Assembly: GCA_947044365.1 (NCBI GenBank) | Contig: OX345636.1 | Location: 62,300,537 to 62,364,536, forward strand | From: Petrosia ficiformis | Lineage: Eukaryota; Porifera; Demospongiae; Haplosclerida; Petrosiidae | Reading direction: 5' to 3' | Length of the DNA stretch: 64,000 nt | The notes under the pieces: generated by a model | Databases searched by the model: none | Told to the model about the DNA's origin: nothing | The model's input: only the letters and a program-made list of their open reading frames with translations | Position numbers and translations under genes: made by a program | Shown: positions 1 to 64,000 of the stretch, piece by piece | Layout: each line of letters opens with the position of its first letter | Position numbering within the stretch: position 1 is the first letter of the stretch

Positions 1-179
1 AAAGGAATCATTTTCCTTCTCGTCCAATTCTGGCCTAAACTTCCAGAACTAGAGTTAACTTCATTGCCAATAATGAAACAAATTAAGTCTACAATAATTT
101 TTATTGTTATTGTATTATAAATTATTATAATGATATAAGATTATGACTAACTTACCAACACATTCTGTAAGAGTGCTCT

Positions 180-458
180 TTATCCCATTTGTATGCCATT
201 TCTTGGTGAAAACATCATAATAGCTTTAGATACCTTCTCGCCACAGTGAGGGCAGTCTAAAAGCGATCTTGGCCCTTTCCTTGGATTAGTCTCCACTCTC
301 CACCTCGTGATTATTAAAATTAAATTATTAACATTATTATTATTATTATTATTATTATTAATTCCACATAAAGCCAGGATAGCCCATAGAAACAAAATTA
401 TATACATATTATGAAATATTAAAGCAATAAAATTAAACTTTAAGAATATGGTGGACAA
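180..458 (-). CDS. Degenerate 2A-like ORF with Cys motif
   Basis: A 92-codon frame has a hydrophobic stretch, an asparagine run encoded by an ATT microsatellite, then RVETNPRKGP followed by CPHCG. The canonical 2A ribosome-skipping signature is D(V/I)ExNPGP; here the core is altered (NPRKGP), so skipping is unlikely. The same order, hydrophobic segment then 2A-like motif then CPHC, is seen in better condition at 52.55 kb. Such peptides are known from non-LTR retrotransposons and invertebrate NLR-type proteins. It lies just downstream of a LINE tail on the same strand and may be the start of another element. Complete gene not seen. Confidence 0.35.
   Translation of the reverse strand: MSTIFLKFNFIALIFHNMYIILFLWAILALCGINNNNNNNNNVNNLILIITRWRVETNPRKGPRSLLDCPHCGEKVSKAIMMFSPRNGIQMG
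320..364. repeat. ATT/TTA microsatellite
   Basis: Perfect run of ATT repeats, read as poly-Asn in the minus-strand frame that crosses it. Confidence 0.9.
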
Positions 459-1690
459 ATGCTCCTAAAGCACGTTGTACTTTAGGATCCTCACAATTCA
501 TTATAAATCTAAACAATAAAATATTTTGAAACACATCCATAGTTTGTTCATGAAAGACTTTCATGAAACCCTCCCTATACTCAGAATAGAGACGACAAAA
601 CAACAGAGCATGGATTTCATCCTGGATGACTCCACATTCATCACATAAATGTCTATCATAAGGAATTTTATGTATATGGTGTCTTCCAGCTTCAATTTGT
701 AAATTATGGCAACTGAGGTAAGTGCTATATACCCGATGTTTCTTAATTTTAACGTTGTCCAAATAATTTTCAAAATGGAAAAAATCTTTGAATAAATTAT
801 AGGTACGTTACTTTTTTTCACCATCATCCTTTTTTGCTAGAGGACGGCTTAAATTCAACCCCCATTCAGCCATAAAAGATTCCTGAACCACAGTCGGAAA
901 GATACACATAGCAACATCAGGGCACAACATAGCTTGCTCCAAGCCATGGGCAGACATGACAGACATAAGAGATTTATACCAAGAATGGGGGTCATCATGA
1001 AAAAGCTTCATTGACAATTTATATGCGTCAATAGCCAAGGGCAGAGCCTTTATACTAGCCAAACGATACCAATATTTCAACATTCAATTTAGCAGACAAT
1101 TCTAAAGGAAAAAAACCCAGTTCACCCAAGACACCAATTATACTAGAATTTACCGGAACATTTAAAATTCTTCTACCAAACATAACAAGAACTTTCTCTA
1201 TTAGCTTTATCTTTGGACTTATGCCCCATATCTGACTTCCATATATACAGTAAGCAAGGACTAATGACTGATGTAAATAATTTACATAAAGTACTGACTT
1301 GCAAACCTCCCTCTACCATATCTTTTGACTTAGATAGTAGGTGTCCAGCTGCTTTCATACTTCTATCTATTAGGGGATTAAACATAGTAACATAACAACC
1401 TCTATTGCTTACTGTAACTCCCAAATACTTAAAATTTGTTACAATTTCCAAAATATTTCTTTTATATTCGATTTGAAATCCGTTTCTATCTTTCACTGGA
1501 CCACATAACATCACTTTTGATTTGTTTGTATTAACTGCCAGATCGTTTATAAAACAGAAAGACTCCAGGTTGAACATAATTTGTTGTAATTGTGCATGGT
1601 TTTTAGCAAAAATAACCACATCATCTGCATACAGGATACCTCTGATATTACACTTAAAAAGTGGTATTCCTTCATCTACACATAATATTC
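433..1690 (-). mobile_element. 5'-truncated, decayed LINE
   Basis: Read on the minus strand, the frame entering at about 1690 holds GILYADDVVIFA, the reverse transcriptase metal-binding box, at 1619-1632. It continues through a typical LINE C-terminal RT segment (NTNKSKVMLCGP, then FKYLGVTVS) to about 1173. A second frame covers 808-1083, and a third (433-762) holds a terminal zinc-binding motif of the form CDECG...DEIHALLFC...YREGF. The three blocks lie in different frames with stops between them, and no endonuclease or 5' RT motifs are present. It is therefore a dead 3' fragment. CR1/L2-like or RTE-like origin cannot be decided. Confidence 0.8.
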
Positions 1691-1900
1691 ATGAGTGTTA
1701 AATTGTTGTTCATCTGTTTCCATACCTTCTGTAATTTCATTATATTCTTTCTCTTCATCGCTTATGTCAACTTCTATATCTTCTCTTTTTCTAATGAGTC
1801 AAGTGAGTGATTTTTTCCCCTTTTTCAGGGTGCTCATTCTTCAAATGCCGCGATAAACCACTTGAAAATGCAAATATTTTCTCACAGTATACTCAAGAAA
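1690..1900 (-). pseudogene. Zinc-finger-like exon remnant
   Basis: The minus strand reads CEKIFAFSSGLSRHLKNEHP followed by a charged tail (VDISDEEKEYNEITEGMET). The end matches the second half of a C2H2 finger (C...F....L.RHL...H), but the first CxxC pair is not visible and a stop interrupts the linker. It abuts the truncated LINE 5' edge, so it may be an older sequence into which the LINE inserted. No flanking exons recognised. Confidence 0.35.
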
Positions 1901-1984
1901 TTCATGAACTTGCCATATTGTTTTTACCAATTATCAAGAGATATACTCTTGCAATTATGTAGTTGTTAAAACAACTTTTTTTTA

Positions 1985-2165
1985 AAAACAATATATAAGT
2001 GATACAATTAATAAACAAAAATGTACAATACGAAAAACAATGTATAAAATAAGTGATACAACTAATAAACTAATAATGTACAACACAAAAAAGTATAAAA
2101 TAAGTGATACAGCTAATAAGACTATTAATAATGCACTATAATGCTTCTAAACTGATTGAAATAGG
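1985..2165. repeat. Short tandem repeat, three units of about 60 bp
   Basis: Three imperfect units, each with AAGTGATACA, (C/A)TAATAAAC and AATGTACAA blocks, run in tandem. No coding content. Confidence 0.75.
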
Positions 2166-2487
2166 ATAACAAAACAGAGGAATATTTGTGAAGAAATTTA
2201 ACAACGTACAGAACAGTCACTTGCCTAAGTTGAATTTAATTTGGCGGTGGCGGGAATATGTGACCATACCTATTAATACGGAAGTAGTAGTACTAGTATG
2301 CGTAAATTTCCAAATGGTAACCTTATTAAAAAAACCTCAAGCTCGAAATGCTGTCCGGAAACTATGGTAGCCAGAGTTATACTTCGCCGGTTTTATCAAC
2401 GGTCGTTGCAGTCGTTGAATTTGCGTTCGTTATCGACCACGCCCATTATAAATAAAAGTTGAACACGTGTAGTCGCAGTTACTGAAA

Positions 2488-2999
2488 ATGGAGGATGAAA
2501 AATGTTGTGAAGAAATAGTTTCTTCTCTAATTACATTATCAGAGACCCTCTGTGAAAAAGCTATGGAGTTACATGAATCGGAAAGTGCAAAAAGTAAGAC
2601 GTACAATTTTACAAACATATAAATTATATAAATATTATAATTATATATATATTATGGGAATCGGAGTGGCTATAGTATTGGCAGGAAGTGTGCTGTGTAT
2701 AGTATCTACTATACACAGCAAAGTATTGACTTCCTACCACCACTCTAGCCACTATGTATGAGAAGATAGTTTAAGTGTTTTAGGAGTAAAGTAGTTTTAC
2801 TTTTTTTGTGAGACTAGTTTTAGCATGTACATTATCAACCACTGTTATTGAATATCTTATTTGAAGATTTGTTGAGGCACAGGAGAAATCTGCAGAAGAA
2901 ATCAAAGCAAAAGCACTCAAGTTGTAAGACCGATCTCTCAGATAAAAGCAGCAGGTCTAAAACAAGAAATGATGTTGAAGTAAGCAATTTGATTGAGGT
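2488..2999 (+). CDS. Possible N-terminal exons of an unknown gene
   Basis: An ATG at 2488 opens MEDEKCCEEIVSSLITLSET and runs to a GTAAGA donor near 2591. After a hairpin-containing intron, an acceptor near 2868 continues in phase with a Lys/Arg/Ser-rich segment (LQKKSKQKHSSCKTDLSDKS) to a GTAAGC donor near 2988. No domain recognised; the first segment looks helical and acidic, the second basic. Downstream exons were not found before the minus-strand death-domain remnants begin, so this may be a truncated gene or chance. No family assigned. Confidence 0.3.
2650..2756. repeat. Small foldback inside a putative intron
   Basis: TGCTGTGTATAGTA and TACTATACACAGCA form a perfect 14-bp inverted pair with a 2-bp loop. 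Outer arms (GGAGTGGCTATA near 2665, and its degenerate complement near 2745) extend it. Confidence 0.75.
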
Positions 3000-3164
3000 A
3001 TTCAAGTTAGCTTTAATGCCATCCATTTATAGCTGGTTTTGTGTTGAAATTTATATCAAACCAGCTTATATCGTAGAGCTCAACTTTGTATTCACTGTTT
3101 CAGATAAGTTGTTGTGAGATGGAACCTGGATGAAAGGGTTATGTAACGGCTTCTCCATTATAAT

Positions 3165-3540
3165 TATTTGGTAGGCCTTTTTATATAATATAAGTCATGA
3201 CTATACACAATACATGATTATGAAATAACTAATCATAATAGAAAATATTATACCTTGTACTTCTGATGGAATATTATCTGAAGGCTTGACTTTCATATGT
3301 TCTTGTTGACTGGACTAAAAGAAAAGTCACATTATAATAATTATTAATATAATTATAATTCTTTTATATTATTATTAGTATGAGTATTAGTATTATTACT
3401 AGTATTACTATTAATATTGAATATGATAATTACATGTAATATTACAAGTTTGAAGTTGAATTATCTGGCGAAAATAAATAGTTGATTTTTACAAAGAAGC
3501 TGAAAATATTCCTTGTCAAAATAGGGAAGATATAATTAAA
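3165..3540 (-). repeat. Duplicated exon region, paralogue of 63670-64000
   Basis: This stretch is closely similar to the last 330 bp of the window, in the same orientation. It contains a minus-strand exon at 3314-3254 (acceptor TAG, donor GTATAA) encoding SSQQEHMKVKPSDNIPSEVQ. The right-hand copy has the same exon with a 15-bp deletion, which shortens it in frame. Splice signals and reading phase are conserved. The two loci are therefore gene copies of one family. Exons following the first one are missing here because other sequence and the LINE occupy the space. Confidence 0.75.
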
Positions 3541-3873
3541 TTATATTTCTCTTGATATATCGAATAATAATAAAAAATTTTTCCATAAAAAATCCTTTCA
3601 AATACAAATAATTATAATTATACTTATGATAGAAGATATCATAATAATAATCATTATGAATTCAATGTACTTTTACATTCTACAACTGGAGTTAGTGTAA
3701 TACACAACATTTCAATCCTAACTAGTTTAAGATAATTAATCATTTCAAAGTTGACTGATACTAATATAATAAACCACAATGCTTATAAATAAATTATGTT
3801 GTAAGTAGTGATAAACAATGGGACTATGAGGCTAACTTGAAAGTGGACTTAGGAAGTTCTTCCACTTGGTTAT

Positions 3874-4886
3874 TCAAGTCTTAGAATCTGAAAAAAGAAA
3901 AAGTGTGTCAATACTGCTCAAATCCCACAAATAGTGGTGTAGACATGATGTAACCTCGTTTGAGCCACGATGGGTAGTAGATTCAGGCCAAACATACATA
4001 GAGGCATTATTGCTGTTGCAATCGCATATTCCAAACACATATACCCACAGTTGACGTAGGTAAAAATTATTATTGGTAGGAATATGTGGGAGAGGCAAGT
4101 TCTGTTCAAAGTCAAAGGTAAGACAGCCAACGTTTTCACTTTCTCTTACCATTTCAGTACATGCACGCATCTCTGTGTAAAATTCTTGAACTGCATGAAT
4201 GTGGGTTTATTTTTCAGTTTGAAGTCTCTCTTTTTGCGTTGGATCACTGGCATCATTAATCTTCACATTCAGTTCATCACACGTTGCACAAGTCTCCGTT
4301 TTGGGGATTCCAAATGACAGATTGAAATGACTGTTGAAATAGTCACGATAAAAGTCATACTTTATTTGAGGGTTTCCATTCCCATCTTTTTTCATCTTGC
4401 TTACTCTTGAGGCTCATACATCTCAAGGTATAATTCATGCATTGTTGCAACAGACAGTTGAGATGAAAGGTACATTTTGACTTTGCTTGATTTACCTCTG
4501 CCATAGTGACCTTCTATTATAGGGAAGGACTTGATATGCCTGTAAATTTGCTGTTTTATATTCTCACTTGTAGTGTGTGCTTCCCACGTTTATCTAGTGG
4601 AGGTGTTGGAGAGGTCTTTGCATAGAAAGCCAAGTGCTGTGCCCTTCCAGTCGTAATGCCATGTATGTTGATAAAAGCTTCCCTACAAACCACCCGTTCG
4701 TCACCATTTGCACGAATCTGTAATAGTGATTATCATGTTGCATGTACACACATTAAGAACAATAAACACTTAACATATACACATAAGACACTGAACGGGA
4801 AGTGGCCTCTACTTTACGAGCTCTATGCCTTGCCACCTTCTTCACATGGATTAATCCATGCAAGTAAGCATCTTGTACATTTTTAG
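3874..4886 (-). pseudogene. Decayed transposase-like gene (unnamed invertebrate family)
   Basis: Minus-strand blocks in order: LHGLIHVKKVARHRARKVEA; KAFINIHGITTGRAQHL with LDKRGKHT; IKSFPIIEGHYGRGKSSKVK; FNLSFGIPKTETCATCDELN; CLTFDFEQNLPLPHIPTN; then MYVWPESTTHRGSNEV and SCLHHYLWD. These match, from memory of the pattern only, a widespread transposon-derived family in insect and cnidarian genomes. At least two stops (near 4408 and 4206) and several frame changes break it, and the catalytic C-terminus is missing. It interrupts a death-domain-like exon remnant at about 4900. Dead element. Confidence 0.6.
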
Positions 4887-4904
4887 ATCCTAACCCCCAA
4901 AGGA

Positions 4905-5345
4905 GACGACATATGAATGGATTGCCTTAATTGATTGCAAAAATTGCCCTCAACCTTTAAATCTCTTGTAAAATCATCCCAGTCGGCTGACTTGCTTTAG
5001 AGCAAATGGTAAACATCATTTTTTTCTGGTCATTTATTGCATATCCTTTCACCTTTGTGACACAAAAATAGTACATGTCAAATGGTTTTGTTAATATCAA
5101 TTATTAATAACTAAAAACAATTGCATATGTATTTAGTGCTATTACTTACATATCATTAAGTTTCAGTGTAGCCCCAAAATAGGAAAAGTTATCTAATACA
5201 GTGTGAGCTATTCATTGAATTGTTCATTCAAATCTAGACTCTCATCAGACCCAGAAACTGTGCACCATTTGAAGCCAAATGGAACATTGATAAGAGCTTT
5301 ACTGCCTTTAGTTTTAGCTGGGATATTTTAGTAACACACACACAT
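4905..5345 (-). pseudogene. Paralogous death-domain gene remnant
   Basis: On the minus strand, an exon near 5321-5215 reads KALINVPFGFKWCTVSGSDE. It corresponds to ALIKIPFGPNYN at about 57.2 kb. A second block, 5063-4905, reads SKSADWDDFTRDLKVEGN in line with TKSANWEDFARELRVKEN of the intact death-domain exon at 56.65 kb, but after a frameshift near its start. The homology stops at about 4900, where the transposase remnant begins. The intronic sequence is also similar (ATATATCATTTT and ATCAATTATTAATAAC blocks). It is a broken copy of the gene at the right end of the window. Confidence 0.6.
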
Positions 5346-6088
5346 ACATATCCACAACTATCGGTAAGCGTAATATTTCACGAGCATCCTCCTCATAAGG
5401 ATAGGAAGTATATTCATTTGGTTAACATTCCAAAGGTAAATTTCACTTTCAGAAGATTAGAATCTTAGCTTCTCCGTAACGCTCACATTAATGTCTGCGT
5501 AATCATACTTGTACAACATATATGCATGGTTAATATTGTGTGCGTGTTCTATAACAGTTGAGGCTATTGCTTGCCCATTTTCTGTCTATTTTTTCTGTCT
5601 CTCTTCTCCAGTCAATGATGCTTTAAAGTACTATTCCAGTTTTAATAGATTCTATAACAAGTGCAAACCTTCAAACCTTCACATGTTTTTGTTGGCAAAG
5701 CTTTAACGGTAGATTTTCAGCCCTTGTCCCAGCTTTAGTAGGAACAGGGCAAACTAGGAGGGCTAAAGGTAAAATTAGTATACTGCCCAAGTAAACATAA
5801 CTTAATAATTGGCAACTTGTTGCACTAATAACAAAGTATTTTCCATTCACAATATTTTATATCTCTCTGACTGCAACAGTACAAATCTCAGAACTAGAAT
5901 TCATGATTTTATTAAGTATAATCCCTCACTGAACAGGTGTTGTGTTTGTAAAATTCAAGCAACAAAATTGACAGTTCTTAAAGAGAGAAAAACAATACAC
6001 AAATCAATCATTTATACAGCAACTCAAACAGGAAGTATTACATAACCATATTTACATAAATAAGTATTAACACATTTATACTTATAAA
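5346..6088. other. Gap without recognisable genes
   Basis: AT-rich sequence with short open frames only. The part adjoining 6088 should contain the 3' untranslated region or LTR of the minus-strand copia element, but no LTR pair could be identified by eye. Confidence 0.5.
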
Positions 6089-7964
6089 TCACTGTTCTCC
6101 AACACTCCCACTTGATTTATCAGTTTGAATAGTGGTTGGTAACAATTCTAGTCCCATTAAATTTCGTAACATTTCAAATCGATCATGATGAAGTGGCTTT
6201 GTGAGCAGGTAAGCAAGCATTTGCTCCGTTGGACAATATTCTAAAGTAACATATCCATCAAGGATTGTTTCACGTATATAGTGGTATTTAATATCGATGT
6301 GTTTGGTACGAGAATAAGAAACGGGATTTCTTGCTATTGCAATTGTCCTTTGATTGTCCTCTTTTATAACTGTTGGTGCTTCTTGATGGAGTTTGAAATC
6401 ACTTAGTAATCGTCTTAACCAAACACCTTCTTGTGTGGCACCACTTAAAGATATATATTCTGCTTCTGCAGTTGATAAGGACACTGTAGGTTGCTTCTTG
6501 CTGTACCAGCTCACTGGACATCCAGCAAATAGAAATAGATTACCACTTGCATCTGAGTATCCTACTAGAGTACCACTTTCTGACTTTTTGTATTTCAGTC
6601 CTAAGTTAATGGTCTCCATTAAGTATCTTAAGATCCTCTTTACCGCTGTTAAGTGAGCTTCACTTGGATTTGAGCAATACTTTGATGATGCTCCTACAGC
6701 TTGGGAGATGTCGGGACGAGTGGCTATAGCTGCATACAAGAGGCTTCCGACCATAGACTGGTACAGTGTAGAATCTACCAATATGCTGGTTTCATCATCC
6801 TTTCTGAGCTTTACATTAAGATTAGCAGGCGTTGGCACAGTCTTAGCTTGTGACAATCCAAACTTTTCTAACATTGCTAAGATATATGGCCTCTGATGTA
6901 ACCACAAGGACCTCCTGCTCTCATCATACTCAACTGTTATTCCAAGACAGTGATGCAATTTTCCTAGGTCTTTCATTTTGAATCTTGATGTTAGGCTTCT
7001 TTTTATTTCATTGATCTTCTCAGTTGTCTTGGTAGCAATTATCAGAACATCTACATATACAGCAACTATCATAATCTCTCTCCAGATTCTTCTGTCTTAG
7101 TGAAAATACACGGATCTGCAGTACTCTGTTTGAAATTAGCTGATTTCATATGCTCTTTAAATGCCTTGTTCCAACACCTAGGGGATTGTTTTAGTCCATA
7201 CAATGATTTCTTTAACTTGCAAACCATATCTTCCTTTCCTGGTTGGACATATCCTGCCGGTTGTTGCATAATTATATATCTCTTCTTCAAGTGTCCCATT
7301 CAGGAAAGCTGTCACAACATTCATTTGATGTATTAGCATATCGTTCTGTATGGCATATGCTAACAGGGTTCAAATCGAGGAATAATGTACAACTGGTGCA
7401 AAGGTTTCTTCATAATTGATTCCATATCTTTGAGCAAATCCCTTTGCCACCAAACGAGCTTTATATCTCTTTATATCACCATCACTTCCTTTCTTAACTT
7501 TAAAAATCCATTTACATTCAATCAGCTTTCGACGTTCTGGTAAATCGACCAATTCCCAAGTATTATTCTCCATTAATGATTCATATTCAGCATTAGCTGC
7601 TGCACTCCAATTTTCACTGACAAATGCTTCTTCTATATATACTTTCAGGTTCTACAACTTCATTCACCATTGCAGCTTCCACATATTCATCCACTCCAAA
7701 CCTAACTGGAGGATGTCTCTGCCTTGTTGACTGACATATCTCTCCCACTGGTTCAATGCCATTCTCATCAGAATCTACTGGAATCTCTCCTTGAACATTC
7801 ACCTTAGATGGGATAACTGGCTCTGTTTCAGTATTATTTACACAAAAATCATTTTCATTAAAGACCACATCTCTGCTTATCACAACTTTGGTGGTTTTCT
7901 CGTTGACCAACCTATAACCTTTGGAGTTGAGGCTATAACCAACAAATCTAAACTTCTCAGCCAT
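6089..7964 (-). mobile_element. Broken Ty1/copia-type retrotransposon (pol 3' half)
   Basis: Minus-strand order: integrase-RT linker (7964-7614), RT N-terminus with WKWIF-like [20 protein letters not shown] (7573-7370), RT middle with LKKSLYGLKQSPRCWNKAF (7299-7069), then RT end plus RNase H (7072-6089). The RT box reads VYVDVLIIA where copia elements have YVDD, so the second catalytic Asp is replaced by Val. The RNase H region has GYSDASGN directly joined to LFLFAGCPVSW, lacking the usual intervening residues, but keeps STAEAEYISL and KHIDIKYHYIRE. Three frame breaks separate the blocks; gag, protease and the integrase core are absent. Dead, 5'-truncated copy. Confidence 0.9.
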
Positions 7965-8121
7965 TTTGTCTAATTTACTTCTTTTAATAGACTACAAAAT
8001 CTATTTTAATTAACTATACTAGGAATACGTATGTGCAGACTGCCTCACTCGCACTACACTATAGTTGATTAATATCCAGAAAGGTGTGGTTTTAGTTACA
8101 CAATGGTATAATTATTTGACT

Positions 8122-8340
8122 TTGACACTTATAATGGCAGGAAAGAAGAGAGAATTTAGTGATTTGTCATCTTGTGATCCTTGCGATGATGCTAACATAC
8201 ACGGGATTGTTTTGCCTGTTGTTCACTCTCATCTAGATCTCCCTGTTTCTGTTCTCTACCTTATAATTTCTCCTCTGTCTTGGCCTCTTCTGTAGCTCCC
8301 ACACTTTGCTCCTTTTTCTCATCGAAGGCGTGCTGTAGCT
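8122..8340 (+). pseudogene. Short coding fragment, family unknown
   Basis: An ATG near 8131 opens MAGKKREFSDLSSCDPCDDA followed by NIHGIVLPV. It then runs into low-information sequence with a pyrimidine-rich acceptor-like site near 8295. It looks like the N-terminus of a multicopy gene, but the downstream part is not recognisable. The family is not known to me; possibly a nucleic-acid-binding repeat gene. Confidence 0.25.
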
Positions 8341-8474
8341 CCCTCACTTGTAGGTTCCTCACTCATCTCTACATTAGAGCAGTACGCCATCAACAGTACA
8401 CGCAGTCTACGAATTAACGTGCCTGTGGTCGTACATTTAATTATTGCATTCCTAAGCGTGACAGAACCACATAT

Positions 8475-8656
8475 ATGTAATATATATAGTACACTTACAG
8501 GTCTTATATACAAAAATATAGACCCGAGGTTTAGTGTCCAAGGATGTGATATAGGCCGAGCCTGCGAGGGCTATATCACATCCGAGGACACTAAACCAAG
8601 GTTTTATATTGTTTTATATAAGAACTGTAAGTGTACTATATACAATATATTGTATG
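8475..8656. repeat. Foldback element 1
   Basis: Arms TATAGTACACTTACAG and CTGTAAGTGTACTATA flank an inner pair GTTTAGTGTCC/GGACACTAAAC and GGATGTGATATAG/CTATATCACATCC. The GC-richer centre reads GCCGAGCCTGCGAGGG. Near-complete palindrome, no coding capacity. Confidence 0.85.
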
Positions 8657-8744
8657 CTGATAGATTAAAGATTCACAGGTCTATATACAAAAATATAAGA
8701 CCTAACCACATCAAACGGTTGCCATGGTAGCATGCTATATGTGT

Positions 8745-8888
8745 TATATATATCATGTTTCAGAGGTCTATATGCGTTATATAAACCTGCCACGAGGTAA
8801 GATATCACCCGAGGGCGTAGCCGAGGGTGATATCATCCGAGTTGGCAGGTTTATATAACGCATATAGACAGATGAAACATGTTATATC
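8745..8888. repeat. Foldback element 2
   Basis: Arms include GTCTATATGCGTTATATAAA and its complement; the loop reads GAGGGCGTAGCCGAGGG between TATCACCC and GGTGATA. Outer arms CATGTTTCA/TGAAACATG. The GAGGGCGTAGCCGAGGG type of centre suggests kinship with element 1. Confidence 0.85.
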
Positions 8889-8902
8889 TGATATATTTTA
8901 GA

Positions 8903-9073
8903 ATGAGATTCATACCTTGGATTGTCCTGCAAGAGATTGTCATTAAGTCTGTCAGAAATCGCCGTCGAGTTTCACAAGGTTGATATTTTAAAATATCAAC
9001 CTATTTTGAGGTTTATATGAGAAATATAAACTTACACGCCCCATAGAAATGTATGGGCTATGAATCTCATTAT

Positions 9074-9076
<3 letters not shown>
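8903..9076. repeat. Foldback element 3
   Basis: GAATGAGATTCATA at 8902 and TATGAATCTCATT at 9058 are inverted ends. Internal hairpin AGGTTGATATTT/AAATATCAACCT lies at 8978-9003. Confidence 0.7.

Positions 9077-9111
<35 letters not shown>
9077..9111. repeat. (AT)n microsatellite
   Basis: About 17 AT dinucleotides adjoining the foldback cluster. Confidence 0.9.
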
Positions 9112-9113
<2 letters not shown>

Positions 9114-9445
9114 AACTAAGGTCGAGATTTCACTACACTCCCGGATTAGTTGCCTCACACTAAGGTGCTCGGCAATAATTACTTTATATAATGTGGTTTA
9201 GCTATATCCCAAATACACCCACTATACATAAACAAATCAGTTGATAACAGATAATAATCTGATAAAATACTTACTTTCAAGTGTTTCATATTTTGTACTA
9301 AAGACTAATGAGAATTATTTTTTATTCTTCAAATGTCCATTTTCACACATAATAAATAATTAATATTTTCAGTAGTTCGTTTTTAAATTATAGTAATCAC
9401 TTGTATAATTGTAACACACACACACACAATCACATATACACACAG

Positions 9446-12057
9446 CAACTCAGCCAGCAAGTTCAAGAATGTAACCAGAATGTACGGCAAGTTCAGGAAG
9501 ATAATAATCGTTTACGCGAAACAGCACAAAGGAAAGCAGACACCATTCGGGAACAACAGGAACAAATTCATCACCTTTTAGATGAAGAGAAATCAAAACC
9601 TGTCGATGATGATAAATCACAAATTAGTGATAAAATATTAATAGTTCAAGAAGGTTAGTTGAGTATTACCATGCAGTAATATCAGTAATATCATTAATAT
9701 CAGTATTATCACTATTTTATATTAGAAAATGAGTCACTTCGGATGATGGTTGCTAGTAAGAATCCACAAGTTGTGGAACTACAGAGTATGTTAGAGATAG
9801 AGAGAGATCAGATGAAGCAACTGAAAGTAGAGATAGAGGAGTTTAAGAAGATTGAGGAATTGAGGATCTCCTCCTCACATGATTCAGAGGTTATCAAATA
9901 TCATAGAGATGCTGCAGTTCAGTTCAGTTACATGATACCAGTAACAGGTTAATAGTTAATAATAATTCCTATTAGTTACTAGTATTTATTATTATATTTA
10001 TCAGATCATCTTGATGGTGTACATGTGGCTGGAGAAACACTCTTCCTTATTCAAGGGGACAAACCCCAGTCCCTCAATTGGGAAGAATATGGTTTCAGAT
10101 TACATTTTCCACAAGGTACTATCTCTCCATCAGATACTTGTGAGGTGGTGGTCAAAGCTTTAGTGGGTGGTAAATTCCAGTTTCCAGAGGGTACAGAGCT
10201 CGTTAGTGCAGTATATGCTGTGGCATTTGCTAAAAAGCTTCTTGAACCTGTTGAAATGGAAATACAACATTGTGTCAACCTAACCAATAAAGAACAGGGG
10301 AAATATTTGAGCTTTGTTTCAACAGCTAAAACCCATCGACGTGATCCAAACAAGTTTGAGTTTGTCGAAGGAGGAGTGTTCTCTCCTGGTAAAAGATATG
10401 CCCGTATTCAACGAATACACTATTGTAAGAATGCAATAGTAGAAGATACCACACCTCCCCCACCTCCTCCTCCTCCTCCTCCTCCTCCTCCTTTTTCACA
10501 GGAAAATGAGTCATCAGGTGATGATGATGATAGTGTAAAGGATAAACCACAAGTGAAAGGTAATTCAGTAATGTATACTAATGTATTATCATCATCATTA
10601 TATTATTATTATAGGTACTCGAAGTTACACTGGTCAGATCTATTATGTGAGAACTGGTTTTAACAGGTGGTTAGCAAAGTTAATGATTATCAGAGATGTC
10701 AATGCATTTATGAAGGTATTATAATATAATTATAATCATTATTAATTATTATTATATTTCTAATAGTATGTTGAAGCTGAACATTCAATAGATGAAAAAG
10801 ATGAAATGATAAGATTTCAGTTCATAGATACTGTCAATGGATATATTGAACTAGATATGAATATACCACAAGAAAGATCAGTTAAAGGATGGACATTAGT
10901 TCCTCATAAGAGACCATTAAGAGTAATTAATCATGTGATACATGTATCTTTATATTATTATTATTATTATATAGCTTACTAAAAGAGATGCTGATCTATT
11001 TGGATCACAAGAGCTACCTATTCCTCCATCTTGTTTAATAACTGTATGGGGTAAAATAACTGATGATACTGAAGATCTCTTGAGTTATAGTGTTGGGCTG
11101 AATGGAATAGATTCTGAAACTAAGGAAATATGTATTAATCGTTTCCTAGACACCTCCAGTACTACAGGTATTATAATAATAACTGTGTAAATAAATAATC
11201 ATGTGATTCTATAATACAGCAGAAACTACAGGTGATGAAACACCTCAATCTATAAAGGTACCAGTGAATACTTCATCTAATACAGGTATGTATTGTATAA
11301 GGAATGGATGTGGGGGTATTTGTGTATTCCCTATTCTGTAATTAAAGTATATTACAACTGTTTATTTTACTGATGATAATAATTATGAGTTTATATAAGC
11401 ATGATAATAATCTGGAGTTTAACTATGATTACATCATTACAATATACCTCTATACACTCATGTGACTTGCCTGTTGATAGTGTAATTTGACTTATATCAA
11501 AGTTTGTATCGAAAGTAGAGGGATCTCTAATGTGGCTTTACAATTCAAATCTCCTGAATAGTGTGTATAGCTAGGTACAATAGTAACTATACATTATGAT
11601 GATTACAGCTCTTGTGGCACTTCATCACTCATAATCTCCTCTACAGATTCATTTAAAAGTTGTATTTATTTCCTAACAGGTAATAACCTGACTCAAGTTG
11701 ATCCTCATCTACTAGTAGAGTGTAGAGTGTATTAAACGAGTATTTGATCAAAACTATTCTTCTCTTGGCAGTCTATTTGAAGATTCCATAGATATTATAG
11801 CAAGTGAAATGTTACAAGCTGGTCTAATATCTCGTCATGTTGCTAAGAAACCAACATTTCATCTGTTAATTAACGACTTCACTTCTGAAATGATTTTTAT
11901 GAGAAAAGCTGATAAAATTATAAATCATATTATTAAATTCTTAAGAGTACTATTAGAAATGCAAGGTCCATTTGTATTTGCTGCTGAACATCTTAAAGAA
12001 GATATTCATGATATTATTAATAGTAGACTAGGTATTGAGTTAAATATTAATGTGTAA
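9446..12057 (+). CDS. ZU5-domain protein with coiled coil and helical C-terminus
   Basis: Exons read from splice sites and phase: 9446-9653, 9726-9946, 10005-10559, 10615-10715, 10767-10922, 10975-11167, 11220-11285, 11680-12057; 5' exons not found. The first two encode a Gln/Glu-rich coiled coil (QVQECNQNVRQVQEDNNRLR). The third carries a ZU5 domain (GFRLHFPQGTISPSDTCEVV, then GGVFSPGKRYARIQ), known in ankyrins, UNC5 and death-domain adaptors, followed by a proline run and acidic linker. The tail is helix-rich (IDIIASEMLQAGLISRHVAK) and could be a death-fold domain, but I cannot assign it. The last exon contains a 7-bp tandem duplication (TAGAGTG, 11716-11729) that shifts the frame unless an alternative acceptor at 11725 is used. 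Cytosolic signalling adaptor inferred. Confidence 0.8.
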
Positions 12058-13215
12058 TAATACAACATGTATTAACTATTAGTATTGTATAGTGTGTTAT
12101 TATGTTTGATGAGTAAAATATAAAGTTTCAGTTGTGGAATGATTTGTCATTTTAATTAACACAATTTGAGAAAGCTATCAGAAAGCAACTAGATGGAGTA
12201 AAGCATACACTAAATATATAATATATATAGCGATTTTTTTAGCTTGCATTAATAATTTTAGCCATAAATTTCAAAGCCATTCTTAAACTGTCTATATACC
12301 CCAGGAACCCAACTCGTGTTGATTAAATTCTTGTGGTTGTTAAATTAAGTACCATCACTATGCTACATTATTATTATTATTGAAGAGAAATTAATATTTA
12401 TAACATGCTTGTGTAATTATAATATTATTATTATACATAATATATATTATACATAATAATATATAATTAATAATTATTATGTATACTTATTATAAAATGA
12501 TTATTATACTGTAAGAATCACACTATTGTACAAATATTAATATAATGACATCACTAATGTTGAATATGTACTAGAAGATGAAAAAATGGCAAACAAGAGT
12601 TTGCAAGATGATGAGTATGATTTCTTGAACCTATATAAGATGGAGGATAGTGAAGAGCTTTGTTATAGTATATTATCATTATGACATTATTACGTCATAT
12701 ATATATACATAATTATATATATAAGTGTGCTTACCTTCATTTGTTCCTGATGTGTAACTAACCATTAAAACCTCTGAAAGAGCAAACACTCAACAAAGTA
12801 TGTACAATGTAATGAAAGGTCAGTCCTCAACAGTGAAGTCAACGGTCAACTGTTTCGTTAAAATATACTACGACCAGTATGTTATGCCATTCAGATGTTT
12901 ACTGAGAAAATGGATGTCGTCTGCAGTTGTCTCATTCGACTGTTTCTCGGCAATCATCGAAAAGGTCAAAAACGGTCAGCAATTACAGCAAACATATTAC
13001 TACTGCAACGATCCAGAAACTTCTCTGCGTTACTGGATGATGTAGAAATGTTCTTTACTTGTGCCTTTGCCTTTCTTTGTTGGGGAATAGGCTCAGAAAC
13101 AAAAGAGTACCCAAAAAATCTGACCTTTCTAATTAAAAATGTGTGGGCGGTAGTACTTTATTCGTATGGCAATATATAGAACACTCATATGTTTGGGTGG
13201 TGCGCTTAATATTTC
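12058..13215. other. Gap, AT-rich, no supported gene
   Basis: Contains palindromic AT-rich tracts (12410-12490) and two overlapping open frames at 12.8-13.18 kb without recognisable domains. Confidence 0.5.
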
Positions 13216-13640
13216 ACATTGGCTCGCTTAACTCGTCATATCAGCGTTTGAGGTGAGATACTAAATCATGTAGTCTAGACTATATATCTAGTAATAATTT
13301 GCCAAATTGTATATGTAAATCTTTACTTAGCAATATACCTCCCTTCTGCTTCTAGTTATCAACCACCTTTCTAGTAGAGCCTCAGATACACAGTGCTAAT
13401 TCAACAGTGCTCGCTCCTCTACCTGTATGGAGTTGAAACTGATAAGTGTTCTCAATGAAGAGTGCTAGCTCTGCTACTAGTCATAGTACCCTACAAGGTG
13501 AGATATTAAAGTTATGTATGTATTAACTGGACAATTGCTTCACCATTGTATTCCAGGAAAAAAAAGCATCTCTGTTTTGAAAATTTTGTTTAGTAGGTTG
13601 TTTTAAGTTATCTGTAACTAACACTCCTTTTAGGGGGCAT
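13216..13640 (+). repeat. Long direct repeat, copy A
   Basis: Shares ACTCGTCATATCAGCGTTTG, CCTCAGATACACAGTGCT, GAACAGTGCTAGCTCTGCTA-like and CTGTAACTAACAC blocks, in order, with 17725-18105. The ends are not TG...CA, so LTR status is not supported. No coding frame. Confidence 0.8.
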
Positions 13641-16600
13641 CTCAAAACTGAAGCTTGTACACTTAACGTCACAGTGACATTACTGCAAGACCCCCACCCC
13701 CCCCTCCTCTTAACATCATGAATAAATACTGCAGTGTATCATACTAACTTGTGCTTCTAATGTTTAGCATCACACGCACAACCCCACCCCCCACCCATTT
13801 AGCATCATATTCGTTATGTAAGTAATGTTGTAGTATTTTACTCGACCCTTCCTCCTTGATGTAAAGTGGCAGAAGTGACAGCCATACCAGAATAGTAAAT
13901 AAACTGTTACATATATTTGTGCATTTTAGCTAGTTTAAACTGTGGAGTTTGACAGTTTCAGATTTGCACACATACTCACCTCATACTTTCAATGCTAACA
14001 ACTTAGGTTGGCTAGTGTTAACTAAGTTGCTTGTGTTTGAGTAAACTACTTTAAAAGCCAGCATTTCCTAGTAGTAGTTTTTGCTAGTTGTAGTTTATTC
14101 TACAGGAAAGTTAGAAGCCTTATTTATCATTTTGTTTGTTCGTGGCCACTAAAAATGATAAATTACGTGGAGTACCAGCAATTCAACCTCCACAAAAATT
14201 AATACCCTTAAAGTCTGCATAGGTGTGAATTACATTATAGTACTTATTTTAAACATCATAGAGTACAGTACAGTACAGATTGTATAGTACAATGACTTGA
14301 GCATTATACAATGAAATTCTATTTAAATACAGATTAACTCCATAGTTCACAACTTTATGTCCAGTAACTCATGAGTTATCATCTCAGTTGGAAATATATG
14401 AGATCGTCAATGAAACCTGAAATAGGATAACAAACAGACACAATAATTATGTCAGTCTGGAGATTTTATTCCCATTGTTTGGTCCATATAATTGATAATT
14501 AGTAAATGGCTCTCTAATAATTATATACACATTTGTCTTGATTTATGTAACCCTCCAAAAACATACTATAACCCATGTTAATAATTTTGTAAAATTGTTG
14601 TGTGTGTTCTTTATTTCATCATAATTGTGTTGTAGTTGTTTGCTTAATGAGACAATAATTATTGATTACCAATACCATCATCTGAATCCTACAAAAACAG
14701 AAACTTCAAAAAATAATAAGTGTCATGCCTCCATCACAGTTCATAGAAAGAGCAGACTTTGAAGCATGTTAAAAATCATATCATTTGGTGTTTTTACCAA
14801 TTATAATTATAATACTAAAAATAGTATCTGGAAAATAAAATATATCTGTGCTGATTCTCACATTTGCCTATGATTTCTCCACAGTTCCCATCATAATTAT
14901 GCCTTTTAATATTACCATGGTTTTGTCTATGATATATCCTTATTTTAAAGAATATGCTTGAAGAACTCAATCAGGGCTCCAAAACAATTTTCTGCTATAG
15001 AATTACGTAGAAGCAAGGTATATAGTAATTCACCAGAATAATTTAAATTGCTGACAAATTTACGCAGATATCACAAGAGTTTCTATAGGGTTCAAAAATA
15101 TTTCATCATGATGACAGTTAGCATTTTTCCTCAAGCTTAAATTGTATGTGGAATTCATTTGCAGCTAGCTCCACCACACCCTCATAACACCCATGCTTCA
15201 CAATAATTATGAGCGAAAATCCAATAGATATATAATTGTCAATAGATATATAAAATTCAACATTTACAAACAATCATAATGAAACCACACAATAATAATT
15301 ATATAATTAATAAAGACAAAATACACAGTATACTTAATGACTAAACCATACCATACTCAATACATAATGTGTAAATATAAGAAATTCAACTTAATACGAT
15401 TAAAATATTACAAAATTCATGCATGATAACAGTAGGCAAGATTTTTAAAAGTAATACCAATTTTTTTAAAAGAAACTGTCATTACTTTCAGTTGTGTTTA
15501 CTTCAATAGTCTGAGAAATCATATATAGTAAAGCAAGTAACGGCACGAAAACAATGTTGTTTGATGTATATTCATGTACATAAAGTGCTGCAATAATTAT
15601 AATTGTAATTGTGCGTGTGTGTGTGCATGCGCATGGCTAACAATGTCCAAAAGTAAATACTTATAATATATACCTTCAAAACACAGGTTTTTATTCTATT
15701 TCTTGTCCACATCTTGTTTTTCTAGGAAATGTTTGACGTATCTCTTGCTAATTCCATGAACTAAAGCCCTTCTAACACATCAATGAAGTTTTGCAATGAT
15801 ACTCCACATTTCTCTTAGTTTATCTCTTCATGAGCACCATTTCTAGCTTCCTTTTAGTGGTGGTAACATTGCCTTCAAATGCAATCTCTTGGCATGAGTT
15901 ATCATCAACATTTACCTCCCAGGCAAAGTCATCCTAATAAGCTGATTTCTTGTATTCTTCTTGAAGACACAGAATCTTTCATTACAGTATCAATGTATCA
16001 TGTGTTTGGTCAAAAACAACACTAATTGGCAGAGGAAGTTTCATATTCTGATGAAGATTGAATGTTCATAATCCTCCTCTGTAGCTGTCATCCCTTGATT
16101 TGTAGCTTCTGGATATTGCATATGCAAACAGACGTCCACAGCGAGCTTTGAAATCAGATTTCGGAGGGTTTGTTGAATTATGTTTAGGATTATTTCTGGT
16201 TAATTCAGTGCTCCAACAACAATCAAAAAGTATTATATGAAAGCGATATTAAAGTGATGGTGAAATATCTGTCGAAATTTCAGAAACAATAGCATGTTCA
16301 ATATACACCATTTTCATGATTGTCTGCTTCATGAAAGTGTAATGGTAAGACATAAGCATGTCCATTATCATGATCAACACCACCATGAATAGCACACTAT
16401 AAACTTGCAGACAAGCTGATAGACAAATGTAGAAGCGACTTCCAACAATGACAAAAGCTCACTTGAGGTGAGAATAAACAGTAAGATGCAACTGTTGAAT
16501 ATATGGCAACCACATTTAAGAATCTTGTCATCATATTTTCTACATCATGCTGAACTCCTTCTTGACCTGATATTCCGATGATAAATGCTTCATCTTTAGC

Positions 16601-17710
16601 TTCAGAATTGTGCCACATAAAATTTGAAAAGGCTTATTATACTTCGCCTTTTCCTTTTGATTACCTTCCTTTTACAGGAAAATGAAATGAGTTCATGAAT
16701 GTAAGAAAGAAAAATTTACGGAAGAACCTTACCACAAATTATGATGCACTGAATAAAACATTGAGTTATTCATGAAGTGAATGTTTTACTATATATTATT
16801 TTTAATTGTTCCATTTACAGAAACAGGAGAGTGAAAAGACTATAGTGATACGTGGATTGAAGATCATAACATTTAATGACAATAATACAAAAATCCTGAC
16901 AGATTGAGCTATGCATACATAGTGTAAGCATGAATTATGTGCTAGACATAGTTTCCCATGAAAGAAAAACTGGTTTATTAACAGTGCTATTTACACATCA
17001 TGATGCATAAAGCATAAACTGAATGTTTGATAAACCTGCATGAAATAATATAGAATGCATTTTACATCATTATAATTTTATGTTAATTTGTTCACAGTGT
17101 AGCTATAATTGTCTTAATAAAAGGAAGGAACCAATATGGTGACAATGTTCTCAGGATTTCAAGTACTATTATTCAAGTATAAAATAAAAAAAAAAACAAG
17201 TAGAATTACATATTTCAAATAGATAATGGTATATCTTACAAAACACAGGAGATAGAGATTATATTTCCCTATCTATAGCTAGTAATGTATAAAGTACAAG
17301 TCTATGCCATTATCAAAAAATATAAATGTTAATTTCTGGCAGCATAAAAACTTTCACACAAATCATCAAATTGTTGTTCTAAGAGATAAATCTCAAATAC
17401 ATGAACAAATTATTCATCAATATAGTGTCATTTCTACAATACAATGAGAGATTTCACACTCTGACTGAGCCTGATTACTGCTGACTTGTACAATGTAACT
17501 AATTAACTATCATAAATTGACTGATACGATGTACTTTTAAATGATCCTCAATGGGGCTAAAGTAACAATAATCAACGCGGGGATGTTATCTAATTATAAT
17601 TATAATCACCTAATCATGTGGTGATATACGCATGCTCACTTATCTTACAAGTACTGATGTCCATTGTCCGTTAAAGTCAAGGCTCAGAAGCTAGCTGTTT
17701 TCTGCGGATA
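13641..17710. other. Long non-coding stretch between direct repeats
   Basis: AT-rich sequence with a C-rich patch (13690-13790), a GT tract (15606-15628) and no intact gene. Minus-strand fragments at 15.7-16.6 kb (for example DDFAWEVNVDDNSCQEIAFE and DEAFIIGISGQEGVQHDVEN) have coding character but change frame repeatedly, suggesting an unidentified pseudogene. Confidence 0.5.
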
Positions 17711-17711
17711 G

Positions 17712-18105
17712 TGTTGGTTCTCTCTACTCGTCATATCAGCGTTTGAAGTGAGATATTAAATCATGTATTTTAGACTAGCTAATTCTATCTGGTAATAATT
17801 TGACAAATTGTATATATAAATCCTTAATTAGCAATATACCTCCTTTCTGTTTCTAGTTATCAACTACCTTTGTAGTAGAGCCTCAGATACACAGTGCTTA
17901 TTGAGCAGTGCTTGCTCCTCTACCTGTATGGTGTTAAAACTAAGAAATGTTCTCAATGAACAGTGCTAGCTCTGCTACTAGTCATAGTAGCCGATATTAA
18001 AGCTATGTATTGCTTCACCTATATTACAGGAAAAAAGCGTGTCTGTTTTGAAATCTTTTGTTTAGTAGTGTTGCTTTAGTTACCTGTAACTAACACCACT
18101 TTTAA
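17712..18105 (+). repeat. Long direct repeat, copy B
   Basis: Second copy of the 13.2-kb repeat, same orientation, diverged by substitutions and small indels. Confidence 0.8.
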
Positions 18106-18234
18106 TAAGGTATTAATTAAACTATAAATAAATGCAATATCTGTTGATCAACAATAGACACTTAGTTACATGTACATGCAAATATATAGTGATTGCATGA
18201 TATACCTGTACTTGTCAAATTACGTGTATGTTAC

Positions 18235-18685
18235 TGTAATTACTGTACATGTACATGTACATAGGGTTGGGCATTACTGGCAATTTTTATATCAATTATT
18301 ACATGTAACATTTATCACGATATAACTAAATATCCACTAAACATGATCCACAATTGGTCACACCAACAAACATTTCAAACTTTGCCTGAAACTAGTTCAG
18401 ACTACTACATGTATCTGTAAAACTAAACACTGCACTATTTCAGTTGACAATAAGCTCAAACCTATGTATTTCGATATTTCAGTATGCATCAGTTTGTGAT
18501 TTCATACTGTGATGTAGGAATGAATATCGTAGTACATCAGTATATTACCCAGCACTACATGTACATAATATATTGCATCAATCCGTATACAAGTGAATAT
18601 GTTACACATGTACATGTACATAGTATATTGTATCAATCCATACTAGTGAATATGTTACTATACTTACTATACATGTACATGTATA
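18235..18685. repeat. ACATGT-rich palindromic tract
   Basis: Repeated ACATGTACATGTACAT hexamers and a recurring block (GTACATAGTATATTGTATCAATCC) occur three times. The short frames across it are repeat artefacts. Confidence 0.7.
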
Positions 18686-18842
18686 TAGTATTTTGTATAA
18701 ATCCTCATAAGAAGCCATTATAAACACTCAAGCTGTTGCTTAATTAGTAAGTAAGAATTGTTATTAAAAGGTCTTCTCTATTAGTATTGAGGATGTTAAC
18801 ATGTACATATACACATATATATATATATGTATATATATATGT

Positions 18843-19640
18843 TCAGCGCAATGTAGGAATTTGCGCAAACTGAAAGTCCACAGAATGTGTGCCAATCTAA
18901 TTGTGCAAACATTTGAACCAAAAGTATTATTACAACAACCACAAATACCTCCCTTGTATTAATAATTTTTTATTGCTGCACAGACTAAAAACTGAGTACA
19001 ACACAAAATAAAAACTTATATAGTTTTTTTTTTAAAAGGAATTATTATGCACAACTGATAAAAAAGAAAAGTAAAATAGACAGTCATTTGTAACAAGTTT
19101 GGACAAGTAAATAGTTTCTTATTTTTAAACTACAGATTTCTTCATTGTGTTTTCTTAAAATACACCTCACCATATTTCTTGCAATGTCAACAACAGAAAC
19201 TTCCCTTGTTTTCAAAATATTAGTTTATTGCCGTTGCCAAGCAGCAAAAAAAAACCAGCTATGTGCCAGGTATGCAAAGACTGGTTCACAGTTCTTGTGA
19301 AGAAATCTGTAGTTTAGTTGTGTTGTATCATTGGTGTTCTTAATAGTGAGTTTTGCTTTTTCCATACAACATTCATTCATCAGGACTTCAATGGTATATA
19401 TAGCTACTTATGAGACAGTATATTTAATTTTCTGAACATCAAAAGCTATCTTCAGAACAATGTATATTAAGGAGGCATTGTGGTTTAACAGTTTGGACAA
19501 TTATTATTGCACAATCTGAGGATTGCGCAATTAGTATTGCGTAATCTGCAGATTGCGTTCCAATCTGCAGATTGGTATGCATTCTGTGGATTCTCAGTTT
19601 GCGCAATGCGATCGGCAGATTGGGCAACTTCCCAGATTTC
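18843..19640. mobile_element. Non-autonomous TIR element of about 0.8 kb
   Basis: GCGCAAACTGAAAGTCCACA at about 18863 is matched in inverted orientation by TGTGGATTCTCAGTTTGCGC at about 19584. The flanking CCAATCT and GCGCAATG blocks are also inverted. Inside the right arm are three copies of the palindrome AATCTGCAGATT or close variants. No transposase coding. Family not determined. Confidence 0.6.
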
Positions 19641-19955
19641 GTGGAACATATACATGCATGTACAATGTACAGTATGGAGCAAATAAAACTCAAAGAAGCA
19701 TGAGGTGTGTTGTACGCAAGTCAACTTCTTGTGTACATGAGTGTCATAGGCATGAAAGGATCAGTGACCGAAGAAACTTGTGCACCGAGTCATCAAGCCC
19801 TGTTCTGTTATTTTGGAAGGAAATCTTTTTAAGTAAGCTCGAAAATGAAGGAGTGGAAGCAGAGACTTTCGTCAAGGATGTTATTTGAATCCTACTATTT
19901 TGAATTAAAAAAACATATTTCCAACTTGTATCATTTTACTCTTCCCTCATTTTAC

Positions 19956-20206
19956 CTGATCTTTCATGATCCCTGTCAATGGAGTGATCACCACAACAAT
20001 TGAGCCTTCTGTTTGATTCATCAAATCAAACGCCAATGGTAAACAATATAACACAGGCTTTTTCCGTATCCAGTAGTTAAAACAGCAAATACTTTGTTAT
20101 CTTCCAAAAAATTTACAACTACTTCTTTTTGCTTGGGTTTAAGTTTTGTAAAACCCATTGTATTAGCAGCAGTGTTGTCTAGTTCTCCTAGTCGTGATGA
20201 ATCCAT
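19956..20206 (-). pseudogene. RecQ-like helicase N-terminal fragment
   Basis: From ATG at 20206 the minus strand reads MDSSRLGELDNTAANTMGFT, then LKPKQKEVVVNFLEDNKVFA, and TTGYGKSLCY, a Walker A box of the RecQ/DEAD superfamily 2 type (the usual P before TG is T). About 1 bp is out of frame near 20040; past it the other frame gives PLAFDLMNQTEG and IVVVITPLTGIMKDQ, the next RecQ motif, ending at a GTAAAA donor (19956). Motifs II-VI are absent. RecQ helicases unwind DNA in the nucleus; this copy is broken and truncated. Confidence 0.75.
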
Positions 20207-20339
20207 GATTGTAGTCATGCAATTTCTAGTACCACTTGAAAACTGCAATCTGATTAAGCTGCAAAATATTTGCAGCGTGTACGAGTGAATGATGCTGGTG
20301 ATTCCAGACCACTTCCTCGTATGCAAAGTGGGCGCCACC

Positions 20340-20600
20340 GCCAGACTATCACGGTTACTGTATCCAGACTTGAGAAGACTCCTGAGGACAGCTACACAAA
20401 TCTAAACATAACTAATGCCATATCATGACAATCGCTAGAAAAGCATTGCATCAAATCAAATACAATAGAGGTAGTCCTGGCTACAACATCGAGCACTGAG
20501 CATTCTTGTTAAGAAAGTTACTTTCTAGCTCCACCTACTTCAGGTCATGTTCTGTGCACGTGATTTGCACACGTGTAGATATAAGCATGACGAAGGAAGA
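20340..20600 (+). repeat. Repeat shared, inverted, with 44230-44500
   Basis: CTTGAGAAGACTC, ATGACAATCGCTAG, GCTACAACATCGAG and TCATGTTCTGTGCACGTGA-type blocks recur in reverse orientation at 44.2-44.5 kb. A short frame is conserved between them (MTIARKALHQIKYN here, MTIASKALHKSKQN there). Confidence 0.7.
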
Positions 20601-20949
20601 CGCTCAGGAGAATGCTTTAGTCCCAAAAGCAATGCCCACATTTACACTAACCTGTATAACTTCATCATTTCAATTAGCACAAACATTTAACCTGCTTTGC
20701 CAGTAGATATCAAAAGCCGAAGGAAAGCAGCAAGACGAGTGTTTGATTACACTTGTACAATGTAGGGTGTTCAGTGACAATTCCCACATTTGGCGTCTTT
20801 AGTAGTTCGAACATTGTGAACTGGCTAGCTGTATCTCGGTGACCTTTTTTGTTTTTGTTTTTCTAAGTGTACGTGGCTAGGCATTGCGTATGTTTCTTTC
20901 TTGTAGTGTCTTCTGTCAAGCTGCTCTTCATTGTGATGAGAGCATGCCA

Positions 20950-21085
20950 TAGGGTCATACATTTAATTCCTGAAGCATGACAAAACCACATTATATATAT
21001 ATTATATATATAATATATGTGTACCAACTAAAGTCAAGTTTTCATTACACTCCCAGACTAGTGCTCAGCAATCATCCCATTGTTT
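20950..21085. repeat. Uninterrupted copy of the 8.4-9.2-kb repeat
   Basis: Matches both flanks of the foldback cluster at 8425-9180, with only a TA-rich tract between. Confidence 0.65.
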
Positions 21086-21295
21086 TATTTAAGTGCATTA
21101 TCAACAATAATTGTTAGGATTGTTTCAAATCTTTTTTCATTAAACAAGTATATACATGATAAAATGAAAGCCTATCAAAAAAACTATTAAGAGAAACAAA
21201 AAGGAATTAAACTGCTAAACTTAATCACTACGTTTACTTGGTTAATGAAGTTCATTTTGCATTCTTGATATAGCATGCTCATTTTTTTCCTTAAT

Positions 21296-21775
21296 TCATC
21301 GAGGAAAAACTTGGATTTGAGCAGTTACTGATTGCCCAGTCAATGAAACATTTACTACTTCAACCCCAAACTTTGGTGGTAGACCAGGGTTCACTCGAGT
21401 AGCTGTACAAACTGGACTTTGACTTGGGATGAAACTGAACGCAGTGAGAAAAGTTTCACCTTGGATTATTATTTCAAACAAACCAGCCACATAGACATTG
21501 GCATCAGCCTGTTTATAAATAATGTACGGATTTGATTTTCTATATAATATAACATACCTCAACGGTGCCAAGTCCTGGAGGAATTTCTGAAGGTCTGTGT
21601 GTATATCTATCATGTGCATACAAATACTCCATAGTTATAACAGCAGTGGAAAAGTTTTCAATTATACAACGAAACACTATATATGAATATAAAAATGGAA
21701 TTTCAAAAATAGGTAAATAATGTATGGAAAAAAACTTACCCCACTTTGACATATTTCTTAAAGTCTGCTGTTTGT
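21296..21775 (-). CDS. 3' end of an unknown spliced gene
   Basis: Three minus-strand exons join in phase: about 21768-21739 (QTLRNMSKW, donor GTAAGT), about 21688-21559 (VFRCIIENFSTAVITMEYLY...PPGLGTVE, donor GTATGT), and about 21508-21296 (DANVYVAGLFEIIIQGETFL...QVFPR, stop). The last exon looks beta-rich, like part of an extracellular or adhesion domain, but I recognise no family. Upstream exons were not found, so this may be a gene fragment. Splice sites and codon phase are intact. Confidence 0.45.
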
Positions 21776-21879
21776 AAGACTGAGAGGTATATTATTTAAT
21801 CCGAAAAATCTCTTCAATTATCTGCAAATTTTGAAGCTCATGGGATGTCATTATATACCATCTGAGTAACAGAAAATAA

Positions 21880-22110
21880 GGATGTTTCAAATGGATAATA
21901 CATGTGTACTTTCTATTAAAAACATAATAAACACATTTATAATGGGAAGTAAAACCAACCTAATGGATAATAGATGTAAACATGTTTATAACAGTAATTT
22001 TAACTTTCAATTAGAAACATAATAAACATGTTTATAACGGAAAAGAAGAACAATTGTATGTTTCTAATGGATAGTACATGTGTACTTTCAATTAGAGACA
22101 TAATGAACAT
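21880..22110. repeat. Tandem repeat, about 60-bp units
   Basis: Three to four imperfect units containing AATTAGAAACATAATAAACA and GTTTATAA(C/T)GG blocks precede the foldback at 22112. Confidence 0.75.
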
Positions 22111-22111
22111 G

Positions 22112-22252
22112 TTTATAATGGAGAGATAATCGATTAATAATAATATTATCGATTATTCGAAACATCACCATTGGCTTCCTAGAGATGTCTCCACGAAGCC
22201 AATGATGATGTTTCGAATAGTCGATAATATAATATTTATCTCTCCATTATAA
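22112..22252. repeat. Foldback with 60-bp arms
   Basis: TTTATAATGGAGAGATAA...TATTCGAAACATCA and CCATTGGCTTC are mirrored by GAAGCCAATG, TGATGTTTCGAATA and TTATCTCTCCATTATAAA around a loop CTAGAGATGTCTCCAC. Confidence 0.85.
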
Positions 22253-22543
22253 ACATTATCCCTTTTTTCAATTAAGTAATGAAGTTCATTATTAACTGAA
22301 TAGTGGTTACTACTCCCTTAGCATATTAAATGGCGACAAACAATGTATTTGATATAAAAATATGTGAAAACATACAAACTTATTCAGCTTATATTATGAG
22401 GTCTATATTTCAATGAGAAGAAATGTTACTTCAATCTTACATTGGGAAGAGGACTTACAGATGCTCAATGATGACTTGATCATTAAAATTTCACAAGGTC
22501 TCATGCATATATACATTAGCACATTCATAATATAGCCTATTAA

Positions 22544-23061
22544 GGTGGTACTAGGGAGTGGGCGGTTGCGACTCCAATCAGTTTCAAAATAGAATATTAT
22601 ATAATATGACTCAAACCTTGTGTAATAGCAACCTTCATATCTTCTCATGATCTTTATACTTCTCTGCAAGAGTGGGAGTGTTGGAAAAATGTCCATTTTT
22701 GCCATCGTAATAAGTACAAAACCAAGAAAGCCACACCCACCAATCATGGCGTGCATCAAGTACAATGCATTTTGAGAAAACAAATAGAGTCGTTTTCTGC
22801 AAATTCATTTTACTTTTATAGTTACAAGAGGCTGAAGAAAGCTGAATTCTGTAGCTTTTCACTGAAACCATAAAATCTACCTTTCTAAACACTATCAAAC
22901 TCTTTTTCTGAAAATAAACTAAAACATTTAGGCCCAATAATTATACCCCCGGGTGGGTGTGGCTTCCAAAAGATACAGAATTGAACCAGATTGTATGCAG
23001 CAAGAAGCTGGCAAGACTAGAAACTGATTGGAGTAGCATCCGCACAGAAAAGACTACAACC
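22544..23061 (-). mobile_element. TTAA-type MITE, copy 1
   Basis: Bounded by TTAA on both sides (22540-22543, 23062-23065). TIRs read GGTGGTACTAGGGAGTGGGC at the left and GGTTGTAGTCTTTTCTGTGC (complement) at the right, both then merging into GACTCCAATCAGTTTC-like inner arms. 518 bp, no transposase. TTAA target sites are typical of Kolobok and piggyBac superfamilies; which one is unclear. Confidence 0.8.
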
Positions 23062-23078
23062 TTAATAACATTTTCTTT

Positions 23079-23665
23079 AGGTTGTAGTCTTTTGAGTGGG
23101 CGAATTCTACTCCATTCAGTTTCTAGTATATATCTGGTTCCACTCTGCATTTTTTTGAAGCCAAACCCACCCAGGGGTATAATTATTGGACCTATATGTT
23201 TTCAGTGATAGTTTATTTTCAGAAACAAAGCTAAACACGGCCCACGGGTGGTGGAGGGGGCGGTTTGTGGGAAACTCTGACAGGGTAACTGTAGTTGCTC
23301 TCTGAGAAAGATCGGAGTGCTTAGAAAGGTAAATTTTATGGTTTCACCGAAAAGCTACAGAATTCAGCTTTCTTCATCCTCTTGTAACTATAAAAGTAAA
23401 AGGAATTTTCAGAAAACGGTGCTATTTGTTTTCTCAAAATGCATTGTACTTGGTGTACGCCATGTATTGTGGGCGTGGCTTTCGTGGTTTTGTACTTATT
23501 GCGACTGGAAAAATGGAGATTTTATATACGTTTAATCACTTACAGGACAATATGAAGATGATGAGAAGATATGAAGGTTGGTATTACACCAAATTTTACT
23601 CATATTATATTATATTGTATTTTGAAAGTGATTGGATTCACATTGGCCCACTCCCTAGCACATTA
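23079..23665 (+). mobile_element. TTAA-type MITE, copy 2 (diverged)
   Basis: Same family as copy 1 in opposite orientation, starting 18 bp away, so the GGTTGTAGTC ends face each other. Ends decayed (TTTA instead of TTAA). Short frames such as AKCIVLGVR are repeat-derived. Confidence 0.75.
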
Positions 23666-24290
23666 GACATTGTGCAGTAGAATACAGTTTTGTTTGTTAT
23701 TGCTAGTAGTATATAATTGGAAACATTTTTTGTGATATCATACATGTCATAGTTTTTATATATATCTCTTAATAACAAACCCTTCTTATATTGCATTTGC
23801 ATGTGGTAATTCAAGGATCATATTTACTGAATTGGTGGACTGAATCAAACTCAGAATGGTTATGAAAATAATTTCAATTGTTATGTCTGTCATCAGAAGT
23901 TTATATAATTATAAACATTTTGGTGACATCATACATGTCACAGTTTTGTCATGATATACCATGGGAGATGATATATCTATGCTTCAGCTAATTATTTATC
24001 TGGCTTCAGTTTACATGAAAGTGTTTTTTTTACATTTTCTCTCTAGCTAGAATCACGAGCTTTTTAAAATGTTACAGCACAGAAATGTAACTTACGAATT
24101 CTTGCTTATTTATGTACAAAATGGATGATTGCGTGGTATTGCCTTGTGAATTATCAGAATTAACTAATCAATCCATTTTGGTCTTGGTCACAGTTTCCCC
24201 ACATTCACTATCCATTGAATGTTGATGTCTGGCTACACAAGACTATTCAAATTGAACATGTCAAACAATGTTACTAATAATAATAATAAC
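23661..24290. repeat. Segmental repeat, copy A (pairs with 42537-43190)
   Basis: Near-collinear with 42537-43190 from ACATTAGACATTGTGCAGTA to the AATAATAATAATA tract, same orientation. No genes. Confidence 0.85.
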
Positions 24291-24369
24291 AATACTATTA
24301 GGAGTCGATAAAGAATAATATACCAATACTTTTACAATGAAATAATAATTAATTCTATTATCATTGGCT

Positions 24370-24560
24370 TTACAAACTTCATTAGCATGTCTGTTTAATT
24401 TCTGTATTTCATCTATATGATATATTTTCCCACATTTTGGTCATAAGATTTGGATCTTGAAGAATTGAAGAATCGTCATCATTTCTTTCTACTTCCTCTG
24501 TTCTCGGAAGTTGAGTCATTCTTCTAATATCATCAGCAAATGTTTGTGTACTCAAAATAT
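24370..24560 (-). pseudogene. Zinc-finger exon copy A
   Basis: Minus strand reads LSTQTFADDIRRMTQLPRTE...SSILQDPNL, then after a small frame change PKCGKIYHIDEIQKLNRHAN and EVC. This is a C2HC-like finger (CxxC partly lost). A related copy lies at 26945-27060. Confidence 0.4.
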
Positions 24561-25285
24561 TCTAAGTATAAGAATAATACTATAAATTTCCAGAACTGAG
24601 AACTAATACCTTGGTATATATACACGTAGTACACAAAACTTGGCCCTATATATATTATATAGCTTAGATCTATCAGCAAGTGAAGAGGAGACTCTGTAAC
24701 TTAAAATGGACCAAAACTAGAGTATACATATAGGGATTTAGTATTATAATTAATTATTATAATAATACTGAATTATAAATATAAAAAATTGCTAATATAT
24801 ACATGAAAATCTTTATTTCTTAGTCTTGCATATCCAGCCCTTCCCACTGTACAAGTAAAGAGGGTTTGGTATGTAGTTATGCATGTCTTGTTGTGAGAGC
24901 TATCAGATTTCTGGTAGAACTCAAGTGGGTGTTAAAAATGCAACTGTATTTGAGTTGTAAAGTTGACAAGATTTGTTTCACCTGGCTATACCTAATTACC
25001 TTTGGAAGTTAATATCTGCTTGCACACCACCATACTTGCAGTGGCTCTCTTGAACATATATACCAGACCCTCTTTTTTGATCTTTGACAATGTTTCCATG
25101 GCAAGCACATACAGTACGTCTCAATAAAAAGTTAACGTTCCGTTGTACAAAACGGATCGTTCTACGATACGCAGTCAATCGTTGTGTTACTGTAAGGCAC
25201 CATCGTTGTTTTTCCGTTGCTACGTGCGTCCGTAGCTACAATTGTTTTGGTCACGTGAGACAGCTTCATTCAGGTTATTTATTAC

Positions 25286-25528
25286 TTGTTGATTCGATGT
25301 AGAGGTAGAAGTTTTCTTGGCTGGACTTTCAGAGGAAGCACTTACTGCCAGCTTATTCGTGATGTAAACAAGCTGAAGAGATACGAATGGGCTGTGCAGT
25401 ACAAGGATGACGAATTTTACAACGTTGTATTTACCGACGAGTGTACAGTTCAACTAGAAGCCCATCGACGATTTTGTTGCAGGAAAAAATTAGAGACTCC
25501 TCGTCCTAAACCAAGGTATATTGTTTAA
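25286..25528 (+). pseudogene. Tc1-like transposase fragment
   Basis: The frame reads YCQLIRDVNKLKRYEWAVQY then NVVFTDECTVQLEAHRRFCC and RKKLETPRPKPR, matching the segment around the second catalytic Asp (FTDE) of Tc1-like DDE transposases. The N-terminal HTH and the C-terminal third with the last acidic residue are absent; the frame runs into an (AT)n tract at 25532. Transposase function lost. Confidence 0.85.

Positions 25529-25529
<1 letters not shown>

Positions 25530-25566
<37 letters not shown>
25530..25566. repeat. (AT)n microsatellite
   Basis: AT run inside the Tc1/mariner element, adjoining the broken transposase frame. Confidence 0.9.
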
Positions 25567-25571
<5 letters not shown>

Positions 25572-26179
25572 GTATTAGTATGATGGTGACATTATCCCTT
25601 TGATGTGGTGAGGTCTATATATTATATAACATATATAGCCCATAATGAAGTTGACCAAAAAGCTCCTAATTGTATATAGAGGTCTATATTTTAAAAAAAT
25701 ATAGACCACTCTGTCTACATTGTGCATGAGATGACAGCACTACTGTCTTGACATGTGGGCCATAATAAAACATTTGTTATATAAAAATATTATAACATAA
25801 TGTTGGTCCTCCTTACTTCACAAAGAGCTTTTGTCAAAGCTAAGTCACTCTGTTCAGCTTTTTTTAAAGCTACCAAATACACAAAAGATTTCACTAATCA
25901 TTAATATTATCTTGCGCATTTTTTATGCAGGACTTACTCGAGACATCTATAGTTCAAATGATGATAATAATACAATACTTTCAGTTGTATGTAGTTTCTT
26001 GCTACTGTTAGTGATTATATATCCATGGTTACCAAACAATTAGTTATTATTGAAATTTTATTTCCATGGTTATCAAACATTTATATTTCCATGATTACCA
26101 AACATTTAGTATTGAACATGATTACCAAACTTCCATCACATTTAACATTTTATTACCAACAACTTTAATTTAATGATTT

Positions 26180-26537
26180 TCAAATTAAGTGATTTTTTAA
26201 GTGATTTTCTAATTCCAATGATAACTTTGTAATTCCAATGATACAACTCAGGTAATTTTCTAAGTCAGTGGATACAAGTCTGCTCAGTAGATTATTTTCT
26301 CTTTGACTACAGACCACAATCTTCCCATCATACATCTTCCTTCTTTCCTTTATCTTACACCACTGTCCTTTCACCAAACTTTCTTTAGGAGAAACAACAT
26401 TGCTAGATAGGGCATCTTCATCTGGCCAATATATATATTAAAAACATGATACAGCTATTAAAGAATGATTGATTAAAATCACAATAGTAACATTTTAACA
26501 TCTTACCTGACACTTTAAGTGCTGTTCTCAAAGACAT
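26180..26537 (-). CDS. Small two-exon gene inside the Tc1 element
   Basis: Exon 1 26537-26507 (MSLRTALKVS, donor GTAAGA), exon 2 26421-26180 in phase (DEDALSSNVVSPKESLVKGQ, then WCKIKERRKMYDGKIVVCSQ, to TGA). The product is about 90 residues. The VKGQWCKIK...YDGKIV segment resembles the small beta-barrel linker seen before BEN or other nuclear domains in invertebrate proteins (uncertain). No transposase features. It lies wholly between the TIRs, antisense to the transposase, and looks like a captured host gene start. Function unknown. Confidence 0.5.
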
Positions 26538-26944
26538 TGTACTCCACAACAAATAAAAACGACGTTCCAACGTGAGAAAAAACGACCAAACCAAACTTAC
26601 AACGACAATACTACGATTGGTTGCACGTGGAGTCCATGTCAACGTGCACGTGACATCCTACCGTATAAACGATCCATCGTTTTCCAAAACGAGTAATTGG
26701 AAACCCTGCAGTACGTGTTTTAGCCTGAAAAACACCGTACTTCACATCGTTGTACGCTTCGTTTTGTACAACGCAACGTTAACTTTTTATTGAGACATAC
26801 TGTAGTTAGTAAGTTAAATTTAAACTGTAATTTGAGCATACCATTTTTACAGTGATACCTGTAAGTGTGTAACCATGTATATAACTAGCTGTTTCACTCT
26901 GAGTATTATTTCTTTCCACATATGAATTCTCCTTATCTCTGTCA

Positions 26945-27060
26945 GAAAATTATTCATCGAGTTCTTCATTGCATAAATTATTAATATGAAGTCTAATTAT
27001 CTGTATTTCACTAACACGATACTGCTTTCCACACATTGGAAAAATCAGATTTGGATCAAA
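26945..27060 (-). pseudogene. Zinc-finger exon copy B
   Basis: Minus strand reads DPNLIFPMCGKQYRVSEIQI then IRLHINNLCNEELDE and a stop. Aligns with copy A at 24.4 kb; the first finger Cys is Phe here. The two copies flank the Tc1/mariner insertion. Confidence 0.4.
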
Positions 27061-27654
27061 ATGTCTGTGTAGGTGGTGGTAGTCTACTGCCTTGTTGTTG
27101 AAGAAGCTAAATCTGCAGCCAAATAATTCAGATTAGTGAATGATGTGTGTGTGTGTGTGTGTCTAAAATTGTTTACTGAGCTATGTATGAGAATGGGTCT
27201 TTGATGACCTTCTGCTTTAGATCTAGACTAGCTACTTGTGAAACATAATGGGTCATATAACACAAATATGAAGCAATGACTCAATGCTTGCATTCGTACA
27301 AGTTAGAATTCTGACTCCAGCAGCATACACTGATAAATACTAATAGACTCAGATCCATACACAGGTAAACAGTCTCAGTCTCAGACCTTTACGCATAATC
27401 CTCAGTGTTAGACCTATATATACTGGAGTATCCACTTGTTTATTCATCTGCGCTCTGATAGACTTTATACCTTCTGAACTAGGCCTTGAATGCATAAAAT
27501 GCAATATGTTTGTGCTGTGGTTCCTGTGAAAAACATTATAAACTCATTTCAATCATTTCAATTATTATATATATTATATACAATAAAGAACTTTACAATA
27601 ATAATTAAAATATAATGATGGTCAACAGCTGTACCACCATCTACCGTGAAAAGT

Positions 27655-28765
27655 CTGACTGATGAAGAGTTGGGAGCATTTTACTATAATGTATCACAAA
27701 GTGGCACCAAATCTTCTATCTCGTCACTTGTTACCACAGCCACTTACAAGTCTTTACAATAAGAAGCTCTTTGATGTAGCATCATTTTCTGAACTTTCAA
27801 ATGAATGTGAAAAAGTTATTGCATCTATTACAATATCTGCAGAACACTCCAAAGCAGTAGAGCAAGCAACAAGAAGTCAATCCAAGTGAAAGCTATGGTA
27901 TATGTACAGAGCTGGTCGAATTACTGCATCAAATTTTAAGACTGCTGTTCATACGATTAGTAATCCCAGTCAATCATTTATTAAGCAAATCTGCTACCCA
28001 CAGAATTATAAATTTAAGACGCAGGCAACACAATGGGGTATTGATCACAAAAAGTTAGCCATTGCCTCATTTTCTGAACAGATCATTAGTAATGGGGCCA
28101 ATCTTCATATACATATGCACTACTGTGGCTTAATAGTCAATCCTCTGTACCCTCATCTTGTAGCATCTCCAGATGGTATTATTGAGTGTAGCCGTGTAGT
28201 AAAGGGAGTTTTGGAAGTAAAATGTCCTTATCAATGTAAAGAGTTAAGTTTTCAATAAGCAAGTAAAGAGTTAAGTTTTCAAGAAGCAAGTAAAGACTCT
28301 AGTTTCTGTTTGAAGTCACATGGTACATCATTCACACTTCGTTCAGACCATAGTTACTATTATCAAGTGCAACTCCAAATGAAGCTTTGTGAAGTTAGTT
28401 ACTGTTACTTCATTGTCTGGAGTCCCAATGAACTGGTTTTTTTTTTTTGGATACATTATAACCACAGTTTTCTGACTTACTAAGGCATACGAGTTTTTTA
28501 ATGCCTGAACTTGTTGCCAAGTGGTATTCAAGACGTACCAGCAAAGGTGATTTTACACGACTCTGGATTTGATGTAGAAACACAATCAAATGATACCGAA
28601 TCAGATGACAGATGGTGTTACTGTAGAGGTAGTGCTGCAGATGGTGAAATGATTGGATGTGATAGTAATTTATGTTCAATTATATGGTTTCATATGAACT
28701 GGTTGAACATTGATTCTGCTCCAGATGGAGAGTAGTTTTGTCCTGATTGCCTAATGAGTCTATAA
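27655..28765 (+). pseudogene. YqaJ-type nuclease with PHD finger
   Basis: Blocks in order: RAGRITASNFKTAVHTIS, ATQWGIDHKKLAIASFSEQI, YPHLVASPDGIIECSRVVKG, LEVKCPYQCKEL (the YqaJ nuclease core with D...E.K residues), YYYQVQLQMKLCEVSYCYFI, then a PHD finger WCYCRGSAADGEMIGCDSNL...IWFHMNW...FCPDC. Stops at 27887, 28256 and 28733 and frame changes near 28390-28500 break it. A 27-bp in-frame tandem duplication (KELSFQ[stop/E]AS) lies at about 28233-28290. YqaJ proteins accompany ISL2EU-type transposons, and the convergent gene downstream is such a transposase. Confidence 0.8.
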
Positions 28766-28875
28766 TTATACATCACAGAAATGTAATATAACAATATGCA
28801 CAGTTACTATTATTATGCATGATTAATCAAATGGAATAACAGATTCACAACAATTACACAAAGCACAGTAAACGG

Positions 28876-30720
28876 TTACAATTTATCTACTACACTAAAT
28901 TGAGATTGCTCATCACACATTATTGTATTTATAGGTAACGTTGATTCCAACATTGTATACTTTTGCCTTAGAAATCCAATCACCCTTTCTACATGGATCC
29001 GTACTCTAGAAAGTTGACGAGAAGTATCAACCTCTAATTTGCTCAGTTGTTTCTTGCCTCTTTTGAAGGGAGGTAACTTAACCTCAGCACTACGCAAGGC
29101 AACAATTTTCTGTATAGTAAAACCACAATCTGCCAATACTTGATCGCCAGGAAGAAGGTCATCTAAAATTCCACAACTTTCAGTCAGATACTCGACCACC
29201 CCACCCTTTCGATATAAATGTAATTACACCTTGAGGTGCAATGCCAATAAGGAATTTGACAGTATTATGGTGTTTATAATCAGAGTATGTCTGTGCTCTA
29301 GCTTTGAGAGGGCATGGTCTTGTTGAAAATAGTTCTTAACAGAGATTTAGCAGAGGTGCTATAATTACTTGTGGACTTTTATTGAACTCAATAAGAAAAT
29401 GACCATGGCTTTATATACAAAACAGAGCACATGTTAAAGAATGTTCTGGAAAACACATGGACAAAAAAAGATAACTTCTGGAACATGACATACATTTAAT
29501 TTGCAACCTTTACAAAAACAAGGAGGATCTTACAGGTGTTATATCATTTAATCAACAAGTAAATTGGATAAATACATGAACATAATTTTAAGCTAAGATC
29601 TAGAAAGTTCCAAGCACATGTACAATATGATTAATTACAGATACAATATCTTTCACAAAATATCTCAAAACAATCAATTATCACAACACATCTCTTGAAA
29701 TGTGATCTAAAATCCATTGGCAAAGTCTTCAATAACTCTTCTCTGTTAGGCCATTTAATCAGTGGTTTCAACTTAACATACATGATGTCTATCCATCTTC
29801 GAAATATTCGTGAAATAGTGGATTGATGGACACCAAAACGGAAAGCAAGATCCTGTTCGAACAATGACAGACGGAGCTTCATGAGTGTTACCATGAACTC
29901 TTCAAAACTTGATAGAGTAAATTTATTGCTATGATACTGTGAAGACACAAACTTGAACACAGTCTCTAAAACAATGAATGATGGTAAGCCAGTGTAAAAT
30001 CGAATTTTTTGATCATTCGATCTTAAATTAAACAATTCTCTGACCATTCATTACTACTTGTACATACATTAGTACTTATAAGTTCATTACTAATCGTACA
30101 TGTATCTGACAAAGATGATGACCTGTTGCTGACACATTGTTCCAGTGCTTCTATGTAAATCATAGACATATCAGTCATATAGATAGTTTTCAATGTTTGC
30201 GTACCTTGTTCACTCCTAATTGTACTCAGTTCTTCATGTATGCTGCTTCTATTTTCATCCCTTGATTCTATACTTTTATCATCACACCGCCTAACACTAT
30301 CATCTTCTATCTCAAATTCTGCTTCAACCTCAGCTTCAGCTATTACACTTTCACTGGCAACAGCCTGAGAGTGTTGTAAACGGCGAGTTTTCTTGGTGTT
30401 CTTCCTTCTTTCATAAACACCTAACTTCTGCTTACTTTTTCTTTTGACTGGACTATTAGTAAAGCTAAAAATGCTAGGTGTATAGTCAGGAGAGAGTGGA
30501 TCATCGCTTTTTTCACACTAATAAAGTGGGCACAACACAACCAAGTGTGTTCAGTTGGCTCCCATTTCTCTCTTCTGACAGCAGCAATCCACTTGCTGCG
30601 CTTGGATTTACCTTTGGGGAATCTATAGAAATGTATTCCACAGCCTTTAGAGTATCGATTACAACAACCAATCGCACAGCAACTTTTCTCTATCAAGTAT
30701 AGTTCTTGCATGCCACTCAA
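28876..30720 (-). pseudogene. THAP-HTH-DDE_4 transposase (ISL2EU-like)
   Basis: Minus-strand order: THAP zinc finger (CCAIGCCNRYSKGCGIHFYR...WLCCAHF) with a frameshift in an A-run near 30515; basic linker (ERRKNTKKTRRLQ); helix-turn-helix (LTLMKL..., FGVHQSTISRIFRRW); first catalytic region VVIIDCFEIFCER; then [51 protein letters not shown] and VRIHVERVIGFLRQKY. The DDE core is split at FCER by a 327-bp insertion (29322-29648), and another frame change lies near 29205. Inactive. Confidence 0.85.
29322..29648 (-). mobile_element. LTR-like insertion splitting the DDE core
   Basis: Removing this segment makes the transposase frame continuous. The flanking TCTT (29318-29321 and 29649-29652) forms a 4-bp target duplication. 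On the minus strand it carries TATATAAAG and, about 45 bp on, AATAAA, an LTR-like promoter/polyadenylation layout, but its ends are not TG...CA. Family unassigned. Confidence 0.55.
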
Positions 30721-30745
30721 AATTGAAATAGCATTGAATAATTAA

Positions 30746-31341
30746 GGTTGTAGTCTTTTCCGTGGGCGGATGCTACTCCAATCAGTTTCTAGTCTTGCAA
30801 GCTTCTTGCTGCATACAATCTGGTTCCATTCTGTATTTTTTGGAAGCCACACCCACCCGGGGGTATAATTATTGGGCCTAAATGTTTTGACTGATAGTTT
30901 ATTTTCAGATGGGTGGTGGAGGGGGTGGTGGGTGGTAAACAATGGCGGGTAACTGTAGTTGCTCTCTGAGAAAGAGTGGAGTTTGATAGTGCCTACTAGA
31001 AAGGTAGATTTTATGGTTTCAGTGAAAAGCTACAGAATTCAGCTTTCTTCAGCCTCTTGTAACTATAAAAGTAAAATGAATTTCCAGAAAACGGCTCTAT
31101 TTGTTTTCTGTAAATGCATTGTACTTGGTGCACGCCATGATTGGTGGGCGTGGCTTTCTCGGTTTTGTACTTATTGAGATTGCAAAAATGGACATTTTAT
31201 ATTATGTTTTATCAATTCCAGGACCCTATAAAGGTGATTAGAAGATATGAAGGTTGCTACTACACCAGGTTAGAGTCATATTAAATAATATTCTATTTTG
31301 AAACTGATTGGAGTCGCATCCGCCCACTCCCTAGTACCACC
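30746..31341 (+). mobile_element. TTAA-type MITE, copy 3
   Basis: Full-length copy flanked by TTAA at 30742-30745 and 31342-31345. TIRs GGTTGTAGTCTTTTCCGTGG and GGTGGTACTAGGGAGTGGGC (complement), each followed by a CGGATGC(T/G)ACTCCAATCAG inner arm. Same family as the pair at 22.5-23.7 kb. Confidence 0.85.
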
Positions 31342-31830
31342 TTAAATCTGGCGCCATAATGTCTTCTTTGCTCCAACTACCAGTGCAGCAGTACAATTAG
31401 TTCATCAGGCGTCACTTCAAACGTTTCGTGATGAGATAATGCCGAAAAAAGAATTTAGGGAGTGATAAATTGCTCTTTTTGTGTTTTTAGCAAGTTCTGA
31501 AGGCTTGAGCCTAGAGAGGGATTAGCCCTTATTGCTTCGTTTTTAAGGTGGCTACAGCCTACTCAACCCCCTCGTAATAGATAATTATTAATAATTATTA
31601 CACACAACCTTTTACGTCAGTATGCGCCAAAAAAATAGTTCTTTATATAGACAGGGTTCTGTCTAGCCAAAATCAGATGCAAGTACTAGTTGAGCTATAT
31701 AACTCACCAGTGTTAAATCGGTCTAAATAGCGCTTGATTGTCGTAGAACTATAGGAGTAAAACGGGATTTGTCAGTGGTTGATATGCACCACAAATAAAA
31801 ATTAATGGTGAGCAACATTAAACACTATTG

Positions 31831-31874
<44 letters not shown>

Positions 31875-32022
31875 CTTTAGAGCAGCCAAGTACTGATCTT
31901 ATATTCTGACCTAATACTGCTAAATATAATTACCAAAGCATCTCCAGGCAATTCAATCAAAAAACAATACTATGTGTATCCCCCCCAATACTATGTGTTT
32001 AATATTTCATCTCGTTTCACAG
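31342..32022. other. Gap upstream of the Frizzled-like exons
   Basis: Includes an (AT)n run at 31833-31871. No signal peptide, Cys-rich domain or first TM segment could be found. Confidence 0.5.
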
Positions 32023-35000
32023 GACGAAAACAGGTTTAAATTTCCATTGCAGTGCACTGTAATATGCAGTTTGACTTTACTATTTATCATCTCATTTTCG
32101 TACACATTTATTGCGTATTTCTCATCTGAAAAGAAGGAACTTGAGGTATGTTATGCATGTGCAGTGTTATTTTAAGACAGTTCTATTTTATAATGTGACT
32201 ATACATAACTACATACAGTTGTTGCTAGTCATGATTAGGAGCAGCATACTATAGTTTTACCATTAACTGTTAATTTTGATTAAAATAATATCTTGAAAAT
32301 AGACAATTTGTATCATTATGATCATTCACAAATGAGTAAGTTAGTTTTGAATAATAAACAGCCTTTTTACCATCTTCATACAATTGTCCTCCGTAGTTAA
32401 GTCATTCCCGGGGGCTCGGTCAATTAATGGGCTTAGTGCGTAATAGAACGTGCGCTCGAACTCAGCAGACTTACATAGAATTAGAAACTGGAACAATACT
32501 AGCAAACTATTCTACCTGAAATATATTTCTAAAATTCTACAAACTTCTTTAAAAGGTAAACAGAGTAGATAATCAAAATAATAACTATAACAGGCTGATG
32601 TGTTTCAGACATTCATAAAGTTAGCCATGATTACTGAATGCTGGACACCACAAAGCACTAATAGCAATACTTTTTTCTCTATATATCTTGTTTTTCCTAT
32701 ACTGTAATATTTACAAATCATGCACAGTTCATTTGATCTATATACACTGCAAAAACTAAATTGTTAAAATAACCATTTTATTGGTTAGTACAGTTGCAAG
32801 GAATAGCATGAGTTTAAATTTAGATTGTCAGTTGTCATAGAGGATGTTGTGGCTTCATTCATGTATGTTACTACGACATAGTGTGTACCATGTATTGAAA
32901 GATATAAATTAAATTATGTGTTTACAGATTTACAACTCCATTTCATGCCCAGATACATTTACATGTACTTTAGTATAAACTATACTAAATCTTTGACATG
33001 AAATACGAGTAGACAGCACCTTAAAATTGTATAGCTTCAATTGTTATTGAATATAATTAGTACAAAGTATCTATGGTATTATATGTATTTATCATGAGTA
33101 ACAAACTAATTGTTAAATCCTTGCAACTGTACTAACCACTAAATTAGTTATTTTAACTATTTTGTTTTTGCAGTGTATTGACTAATATCTATATATATAT
33201 ATATATATATATGTCATAATAAGGAATAATTTGGTAACAATGTATTAATACAATGTAGCTATATATTTAAAGATACAACATGTGGTGTATTATTTGTATT
33301 AAATGTAGCATCTGTGAAAACAAAAGATGTTACAAGCTCATTTGATTAATTAGTATGTACATGAATTTGTACACATGGACTACAATTAACATGTGATGTA
33401 ATCCACAGATATTTGAAAAATTAGCATGTCACATTGTATTATATTTGTTACCATTCTTTATTATGGCATGTACTTTGTATACTAGTCAATATAGATCAAA
33501 ATCAAAAGAAAGAAATTACTACTTGTGTAAGCATTACCTAGCTAGACAAAAAAAGCAGCATTGATTTGTTAAGTCTCAGAGGAATTGAAACTCATGTAAC
33601 AAAAGAAGGGTTAAAACAGTCCATTCATGTATGGTTAGTAGGAGGTCTCTATCATTTTTTAGCCTAGGTTTTGGGTGTTTCTAGTTTCATAGTGACTCTC
33701 AGCATTGTAGAAATGCAACTAGAAACATCTTCAATTGCAGATCTGATAAAGGAGATAAAGATATGCCTACAATACATGTACTTCAAATATTGCATACATT
33801 TTTGTTATATTTAGCTATAATTATTATTATTTATTTATATATTATAAAAAATAATATAATTATAGTAATTAAAATTAATTATATAATTTAGGGGTGGGAT
33901 GATTAATCAATTGATTAATCAATTAATCAATCAGTATTGAAAATTCCTATGATTATCGGTTATATGTCTGTGATATAAATTATGCTAAATATTCCAAAAT
34001 ACGTACTTTTCAGGCACGCAACATATATAATAGTAATTATAATTTACATAACAATTATTATAATTATATATTACTTAAGCTTAAAGTAGCATAGTGCTGC
34101 TTTCAATGCATCCTTTGTGTACAGGTATACTACAGATTATATATCCTAGTATATCATTTTTATGGATCATATTCGTGGCTGTCATGTTTTGGAAGTTAGT
34201 ATTTCCAAGTAACTCACTTCGGTATCGTTATTTGGACAAATGGATTCATGCTTTAACACCTTTAATCAGTGAGCACAATTATTATACAAATTCCATTTAT
34301 ATATAACTGGTGGCAATAGTAGATTATATTCTAATTGACATGATAGATACTAAATACAGAATTCAGTACGTTTTTTTTTTAAATCTGGATGAATTATAAT
34401 CCTTGCATTCATCTAATATCAAAGCTATCAATCATAATTCTGTTTTTTTTATAGTCATCATCTTCGTATTACCGTATATTTTGATTATAACCACTAATGG
34501 AGACTTCTTTCCCATTCAAAATGACTTTCCATCACTCGGTTGTGTATCAAGAAATGGTTTCTTTAACTTCAGCTACATAATCTTTCCTGCAATATTTCTC
34601 TGCAGTCTTGGTATGTTCCTTTTGATGATTATACTCTTTCGTCTACAAATGGTAAATAATTGTAACTGCACAAATTATTAAGTACAAATTAGTATTGTAT
34701 AGCTCTGTTTAAATGTGTATTTTAATATACTTTTTTGCATTTGCTATGCAGAGGTATGGCTGCTCTATATAAAGAAAAGATACTGTTATAAATACAGCAG
34801 AAAAGAAGATACTTTTGCTTTTATTTACAGTGGGTTGTGTGGCTACAATTAATGGAGTAAACAACACGATTAGACTACACACAAAAACTAAACATCAAAC
34901 AGTTTTTACACACATGTCCAACCACCCCACAGACAGTTAACTGTCCGGTGTACAATCCAAAGTTACTAAGGATTACCAGGGATGGCATTACCCTACCCTA

Positions 35001-38000
35001 GGATAATTCTTGGATCCCCTCACATGTTACCCACCAACCCCTCTGTCAGTGTCCCTGGATGTTGGTGTTACACTGACTGTCCTAGGATAATCCTAGGATC
35101 ACCTCACATGTTAGCCTCAAAACCCCTCTGTCAGAGTATCCCGGGATGTTGGTGTTACACTGACTGTCCTAGAATAATCCTAGGATCCCCTCACATGTTA
35201 CCCAACCCACCAACCCCTCTGTCAGAGTATCCTGGGATGTTGGTGTTACACTGACTGTCCTAGGATAATCCTAGGATTCCCTCACATGTTACCCAGTACC
35301 CACCGACCCCTCTGTCAGAGTATCCTGGGATGTTGGTGTTACACTGACTGTCCTAGGATAATCCTCACATGTTACCCAACCCACCAACCCCTCTGTCAGA
35401 GTATCCTGGGATGTTGGTGTTACACTGACTATCCTATATAGGATAATCCTAGGATCCCCTCACATGTTAGCCACAAACCCCTCTGTCAGAGTATCCTGGG
35501 ATGTTGGTGTTACACTGACTGTCCTAGGATAATCCTAGGATTCCCTCACATGTTACCCAGTACCCACCGACCCCTCTGTCAGAGTATCCTGGGATGTTGG
35601 TGTTACACTGACTGTCCTAGGATAATCCTCACATGTTACCCAACCCACCAACCCCTCTGTCAGAGTATCCTGGGATGTTGGTGTTACACTGACTATCCTA
35701 GGATAATCCTAGGATCCCCTCACATGTTAGCCACAAACCCCTCTGTCAGAGTATCCCGGGATGTTGGTGTTACACTGACTGTCCTAGGATAATCCTAGGA
35801 TTCCCTCACATGTTACCCAGTACCCACCGACCCCTCTGTCAGAGTATCCTGGGATGTTGGTGTTACACTGACTGTCCTAGTATAATCCTCACATGTAACC
35901 CAACCCACCAACCCCTCTGTCAGAGTATCCTGGGATGTTGGTGTTACACTGACTATCCTAGGATAATCCTAGGATCCCCTCACATGTTAGCCACAAACCC
36001 CTCTGTCAGAGTATCCCGGGATGTTGGTGTTACACTGACTGTCCTAGAATCCCCTCACATGTTACCCACCTGTATAGTTATGATACTAATAATAAGGAGG
36101 GAAAAATATTCAAAATTCCCAATAGTACTGATGAGTATAACAATATAATTGTAGTCATAGAATAATGTGTGAAGAACGTTGATAGAATAAAATGTAACAT
36201 AATGAAGTACATGTCTAATCAAAGTAACCCAATCAGTTTATGCAGTCTTCCTTGGAGATCTGCGGACAGGTGTTTCATTGCCTGTACTTGGCCTTTTTCG
36301 TGATCTGACACTAGTACTACATTTTTAAGAAAGAAAAAAGATCTGATCTGATAAAAAGATCATATTTTTTAGGACATACATGTACATATGCCCTCACTTG
36401 AAACTTGATTTTGTATACTTTTTAATAATTAATTGAAAATATGCACTGGTGATATACATATGTATAGCAAACGTATATAGGTAGCAGGAACAACATTATA
36501 GAGCTCATCTTGTTTAGCATATGAAAATTCTTTCATGGTGTGGAGCATTGAAATTGCTTAATGTCTACTCACATAGTTATATCATCCATGTTGATTGCTG
36601 ATTCGTACTGGCTGATAGAGATACTAAATGGTAGCAGCTTTTCCATAAGGTCTTTCTTATCAATTACCTCCTCAGGGATATCTGCCTTTTGGAATTGGTA
36701 CATCTGTATGTATGATAACAGTACATGAACTTCTACAAATGTTTCTTTGGTGAAATGTGAAGAGTACAACTTAACAGTATATGATGAATGAGATATAATT
36801 ATGGTTGATGCTGTGGTCAGGTTTAACACTCAATCCTTTAGGAATAGTATAAACCAACTATGCACTTGCTTGGTGCTAAAGTTACAGCAGTTTGTCACCT
36901 TGATATTTTAGCTTGGTCAAATATCTTGGCACCAAACAGCATTGACATTAGCACCTTGGAGTGTAAATTTGCTGAATACACTTCAAAGCTATGGTTTACC
37001 TTACCAAATTAACATAATTATACATACATGTATAATATACATGTATGTATACACACAAATGGGTATTTACTTATATGCACACAAAGACACATAATACCTT
37101 GCCCAACACAGGCAAAAGTTAATAACATCTTTAATGTACTAAACATACTATGCTTGTCCCTCTCTGTGGTTTAATCTCAATTACTTTACCAAGCCCAGTT
37201 TCTTCTAGCAACCGAAAAGCACGAATGGCTCCTTCTTTATTTCCCTTGTCTCGGAATTTCCTCATCTCTAATAATGCATTTAAATGTAGTGTCTTCCCTG
37301 GCAGGAGAAGAGAAAATGCAGCATTCCTCTGGACCTGTCCACCTGAATGGGTATCAACATCTGAAGATTCTAGAATGTATCATTGGTGATATAATTAAGC
37401 TGAAAGGGGAAATGAACATACCCATAGTAATGGTAGAAACAGCTTCTTCAACATTCCCTCGACCAGCAATGTATGCTGCATGTTGAATACACATATCTAC
37501 GAAATTTTCTGCTGCCTTGATAGCACTTTCAGAGATAGTGTCTGGTATTACCAGAGGTTGATTTATATAGTGCAACACATGGAGAGTTGCTACCACTCTT
37601 AGAATCTGACCACGTGACTTGCTAAGCATACCTATGTAGTAAAATTGAAAATCAGCCTATATATAGGTGAATATTAATTGCCATTAAGTACAAGTACAGA
37701 GATGTCCAAGTTTGCTATCAAAGACTAAGATATTTCATTGAACCCTAACCCTACACTAAATCAACCACAAATTGTAATAAATGATTTACTAACAGGGATA
37801 ATTACATACACATATTGTACCTCTTGTACATGTAGATTACATGTAAAAGTAGTGACTTTACCAGATAAAAAGTCATCCATACATGACAACTTTTGAAGAA
37901 GATCTTGTACATCGTCATACTTCTTTCTAAACACCTCACATGGTTTGGATATCACCCATTTTCTCACACTGCTATTATCAGACCAGAGTGCAGCCATTAA

Positions 38001-41000
38001 CCCAACTAGAAAAAAATTAATAGTAAAGTAAAATAATTATCACAGGTAATGTGTAAATATCTCACTTATAGATGTTGAAAATTCCTTATTAACTTTCTGT
38101 AACATATCAAAAGGAATCTGCATTGGTTTTGGAACAACCCAAAGAAGTCTCTGAGTAAATCCTTTTTCCACATTGGTTTGTTGTTCAATAAGAGACCGGG
38201 CGACACTTGGCTGTGTAAAGCCACCAATAGTCAACCCAGTGTACTTCATTTCAAAGTTTGCTTCACCAGACACTGTGTACACGATTTATCATACATATAC
38301 ATCATTACAGTATAGCTTTGCTTACCTGTTTTCCTAACCCATGGATTTGCTCCATACAGTTGTAGAAAAACAGCTAGCTCATGGGAGTCTGACAAACCTT
38401 TTCCACGGAACACGTTAATTTGCGTTAGAAACATTGGTAGCTCATCATATAGGCCAAGAAGTTTTGAATGATTAGCGTGCATTAGAGCTCCCATTTTCTC
38501 AAAACTCTGATCGTCCAAGAACCAAGAAGGAGATTCATCATTTGTGCTCATTGCATGAACATCCTCGACAATTTGCCTTAGCCATTTACAAAGAGAAGAT
38601 TTTCCACTACCTGTTGGCATACAGACTGATATCCACAGCAGAATTGGTTCTAGCCAATCTGTATTTTCAACTTCCACAACTGCATGGGACATAGCAAAGC
38701 TCACTATGAGAAGAATACCTGCCAGCACTGCAGTAGCTGGCATGCTTAGAGCTTGTCCTACTTGGTGGCATCCCTATGAATTGAAAAGTTGTGGTCAAAA
38801 CAACTTGATAAAGTGCATTGTTTAAAAACAACTGCAATCTAATTGCTAATAAATAGTATTGCTTACTTCATTCAATTGTCTTGGTAACAATTCCCAGTTT
38901 AAGTCATGCTCCCAACATTCTTTGAGTCTGGTAGAGAGTTGCACAGAAGCAGCCCTGTTTCTGGCAGTAGCAGCTGGAGATGAAGTCATAGAAGCCATCT
39001 CCAACACTTTCTATACATGTGTTCACACTTGCAGCATGTGTTCACACTTCCACCGCACATGCTCAATAAATGTGTGTTCATACATGTACTTTCATTTTGA
39101 GAACTAGGAATGTTAGAGCTCTTGGGAAAGTGCATTTCGGATGTCTCTGTACTTCGGAAGCTGATCTTTGCTGCTGTGTTTCTTCCTCCTGATATTCCTA
39201 ATCTATGGACTATTGCATTAGAGTTTGCTACAGCCGGAACAATATCACAAAAATGCATTACTCCTGATGTAGTTAAAGCACTTATGGAAAACATACAGAC
39301 CTTCAATGCAACTGCCTTTGATAGCGATGAGAAACTGTTCAGAGAGATAGTTACTCTAGACATTCCTGGAAAACCACTTGGTGTTCCACTTATCAGCGAT
39401 AACACAGTTTGTCTACTTTGTGGCAATAGCCTTTGTTTGAGGAATGACCGTCATTCTTCTGTTGTCATTTATGATGACAACCATGGTGCAATTCCAGGTT
39501 CTCATTTCCACAAGTATTGCTCAGAACGTTCATGCTGCTTTACTCAGTTTTATGGCTACTACACCAAAGGTGAAGGAAAAAGTATAGTTTTGTTTAATTC
39601 TGATTGGCATACTTTACCCTACTTTGTCACGTCGTGTGAGACAGCTTTCGCAATGGAATTTTTACGACGGTTGGATATGGAAATTCTGATTGGTCAGCTC
39701 AGTTTCAAACAAAGAGCAGAGATCTTCAATAGTGTTCATACTCCAAGCATTGCTGATATGGGGAGGTAAGATTGTATTACTGATGAGATTAAATAAATTA
39801 CTTTCTTACACATTCTAAGCATTAGTGAAGAATTAAATCGGAGGTTGAAACTAGATCGCAGACGCCTTGAGGAAGCATTTTTCCAACATGCTCTCCTACG
39901 GGTTGCATCCTGGTACCCAATCAGTTTTCCCATTAATGAACTACAACTTCAAGGTGGTTTGACAAATACCTTGCTGAAAGCTACACCTGTTTTTCACAAG
40001 ATTTTCATGAAACACTACTCAGGTATGATTGTGTTGTAGTTTTTGTTTTTAGCCACCTTACATATGAATGTTTCATAGAGCATCATTGCAGAGTAAATGG
40101 CTGCTCAGAAGTTTTAGTTTTAGATGGTAACATGAAAAACCACAGGGATGTGTGTTTTGCGACATGTGCTGGATATACAGAGTTTGATGGTCTCCCTGGA
40201 AAGATCATGTCTGGGTGCCCAAATACACCTGACTTTAAATCCCCTTTCTGCTCCCTTCATAAAGCGACTGCAGTTATTCCACAGGAGGTTGACAGTCAAC
40301 AATTGGTTATGGACAGGTCAGCTGACTCCAATGTGGAGACTCCAGCTGCCATGATACTAGGTAAACGATCAACACGACACTCAAACTTTTATCAGGTATG
40401 AATCCCAATGGAAGTGAAAATGTATACCACTATAATTATATACAAGTGAAAAGTTTCTTTGAGTTTAATTTTGTTGTGGAATGTTAGGTTGTTTGGCTTG
40501 GAAAATCGTTAGCTGAAAACAGCTGGGAGCCTGAGTCATCTCTTCCTAAGGAACTTGTTACTCAATATGAAGAAGGAATCATGCGTGAAGTTATTGATGA
40601 TAATTTTGCTTCTGGCTACCAGATCATCCACACACTCTCCTCTGCAGTAATTCAACATACTGATGAGCCACAGGAAAAGCGACCAAGAATGGACAAATCA
40701 TTTTCACCACATTCAACAGGGTTAACTGAAGTAACTGAATAGTATAGAATCGTTACTATTATCTCGTTTTCTACAACAGGGCTTTTGTATCAAATGACAT
40801 GGAGAGCCATTCTTTGAAATGCAACACAGAGAAGGACAAGCACATAAAGTTAAATTACAAGACAGCAGGTAACATGTTTTACAACTGTAAGGAGTTGTGC
40901 TGTCCCACTATTCAAATACAAATATACAATGCAGGCATTTTAGCAGCAGGCCTTGTGGTACTGTTACATTAATCGGAGAACTATATGGTGCAGAGTCCAA

Positions 41001-42476
41001 ATCACAAGTCTATGGATTAACACATGGATTTCTATACAATAATCAAAAGTCTACAAAAGATCTAAGTACGTTTAACATAATTATTACAGCATAACTGTTA
41101 GCGGTATTTTTCATTAGAAATCATCTGCTATGATGATGGTTGTCACCTACTGAAGTATGCAGCTAATAAATGTCGTAGTAATCTAACTGAGACTGCAACT
41201 CGACTATCTAATATGAAAATTGTCATCGATAGGATGCATTTCAAAGGGCACATTGACCAATGGTGCCGGGAGAACTGCAATCCTGACTCTGTTAAAGAGC
41301 TACAGGATGTAAGTACAACATAATTATTTTAGCTCAGCTGTGATTTTGATGTTTGTTCCTTATCTAGGTTAACACAGAAATCTGTGAACAAACCTTTGCA
41401 TGGCTTTCACAATATGCTAAAATAACTCGCCGGATGAACAGACAGCACTTCTTATTTTATATATTATATCTTTGCGAATTGCGAAATAGGCACAAGGCGT
41501 GTTAATAATATTATATTCTGTATGACATCACTGAGCACTTTCCATGCACATGTGTAATGATAATATTTATACATAATTATAAGAATATAATTATATATAT
41601 TATTTCAAAATAGCTGCATTGATAGGTTCAAGTTGAAGTTTACGCATCATAATCAGTGTTATTAACTTATTATCATTGCTATTATCCTCATTTATCATTT
41701 TCAACAAGCTGTAGCTGTATACCATGATACTCTGACAGAGGGGTTGGTGGTTAACATGTGAGGGGATCCTAGGTAACATGTGAGGTGATCCTAGGATTAT
41801 CCTAGGAGAGTCAGTGTAACACCAACATCCAGGGATACTCTGACAGAGGGGTTGGTGGGTAACATGTGAGGTGATCCTAGGATTATCCTAGGACAGTCAG
41901 TGTAACAACAACATCCAGGGATACTCTGACAGAGGGGTTGGTGGGTAACATGTGAGGTGATCCTAGGATTATCCTAGGAGAGTCAGTGTAACACCAACAT
42001 CCAGGGATACTCTGACAGAGGGGTTGGTGGGTAACATGTGAGGTGATCCTAGGATTATCCTAGGACAGTCAGTGTAACACCAACATCCAGGGATACTCTG
42101 ACATAGGGTTGGTGGGTAACATGTGAGGGGATTCAAGGACTATCTTAGGGTAGGGTAATGCCATCCCTGGTAATCCTTAGTAACTTTGGATTGTACACCG
42201 GACAATTGACTGTCTGCGGGGTGGTTGGACAAGGCTCAGTTTTTAAGCACTACATGTTATGTGAATTATCGGGATACAGTATAAACAGTAGGAGTGATGA
42301 TACTACATGTAGTAAAGATGAATTAGAGACATACAATTATGTTTGGCTTGTCTGTTACATCCAGCATATTCACTTTTATATTCCTACCATTGCTATTTCT
42401 ACTTGTGATGATTGAGTGGCGACGTTTGATACGATGGATGAAAGTGTCATTTCAAATGAAAAAACAACAGCTATAA
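32023..42476 (+). CDS. Frizzled/Smoothened-like seven-TM receptor fragment
   Basis: Exons by splice site and phase: 32023-32144, 34136-34268, 34455-34651, 42327-42476. The first begins DENRFKFPLQ, like the charged loop after TM1 in class F receptors, then a TM (LTLLFIISFSYTFIAYF). The second gives FLWIIFVAVMFWKLVFP; the third FVLPYILIITT...GCVSRNG and IIFPAIFLCSLGMFLLMIIL; the last FTFIFLPLLFLLVMIEWRRL then KKQQL and stop. Such receptors bind Wnt-type ligands at the plasma membrane. The CRD and TM1 are not in the window, an exon around TM2-3 may be missing, and TM7 is not visible, so it may be partial or pseudogenised. Its third intron contains the 7.3-kb transposon. Confidence 0.6.
32745..33175. 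mobile_element. MITE with 60-bp TIRs in a receptor intron
   Basis: Ends CACTGCAAAAAC and GTTTTTGCAGTG, with arms continuing (GTTAAAATAAC, GGTTAGTACAGTTGCAAGGA and complement). TA flanks both sides. No coding; superfamily uncertain. Confidence 0.85.
34975..36065 (+). repeat. Left subterminal minisatellite
   Basis: About 12 units of roughly 80-95 bp: CTCTGTCAGAGTATCC, GGGATGTTGGTGTTACACTG, ACTGTCCTAGGATAATCCTA, then CACATGTTACCC. The palindrome CCTAGGATAATCCTAGG recurs in most units. Open frames across it are artefacts. Confidence 0.95.
36238..38998 (-). CDS. DUF3987-like P-loop ATPase in the transposon
   Basis: Exons: 38998-38867 (ATG, MASMTSSPAATARNRAAS), 38773-38326, 38272-38066, 38005-37862, 37631-37422, 37369-37149, about 36826-36573, 36310-36238. 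The second carries Walker A (MPTGSGKSSLCKWL) and Walker B-like LLGLYDELPMFL; the third GLTIGGFTQPSVARSLIEQQ and GFTQRLLWVVPKP, as in DUF3987 primase-helicase-related ATPases. The last exon is basic (VRSRKRPSTGNETPVRRSPR), NLS-like. About 560 residues, no stop seen; only the exon 6-7 phase is unresolved. Shares a 110-bp divergent promoter with the transposase, so a role in replication or excision of the element is inferred. Confidence 0.72.
38999..39109. promoter_or_regulatory. Divergent promoter between ATPase and transposase
   Basis: Only 111 bp separate the two ATGs. It contains two direct copies of ATGTGTTCACACTT and two GT-rich half-sites (ATGTGTG, ACATGT). No TATA box seen. Confidence 0.5.
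39110..41505 (+). CDS. KDZ-superfamily transposase with CxC and chromo-like parts
   Basis: Exons: 39110-39765, 39820-40022, 40079-40395, 40488-40720, 40780-40868, 40935-41065, 41118-41308, 41368-41505. Exon 1 holds a cysteine cluster (NTVCLLCGNSLCLR, HKYCSERSCCF). Exon 3 has VLVLDGNMKNHRDVC, the first catalytic Asp, then GLPGKIMSGCPNTPDFKSPF with CSLH. A chromo-like stretch follows (VVWLGKSLAENSWEPESSLP). Exon 7 gives IICYDDGCHLLKYA (second Asp) and VIDRMHFKGHIDQWC; exon 8 NTEICEQTFAWLSQYAKITR (Glu). This D-D-E layout fits the Kyakuja-Dileera-Zisupton group. One base appears lost near 40947 (AGILAA to RPCGTV), so this copy may be inactive. N-terminal start uncertain. Confidence 0.78.
41735..42135 (-). 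repeat. Right subterminal minisatellite
   Basis: About five units of the same sequence as the left array, in inverted orientation, part of the long TIR. Confidence 0.95.
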
Positions 42477-42536
42477 TGAAATGAGACTTGTCAAATTACT
42501 AGAACAGAGTTCTTTATTTTTGTTAGCTATATATAT

Positions 42537-43190
42537 ACATTAGACATTGTGCAGTAGAATACAGTTTTGTTTGTTATTGCTGGTAGTAGTATAATAGGAA
42601 CATTTTTTTTGTGATATCATACATGTCATAGTTTGTAATATATACATGTGTATATCTCTTAATAAGAAACCATGTTTATATTGCATTTGCATGTGGCAAT
42701 TCATTGATCATATTTACTGAATTGGTGGATTGAATCAAACTCTGAATGGTTATGAAAATAATTTCATGTGCACAGCACAATGGTTATGTCTGTCATCGGA
42801 AGTCTATAATTATAATTATAAACATTTTGGTGACATCATACATGTCACAGTTTTATCATTGGTAAGTTTTGATATACCATGAGATACAGATATATCTATG
42901 CTTATTAAGCTTAATAATTAATTATTTATCTGGCTTCAGTCTACATAAAAGTGTTTTTACACATTTTCTCCCTAGCTAGAATCATGAGCTTTTAAAATTT
43001 GACAGCACAGAAATGTAACTTACGAATTCTTGCTCATGTCCAAAATGTATGATTGCATGGTATTGCCTTGTGAATCAATGAATCAATCCATTTTTGTCTT
43101 GGTCCCAGTTTCCCCACATTCCCTCTCTATTGATGTCTGGCTACACGAGACTATTCAAATTGAACATGTCAAAGAATGTTAATAATAATA
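42537..43190. repeat. Segmental repeat, copy B (pairs with 23661-24290)
   Basis: Begins 60 bp after the Frizzled-like stop codon and is collinear with 23661-24290 over about 640 bp. Confidence 0.85.
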
Positions 43191-43194
43191 ATAA

Positions 43195-43840
43195 TACTTA
43201 TATAGAGGCTTATATGTGGTTACTAGGGACATTTCATGTTAGAATATAGTAATATAATTATATAGAGGCTTATATGTGGTTGCTAGGGACATTTCATGCT
43301 AGAATATAGTGATATAATTACCTAGTTATATAGAGGCTTATATGTGGTTACTAGAGACATTTGATGTTAGAATAATTATAGTGATATAATTACCTCGCTA
43401 TATAGAGGCTTATCCGAGGTTGCTAGGGATATTTCATAATAGAATATAGTGATATAAATAGAGGCTTATATGTGGTTGCTAGGAACATTTCATGTGAGAA
43501 TATAGTGATATAATTAGAGGCTTATATGTGGTTGCTAGGGACATTTCATGTGAGAATATAGTTATATCATTACCTAGTTATATAGAGGCTTATATGTGGT
43601 TGCTAGGGACATTTCATGCTAGATATAATTAGAGGCTTATATGTGGTTGCTAAGGACATTTCATGTTAGAATATAGTGATATAATTACCTAGTTATACAG
43701 AGGCTTATATTTGGTTGCTAAGGACATTTCATGTTAGAATATAGTGATATAATTACCTAGTTATATAATGGCTTATATTTGGTTGCTAGCAACATTTCAT
43801 GATAAAATAATTATACTGATATAATTACCTAGTTATATGA
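43195..43840 (+). repeat. Minisatellite, about 10 units of 50-75 bp
   Basis: Units contain AGGCTTATATGTGGTTGCTA, GGGACATTTCATGTTAGAAT and ATAGTGATATAATTACCTAG. Two more units lie at 44740-44865, beyond an insertion. Confidence 0.95.
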
Positions 43841-43841
43841 A

Positions 43842-44634
43842 TACCGTCGGGACGGGACCCTCGCCTACGTGGCAAGGTAATACAAACTATAATTTCGAAA
43901 TATAATATGCCAAAAGATTATAATTATCATTGCTCGTTTGTATGGTCATATAATAATGAGAATGTTTACTTCAGATTGTTTAGTTTGTGTATAAAACATA
44001 TTAAGTTATAAAACTGTACTGGCATGTTAGTTTTTATAATAATATTATAATAGATATAGATATATATATATAATATATATATATATATAAATTATATAAA
44101 CTAACATGTCACTACTTATTACTTAGTATGATTATACTAGTCTCTTCCTTGTCTATACTATAAGTCTTACATTTTAGTCTCTGTATTATCTGAAAGAAGA
44201 AAGAAAGATCCTCAATTCGTCTTGTGAAATATTCCACAAAGACAGCATAGACAGGTCCTCAAAACTGCTGACGTTCGAGTAACGTGCACAGCACATGACT
44301 TGAAATTGAAATAGGCGGAGTTTGAAAGTAATGGAGAATGCTTGGAGCCAGTACTCGATGTTGTAGCAACCACTACCCAAATTTTGTTTGCTTTTATGTA
44401 GTGCTTTGCTAGCGATAGTCATGATACAGGAGTAGTTATGTTTTGATGTGTCCAGATGCCTCCACGAGTCTTCTCAAGTCTGGAAACAGTAATCGTGAGT
44501 TATAAACATTGTGATAACTTTATAACCGAAAGGTTTAAGAAGAATTCCTACGTTATTTTTTTTCCTTGTATAATTTGAAGTCTACCAGTACCTCTTTTGA
44601 AATGTCAATGTTTTTATTTTTCCAGAAAAATTGC

Positions 44635-44674
<40 letters not shown>

Positions 44675-44738
44675 ACAGACACACAGACACACAGACAAAA
44701 CGATTACCGTACCCTTCCGCCTACGCTACGCGGCGAGG
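43842..44738. mobile_element. Insertion splitting the minisatellite
   Basis: Bounded by GC-rich direct blocks of one type (ACCGTCGGGACGGGACCCTC...GGTAATA at the left, ACCGTACCCTTCCGCCTACG...GAGGGTAATA at the right). The right block is also a hairpin (TACCCTTCCGCC/GGCGAGGGTA). Contains the 20.3-kb-related repeat in inverted orientation and a CA tract (44637-44697). Confidence 0.5.
44637..44697. repeat. (CA)n microsatellite with ACAG variants
   Basis: CACACA run followed by ACACAG repeats. Confidence 0.95.
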
Positions 44739-45070
44739 GTAATAATGGTTTATATTTGGTTGCTAAGGACATTTCATGTTAGAATATAGTAATAATATAA
44801 TTAAAAAGTTATATAGAGGCTTATATATGGTTACTAGGGTCATTTCATGTTAGAATATAGTTAACTAAAACTTCCCAATATTTGTCAATTTTCATTATAG
44901 TTACTACAGTTAGACATGTAATTTAGTTATACATGTAGTTTAGTTAACTAACAGTTAATAAAAGGGATTTTAGTTTTAGTTATAGTAGACTAAAACAGCT
45001 CTAATGTACATGTATAGTTTACATACACATATATACACATGTTAACTATCAAATGAGTTGGACTGACCTG

Positions 45071-45130
45071 ATTACTCATGTCTGGTGTGATAGATACAGA
45101 ACCAGGTGAGATAGAGGTGGTCTCATACCT
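45071..45130 (-). CDS. Isolated exon-like segment
   Basis: Minus strand: acceptor TTGTAG, frame YETTSISPGSVSITPDMSNQ, donor GTCAGT. Ser/Thr-rich; no neighbours found. Confidence 0.2.
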
Positions 45131-45249
45131 ACAAAATCAAAGAACAATGCATGTAATAGTCACTATAGTAAACTTATGTTTTATTATAATAGAGTAATTT
45201 TATTGAGCCTTAATAACACAGTAGAGTTTTTTTAATTATCAATAACAAT

Positions 45250-46010
45250 AATAAAATTATTATTAATAAAAACTGAACGTTTCGACCCGAAGGTCTTCTT
45301 CAGCAGTATACAAAAAACAAAACCAAATAGCCTATTTATATACGGACAGATAACAAGTGATGACATCATGACAGTACAAAGAGTGAGAACAATGATGGTA
45401 CAGGAATACAAAGGGTAGTACAGAAAATAACAAGGTTTGACAATGATGGTACAAGAAAAGTAAACTATGACATGAAGGTTTAGATTAAGTCTGTGATGGT
45501 AGAATAGAGTCCCAAGACGGATTAATGTGTACTCCAGGGTCTGTATTGATGGTGTCAGAAGTACTTTTTATTAAGATAGCTTCTCTGATCTTTCTTCTTC
45601 TCCAATTTTCTTCAACTGCTAAAACTTCACACTTGTCCCATAGAATACTGTGACCTGTAGAATGAACATGTACTGATATAGCATTGTTATGATCTCCGAT
45701 CTTGATAGCTCTCTTGTGTTCACTCATCCTGATCTTGAAAGTCCTTCCGGTTTCACCTATGTAAGTTCCACCACATTCACAATGAATGGCATAAATGACC
45801 CCCGTCTTTTCAAAGGGTGGAATCGGTGTTTTGACTTGTGTCAACATATTCCCAAGTGTGCTTTTACTGGTAAAGGCAATTTTCACTGGTAGATGTTTAC
45901 AAACTACATCAATATTCTCACTGAGTCCCGGAGTGTATGGCAACACAAGGGTCTTAATCTCTTCAATTACATGTGTGGGTCAAATTGTTATGTTTTTCTA
46001 TGTCTGACCC
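45250..46010 (-). mobile_element. Penelope-like element 3' end with GIY-YIG nuclease
   Basis: The frame 45946-45485 reads LPVKIAFTSKSTLGNMLTQV, then GVIYAIHCECGGTYIGETGR, TFKIRMSEHKRAIKIGDHNN and AISVHVHSTGHSILWDKCEV...REAILIKS...NPSWDSIL. GIY (here VIYAI), YIG, the Arg of GRTFKIR and the downstream Glu (REA) are visible, as in the endonuclease of Penelope-like elements. The reverse transcriptase part upstream is missing. The 3' region contains GAAGAAGACCTTCGGGTCGA (minus strand), a motif common in such 3' ends. Frame intact but the element is 5'-truncated. Confidence 0.85.
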
Positions 46011-46905
46011 AGTTGACAAGATTATGTTGCATCACACAATAACTGGAATGCATCAAAACAATACAATTACATAAATATATATATTATACATTTCATACAC
46101 TTATTAAAGACTGTCACTTTCACTTCCTGACTCTGGGTGACACTCTAAAGCAAAGAAGCAAATCTACTTTAGCTGCTTTGGATCACGGGAACAGGTAACG
46201 ACAGTATAACTCGTAGCCATTGCACACGAGGCAGACGTATTCTAAATAACGGCCAATCTAAAGTTAATTAATTTTCTGAAAATTAATAACAATGGCGCAT
46301 CAGAGCACTGATCACTGCGTCTGGAATTGCTTAGAGAGTGTCAGAGGCGCGCCATACGAGCTTAGCAACAACACTGAAAAGAATGTATTACCTAATAAAA
46401 TAATGGGATTATATATAGACTAGTGCATATAGCAAGTATTATTAGTAGGTATGTGTGACTAACCAGGTCGAAGTACAAGTGATGGTTGAGTGTCCATGGA
46501 GGTTAGTATACCTACAGAATTAGGAACAATGTGTCCATGAATTCTATGCAGTATAATGTACATATGTACACTACACACATGCATATGTATATGTACATAC
46601 AACATAACTAAAAGTGGTCTTTATTGTTTTAATAAATACATTTTACAAATGAAAGAGCATGTATGGATGTCTACACTGAATAATAAAGAGAAAAAATGGA
46701 GTAATTCAAAAAGGTCATGCAGATATCTCGTCTTTCAGAAATTATTTCAAACCAAAACTCATAAAAGAACAGCAAAAAAGCTGATAATGCAGTGCTACAA
46801 GGAAGCCTTAGGTCTTGCATCTACATAGGCAAGTCAGCAGCAGGGATGTAGGGGATATTTCCCCTTCGATTTCAGACTAAATATACATTATAGCAATATA
46901 TAAAT
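46011..46905. other. Gap without supported genes
   Basis: Contains a relatively GC-rich patch at 46110-46370 that could be a promoter region, and a weak exon-like segment (minus strand) at 46470-46500. Confidence 0.4.
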
Positions 46906-46909
46906 TTGA

Positions 46910-47478
46910 CTCAAGGCAAAATAGGAGGAGGATTAACAAAGAAGGAAGAAGAGGAGGAAAAGGAGAAGGTAAGGAGAGAAGAGGAGGATGATAAGAAGAT
47001 ATGGAGACGCTGTGTATATATACATGTACCTTTTCAGTTTCTTGATCAGCAAAATTAATACTAAAACTCCTCTGGTATGGCTGACAAGTCATCAGAACCA
47101 GCTGGTTCCAAGAAGTATGGGATAACAAATGCATCTCTATACCACTGTCAATATTGCAACTGAAAAGAAATAGACATAATTATATAGACATAGAGATAAA
47201 CAGGTAGGTAGATACACATGTAGCCATGCAGACATACAAACAGACAGACAGATAGATACATACATATCATGTAGATAGATGTTCATTTCATACTAGTTAT
47301 CATGTCTTCTGATATAGCTTCGTCTACTGACTGCTGAAACTAAACACTCAAAAGGGTCATAACTTTATTTTATAGAAATGCAAGCTATTGAGAGAACAAG
47401 AGAGAAATATGATGACCAGGAGGAAGACAAGGAAGAGCAGGAGGAAGAAGAGGAAGACAAGAAGGAGGCTGGGGAAGG
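46910..47478 (+). CDS. Acidic low-complexity exons, unknown gene
   Basis: An exon ending at 46968 reads GGGLTKKEEEEEKEK before a GTAAGG donor. Another, 47376-47478, reads MQAIERTREKYDDQEEDKEE then acidic residues and GEG before GTAAG. Good splice sites but low complexity; could be coincidental GA-rich sequence. Confidence 0.3.
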
Positions 47479-47971
47479 GTAAGAAGAAAAAATAATGTTA
47501 CTGGAGTAATAGGCATACTATACCATTATTGCTATAGTGAATAGATGAATGGATAGACAGATGTACCAAATGATATATGAATGAATGAACATATAATGAT
47601 AAATGGATACACCAATGATTGAATGAATATTAAATAAAACAAGCTGGATAGATAGAGTAGAACGATGGAATGATAAATGGATAGCGACTGAATAAATAAG
47701 CCACCCATATTCTCTAAACCTGATACACACTGTAGATATTGGAAGCAAAATCGTCAACAGTTCATTCGTACACATACCTGAAATGACTTCAAATTTTCTG
47801 TTTGTAGCTGGATACGAAGAGGAGTACTGTACAAATCCACCTCATTATTATTTTAAATTTCAATTATAATTATTGTGGAAAGTTATTATTTAATAATTCT
47901 TGTTTATATCATTGTCAATTTTCAGCTTATAATTTAGGCAGTACCTAAGCGCAAACATACCCAACTATAAC

Positions 47972-48579
47972 CAGGGCCACTGAGAGGGGGGTCAACAGGG
48001 GCAACTGCCCCGGGGCCCCACATTCTCTTGGGGCCCCAAAACGTTTTGACCATTATTATATAGATGAGCTTACTGAATTATAGGAAACACGATTATAAAT
48101 CTATAATTCAACCTCAATGTATGTATAATCAATTATTAATTATAAAAGGTGGACCTTTCTGGCCTCCTGTTTAGCAAACATATCTATAACATTATCAAAG
48201 TTTAACTTCCTGGAAAGTTCACATTCAATTGACAAAATACCAAGGTCGGATAGACAATCCTGAGTCATTGTTGTGCGCAGGTAATCCTTAATTTACTAAA
48301 GGACTGTTCAGCTTCTGCTACAATAACAGGAATGGTGCAGAAAATCCATAATGCAGTACAACAGTTAGGAAACAACGATTGGAGTCTGTACTTATAAAGA
48401 CTATTAAGCTGTAACGAAAAAGAGGTGACGTGACACGTGTAATATAATGCTGAAACAGCAATTATTGTTAATAACACGCAATTAATTAGTTAACCAGACC
48501 CACTATGAATAATTAATTAGCTTAAAATTTTTGGCGCGCTTCGCGCACCCTGGACCCTTTCAAACTCTCAGCGGCCCTG
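47972..48579 (-). mobile_element. hAT deletion derivative with perfect TSD
   Basis: TIRs CAGGGCCACTGAGAG and CAGGGCCGCTGAGAG (complement), flanked by the 8-bp duplication ACTATAAC at 47964-47971 and 48580-48587. On the minus strand the 608-bp element keeps only the C-terminal dimerisation region of the transposase: CCTALWIFCTIPVIVAEAEQ, SFSKLRI, then after a frame change DCLSDLGILSIECELSRKLN and FDNVIDMFAKQEARK. DNA-binding finger and catalytic core are deleted. Non-autonomous. Confidence 0.93.
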
Positions 48580-48827
48580 ACTATAACTAGAAGTAGTCCC
48601 ACATTAGCACTAAATATATTACTATATACCTCAACAAACACTATCTATTGCACAAACTCACTAGTCTTTCTTCTGTGAATATAATAACGCTCCTTTTTGT
48701 CGGACATTCCGTACCCCGCCCACATGAATTATTCCATGCATAGAAAAAACAAAGGGCCTGCGTAATTTGAGCAAATTGATTTTGCTGTTAAATTTCAAAT
48801 TTCCAAATAATTGTATTACAGTAAAGA

Positions 48828-48978
48828 GTCCAACACCACCCATACTCGGGTGCTATAACCGCTCTCTCTACCACTGCAACTTCAATTACTACAACGTAGT
48901 AAGAAAGTATACTAAGTAATTCCAGTTGCATTGGTAGAGAGAGCGCTATAGCGTCCGAGTATAGGTGGTGTCCGATAA
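48828..48978. repeat. Foldback with 50-bp arms
   Basis: CACCACCCATACTCGG, CCGCTCTCTCTACCA and TGCAACT are mirrored by AGTTGCA, TGGTAGAGAGAGCG and CCGAGTATAGGTGGTG around a spacer with CTACAACGTAG. Confidence 0.85.
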
Positions 48979-48979
48979 T

Positions 48980-50310
48980 TGATACTTTACTCCATTTTGT
49001 TAAAAGTTTTAACGATATTCATCCTTCATTAAATTCTTGTTGTAGATACTTATACATTTACTGGATCAGTGTTACCAGGAGCCCATAAGAAGATGGTTGC
49101 AAAGCGTGCTAGAATTGAAGAAATGAGAGAAGTTAGCACTAAGTTTTTACTCTTTGTATAGAGCTGTGTAATTCTACAAGGGATTCTATATATAAGCAGC
49201 AGCAAGTGTAATTGGAAGTCCAAAACGCAAGTCAGTCTTATAAGCCCGTTATGAAGGTAAATAGTCTCTCCAAAAAAACTCTATATGACTCACCATTTTC
49301 ACTTCTTTAATAACAAATAACTCTAAACAATTTATATCAGCTCTCTTCAGTCTGCCTGCTATATCTTTAATCGAGCTACGGAAACACCTTCCATATATGG
49401 AAATATCACTGCAAGTGTTTCTATGAGATGTAAAACACTACAGTATAGGCAGTTACACACTCCATCTGCTTATGATCTCCTGGTGTTACTTTACACCAAA
49501 TACAAATTTAGGTTTGAGGGCTTCTTTGCTTCTTCTATAAATCTAAAAGTTATTCAGTTAATAACTGTCCTATTTGTGAGATATGTATACTGCCCATTGC
49601 ACTGATATAGCTATAGCCATGTGCATGGTCACTTGTGCACGTCATCTGTGTGTTTCAGTGCATGTGTTACACACAGTGGTGCAATCACACCGATGAGTCT
49701 CACAACAGCGGCCAGCAATGTATAAATTTACATTTTATATTCGTATAAACTTGTGGTTTGCGCTGCATTGGTTAGAAGATTATTCATTTGCCTTAGAAAC
49801 ACCACTTCTTCGTGCAGACATGATAATAATTAAAGACATAAAGCTATTATAATTATACTAAATATACTATGGAGTTTGACTTAAACTAGTCATCAGTGCT
49901 GACTGAAAAAAATAAAGCAACAGACATCATTGTGAAAAATACTAGGTTATATTAATTTAACTAGTTTCAATGCAATTCTATTTTCCTCTCTAAGTTGATT
50001 TGTTTTTCCCGTCAGGTAACATTTACAAGTCACAATTCATTTGATTTTGATCTATATTGCATATATCAGAGAGTACGGTAGTACTCTCTATGTAGGGATG
50101 GCATGGAAAAACAATGGCCGCCTATACATTTCAATTGCAAGTGATGAGCTGAAATCTCTGCTAAAATTATAGAACAAGTCTTAACACACACATATTTTTT
50201 GATATCTAGTGTTCTTATGACTAACAACATCCTCTAGACAGCTGGAGATCATCTTTAAGGTAGAGAACCGGCAGGTAGCAAAACTGGCAAAATGTTCATC
50301 ATATTATTAT
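48980..50310. other. Gap, mostly without features
   Basis: A weak exon-like segment at about 49047-49131 (plus) reads TYTFTGSVLPGAHKKMVAKR. Otherwise nothing recognisable. Confidence 0.4.
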
Positions 50311-50311
50311 T

Positions 50312-50602
50312 ACAAGAATAATAAAAGACATTTTCAATAAAAATGATAGAAGATGTAGGGATGTCAAAACCCAAAAAGGATGTGAACAAGGTTAGGTGGG
50401 ACCCAAATTTAAACAAACCACTTCCATATAAGCGTACATAAGTACAACTATTTTTATTTTGCTTTTAAAGTACTTATGTAGGCTTATATGGAAGTGTTTT
50501 GTTTAAATTTGGGTCCCACTTAACCTTGTTCGCATCCTTTTTGGGTTTTGACATCCCTACATCTTCTATCATTTTTATTGAAAATGTTTTTTATTATTCT
50601 TG
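50312..50602. mobile_element. Large palindrome, copy 1
   Basis: Arms of about 130 bp: ACAAGAATAATAAAAGACAT, TAGGGATGTCAAAACCCAAA and CATATAAGCGTACATAAGTA are mirrored by TACTTATGTAGGCTTATATG, TTTGGGTTTTGACATCCCTA and ATGTTTTTTATTATTCTTGT. No coding. Same family as 55378-55690, with a partial arm at 50840-50905. Confidence 0.9.
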
Positions 50603-51196
50603 TTTTCATTATTTTTTGTGAATGTAAGTTAGTTATAGTATTGACATTTTTTCAAACTTAAAATAAATATTGGTAGTCAATATTAACCATTTTATATAGT
50701 GATCGAAATTCAGTGAAAATGACTTGTACATAAGCATAAAGTACTATAATTTAATAATAAATGTTAGATATAGAGAATGAATGATTTTGAAATGTATTGC
50801 TGAGTTACCATCCCAATCTTGTTCCTGTGTTGTTTTGTTGTTTTGATATCCCTATATACTATTCCAATGTTAAAAATGTTTTTTATAGTTCTTTATTTTT
50901 TCTTTATTTTAGTAAAAGAATATGAAGAGCTTCCGAAAAGCTAAAACTAGTAATTACAGTAATAACTAACTACTTTTTTATGTTATATTATAAATAGCAT
51001 GCTTATTTACTACCTTTTGTTATTGTTATTATTATTCTTATTTTACTTTGTAATAATATTATGTAGTTGTATTATTTATTTATAAATTATTATGTAGACT
51101 GACATTTAAACTGTCACTAGTCAGCCCCACCTTTTCTAAATGAAATAGCTCCACCCTTTTAAAATGCAGATGTAGTTTAGGAATGTGCACGTCAAG

Positions 51197-51226
51197 TTAC
51201 GTCACATCTGCACTGAGTATAAATAG
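51197..51226 (+). promoter_or_regulatory. Putative core promoter (CRE-like site and TATA box)
   Basis: TTACGTCA (51197-51204), matching an ATF/CREB-type site, and TATAAATAG (51218-51226) precede an ATG at 51258 by about 32 bp from the TATA box, giving a very short leader. Confidence 0.5.
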
Positions 51227-51257
51227 GAATTTGTAGCTTTTTTGGCAGAATTTTGAA

Positions 51258-51492
51258 ATGGATAAAGACCCAGTAAGTGCTATATGAAATTTTATTGTGC
51301 CAATGTTGAAAAGTTTTTTTAAAATTATAGTTTAACTGTGATGAGTTTGATAAATTCCTCTCTGGGCTATCCAGAGAGGAATTAGAGAAATTGGATATCC
51401 CAAGTAAGTGCTTTATTATTGACAATCATAATGATATTGTGAATATTGTTTCTTTTGAATTATAGAAACAGAAAAGGAGCAAAAGAAGTTAA
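51258..51492 (+). CDS. Possible 37-residue microprotein gene
   Basis: Three exons with canonical GTAAGT donors and TATAG acceptors join in phase: 51258-51272 (MDKDP), 51331-51403 (FNCDEFDKFLSGLSREELEK then LDIP), 51466-51492 (KQKRSKRS, TAA). The result has an acidic helix followed by a basic tail. The FLSGLSREELEKLD stretch faintly recalls the acidic N-terminus of tropomodulins. Alternatively exon 2 splices to 51927-51961 (MSHRKNIQFDRT) and onward to the low-complexity exon at 52.07 kb, giving a longer protein. No homologue known to me. Confidence 0.45.
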
Positions 51493-52069
51493 ACTATTAA
51501 AAATTTTTAATTATAATCAGCTATATATAAATATTTAATTTTAATATAACTTTTACAACAAAATTCATTAATAAACTGAAAATTTAAGTCAGTACAATAT
51601 TAGTATAAAAAATCAAGAGGTATGAATGTGTAGGTTAACATGAATAAGAAATGAAACTTTAATTCACCTTTCAACTCAGAAGTATTTCCAGAATATCATT
51701 AAAATTCTAATGTATTATCGTAATTAAGATAATTATATTCAACTATTGTCATAATTATGAATAATTAAGATAACTATAATATTATTCAACTATCATTACT
51801 TAATTAATATTTATATAAAAGCAGTAGACTACCATTATTATTGCTACAGGTTTACTATAGATAATATTAAGTGAGTAATGTGTTAGGATTTACTCTGTAT
51901 ATATCACTACATTCATTCTTCTGTAGTGTCCCACCGAAAAAATATACAATTTGATAGAACCGTAAGCAAAATGTTTTATATAATTTATAGTAGTAACTGT
52001 TTTTATTTGCTTCAAACCGGCAATTCTGTTTTGAATGTCATATGATAAGTGCAACTCTTTTTTTTCTTC

Positions 52070-52338
52070 ACCTTCAAAGTATAGATACTATAACACAGTC
52101 TCCTCCACCACCACCATCTCCACCACCACCTCCAGCAACATCACCATCCAGATCACCATCACCATCGCCACCACCAGCTGCAGAAAACGAGAAAAGAGGG
52201 AGAAGAGGACGAGGAAGGGGAGATAGGGGAGGGCGAGAAGGAAGTGGAGGAGCACGTGGAGGAAAAAGAGGAGGACGGGGAGGAAGAGGAGGAGGACGAG
52301 GAGGAAGAGGCAAAGAACAGAAGGGAAGAGGAGGATGA
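52070..52338 (+). CDS. Low-complexity exon: proline run then RGG repeats
   Basis: After an acceptor near 52080 one frame gives SIDTITQSPPPPPSPPPPPA, SRSPSPSPPP, then RGRRGRGRGDRGGREG and GGRGGRGGGRGGRG, stop. RGG boxes bind RNA in nuclear and nucleolar proteins. The other two frames are also long and open: one Ser/Thr- then Lys/Arg-rich, one His- then Glu-rich (EEDGEEEEEDEEEE) running on to 52368. Which frame is used cannot be decided here. It lies downstream of the microprotein exons on the same strand. Confidence 0.4.
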
Positions 52339-52485
52339 CGAAAAGGAAGAGATGAAAAGAAATTTATAATTATTAACAACTATTATTAAAGACATAAAAG
52401 ACTTGTAGACTTCTTTTTTTTGTAGATGCATGACAATTGTTCTTATAGTATAATTATGTAAATTATTATAATTATTATATTATTA

Positions 52486-52860
52486 TTATATCTGTATTGT
52501 TTTGAAGAAAAAAATATATATTACATATTGGCAATGTGGACATTTTCTAGATGGGCCTGGGTTACGCTCAACATCTCCAGCCATAACTAAGAGGAGACTT
52601 AAAATAATGCTAACCAGAATAAATGGCATTTTGCCATGGAAACAACATTTACTATTTGCAAAGCTATTTCTACAAAATGTTTTAACATTAGATGGACAAA
52701 AACATCCAATAGTCATTCTCCACTGCTGCAGTGAAATCATATTTATAGGCACAAACGAAATTTGAAAGATACAAAGGTTGACTAACAGATTGTGACAAGT
52801 GTGTGTATAAATGTTATCTGTACAGTTAACAGTAATGTATAGTGTATGTATGCAAGACAA
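52486..52860 (-). CDS. ORF with hydrophobic leader and canonical 2A peptide
   Basis: The minus-strand frame contains MPFILVSIILSLLLVM directly followed by AGDVERNPGP (52553-52581) and SRKCPHC. DVERNPGP fits the 2A ribosome-skipping consensus exactly. In sea urchin and other invertebrate proteins, and in some non-LTR retrotransposons, a hydrophobic leader joined to 2A gives dual targeting. The frame ends soon after CPHC, so the downstream protein is missing or spliced. It is probably a fragment of an element whose decayed relative is at 180-458. Confidence 0.6.
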   Translation of the reverse strand: MSCIHTLYITVNCTDNIYTHTCHNLLVNLCIFQISFVPINMISLQQWRMTIGCFCPSNVKTFCRNSFANSKCCFHGKMPFILVSIILSLLLVMAGDVERNPGPSRKCPHCQYVIYIFFFKTIQI

Positions 52861-52865
52861 AGAGG

Positions 52866-53480
52866 GTATAATTAATTAAGTAAACAGCAAGATAAAATTA
52901 CTACTAAATAGGAGTGGTGTATGTATCAACGTAATTACTATAACTTATCTCAATAATTATTAGTGAGGAGATCTTCAACCAGCACTTCAACTTTTTAAAC
53001 AGAAGAACTGTAGAACACTCGTGACAGTTGAAGAAGAGAGTCTTAGACATAAAACGATTGCTTCACATGAGGACAAAGACACGAATGCGCATGAACAATT
53101 AATTCCACGTGGCTAAATTAATGAATACACTTATAAAAATGGCGTCCAATTTGAGATCAAATCTTCGCAGTCGTTGAGACTGTCTTCTTTCATAGCATCT
53201 GAAGATATCATCTCCATACTTGTACATCAGAATTTTACAACGAATGCGTTTGGAATAGTGATAGAGTCATTGTGATAGTTCAACAAACAAAAAAATGATT
53301 TGTCTGGGAGGGACCTGAAAACATGGCGAATGTTTGACTTTCAATTTGTGTTAAATCTGTTATTTAGCAGTATAGAGTCTTTCAAATTCGTTCTTTCTCC
53401 CAAATGATTGTTCAGATAGTGTTCCATATTTTGTTTTGGAGCGTAATTTTTGCTACGATAATGGAAAACCTACATTCATA
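52866..53480. other. Gap upstream of the LINE
   Basis: No gene recognised; a 12-codon frame (MASNLRSNLRSR) at about 53141 is too short to support. Confidence 0.4.
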
Positions 53481-53481
53481 T

Positions 53482-54990
53482 GGAGTAAGTACCAACTTAT
53501 CCAAGTCTGAGTTAAGAAATCTATTTAATATTGGTATAAATGGTAAATGTTGGCGTATTATTGAAAGCTAGTACACTGCAGCATATAGTAGGATTCATGT
53601 GGATGGTGCAATATCCAACCCTTACCTTATATCCAGAGGTGTTAAACAAGGATCTGTTTTGTCCCCAATATTATTCTTAATTGTCATTGACCCACTGCTT
53701 AAAACCTTGAGAGATAATAATGCTGGATTATCTGTATATGGTACGTATATTGGTGGTGCTGCCCATGCTGATGATCTTCGCACTGCTACTGCCACTAAGA
53801 ATTCTATTATTCAACAGGTCGCATCATTGAAGAATTCACTTCAGCCAATCACTTAAAGCTCAATTCATCCAAAACTGAAATAATTAAAATTTCTCGTAAT
53901 TTCCCAGATCCAGAACCTATTCAAGTATCGAATTGGGACGTGACAACCGTAGCAAGTGCTAAATGTTTAGGCGTCTGGTGGCAGTTTAATCTATCTGCTT
54001 TGAGAGCCGTTCAAGAAAATATCAGTAAAGCTAGAAGAGCCTTTTTTGCACTTGGCGAAATTGGTGCATTTCAGGGTAGTTTAAACCCGTTATCTGCCAG
54101 TAGTATTTATGAATCTTGTGTTATTTCCATCTGGTTATATGGCTGTGAAACATGGCTATTGGATTCATCTTGTATTCTTTTACTTGATCAATTTCAGTAC
54201 GAAATCGGCCGTCGCATACTAAAATTACCAAAGCACTTTTCTGGTCATGTTGTCAGAATTTGTTTATGTTGGCCTTCTATGTCATCTCGAATATTAGCTC
54301 GTAAATTGAGTTTTCTCGCCAAATTATTGCAATCTGAGAAGAGTACATTAAGCTCACAAATGTTCACCTCGGTAGCTATTATTGATGCCTATGATGTTTC
54401 AATTATCCAACAGTGCAGGATGCTGGAATCCAACATTGGTACTAGTGTTCTAAAGTTATGTTTGGAATGTCCAGAGGATGCTATTTCAATTGTTCGCTCT
54501 GAGAAATCTAACATATTTGATAGAGATATTGTTAACCTTATCACCTCTTCACTTACCCACCCATCCGCTCACTTAGTGGCTTCAGTTGCACAAAGTGTTT
54601 CCTGGTATCGTTTATGGGATTTGGCTTTGGATAGAGGAGTGCGAGGTACCAATCAACTGCAACGAATTGTATACCACTTAAGTCGTCCAATTTTTTCGAA
54701 TTTCTCGTGTCCTTTATGTGATACTACCTTGACTCCGACAACAACATGGCTATCACATCTCTGCAACTCTCACTCAATTACAAATGGCCCCATTCATCTG
54801 TCTGTTGAGGAAGTAATTTATGCCCTTAAAAGTGAAAGTGTGGACACTATCTTTAACCTTTATTTTCCTACATAATTCTTAATTATTATCATTAATTTTA
54901 TTAATATTAGCGTAATTATTATTCTGTTTGTTTAATTTATGTGCTATACTCTGTGAGTCTTGCATTAATAACCTTTGAACCTTTGAACCT
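53482..54990 (+). mobile_element. 5'-truncated LINE with one frameshift
   Basis: RT motifs: LFNIGINGKCWRIIES (with stop at 53571), SRGVKQGSVLSPILFLIVID, then AHADDLRT, the catalytic box with His in place of the usual Tyr/Phe. A frame change near 53815-53830 separates this from LKLNSSKTEIIKISRN and ASAKCLGVWW. The remaining 311-codon frame runs through SIWLYGCETWLLDSS to a terminal zinc finger CPLCDTTL...WLSHLCNSH. The 3' end carries a (ACCTTTGA)n-type tail (54970-54990). Endonuclease absent; element inactive. Confidence 0.88.
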
Positions 54991-55376
54991 GGGAACATGG
55001 AGGAGAAAGCGTAAGCATAGTAATAACGTTTGTATGCAAATAAATTCTTACAATAATGAATATAATATCTATTAATATTAAGCCAATGTATAATAACATC
55101 ATATATATACTATGATAAGCATTGGAATACTGAATGGTTGACACAGTGACTGACACTAGGACTGCAGACAGTGCTGTCAGTGAAATAGAGAATAGATATC
55201 ATCTGTAAGTGAAAAATAATGCATAAATAATTCATATATACAACAAACTGACCTTCATTAATGAACAAATTTTAATGAATATATAATTGTATGATTACAT
55301 GATATACTATAACTTACACCAGTATTTCTGCAATCAACAAAAAATATTCACCCCATTCAGAGAAAAAACAATGGAA
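54991..55376. other. Gap, AT-rich
   Basis: No features beyond short AT-rich frames. Confidence 0.5.
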
Positions 55377-55377
55377 A

Positions 55378-55690
55378 CAAGAATAATAAAAAACATTTTC
55401 AATAAAAATGAAACAAGATGTAGGGACGTCAAAACCCAAAAAGCATGCAAATAAGGTTGGGAGGCTTACATAGTACCCAAAATTAAACAAACCACTTCAA
55501 TATAACCCTACATAAGTACAGCTCTTTGTATTTTGCTTTATAGCAGTGTAAGTACTTATGTAGGGTTATATTGAAGTGGTTTGTTTAATTTTGGGTACTA
55601 TGTTAGCCTTCCAACCTTGTTTGCATGCTTTTTGGGTTTTGACGTCCCTACATCTTGTTTCATTTTTATTGAAAATGTTTTTCATCATTC
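55378..55690. mobile_element. Large palindrome, copy 2
   Basis: Same family as 50312-50602: AACAAGAATAATAAAAAACA, GTAGGGACGTCAAAACCCAA and TACATAAGTACAGCTC arms with complements after a short loop near 55535. No coding. Confidence 0.9.
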
Positions 55691-56178
55691 TATATATGTA
55701 TATATATATATAAGCTATATAATTTACAATGATCTGTGGAACAAGTGTTGTGAGATGTATAATTGCTTCTTAAGAAACTGATAAAACTGAAATCATGATA
55801 GTATTCACTATACTGGAATAAAATTAAACATCTTGCTACTTTCAACCACCTCTCATATCCTTGTATTGAGTATATACTATCACAGAAGTATCCTATAGCA
55901 TGAGTATGCATACTCATGCTATGGGATATTTATAATCACTTGGGTGTTGTAATGAATAATAATGTTTCTGTACGAGCAAAACTACTTATAGGTTCTCCCT
56001 AGTGTTTGGTTCTCCATAGTGTTATAGTTTGTGTTTATAACTGAAACATTCGCTACCCTCTGCTGTATAAAACCCTACAGATCACTTGAAACTTTTCCAG
56101 CCCTATATACACATATAATGTGTAAAACTGCCTACAAATTTTAATAATTAATTATTTAATTCAGGTTAGATGCTTAAT

Positions 56179-56648
56179 TCATTTAGCCAGTTCTTCCTCA
56201 AAGTCTAATTTAATGGAGCATATGTTTGAAGATAAATTATAACAAGTTCCAGCATTTACATGCATCTACACAGAATAAGAAATAAACAATACTTTCAATA
56301 GACTCTCACCAGTGAATTTAAAATCTGCGGTTTGGCAGTATTTCCTGATAACATCCTCTTTGCGTAAGTGCATTTGGACTATTTTGAAGAGGTCAATATA
56401 TTTCAAATCTTTCAATGCACATAGAATACGGTTCCATGTTACTTCACATGTCTCTGACTCTATCCACTTGGCCAGGACTTTCTCCAAAATATCCTCAGGA
56501 GACGTTGCATTAATCAATTTTCGAAATTGCATGCGGTCATTTTCTTTAACCCTTAATTCTCTTGCAAAATCTTCCCAGTTAGCTGATTTGGTTTTCAGTA
56601 ACTTGTAAATATCATATGTGTCTAGTCGTTTCATACGGATCCTTTTAC
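56179..56648 (-). CDS. Death-domain protein, last exons
   Basis: Exon 56648-56310 (acceptor AAAG, donor GTGAGA) reads DIYKLLKTKSANWEDFAREL, then RVKENDRMQFRKLINATSPE, DILEKVLAKWIESETCEVTW and NRILCALKDLKYIDLFKIVQ. This has the Trp, Leu and core spacing of a death domain (six-helix adaptor fold). The final exon 56204-56179 continues in phase, DFEEELAK and stop. Upstream, ALIKIPFGPNYNYFYYTPLK at about 57200-57130 is probably part of an earlier exon, since the left-locus paralogue has the same segment. Lies just downstream of the caspase-like gene; possibly a separate gene. Confidence 0.65.
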
Positions 56649-56729
56649 CTTTATGATATAAAAACAATACATATGAAGTGGTTTTATTAATATTTACAAT
56701 CAATAACAGTTTGAAGGACCTCAAGGATT

Positions 56730-57638
56730 TAGTAGACTGAATATCATACTGTAATCAATCCTTGCTGTGGTGAGGGTTCTGTGCTGCATGACATAATCAA
56801 CCCTTCCCTGTATAGGTGCATGGAACTGAAGGTTACCATAATGTTTTTGTTGGTTCATCTGTTTGTCAAATATTCATGGTAATTACTAGTTGACTTCAAA
56901 TTATACGACAATAAAAAAAGAATTAATGCTTTTCCTAATTCAAACTCCCAATATTGTTAAGTTGGCAGAAAATATTCTAATACACAAACAGACAGTCATA
57001 CAAAATGAATCAGAGTACCCCTCAGTCCTGCATTAAGCTTTATAGGTGAGGGTTAAACGATGATTAACATGGTTAAATAAAACATTGCATGATATATGTG
57101 CATGTATAATTCAGGAAGCCTTTTAGTGGTGTGTAATAGAAATAGTTATAATTTGGACCAAAAGGAATCTTGATCAGAGCTCTACTATATTTAATTTGGC
57201 AGTGACTTTTTGGGTCAAACACAAAGACACATAGATGTATACACACACACACACAAACACACACAACCGTATAACACTACATACTTGTACACATAGAAAA
57301 AATACATTTACTCATGGTCTTCCCATAGGAAAAATGAGGTTTGGAAGGGGTGTATAAAGTCCCTAAACTTTCATCTTAAACAAGCAGTGTACTGCACATT
57401 CCTTCCTTTTTTGTCCATTCAGTGCTAGTTTTGTCACAAAATGTAGTTGCTTATTCACTTAAGGTAGTTGGTGCACTTTCATGTGGAACAATCATCACAT
57501 AATGGTGTTATCACTACAAACAGATTTGCTATCTATTGTGACAAAATTAAAACCTACAATTTATTACTAATCTGCTATGTGCATAATATTATTTACAATT
57601 ACATGCATTGGTTAGCTCTTCTTCAATTATTATTCTAC
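56730..57638 (-). other. Upstream region of the death-domain gene
   Basis: Apart from the KIPFGPNYN segment and a CA tract (57240-57262), nothing coding is resolved. A diverged copy of part of it lies at 5130-5345. Confidence 0.5.
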
Positions 57639-60600
57639 TTATAATATACCAGCAGTGTCAGTTTCATCCTTCATCCTCCTCACAATAGTATCAAGACAAC
57701 GCTCTTTTTCCATTACCTCTAGTACCACATCCAGCATATCAGGATTATCATGAACAGCCTTTTCTACACGGATAAGAAGAGTATCGGCTTCTTTGTTCTT
57801 GTGACAGACATCATCTTTGGTGTTAGTATTAATGATTCCTCTAGCTAAAAGGCCACCTGCTAGAGAGAATAGATTCGCCTCATTTTCTTTACTATTTAAT
57901 ACACAGCACATGTCATTCTTGTGGCGTCGTACAACACTATCAGATGTAACAGGCTCTGATGGCAATCTTGGGATTCCTACGATTAAACAAAAGAATTTGC
58001 ATATAATTTAAAGAGTTTATAATTATGTACCACATATTCATACCATTCAAATAGATTGAACCCACTAATGATTCATAATGAAGTGCAGTGTGAACATCTT
58101 TGACGGTGTCGTATGTCAACCCAACAATGTGACTTATTGAACGATCCTTCTCCTTCAGATTTTTACACAGCGTTTTACTCCAAATTCTTGTAGTGGCTTC
58201 TCTTTGTAGAACAATGGTTACAAAGCATGCAACAAGAGACCGAACTGGTGCATTTAGATTTAGAATGTTCTCTTGGAGAGCAACAGGTGTCAACGAATCA
58301 CATTTGTCATCAGACTCAATGTTGGTAGAAAGATTTGCTGGACTCTTACTCAAACAAGAATCGAAAAAGAATAAGCAAGATGGGCGATTTTTTTTTTCAT
58401 TGAATGGAGAAAGAATGTTCTCTTTGATATCTAATATCCCCATTTCATTACTTGGTTCTGGTACTAAAAATAGACACTTAGATTTATTGACACCTACGTG
58501 TCCAGCATAGTAAAACACAATATATTTATAGGTGGGAGGGTATTGCACTTTAACAGCTGCTTTCACCAAACAAGCTATTTTAGAGCAAGTTGTTTCTCTC
58601 TTGCTCCAGACAGCAAAACTCAAATCGTTTTCAAATGTCGAGGATAAATCGTGAACATCAGTCCCATCTGGGAACCCAATCAGAAAAGCAATTCCCTGAG
58701 CATTTGGTTTATCAGAACACCGTTGGTTGATCTTGATCTTCATTTTCTCCAGTTTCTCAGTACTGACATTAAAGGCACCTGTATATTGAAGCAAAGTAAT
58801 AATGTATTAATTTTACTGAAACAAATGAACTTGTAATTAAACCACATGCTAAATAGAAATGTTATGAAAAATTATAAACATTACAACACATATAATTTGA
58901 TAAAAGTACTCTTACCTTGCTGAGGCTCTTCTGGTTTTGATGGATCAAACTGTTCATCAGTCTCCACTTCTAAAAGAAATTGTTATATTTAATTATAACA
59001 AGACAAAATAGAGAGAAAATGTATTCCTTTGATTGCTTTATGGTGTCATCATTAACATTCTCATGTCTGGAAAACAATTAATATTCATTTGATTATCCAT
59101 ACTGTTTACTATTCCAGGTCTTGTGTAATTTTTACAGCCCATTTTAGCTACAGAAGCTATTACTTGCTGTTTGTCTAGTTACTTCTAGCTGCTTCTTCTG
59201 TAGGCTGTACTATAATGCAAGTGTCGAGTGATTAAAGACAAAACTTCCTTATCTATACATCAACACAGTGGAAAGCAATCATAGCGATAGCCTTGCAGAT
59301 CATTAAAATTATAACTATTACTAGATATTAGTAACATTTAAAATATTATGTAATTGTGTAGACATTCTATTTACAAAATATCATTACATAAGTCTATCAT
59401 GTAATTTATCTGCACATAGTTATTTGAGAATATGAATATTTACATGCTCAACTTACTGAGGTATTGTTTAGTAATTTCATCTGCAATTTCCTCCTCTCCT
59501 AGAAGTGGACTTCTTAGAGCTTCTACAAGTGTTGACCAATATGCCTGACCAGTATTAATCCAGCACTCTAGCATAGCATGTTGGCATTCCTGTGATGAGT
59601 AGTGACTATGTTGAATGCTTTCCAGTATTCCATCATGTATTCCAAGCATTAGACCCACAGCTTTCCATTCCACTAAAGATATTGCTTTCAATTCTTCCAG
59701 ATTAGCTTCTATATCATTAATTGTAGTGCATAAAGAGTGAACATTTATGTTTTCATATAAACTGACCAGTTAACTTTTTATCATTTTGAGTTACTAACAC
59801 CTTTACATGGACTCTTGAGAGTTGTCCTTCATGATCTATGAAGGAAAGTAACAAAATATTTTTTGAAAATATATTATAGTAATATTGATTTCTGTTCAGC
59901 TAACTAAAATACACACTTCTGAAATGTGTAGAGGATGATTAACATACCATTTTCAATTTTCTTTGCTAATTCTTCCTCGTTAAGTACTTCACTTTTTAAA
60001 GCACGTACAAGTGCCCCCCAAGATGCTCCAACATCTGTAATCCAAAATCTCATCAAATGATAATGGCGTTGAAGTATTGAGTGGTGTGTCTGAGATATTT
60101 CAGTTAGTTTAGTACGATCTAAGCCAAGTGCTATTCCGAGTTCTTCCCATTGTCGTTGAACTTCTGCAGTGGCTTCTAGCACCTCACAAAGACTGTCAAC
60201 TGAAATTTAATTCAATAACTTATTACATTCCTCCAATCAAATGCAATTTAATAATTACCTGACAATTGTTTTGATTTCTTTGTTTGTTCCTCCAACTGAG
60301 AGAGTAGTTTTACCTTCTCCTCCTCCAATTGTCGAGCCAATCCACTATTTTGGTCTAAGTTAAATGAAGATATGAAATTTAAAAGATTTTAATTTCAATA
60401 TTCATGTGTATTTTATATATTAGGTTTATAATCATGTATGAATACATGCAGTCTATTTTGATATACCTGTGAGTCGTTGGATTTCCTTCTGTTTTTCCTC
60501 TAATGTAGCGAGTAACTCATTTTTCTTAATCTCAATCTGTTGTTTCCCTTCCTCTAGTTGATTGACCATTTTTCTTGTTTCTCCTTCAGCACTAATACAC

Positions 60601-63600
60601 TTATCTATATACACATACAGACAATGGTTACTCAGCACCAAAACAATATTAGTACGTTAAATACTATATAATAAGTATCATACATCTATTACTAGGTATT
60701 GCCAACCACACTATAAATAATACAGCTTCAGTGGTGTACCCAGTAGATACCCACTGAAGCTATATCAATTATTGTAGGTCCTGCAATATATTTGGATCGG
60801 CCCTTTTTTTCTATATTTCATTGACTTCATTGCTAAAGTGTTTGATGATGTAATAACCATATAAATATTTGGAATGTGTGCCTTAATATATAATCATATC
60901 TATATCTTATGTAAATGCATAGTGTTGTGTTTACAACCAGAGATTTACAATTTGATATATAGCACAACAACTGTGAGCTTTTCTACAAGAATCAGATTTC
61001 ATTTATATAGTGAGGGCAATAGCCCTTACAAAAATGTACAACAATAGATACAATACGACTACAACATATACAATAGTTAATTATTTACAATATTGAGTCT
61101 ATATGTCTCAGTTCATTACACATAGTAAATGCAAATGACTAAAATTTTCAAACACTGTATATGTATGTTTTACAAGATATTCTGGATCCATCCCTGCCAG
61201 TCAAAATACAGACCTAAACACATCAAATGGTAACCATGGTATATGTAGCATGGACTAGCACATTCTAAAAATTATACTTTCATTACTGTATTACATAACA
61301 TAATACACTACCTGAGAGTTCAATCTGCTTTTCTAACTGAGATTGTAAAGCTTTCTTCTCATCCTCAAGTTTTTGATTCTGTTCTTCTATCATCTCACTC
61401 TTCACTATATTATAAGATGAATATATACTCATCCATGATGGTATGGCTAGCTTCAATTAACACTACACAGATAAATTACCTGAAATTTTTTGATGTTTGT
61501 TTAATTCAGTCTCAAGTGTTACTTTCTGTTCATTTATCATATCACACTTGCCTGATAATTAATAATAGTATGATTATGAAACCAAATTAGTTGCCTTTCC
61601 AATACAAGAAATTACCTAAAACTCGCTGTAGTTCTTTCCTTTCTTCATCTAACTGAAACTGTAGTGCTTTCTTGTCTGTTTCAAGTTCCTTCCTCTGTTT
61701 CTCCGAGAGAGAATTTGAATTGGTATCCATTGTTTGGTTCTGCTTCATCAATTCAGTCATTTCTACTCACATATTATATGTTTAAAGTAAAATATTAATG
61801 CAGACCTAGTCACAAATTACCTTGCACTGCTTTTCTTTCTTGCTCTAACTGACAGACTAGTTCTTGTTTCTCTGTTTCAAGATGTTGTAACTCCTTACTC
61901 TGTTTCTCCAAGAGAGATAATAATTTTTTTTTTTCTGTCTCCAGTGCTTGGTACTGTTTCTTCATCAATTCACTCTTTTCTGTTCATATTATGTATTAGC
62001 AACAATGAATAGGAGGGATATAACGTTATAACATACAAGATGTACAAGTTACCTGAAACATCTTGTGATGTTTCCTTTTCTCTCTTTATCTGTGACAGTA
62101 GTTCTTTATTTTCTGTTTCAAGTTGTTCTGTTTTCTTCTTTTGTTTCTCCAAAAGTGATGATAACTGTTTCTTCTCTGTATCCAGCAATTCCTTTTGCTT
62201 CTCCATCAATTTATTATTTTCTATTCATGTTATAAATATTTGTGATTAGGAATATTCATACAAACATAATATAATAATACTTGCAGTTGACACTAGTATA
62301 AACATATTTAATTCAAATTAACACAAGTTACCTGAAAATTGTTGTAATGTTTTCTCTTCTTCTGCTATCCGTAGAAGTAGCTCTCCCTTCTCTGTTTCAA
62401 GTTCTTCAGATGTCTTCTTATCTTTATCCAAGAGAAAGAATGATGAATCTACTTGCTTCTTCTTGGTGTCATTACTTTCATCTGTATTGTACGTAAGAAT
62501 AGAAACATAAAAACAGTAATTGTAATGAAACGAACATTATCACACTGAGCAATTGAGCAGACATCATGGAGGTAGAAATTAACACAAATCATATATTACA
62601 ACTGTTGCAGTGCCAGTTCACACTAGCATCTAGAAGTGTTCCAGTATTGTTGTTTTGAGTACAGTTTGGTAAGGCTACATGTTAAAAGTGAATGGAAGCA
62701 AGGAACTGAACTAAACTATACTAAATGTGGTGCTAATTTTGTACACTTACGGTATAAATGTACAAACCAGTTTGGTTTTGTATAGTTCCAGATGTTTATG
62801 TGCTAGTTTGTATTGTGTGTATGATATAATTATCATGCTGTAACTGTAATACTATTATATTCAAACAATAAAGGGATATGCTTGTATATTTAATATATGA
62901 TAATTAACTTAACTTCAGATGACACAACTAGTTCATACTATATATCAATTGTAAAATAAACTACTTGAACATAATTATATTGTGACATTAAATTTATAGT
63001 AATTAAAGTTTCAAGTACATTAATGTCACCAATAATCAATATGAATATAGTTATCAGTATAAATCACATGACCAGTATATATTATTACCTTTTGTTGTTT
63101 GACTTGGTTTCATCAATTTCTCAACAGCATCACCTAAAATTACAAAATTAGCATAAATAATGTTACTATGTTATGAAATATTTTAGTTAATAATTATCAT
63201 GATAAACAAACGAGCCTTAAAAGAGATATGTGATGAGCTATTGACTGTATTGGATGGAAGTGAGTTCCAAACAATGAAAAATTAGAAAAGGTGAGCGTTT
63301 ATCTTTGTGAGAAGTCAATATAAACTTTTAAAGCCATTTTCATGGGCTTGTGCCTGACATCACTTACAGGCATTTGGAGTGCTTCGTAATACTAGGAACA
63401 TACTCTGCACAACGTATGAGTGAAATGTCACATATATGTGACATCAGTCTTCTGCGGGTTAAGAGCTAAAGCTCAAATAATTTAGCAAAGTTTTGATCCA
63501 TAAATTCCATGGCAATGCTAACTAGACTACTACTACACTAAATAAATTTTAAAAAAGCATATAATGAGATCATTCACACATACAGTCATCCAGCTTAATA

Positions 63601-63803
63601 TTAACATGTGTGATATGACATTGACAGGCAAATGATTACACCCACTATAAATAGTTGCTTTCGTACATATATTTGGTAGGCCTTTTTATGTAATATAAGT
63701 CATGACTATACACAATACATGATTATGAAAAACTAATCATAATATATAATATTTTACCTTGTACTACTGAAGGCTTGACTTTCATATGTTCTTGTTGACT
63801 GGA
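57639..63803 (-). CDS. Caspase-like protein with coiled coil, two death domains and CARD-like tail
   Basis: Seventeen minus-strand exons join almost entirely at phase 1: 63803-63758, 63133-63089, 62481-62332, 62220-62053, 61979-61821, 61765-61617, 61551-61480, 61404-61312, 60604-60467, 60354-60259 (coiled coil, e.g. LMEKQKELLDTEKKQLSSLL); 60199-59948 (death domain, QWEELGIALGLDRTKL); 59835-59767; 59708-59457 (death domain, EWKAVGLMLGIHDGIL); 58969-58916; 58778-58044 (caspase fold, IVFYYAGHVG and SCLFFFDSCLS, p10 tail ESLVGSIYLNG); 57976-57639 (LFSLAGGLLARGIINTNTKD, ADTLLIRVEKAVH; CARD-like). The His/Cys dyad is present but QACRG is DSCLS. Cytosolic protease scaffold inferred; 5' end beyond the window. 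Confidence 0.85.
60605..61311. other. Large intron with repeat fragments
   Basis: Holds a block (GACCTAAACACATCAAATGG) also present beside the 8.7-kb foldback, and a TAGTGAGGGCAATAGCCCTT palindromic segment. Confidence 0.5.
62483..63088. other. Intron of the caspase-like gene
   Basis: AT-rich, no recognisable feature. Confidence 0.5.
63134..63757. other. Intron of the caspase-like gene
   Basis: Its distal part from 63670 onward matches 3165-3250 closely, the intronic portion of the duplicated exon region. Confidence 0.6.
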
Positions 63804-64000
63804 CTAAAAGAAATATTGCTATTATTAATATAATTATAATTCTTTTACTAGTATGAGTATTATTATTATTGGATATGATAGTTACATATAATATTACAAG
63901 TTTAAAGTTGGATTGTCTGGTGAAAGCTATAATTAATTTTTACAAAGAAGCTGATAATACTCATTTTCAAAGTAGGGAAGATATAATTAAATTATGTCTC

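Follow-up and report, generated by a model that had tools for sequence, protein, structure and literature searches.

A probably inactive KDZ transposon copy in the sponge Petrosia ficiformis carrying a DUF3987 ATPase gene beside its transposase gene

Structure of the element

The window analysed here comprises 64,000 nt of Petrosia ficiformis contig OX345636.1 (positions 62,300,537–62,364,536, forward strand; assembly GCA_947044365.1). It contains a 7329 bp transposon, located between 34909 and 42237 of the window, with the termini 5′-CACACATGTCC..GGACAAGGCTC-3′ (ends CA..TC). Two divergent genes are encoded between these termini, one for a transposase of the Kyakuja-Dileera-Zisupton (KDZ) type and one for a DUF3987 ATPase. 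The features are as follows.

34901–34908, no strand: left target site duplication (TSD), AGTTTTTA, 8 bp, from empty-site comparison and the ends across copies
34909–35040, plus strand: left terminal inverted repeat (TIR), outermost CACACATGTCC, from pairing with the right end and cross-copy comparison
34999–36068, no strand: left subterminal minisatellite, a 92-nt unit repeated 12 times at a spacing of 81–93
36238–38998, minus strand: DUF3987 ATPase gene, 8 predicted exons, 523 aa, open frame, all 7 introns GT-AG
38998–38867, 38773–38326, 38272–38066 and 38005–37862, minus strand: predicted ATPase exons 1–4
37631–37422, 37369–37149, 36703–36573 and 36316–36238, minus strand: predicted ATPase exons 5–8
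37149–37369, minus strand: ATPase exon 6, conserved C-terminal region
38999–39109, no strand: 111 bp of intergenic DNA separating the start codons
39110–41505, plus strand: gene for the KDZ transposase, predicted to have 8 exons, with its stop codon at 41503–41505, from Pfam KDZ and shared motifs
40354–40574, plus strand: chromodomain (Pfam Chromo), intron-split, between two Asp motifs of the transposase
40935–40955, plus strand: start of transposase exon 6, frame broken in the window copy
41726–42149, no strand: right subterminal minisatellite with a period of 86 bp, in inverted orientation to the left array
42106–42237, minus strand: right TIR, outermost (read inward) GAGCCTTGTCC, from pairing and cross-copy comparison
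42238–42245, no strand: right TSD, AGTTTTTA, 8 bp, from empty-site comparison and the ends across copies

The initial annotation of this DNA described the element as bounded by a 9-bp direct repeat, CAGTTTTTA. This was found to be the 8-bp TSD AGTTTTTA plus an adjacent C, which is the element's own last base. A search for empty sites, which the same annotation had proposed, found them at all six paralogous loci fetched (chosen from the 44 flank matches listed), and one of these, L043, carries an identical single copy of AGTTTTTA. A perfect 8-bp TSD was present in seven of the nine independent insertions compared (the window group, L019, L022, L023, L024, L025 and L026); the TSDs of L020/L021 matched at 4/8 positions and that of L027 at 6/8. 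Judged by eye, the seven perfect TSDs share no obvious motif and most are A+T rich. Additionally, the left 2 kb of the element gave 55 DNA matches in the genome, and 11 further places were fetched. These matches, together with the empty sites, show that the element is not a chance arrangement.

The long inverted ends, described from the outset as partly minisatellite, were borne out: 34915–35040 pairs with 42106–42231 (126 bp at 94%), and these are followed inward by inverted repeat arrays, whose units are spaced 81–93 apart in the left array and 86 apart in the right one. The two divergent spliced genes were likewise recovered as predicted gene models, and the 111 bp between their start codons is presumed to be a shared promoter. 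A bacterial-type scan of this stretch returned nothing, which has no bearing on a promoter role here.

The transposase gene

The transposase (about 650 aa) matched Pfam KDZ (PF18758) with E=1.7e-9 and 38.1 bits (cut-off 26.6); its relatives P0006 and P0007 scored 42.9 and 50.3 bits. The N-terminal part is CxC5-like: CxC5 scored 25.8 bits (E=1.3e-5), 1.1 bits under the cut-off of 26.9, and was above it in P0006 (41.2 bits). The motifs VLDGNMK, YDDGCH and EICEQ were identified, of which DGNMK, YDDGCH and CEQ are also present in P0006 and P0007; we take these to be the putative D-D-E catalytic residues of KDZ. A Chromo match (E=9.4e-6, 25.9 bits, cut-off 25.1) covers aa 379–421 of the window transposase, and falls below the cut-off in P0006 (23.3 bits) and P0007 (14.7 bits).

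In the window copy, transposase exon 6 lacks 4 bp relative to L017 and L019, so that the frame is shifted; L018 has the same shortened exon. The window copy is therefore probably dead. The element had initially been called complete, and this holds for its structure only.

The DUF3987 ATPase gene

Exon 2 of the ATPase gene encodes a P-loop (MPTGSGKS) and a Walker-B-like motif (LLGLYDEL), and the C-terminal tail of the protein is basic. Pfam DUF3987 (PF13148) matched with E=1.3e-26 and 94.1 bits (cut-off 27); the best stretch was aa 126–366, with the P-loop just ahead of it. An alignment of the window ATPase with five relatives, of which Dysidea avara contributed two, showed MPTG..K and YDEL to be invariant in all six. 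DUF3987 was alone above the cut-off in the Pfam scan of the 523 aa, with no primase domain matched, unlike a PrimQH-type replication protein, in which a primase is fused to the ATPase.

PHROG 2373, annotated as 'DNA helicase', matches P0001 (E=1.1e-17) and P0002, and PMC5862659 describes DUF3987 as a predicted mobile-element helicase. At the family level, these suggest that the ATPase is a helicase-like motor. The same source gives most PrimQH proteins a winged-helix domain at the end. The part of a relative that matches ATPase exon 6 was predicted to fold as helix-helix-strand-strand, a winged-helix-like order that is weak evidence for a possible DNA-binding winged helix at the C-terminus.

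Copies of the element and selection on its genes

Both genes were present in four copies: the window, L017, L018 and L019. The first three have the same sequence on both flanks and represent one insertion copied by segmental duplication, whereas L019, inserted independently, has the two genes between the same ends. L025 is a remnant containing pieces of both genes. Seven short copies (L020–L024, L026 and L027; 0.3–5.4 kb) lack the ATPase and, in the manner of non-autonomous derivatives, little or nothing of their transposase is left. Among the 11 places fetched, only these seven show the outcome that the initial annotation had named as refuting, copies without the ATPase.

Comparison of the window with L019 gave a dN/dS of 0.22 for the ATPase (25 synonymous and 20 non-synonymous changes, 522 codons; binomial P 1.2e-6) and 0.25 for the transposase (34 synonymous and 33 non-synonymous, 639 codons; binomial P 1.3e-7). 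These values place both genes under purifying selection between the two insertions, and with both also present in L019, their pairing is no accident. Between segmental duplicates the transposase drifts, with 1 synonymous and 7 non-synonymous changes relative to L018, and 3 and 11 plus a stop relative to L017.

Pairing of the two genes across the genome

In the whole-genome lists, 13 of 38 ATPase clusters had a transposase cluster within 1.2 kb, where uniform placement predicts 0.08. Local searches raised this to 19/38 ATPase loci, 18 of the 19 pairs being divergent (head to head). These counts, with the selection on both genes and their presence in the window insertion and L019, support the two-component KDZ and DUF3987 family proposed in the initial annotation, which had also considered what would speak against it, a single-copy ATPase gene outside TIRs; this was not observed. 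The pairs occur in families about 50% identical. For L011, L040, L041 and L042, identity to the window was 44–53% for the ATPase (over 312, 240, 50 and 93 positions) and 42–51% for the transposase, both proteins being about equally distant from the window. No transposase match was found at 13 ATPase loci with the neighbourhood examined (for several, just one flank; many are fragments), and 29 of 42 transposase loci in the whole-genome lists, mostly fragments, had no ATPase match.

Relationship to known systems

The element resembles Zisupton/KDZ transposons in its Pfam KDZ match, multi-exon gene, TIRs and 8-bp TSD, the TSD length given for Zisupton in PMC12730594; its CxC5 score lies just under the cut-off. 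It differs in its transposase of about 650 aa, with the chromodomain between the Asp motifs, and in having a DUF3987 ATPase as second gene. Two fungal Kyakuja families are described there with a 7-bp TSD, CA..TG ends and no TIRs, and the 8-bp TSD, long TIRs and CA..TC ends found here do not match that type. Fungal KDZ elements also carry a linked second gene beside the transposase, but it encodes a TET/JBP dioxygenase (PMC12730594). AcademH (Kojima 2020, cited in PMC10045372) is a eukaryotic transposon that encodes a helicase, as the present element does a helicase-like ATPase, but is of a different superfamily, with a TSD of 9 or 10 bp.

A DUF3987 P-loop ATPase is shared with the PrimQH and All3500 primase families of prokaryotic mobile elements, and by its sequence the protein appears to belong with the ATPases that serve DNA copying in phages and plasmids. 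Unlike those families, the window ATPase has no primase domain match, is partnered by a KDZ transposase and is encoded in an intron-bearing gene pair. Dedicated ATPase partners of bacterial transposases and a helicase-encoding lineage in Academ were already known. The literature searched yielded no description of either a DUF3987 ATPase in a KDZ element or a chromodomain inside a KDZ transposase.

Role of the ATPase

We think it fairly probable that the element is a structurally complete, though probably inactive, member of a KDZ lineage with two functional genes, the second encoding a helicase-like ATPase needed for mobility; the ATPase may act in replication, excision or target choice. It is rather unlikely that the ATPase is accessory cargo, travelling with the transposon and selected for a task other than transposition such as escape from silencing. 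Fungal KDZ elements do carry accessory TET/JBP genes (PMC12730594 and PMC12477816), and the selection and co-occurrence described above fit a transposition factor and useful cargo alike. However, the ATPase belongs to a predicted replication-type helicase family and the head-to-head order is kept across families about 50% identical, and a core function therefore fits better. Also set against cargo are at least ten other KDZ places in the genome that coincide with no listed ATPase match (compared by eye, both lists being lower bounds).

A target-choosing or transposase-activating ATPase, which forms ATP-bound oligomers on target DNA, recruits the transposase and switches it on, seems distinctly improbable. 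IS21 IstB, Tn7 TnsC and phage Mu MuB are dedicated partners of this sort, many bacterial transposases require such an ATPase (PMC11208146), and the chromodomain hints at targeted integration. Those three are bacterial AAA+ helper proteins, whereas the window protein belongs to the DUF3987/helicase family (by family assignment), and the perfect TSDs lack any motif obvious by eye beyond A+T richness in most. Chance capture or nesting, with a single KDZ element acquiring an ATPase gene of host or foreign origin that was copied afterwards, is highly improbable: it accords with three of the four two-gene copies being one segmentally duplicated insertion but is contradicted as a full account by L019 and by the pairs in diverged families, and the ATPase is under purifying selection.

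If the ATPase is needed for mobility, the transposase would cut and make the 8-bp-staggered insertion. The ATPase would bind the subterminal repeat arrays, possibly through its winged-helix C-terminus, and remodel or unwind the ends so that the transposase could pair them; alternatively, it might copy the element after excision. The chromodomain may bias the choice of target, and short copies with intact ends and no full genes could be mobilised in trans. Such a requirement would make KDZ a eukaryotic test system for the division of work between a motor protein and a transposase, could show the purpose of long subterminal repeat arrays, and would make testable how a replication ATPase of phage or plasmid type came to be part of an animal-type mobile element.

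Also in favour of the two-component reading, 14 of the 17 paired loci examined have a minisatellite of 64–87 bp period no more than about 1 kb from the end of the transposase. The 86-bp period was common to three families (window/L019, L041 and L042), and the window unit had no clear similarity to the units of L041 and L042. We consider it unlikely that this is a eukaryotic DDE-type transposon working with a replication-type motor, in which the ATPase loads on the subterminal 86-bp arrays, acting like plasmid iterons, and unwinds the element, with transposition being replicative or proceeding via an amplified extrachromosomal copy; were it so, the spacing kept in these three families would be a trace left by a protein lattice.

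Structure and insertion site of the element

The window corresponds to G000:C1:62300537–62364536 of a 191 Mb genome assembled in 29 contigs, and the KDZ element within it had the following features:

Window 34909–42237: element, flanked on both sides by the 8-bp repeat AGTTTTTA
Minus strand: ATPase gene, 8 predicted exons, 523 aa, Pfam DUF3987 (E = 1.3e-26)
Plus strand: transposase gene, 8 predicted exons, about 650 aa, Pfam KDZ (E = 1.7e-9)

The two start codons were 111 bp apart. The transposase also matched a chromodomain (Pfam Chromo, E = 9.4e-6) and CxC5 (E = 1.3e-5), the latter scoring 1.1 bits short of the Pfam cut-off. Its motifs were also present in two relatives, P0006 (47% identity over the whole length) and P0007, and the chromodomain match was under the Pfam cut-off in both (E = 6.2e-5 and E = 0.03 respectively). 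Among the ATPase relatives recovered by protein search, only two were named, both proteins of the sponge Dysidea avara, which makes a sponge-like host likely. In the parts of the open-licence literature searched, no report was found that combined DUF3987 with KDZ or placed a chromodomain in a KDZ transposase; an Academ lineage is known to encode a helicase (cited in PMC10045372).

The initial annotation had described a complete transposon and proposed looking for empty sites. The left flank had 44 matches in the genome, and all six of those fetched aligned unbroken over the joint, with the flanks joined and a single copy of the repeat (1 to 5 gap positions per 326–328 columns; 88–98% identity, best in L043). 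The window copy is therefore a genuine insertion into a repeated locus. The flanks themselves (34300–34908 and 42246–42500) belonged to a repeated family of coding appearance; the best left-flank matches lay on C1, mostly at 45.5–45.7 Mb, with further ones on C5. A Pfam search of the flank frame gave nothing above threshold and one sub-threshold match only.

The outermost bases were unlike at the two ends, being CACACATGTCC at the left and GAGCCTTGTCC at the right (read inward). This difference was retained across the compared copies with small variants: the right end was GAGCATT in L019, L026 and L027, a single base of the left end varied in L019, L021, L026 and L027, and L025 was altered at both ends. 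Seven of nine independent insertions with both ends had a perfect 8-bp duplication, the exceptions being L027 and L020/L021, which shared flanks and were counted as one. L020 and L021 lie ~37 kb apart on C2 with both flanks in common and no target-site duplication, and are apparently a duplicated, rearranged insertion.

Gene content of further copies

Eleven further places matching the element were fetched and their gene content was assessed. Both genes were found in three (L017, L018 and L019), and L025 carried remnants of both. Five (L020–L024) had transposase pieces, with nothing matching the ATPase at E 1e-3, and the two short copies, L026 and L027, matched neither gene. L017 and L018, each partly deleted or interrupted, are duplicates of the window's single insertion, as their flanks are common to all three. 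L019 was an independent insertion, with 92% and 87% identity to the window in two long aligned blocks. L020–L024 had the family's ends and, inside them, a diverged transposase piece (27–51% identical, mostly exons 3–4) next to a nearly identical last-exon piece, so that these copies resemble hybrids between two families.

Genome-wide pairing of the two genes

Whole-genome searches revealed at least 83 matches to ATPase exons, grouped into 38 clusters, and at least 91 to transposase exons, grouped into 42. Cluster pairs no more than 1.2 kb apart numbered 13, compared with 0.08 expected under uniform placement, which ignores repeat clustering. These 13 include the window insertion and its duplicates (3/13), and two pairs on C1 with equal spacing (at 42.65 and 43.05 Mb) may have arisen by duplication. 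Searching the fetched neighbourhoods locally added six pairs (L030, L034, L050, L051, L052 and L053), so that 19 of the 38 ATPase clusters were paired. No transposase match was found near 13 ATPase clusters in the fetched neighbourhoods, several of them one-sided (L010/L038, L028, L029, L031, L032, L033, L036, L039, L049, L055, L056, L057 and L058); the remaining 6/38 were outside the local search.

The genes were divergent in 18 of the 19 pairs, the exception being:

G000:C7:1969861–1972483 (L011): ATPase and transposase on one strand, the sole tandem paired locus, which may reflect a rearrangement or a fusion

In L011, L040, L041 and L042 both proteins were about equally distant from those of the window (44–53% identity for the ATPase, compared over just 50 positions in L041 and 93 in L042; 42–51% for the transposase). 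Fifteen other KDZ matches, at 10 places in the genome, did not, on inspection by eye, coincide with any listed ATPase place.

Evidence against the pairing is that no ATPase match was found inside 5 kb of 29 of the 42 transposase clusters. Of these, 22 matched solely from residue 485 onward, four were the copies L020, L022, L023 and L024, and three showed earlier exons. The genome may contain ATPase-free relatives with a whole transposase.

Selection on the two genes

Between the window and L019, the 522 ATPase codons compared differed by 25 synonymous and 20 non-synonymous changes (dN/dS 0.22), and the 639 transposase codons by 34 and 33 (dN/dS 0.25). The chance of so few non-synonymous changes under neutrality was P = 1.2e-6 and P = 1.3e-7 respectively.

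Transposase exon 6 was 4 bp short in the window and L018 relative to L017 and L019, with loss of frame, and L017 had a stop in exon 1. The window transposase differed from L018 by 1 synonymous and 7 non-synonymous changes, and from L017 by 3 and 11 plus the stop; no constraint was evident among these duplicates, as expected for dead copies. The ATPase differed by 7 synonymous and 4 non-synonymous changes from L018 (dS 0.022) and by 7 and 9 from L017 (dS 0.029), a pattern that does not look neutral. Transposase dS was below that of the ATPase for both duplicates (0.002 for L018, 0.007 for L017). The higher dS of the ATPase part in L018 points to exchange between copies by gene conversion or recombination.

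Subterminal repeat arrays

Of 17 paired loci examined, 14 had a minisatellite with a period of 64–87 bp no more than about 1 kb from the end of the transposase; the exceptions were L052, L030 and L011, the last of which has its transposase end outside the locus. The period was 86 bp in the window family and in two diverged families:

L042:3431–4137: 86-bp tandem array directly behind the transposase
L041:3269–3764: 86-bp tandem array directly behind the transposase

The window units resembled the units of L050 and L053, and no significant similarity was found between them and the L041 or L042 units. That spacing was kept while unit sequence changed suggests a protein-binding lattice. Arrays alone prove little, since arrays with a period of 55–110 bp were also present at 6 of the 13 loci where no transposase match was found near the ATPase, and elsewhere in the window.

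Possible role of the ATPase

DUF3987 is described in PMC5862659 as a predicted mobile-element helicase, fused to primases in prokaryotes, and one prokaryotic family mostly has a winged-helix domain behind it. The Dysidea relative P0001 matched PHROG 2373 'DNA helicase' (E = 1.1e-17), and the predicted C-terminus was helix-helix-strand-strand, compatible with a winged helix in a weak structure model. Because of these three points, we favour an ATPase that would act as a motor on the element's own ends. A target-choosing helper resembling TnsC or IstB (PMC11208146) is less favoured than such a motor, as is pure cargo.

Other features of the window

Another minisatellite lay immediately beyond the element, and three long open frames were tentatively named by eye:

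43258–43837: minisatellite, period about 47–115 (overlapping rows)
6089–7096, minus strand: open frame, presumably a Copia-type polyprotein end
53799–54875, plus strand: open frame, which we take to be a LINE-type reverse transcriptase end
57940–58806, minus strand: open frame, presumed to encode a caspase-like domain
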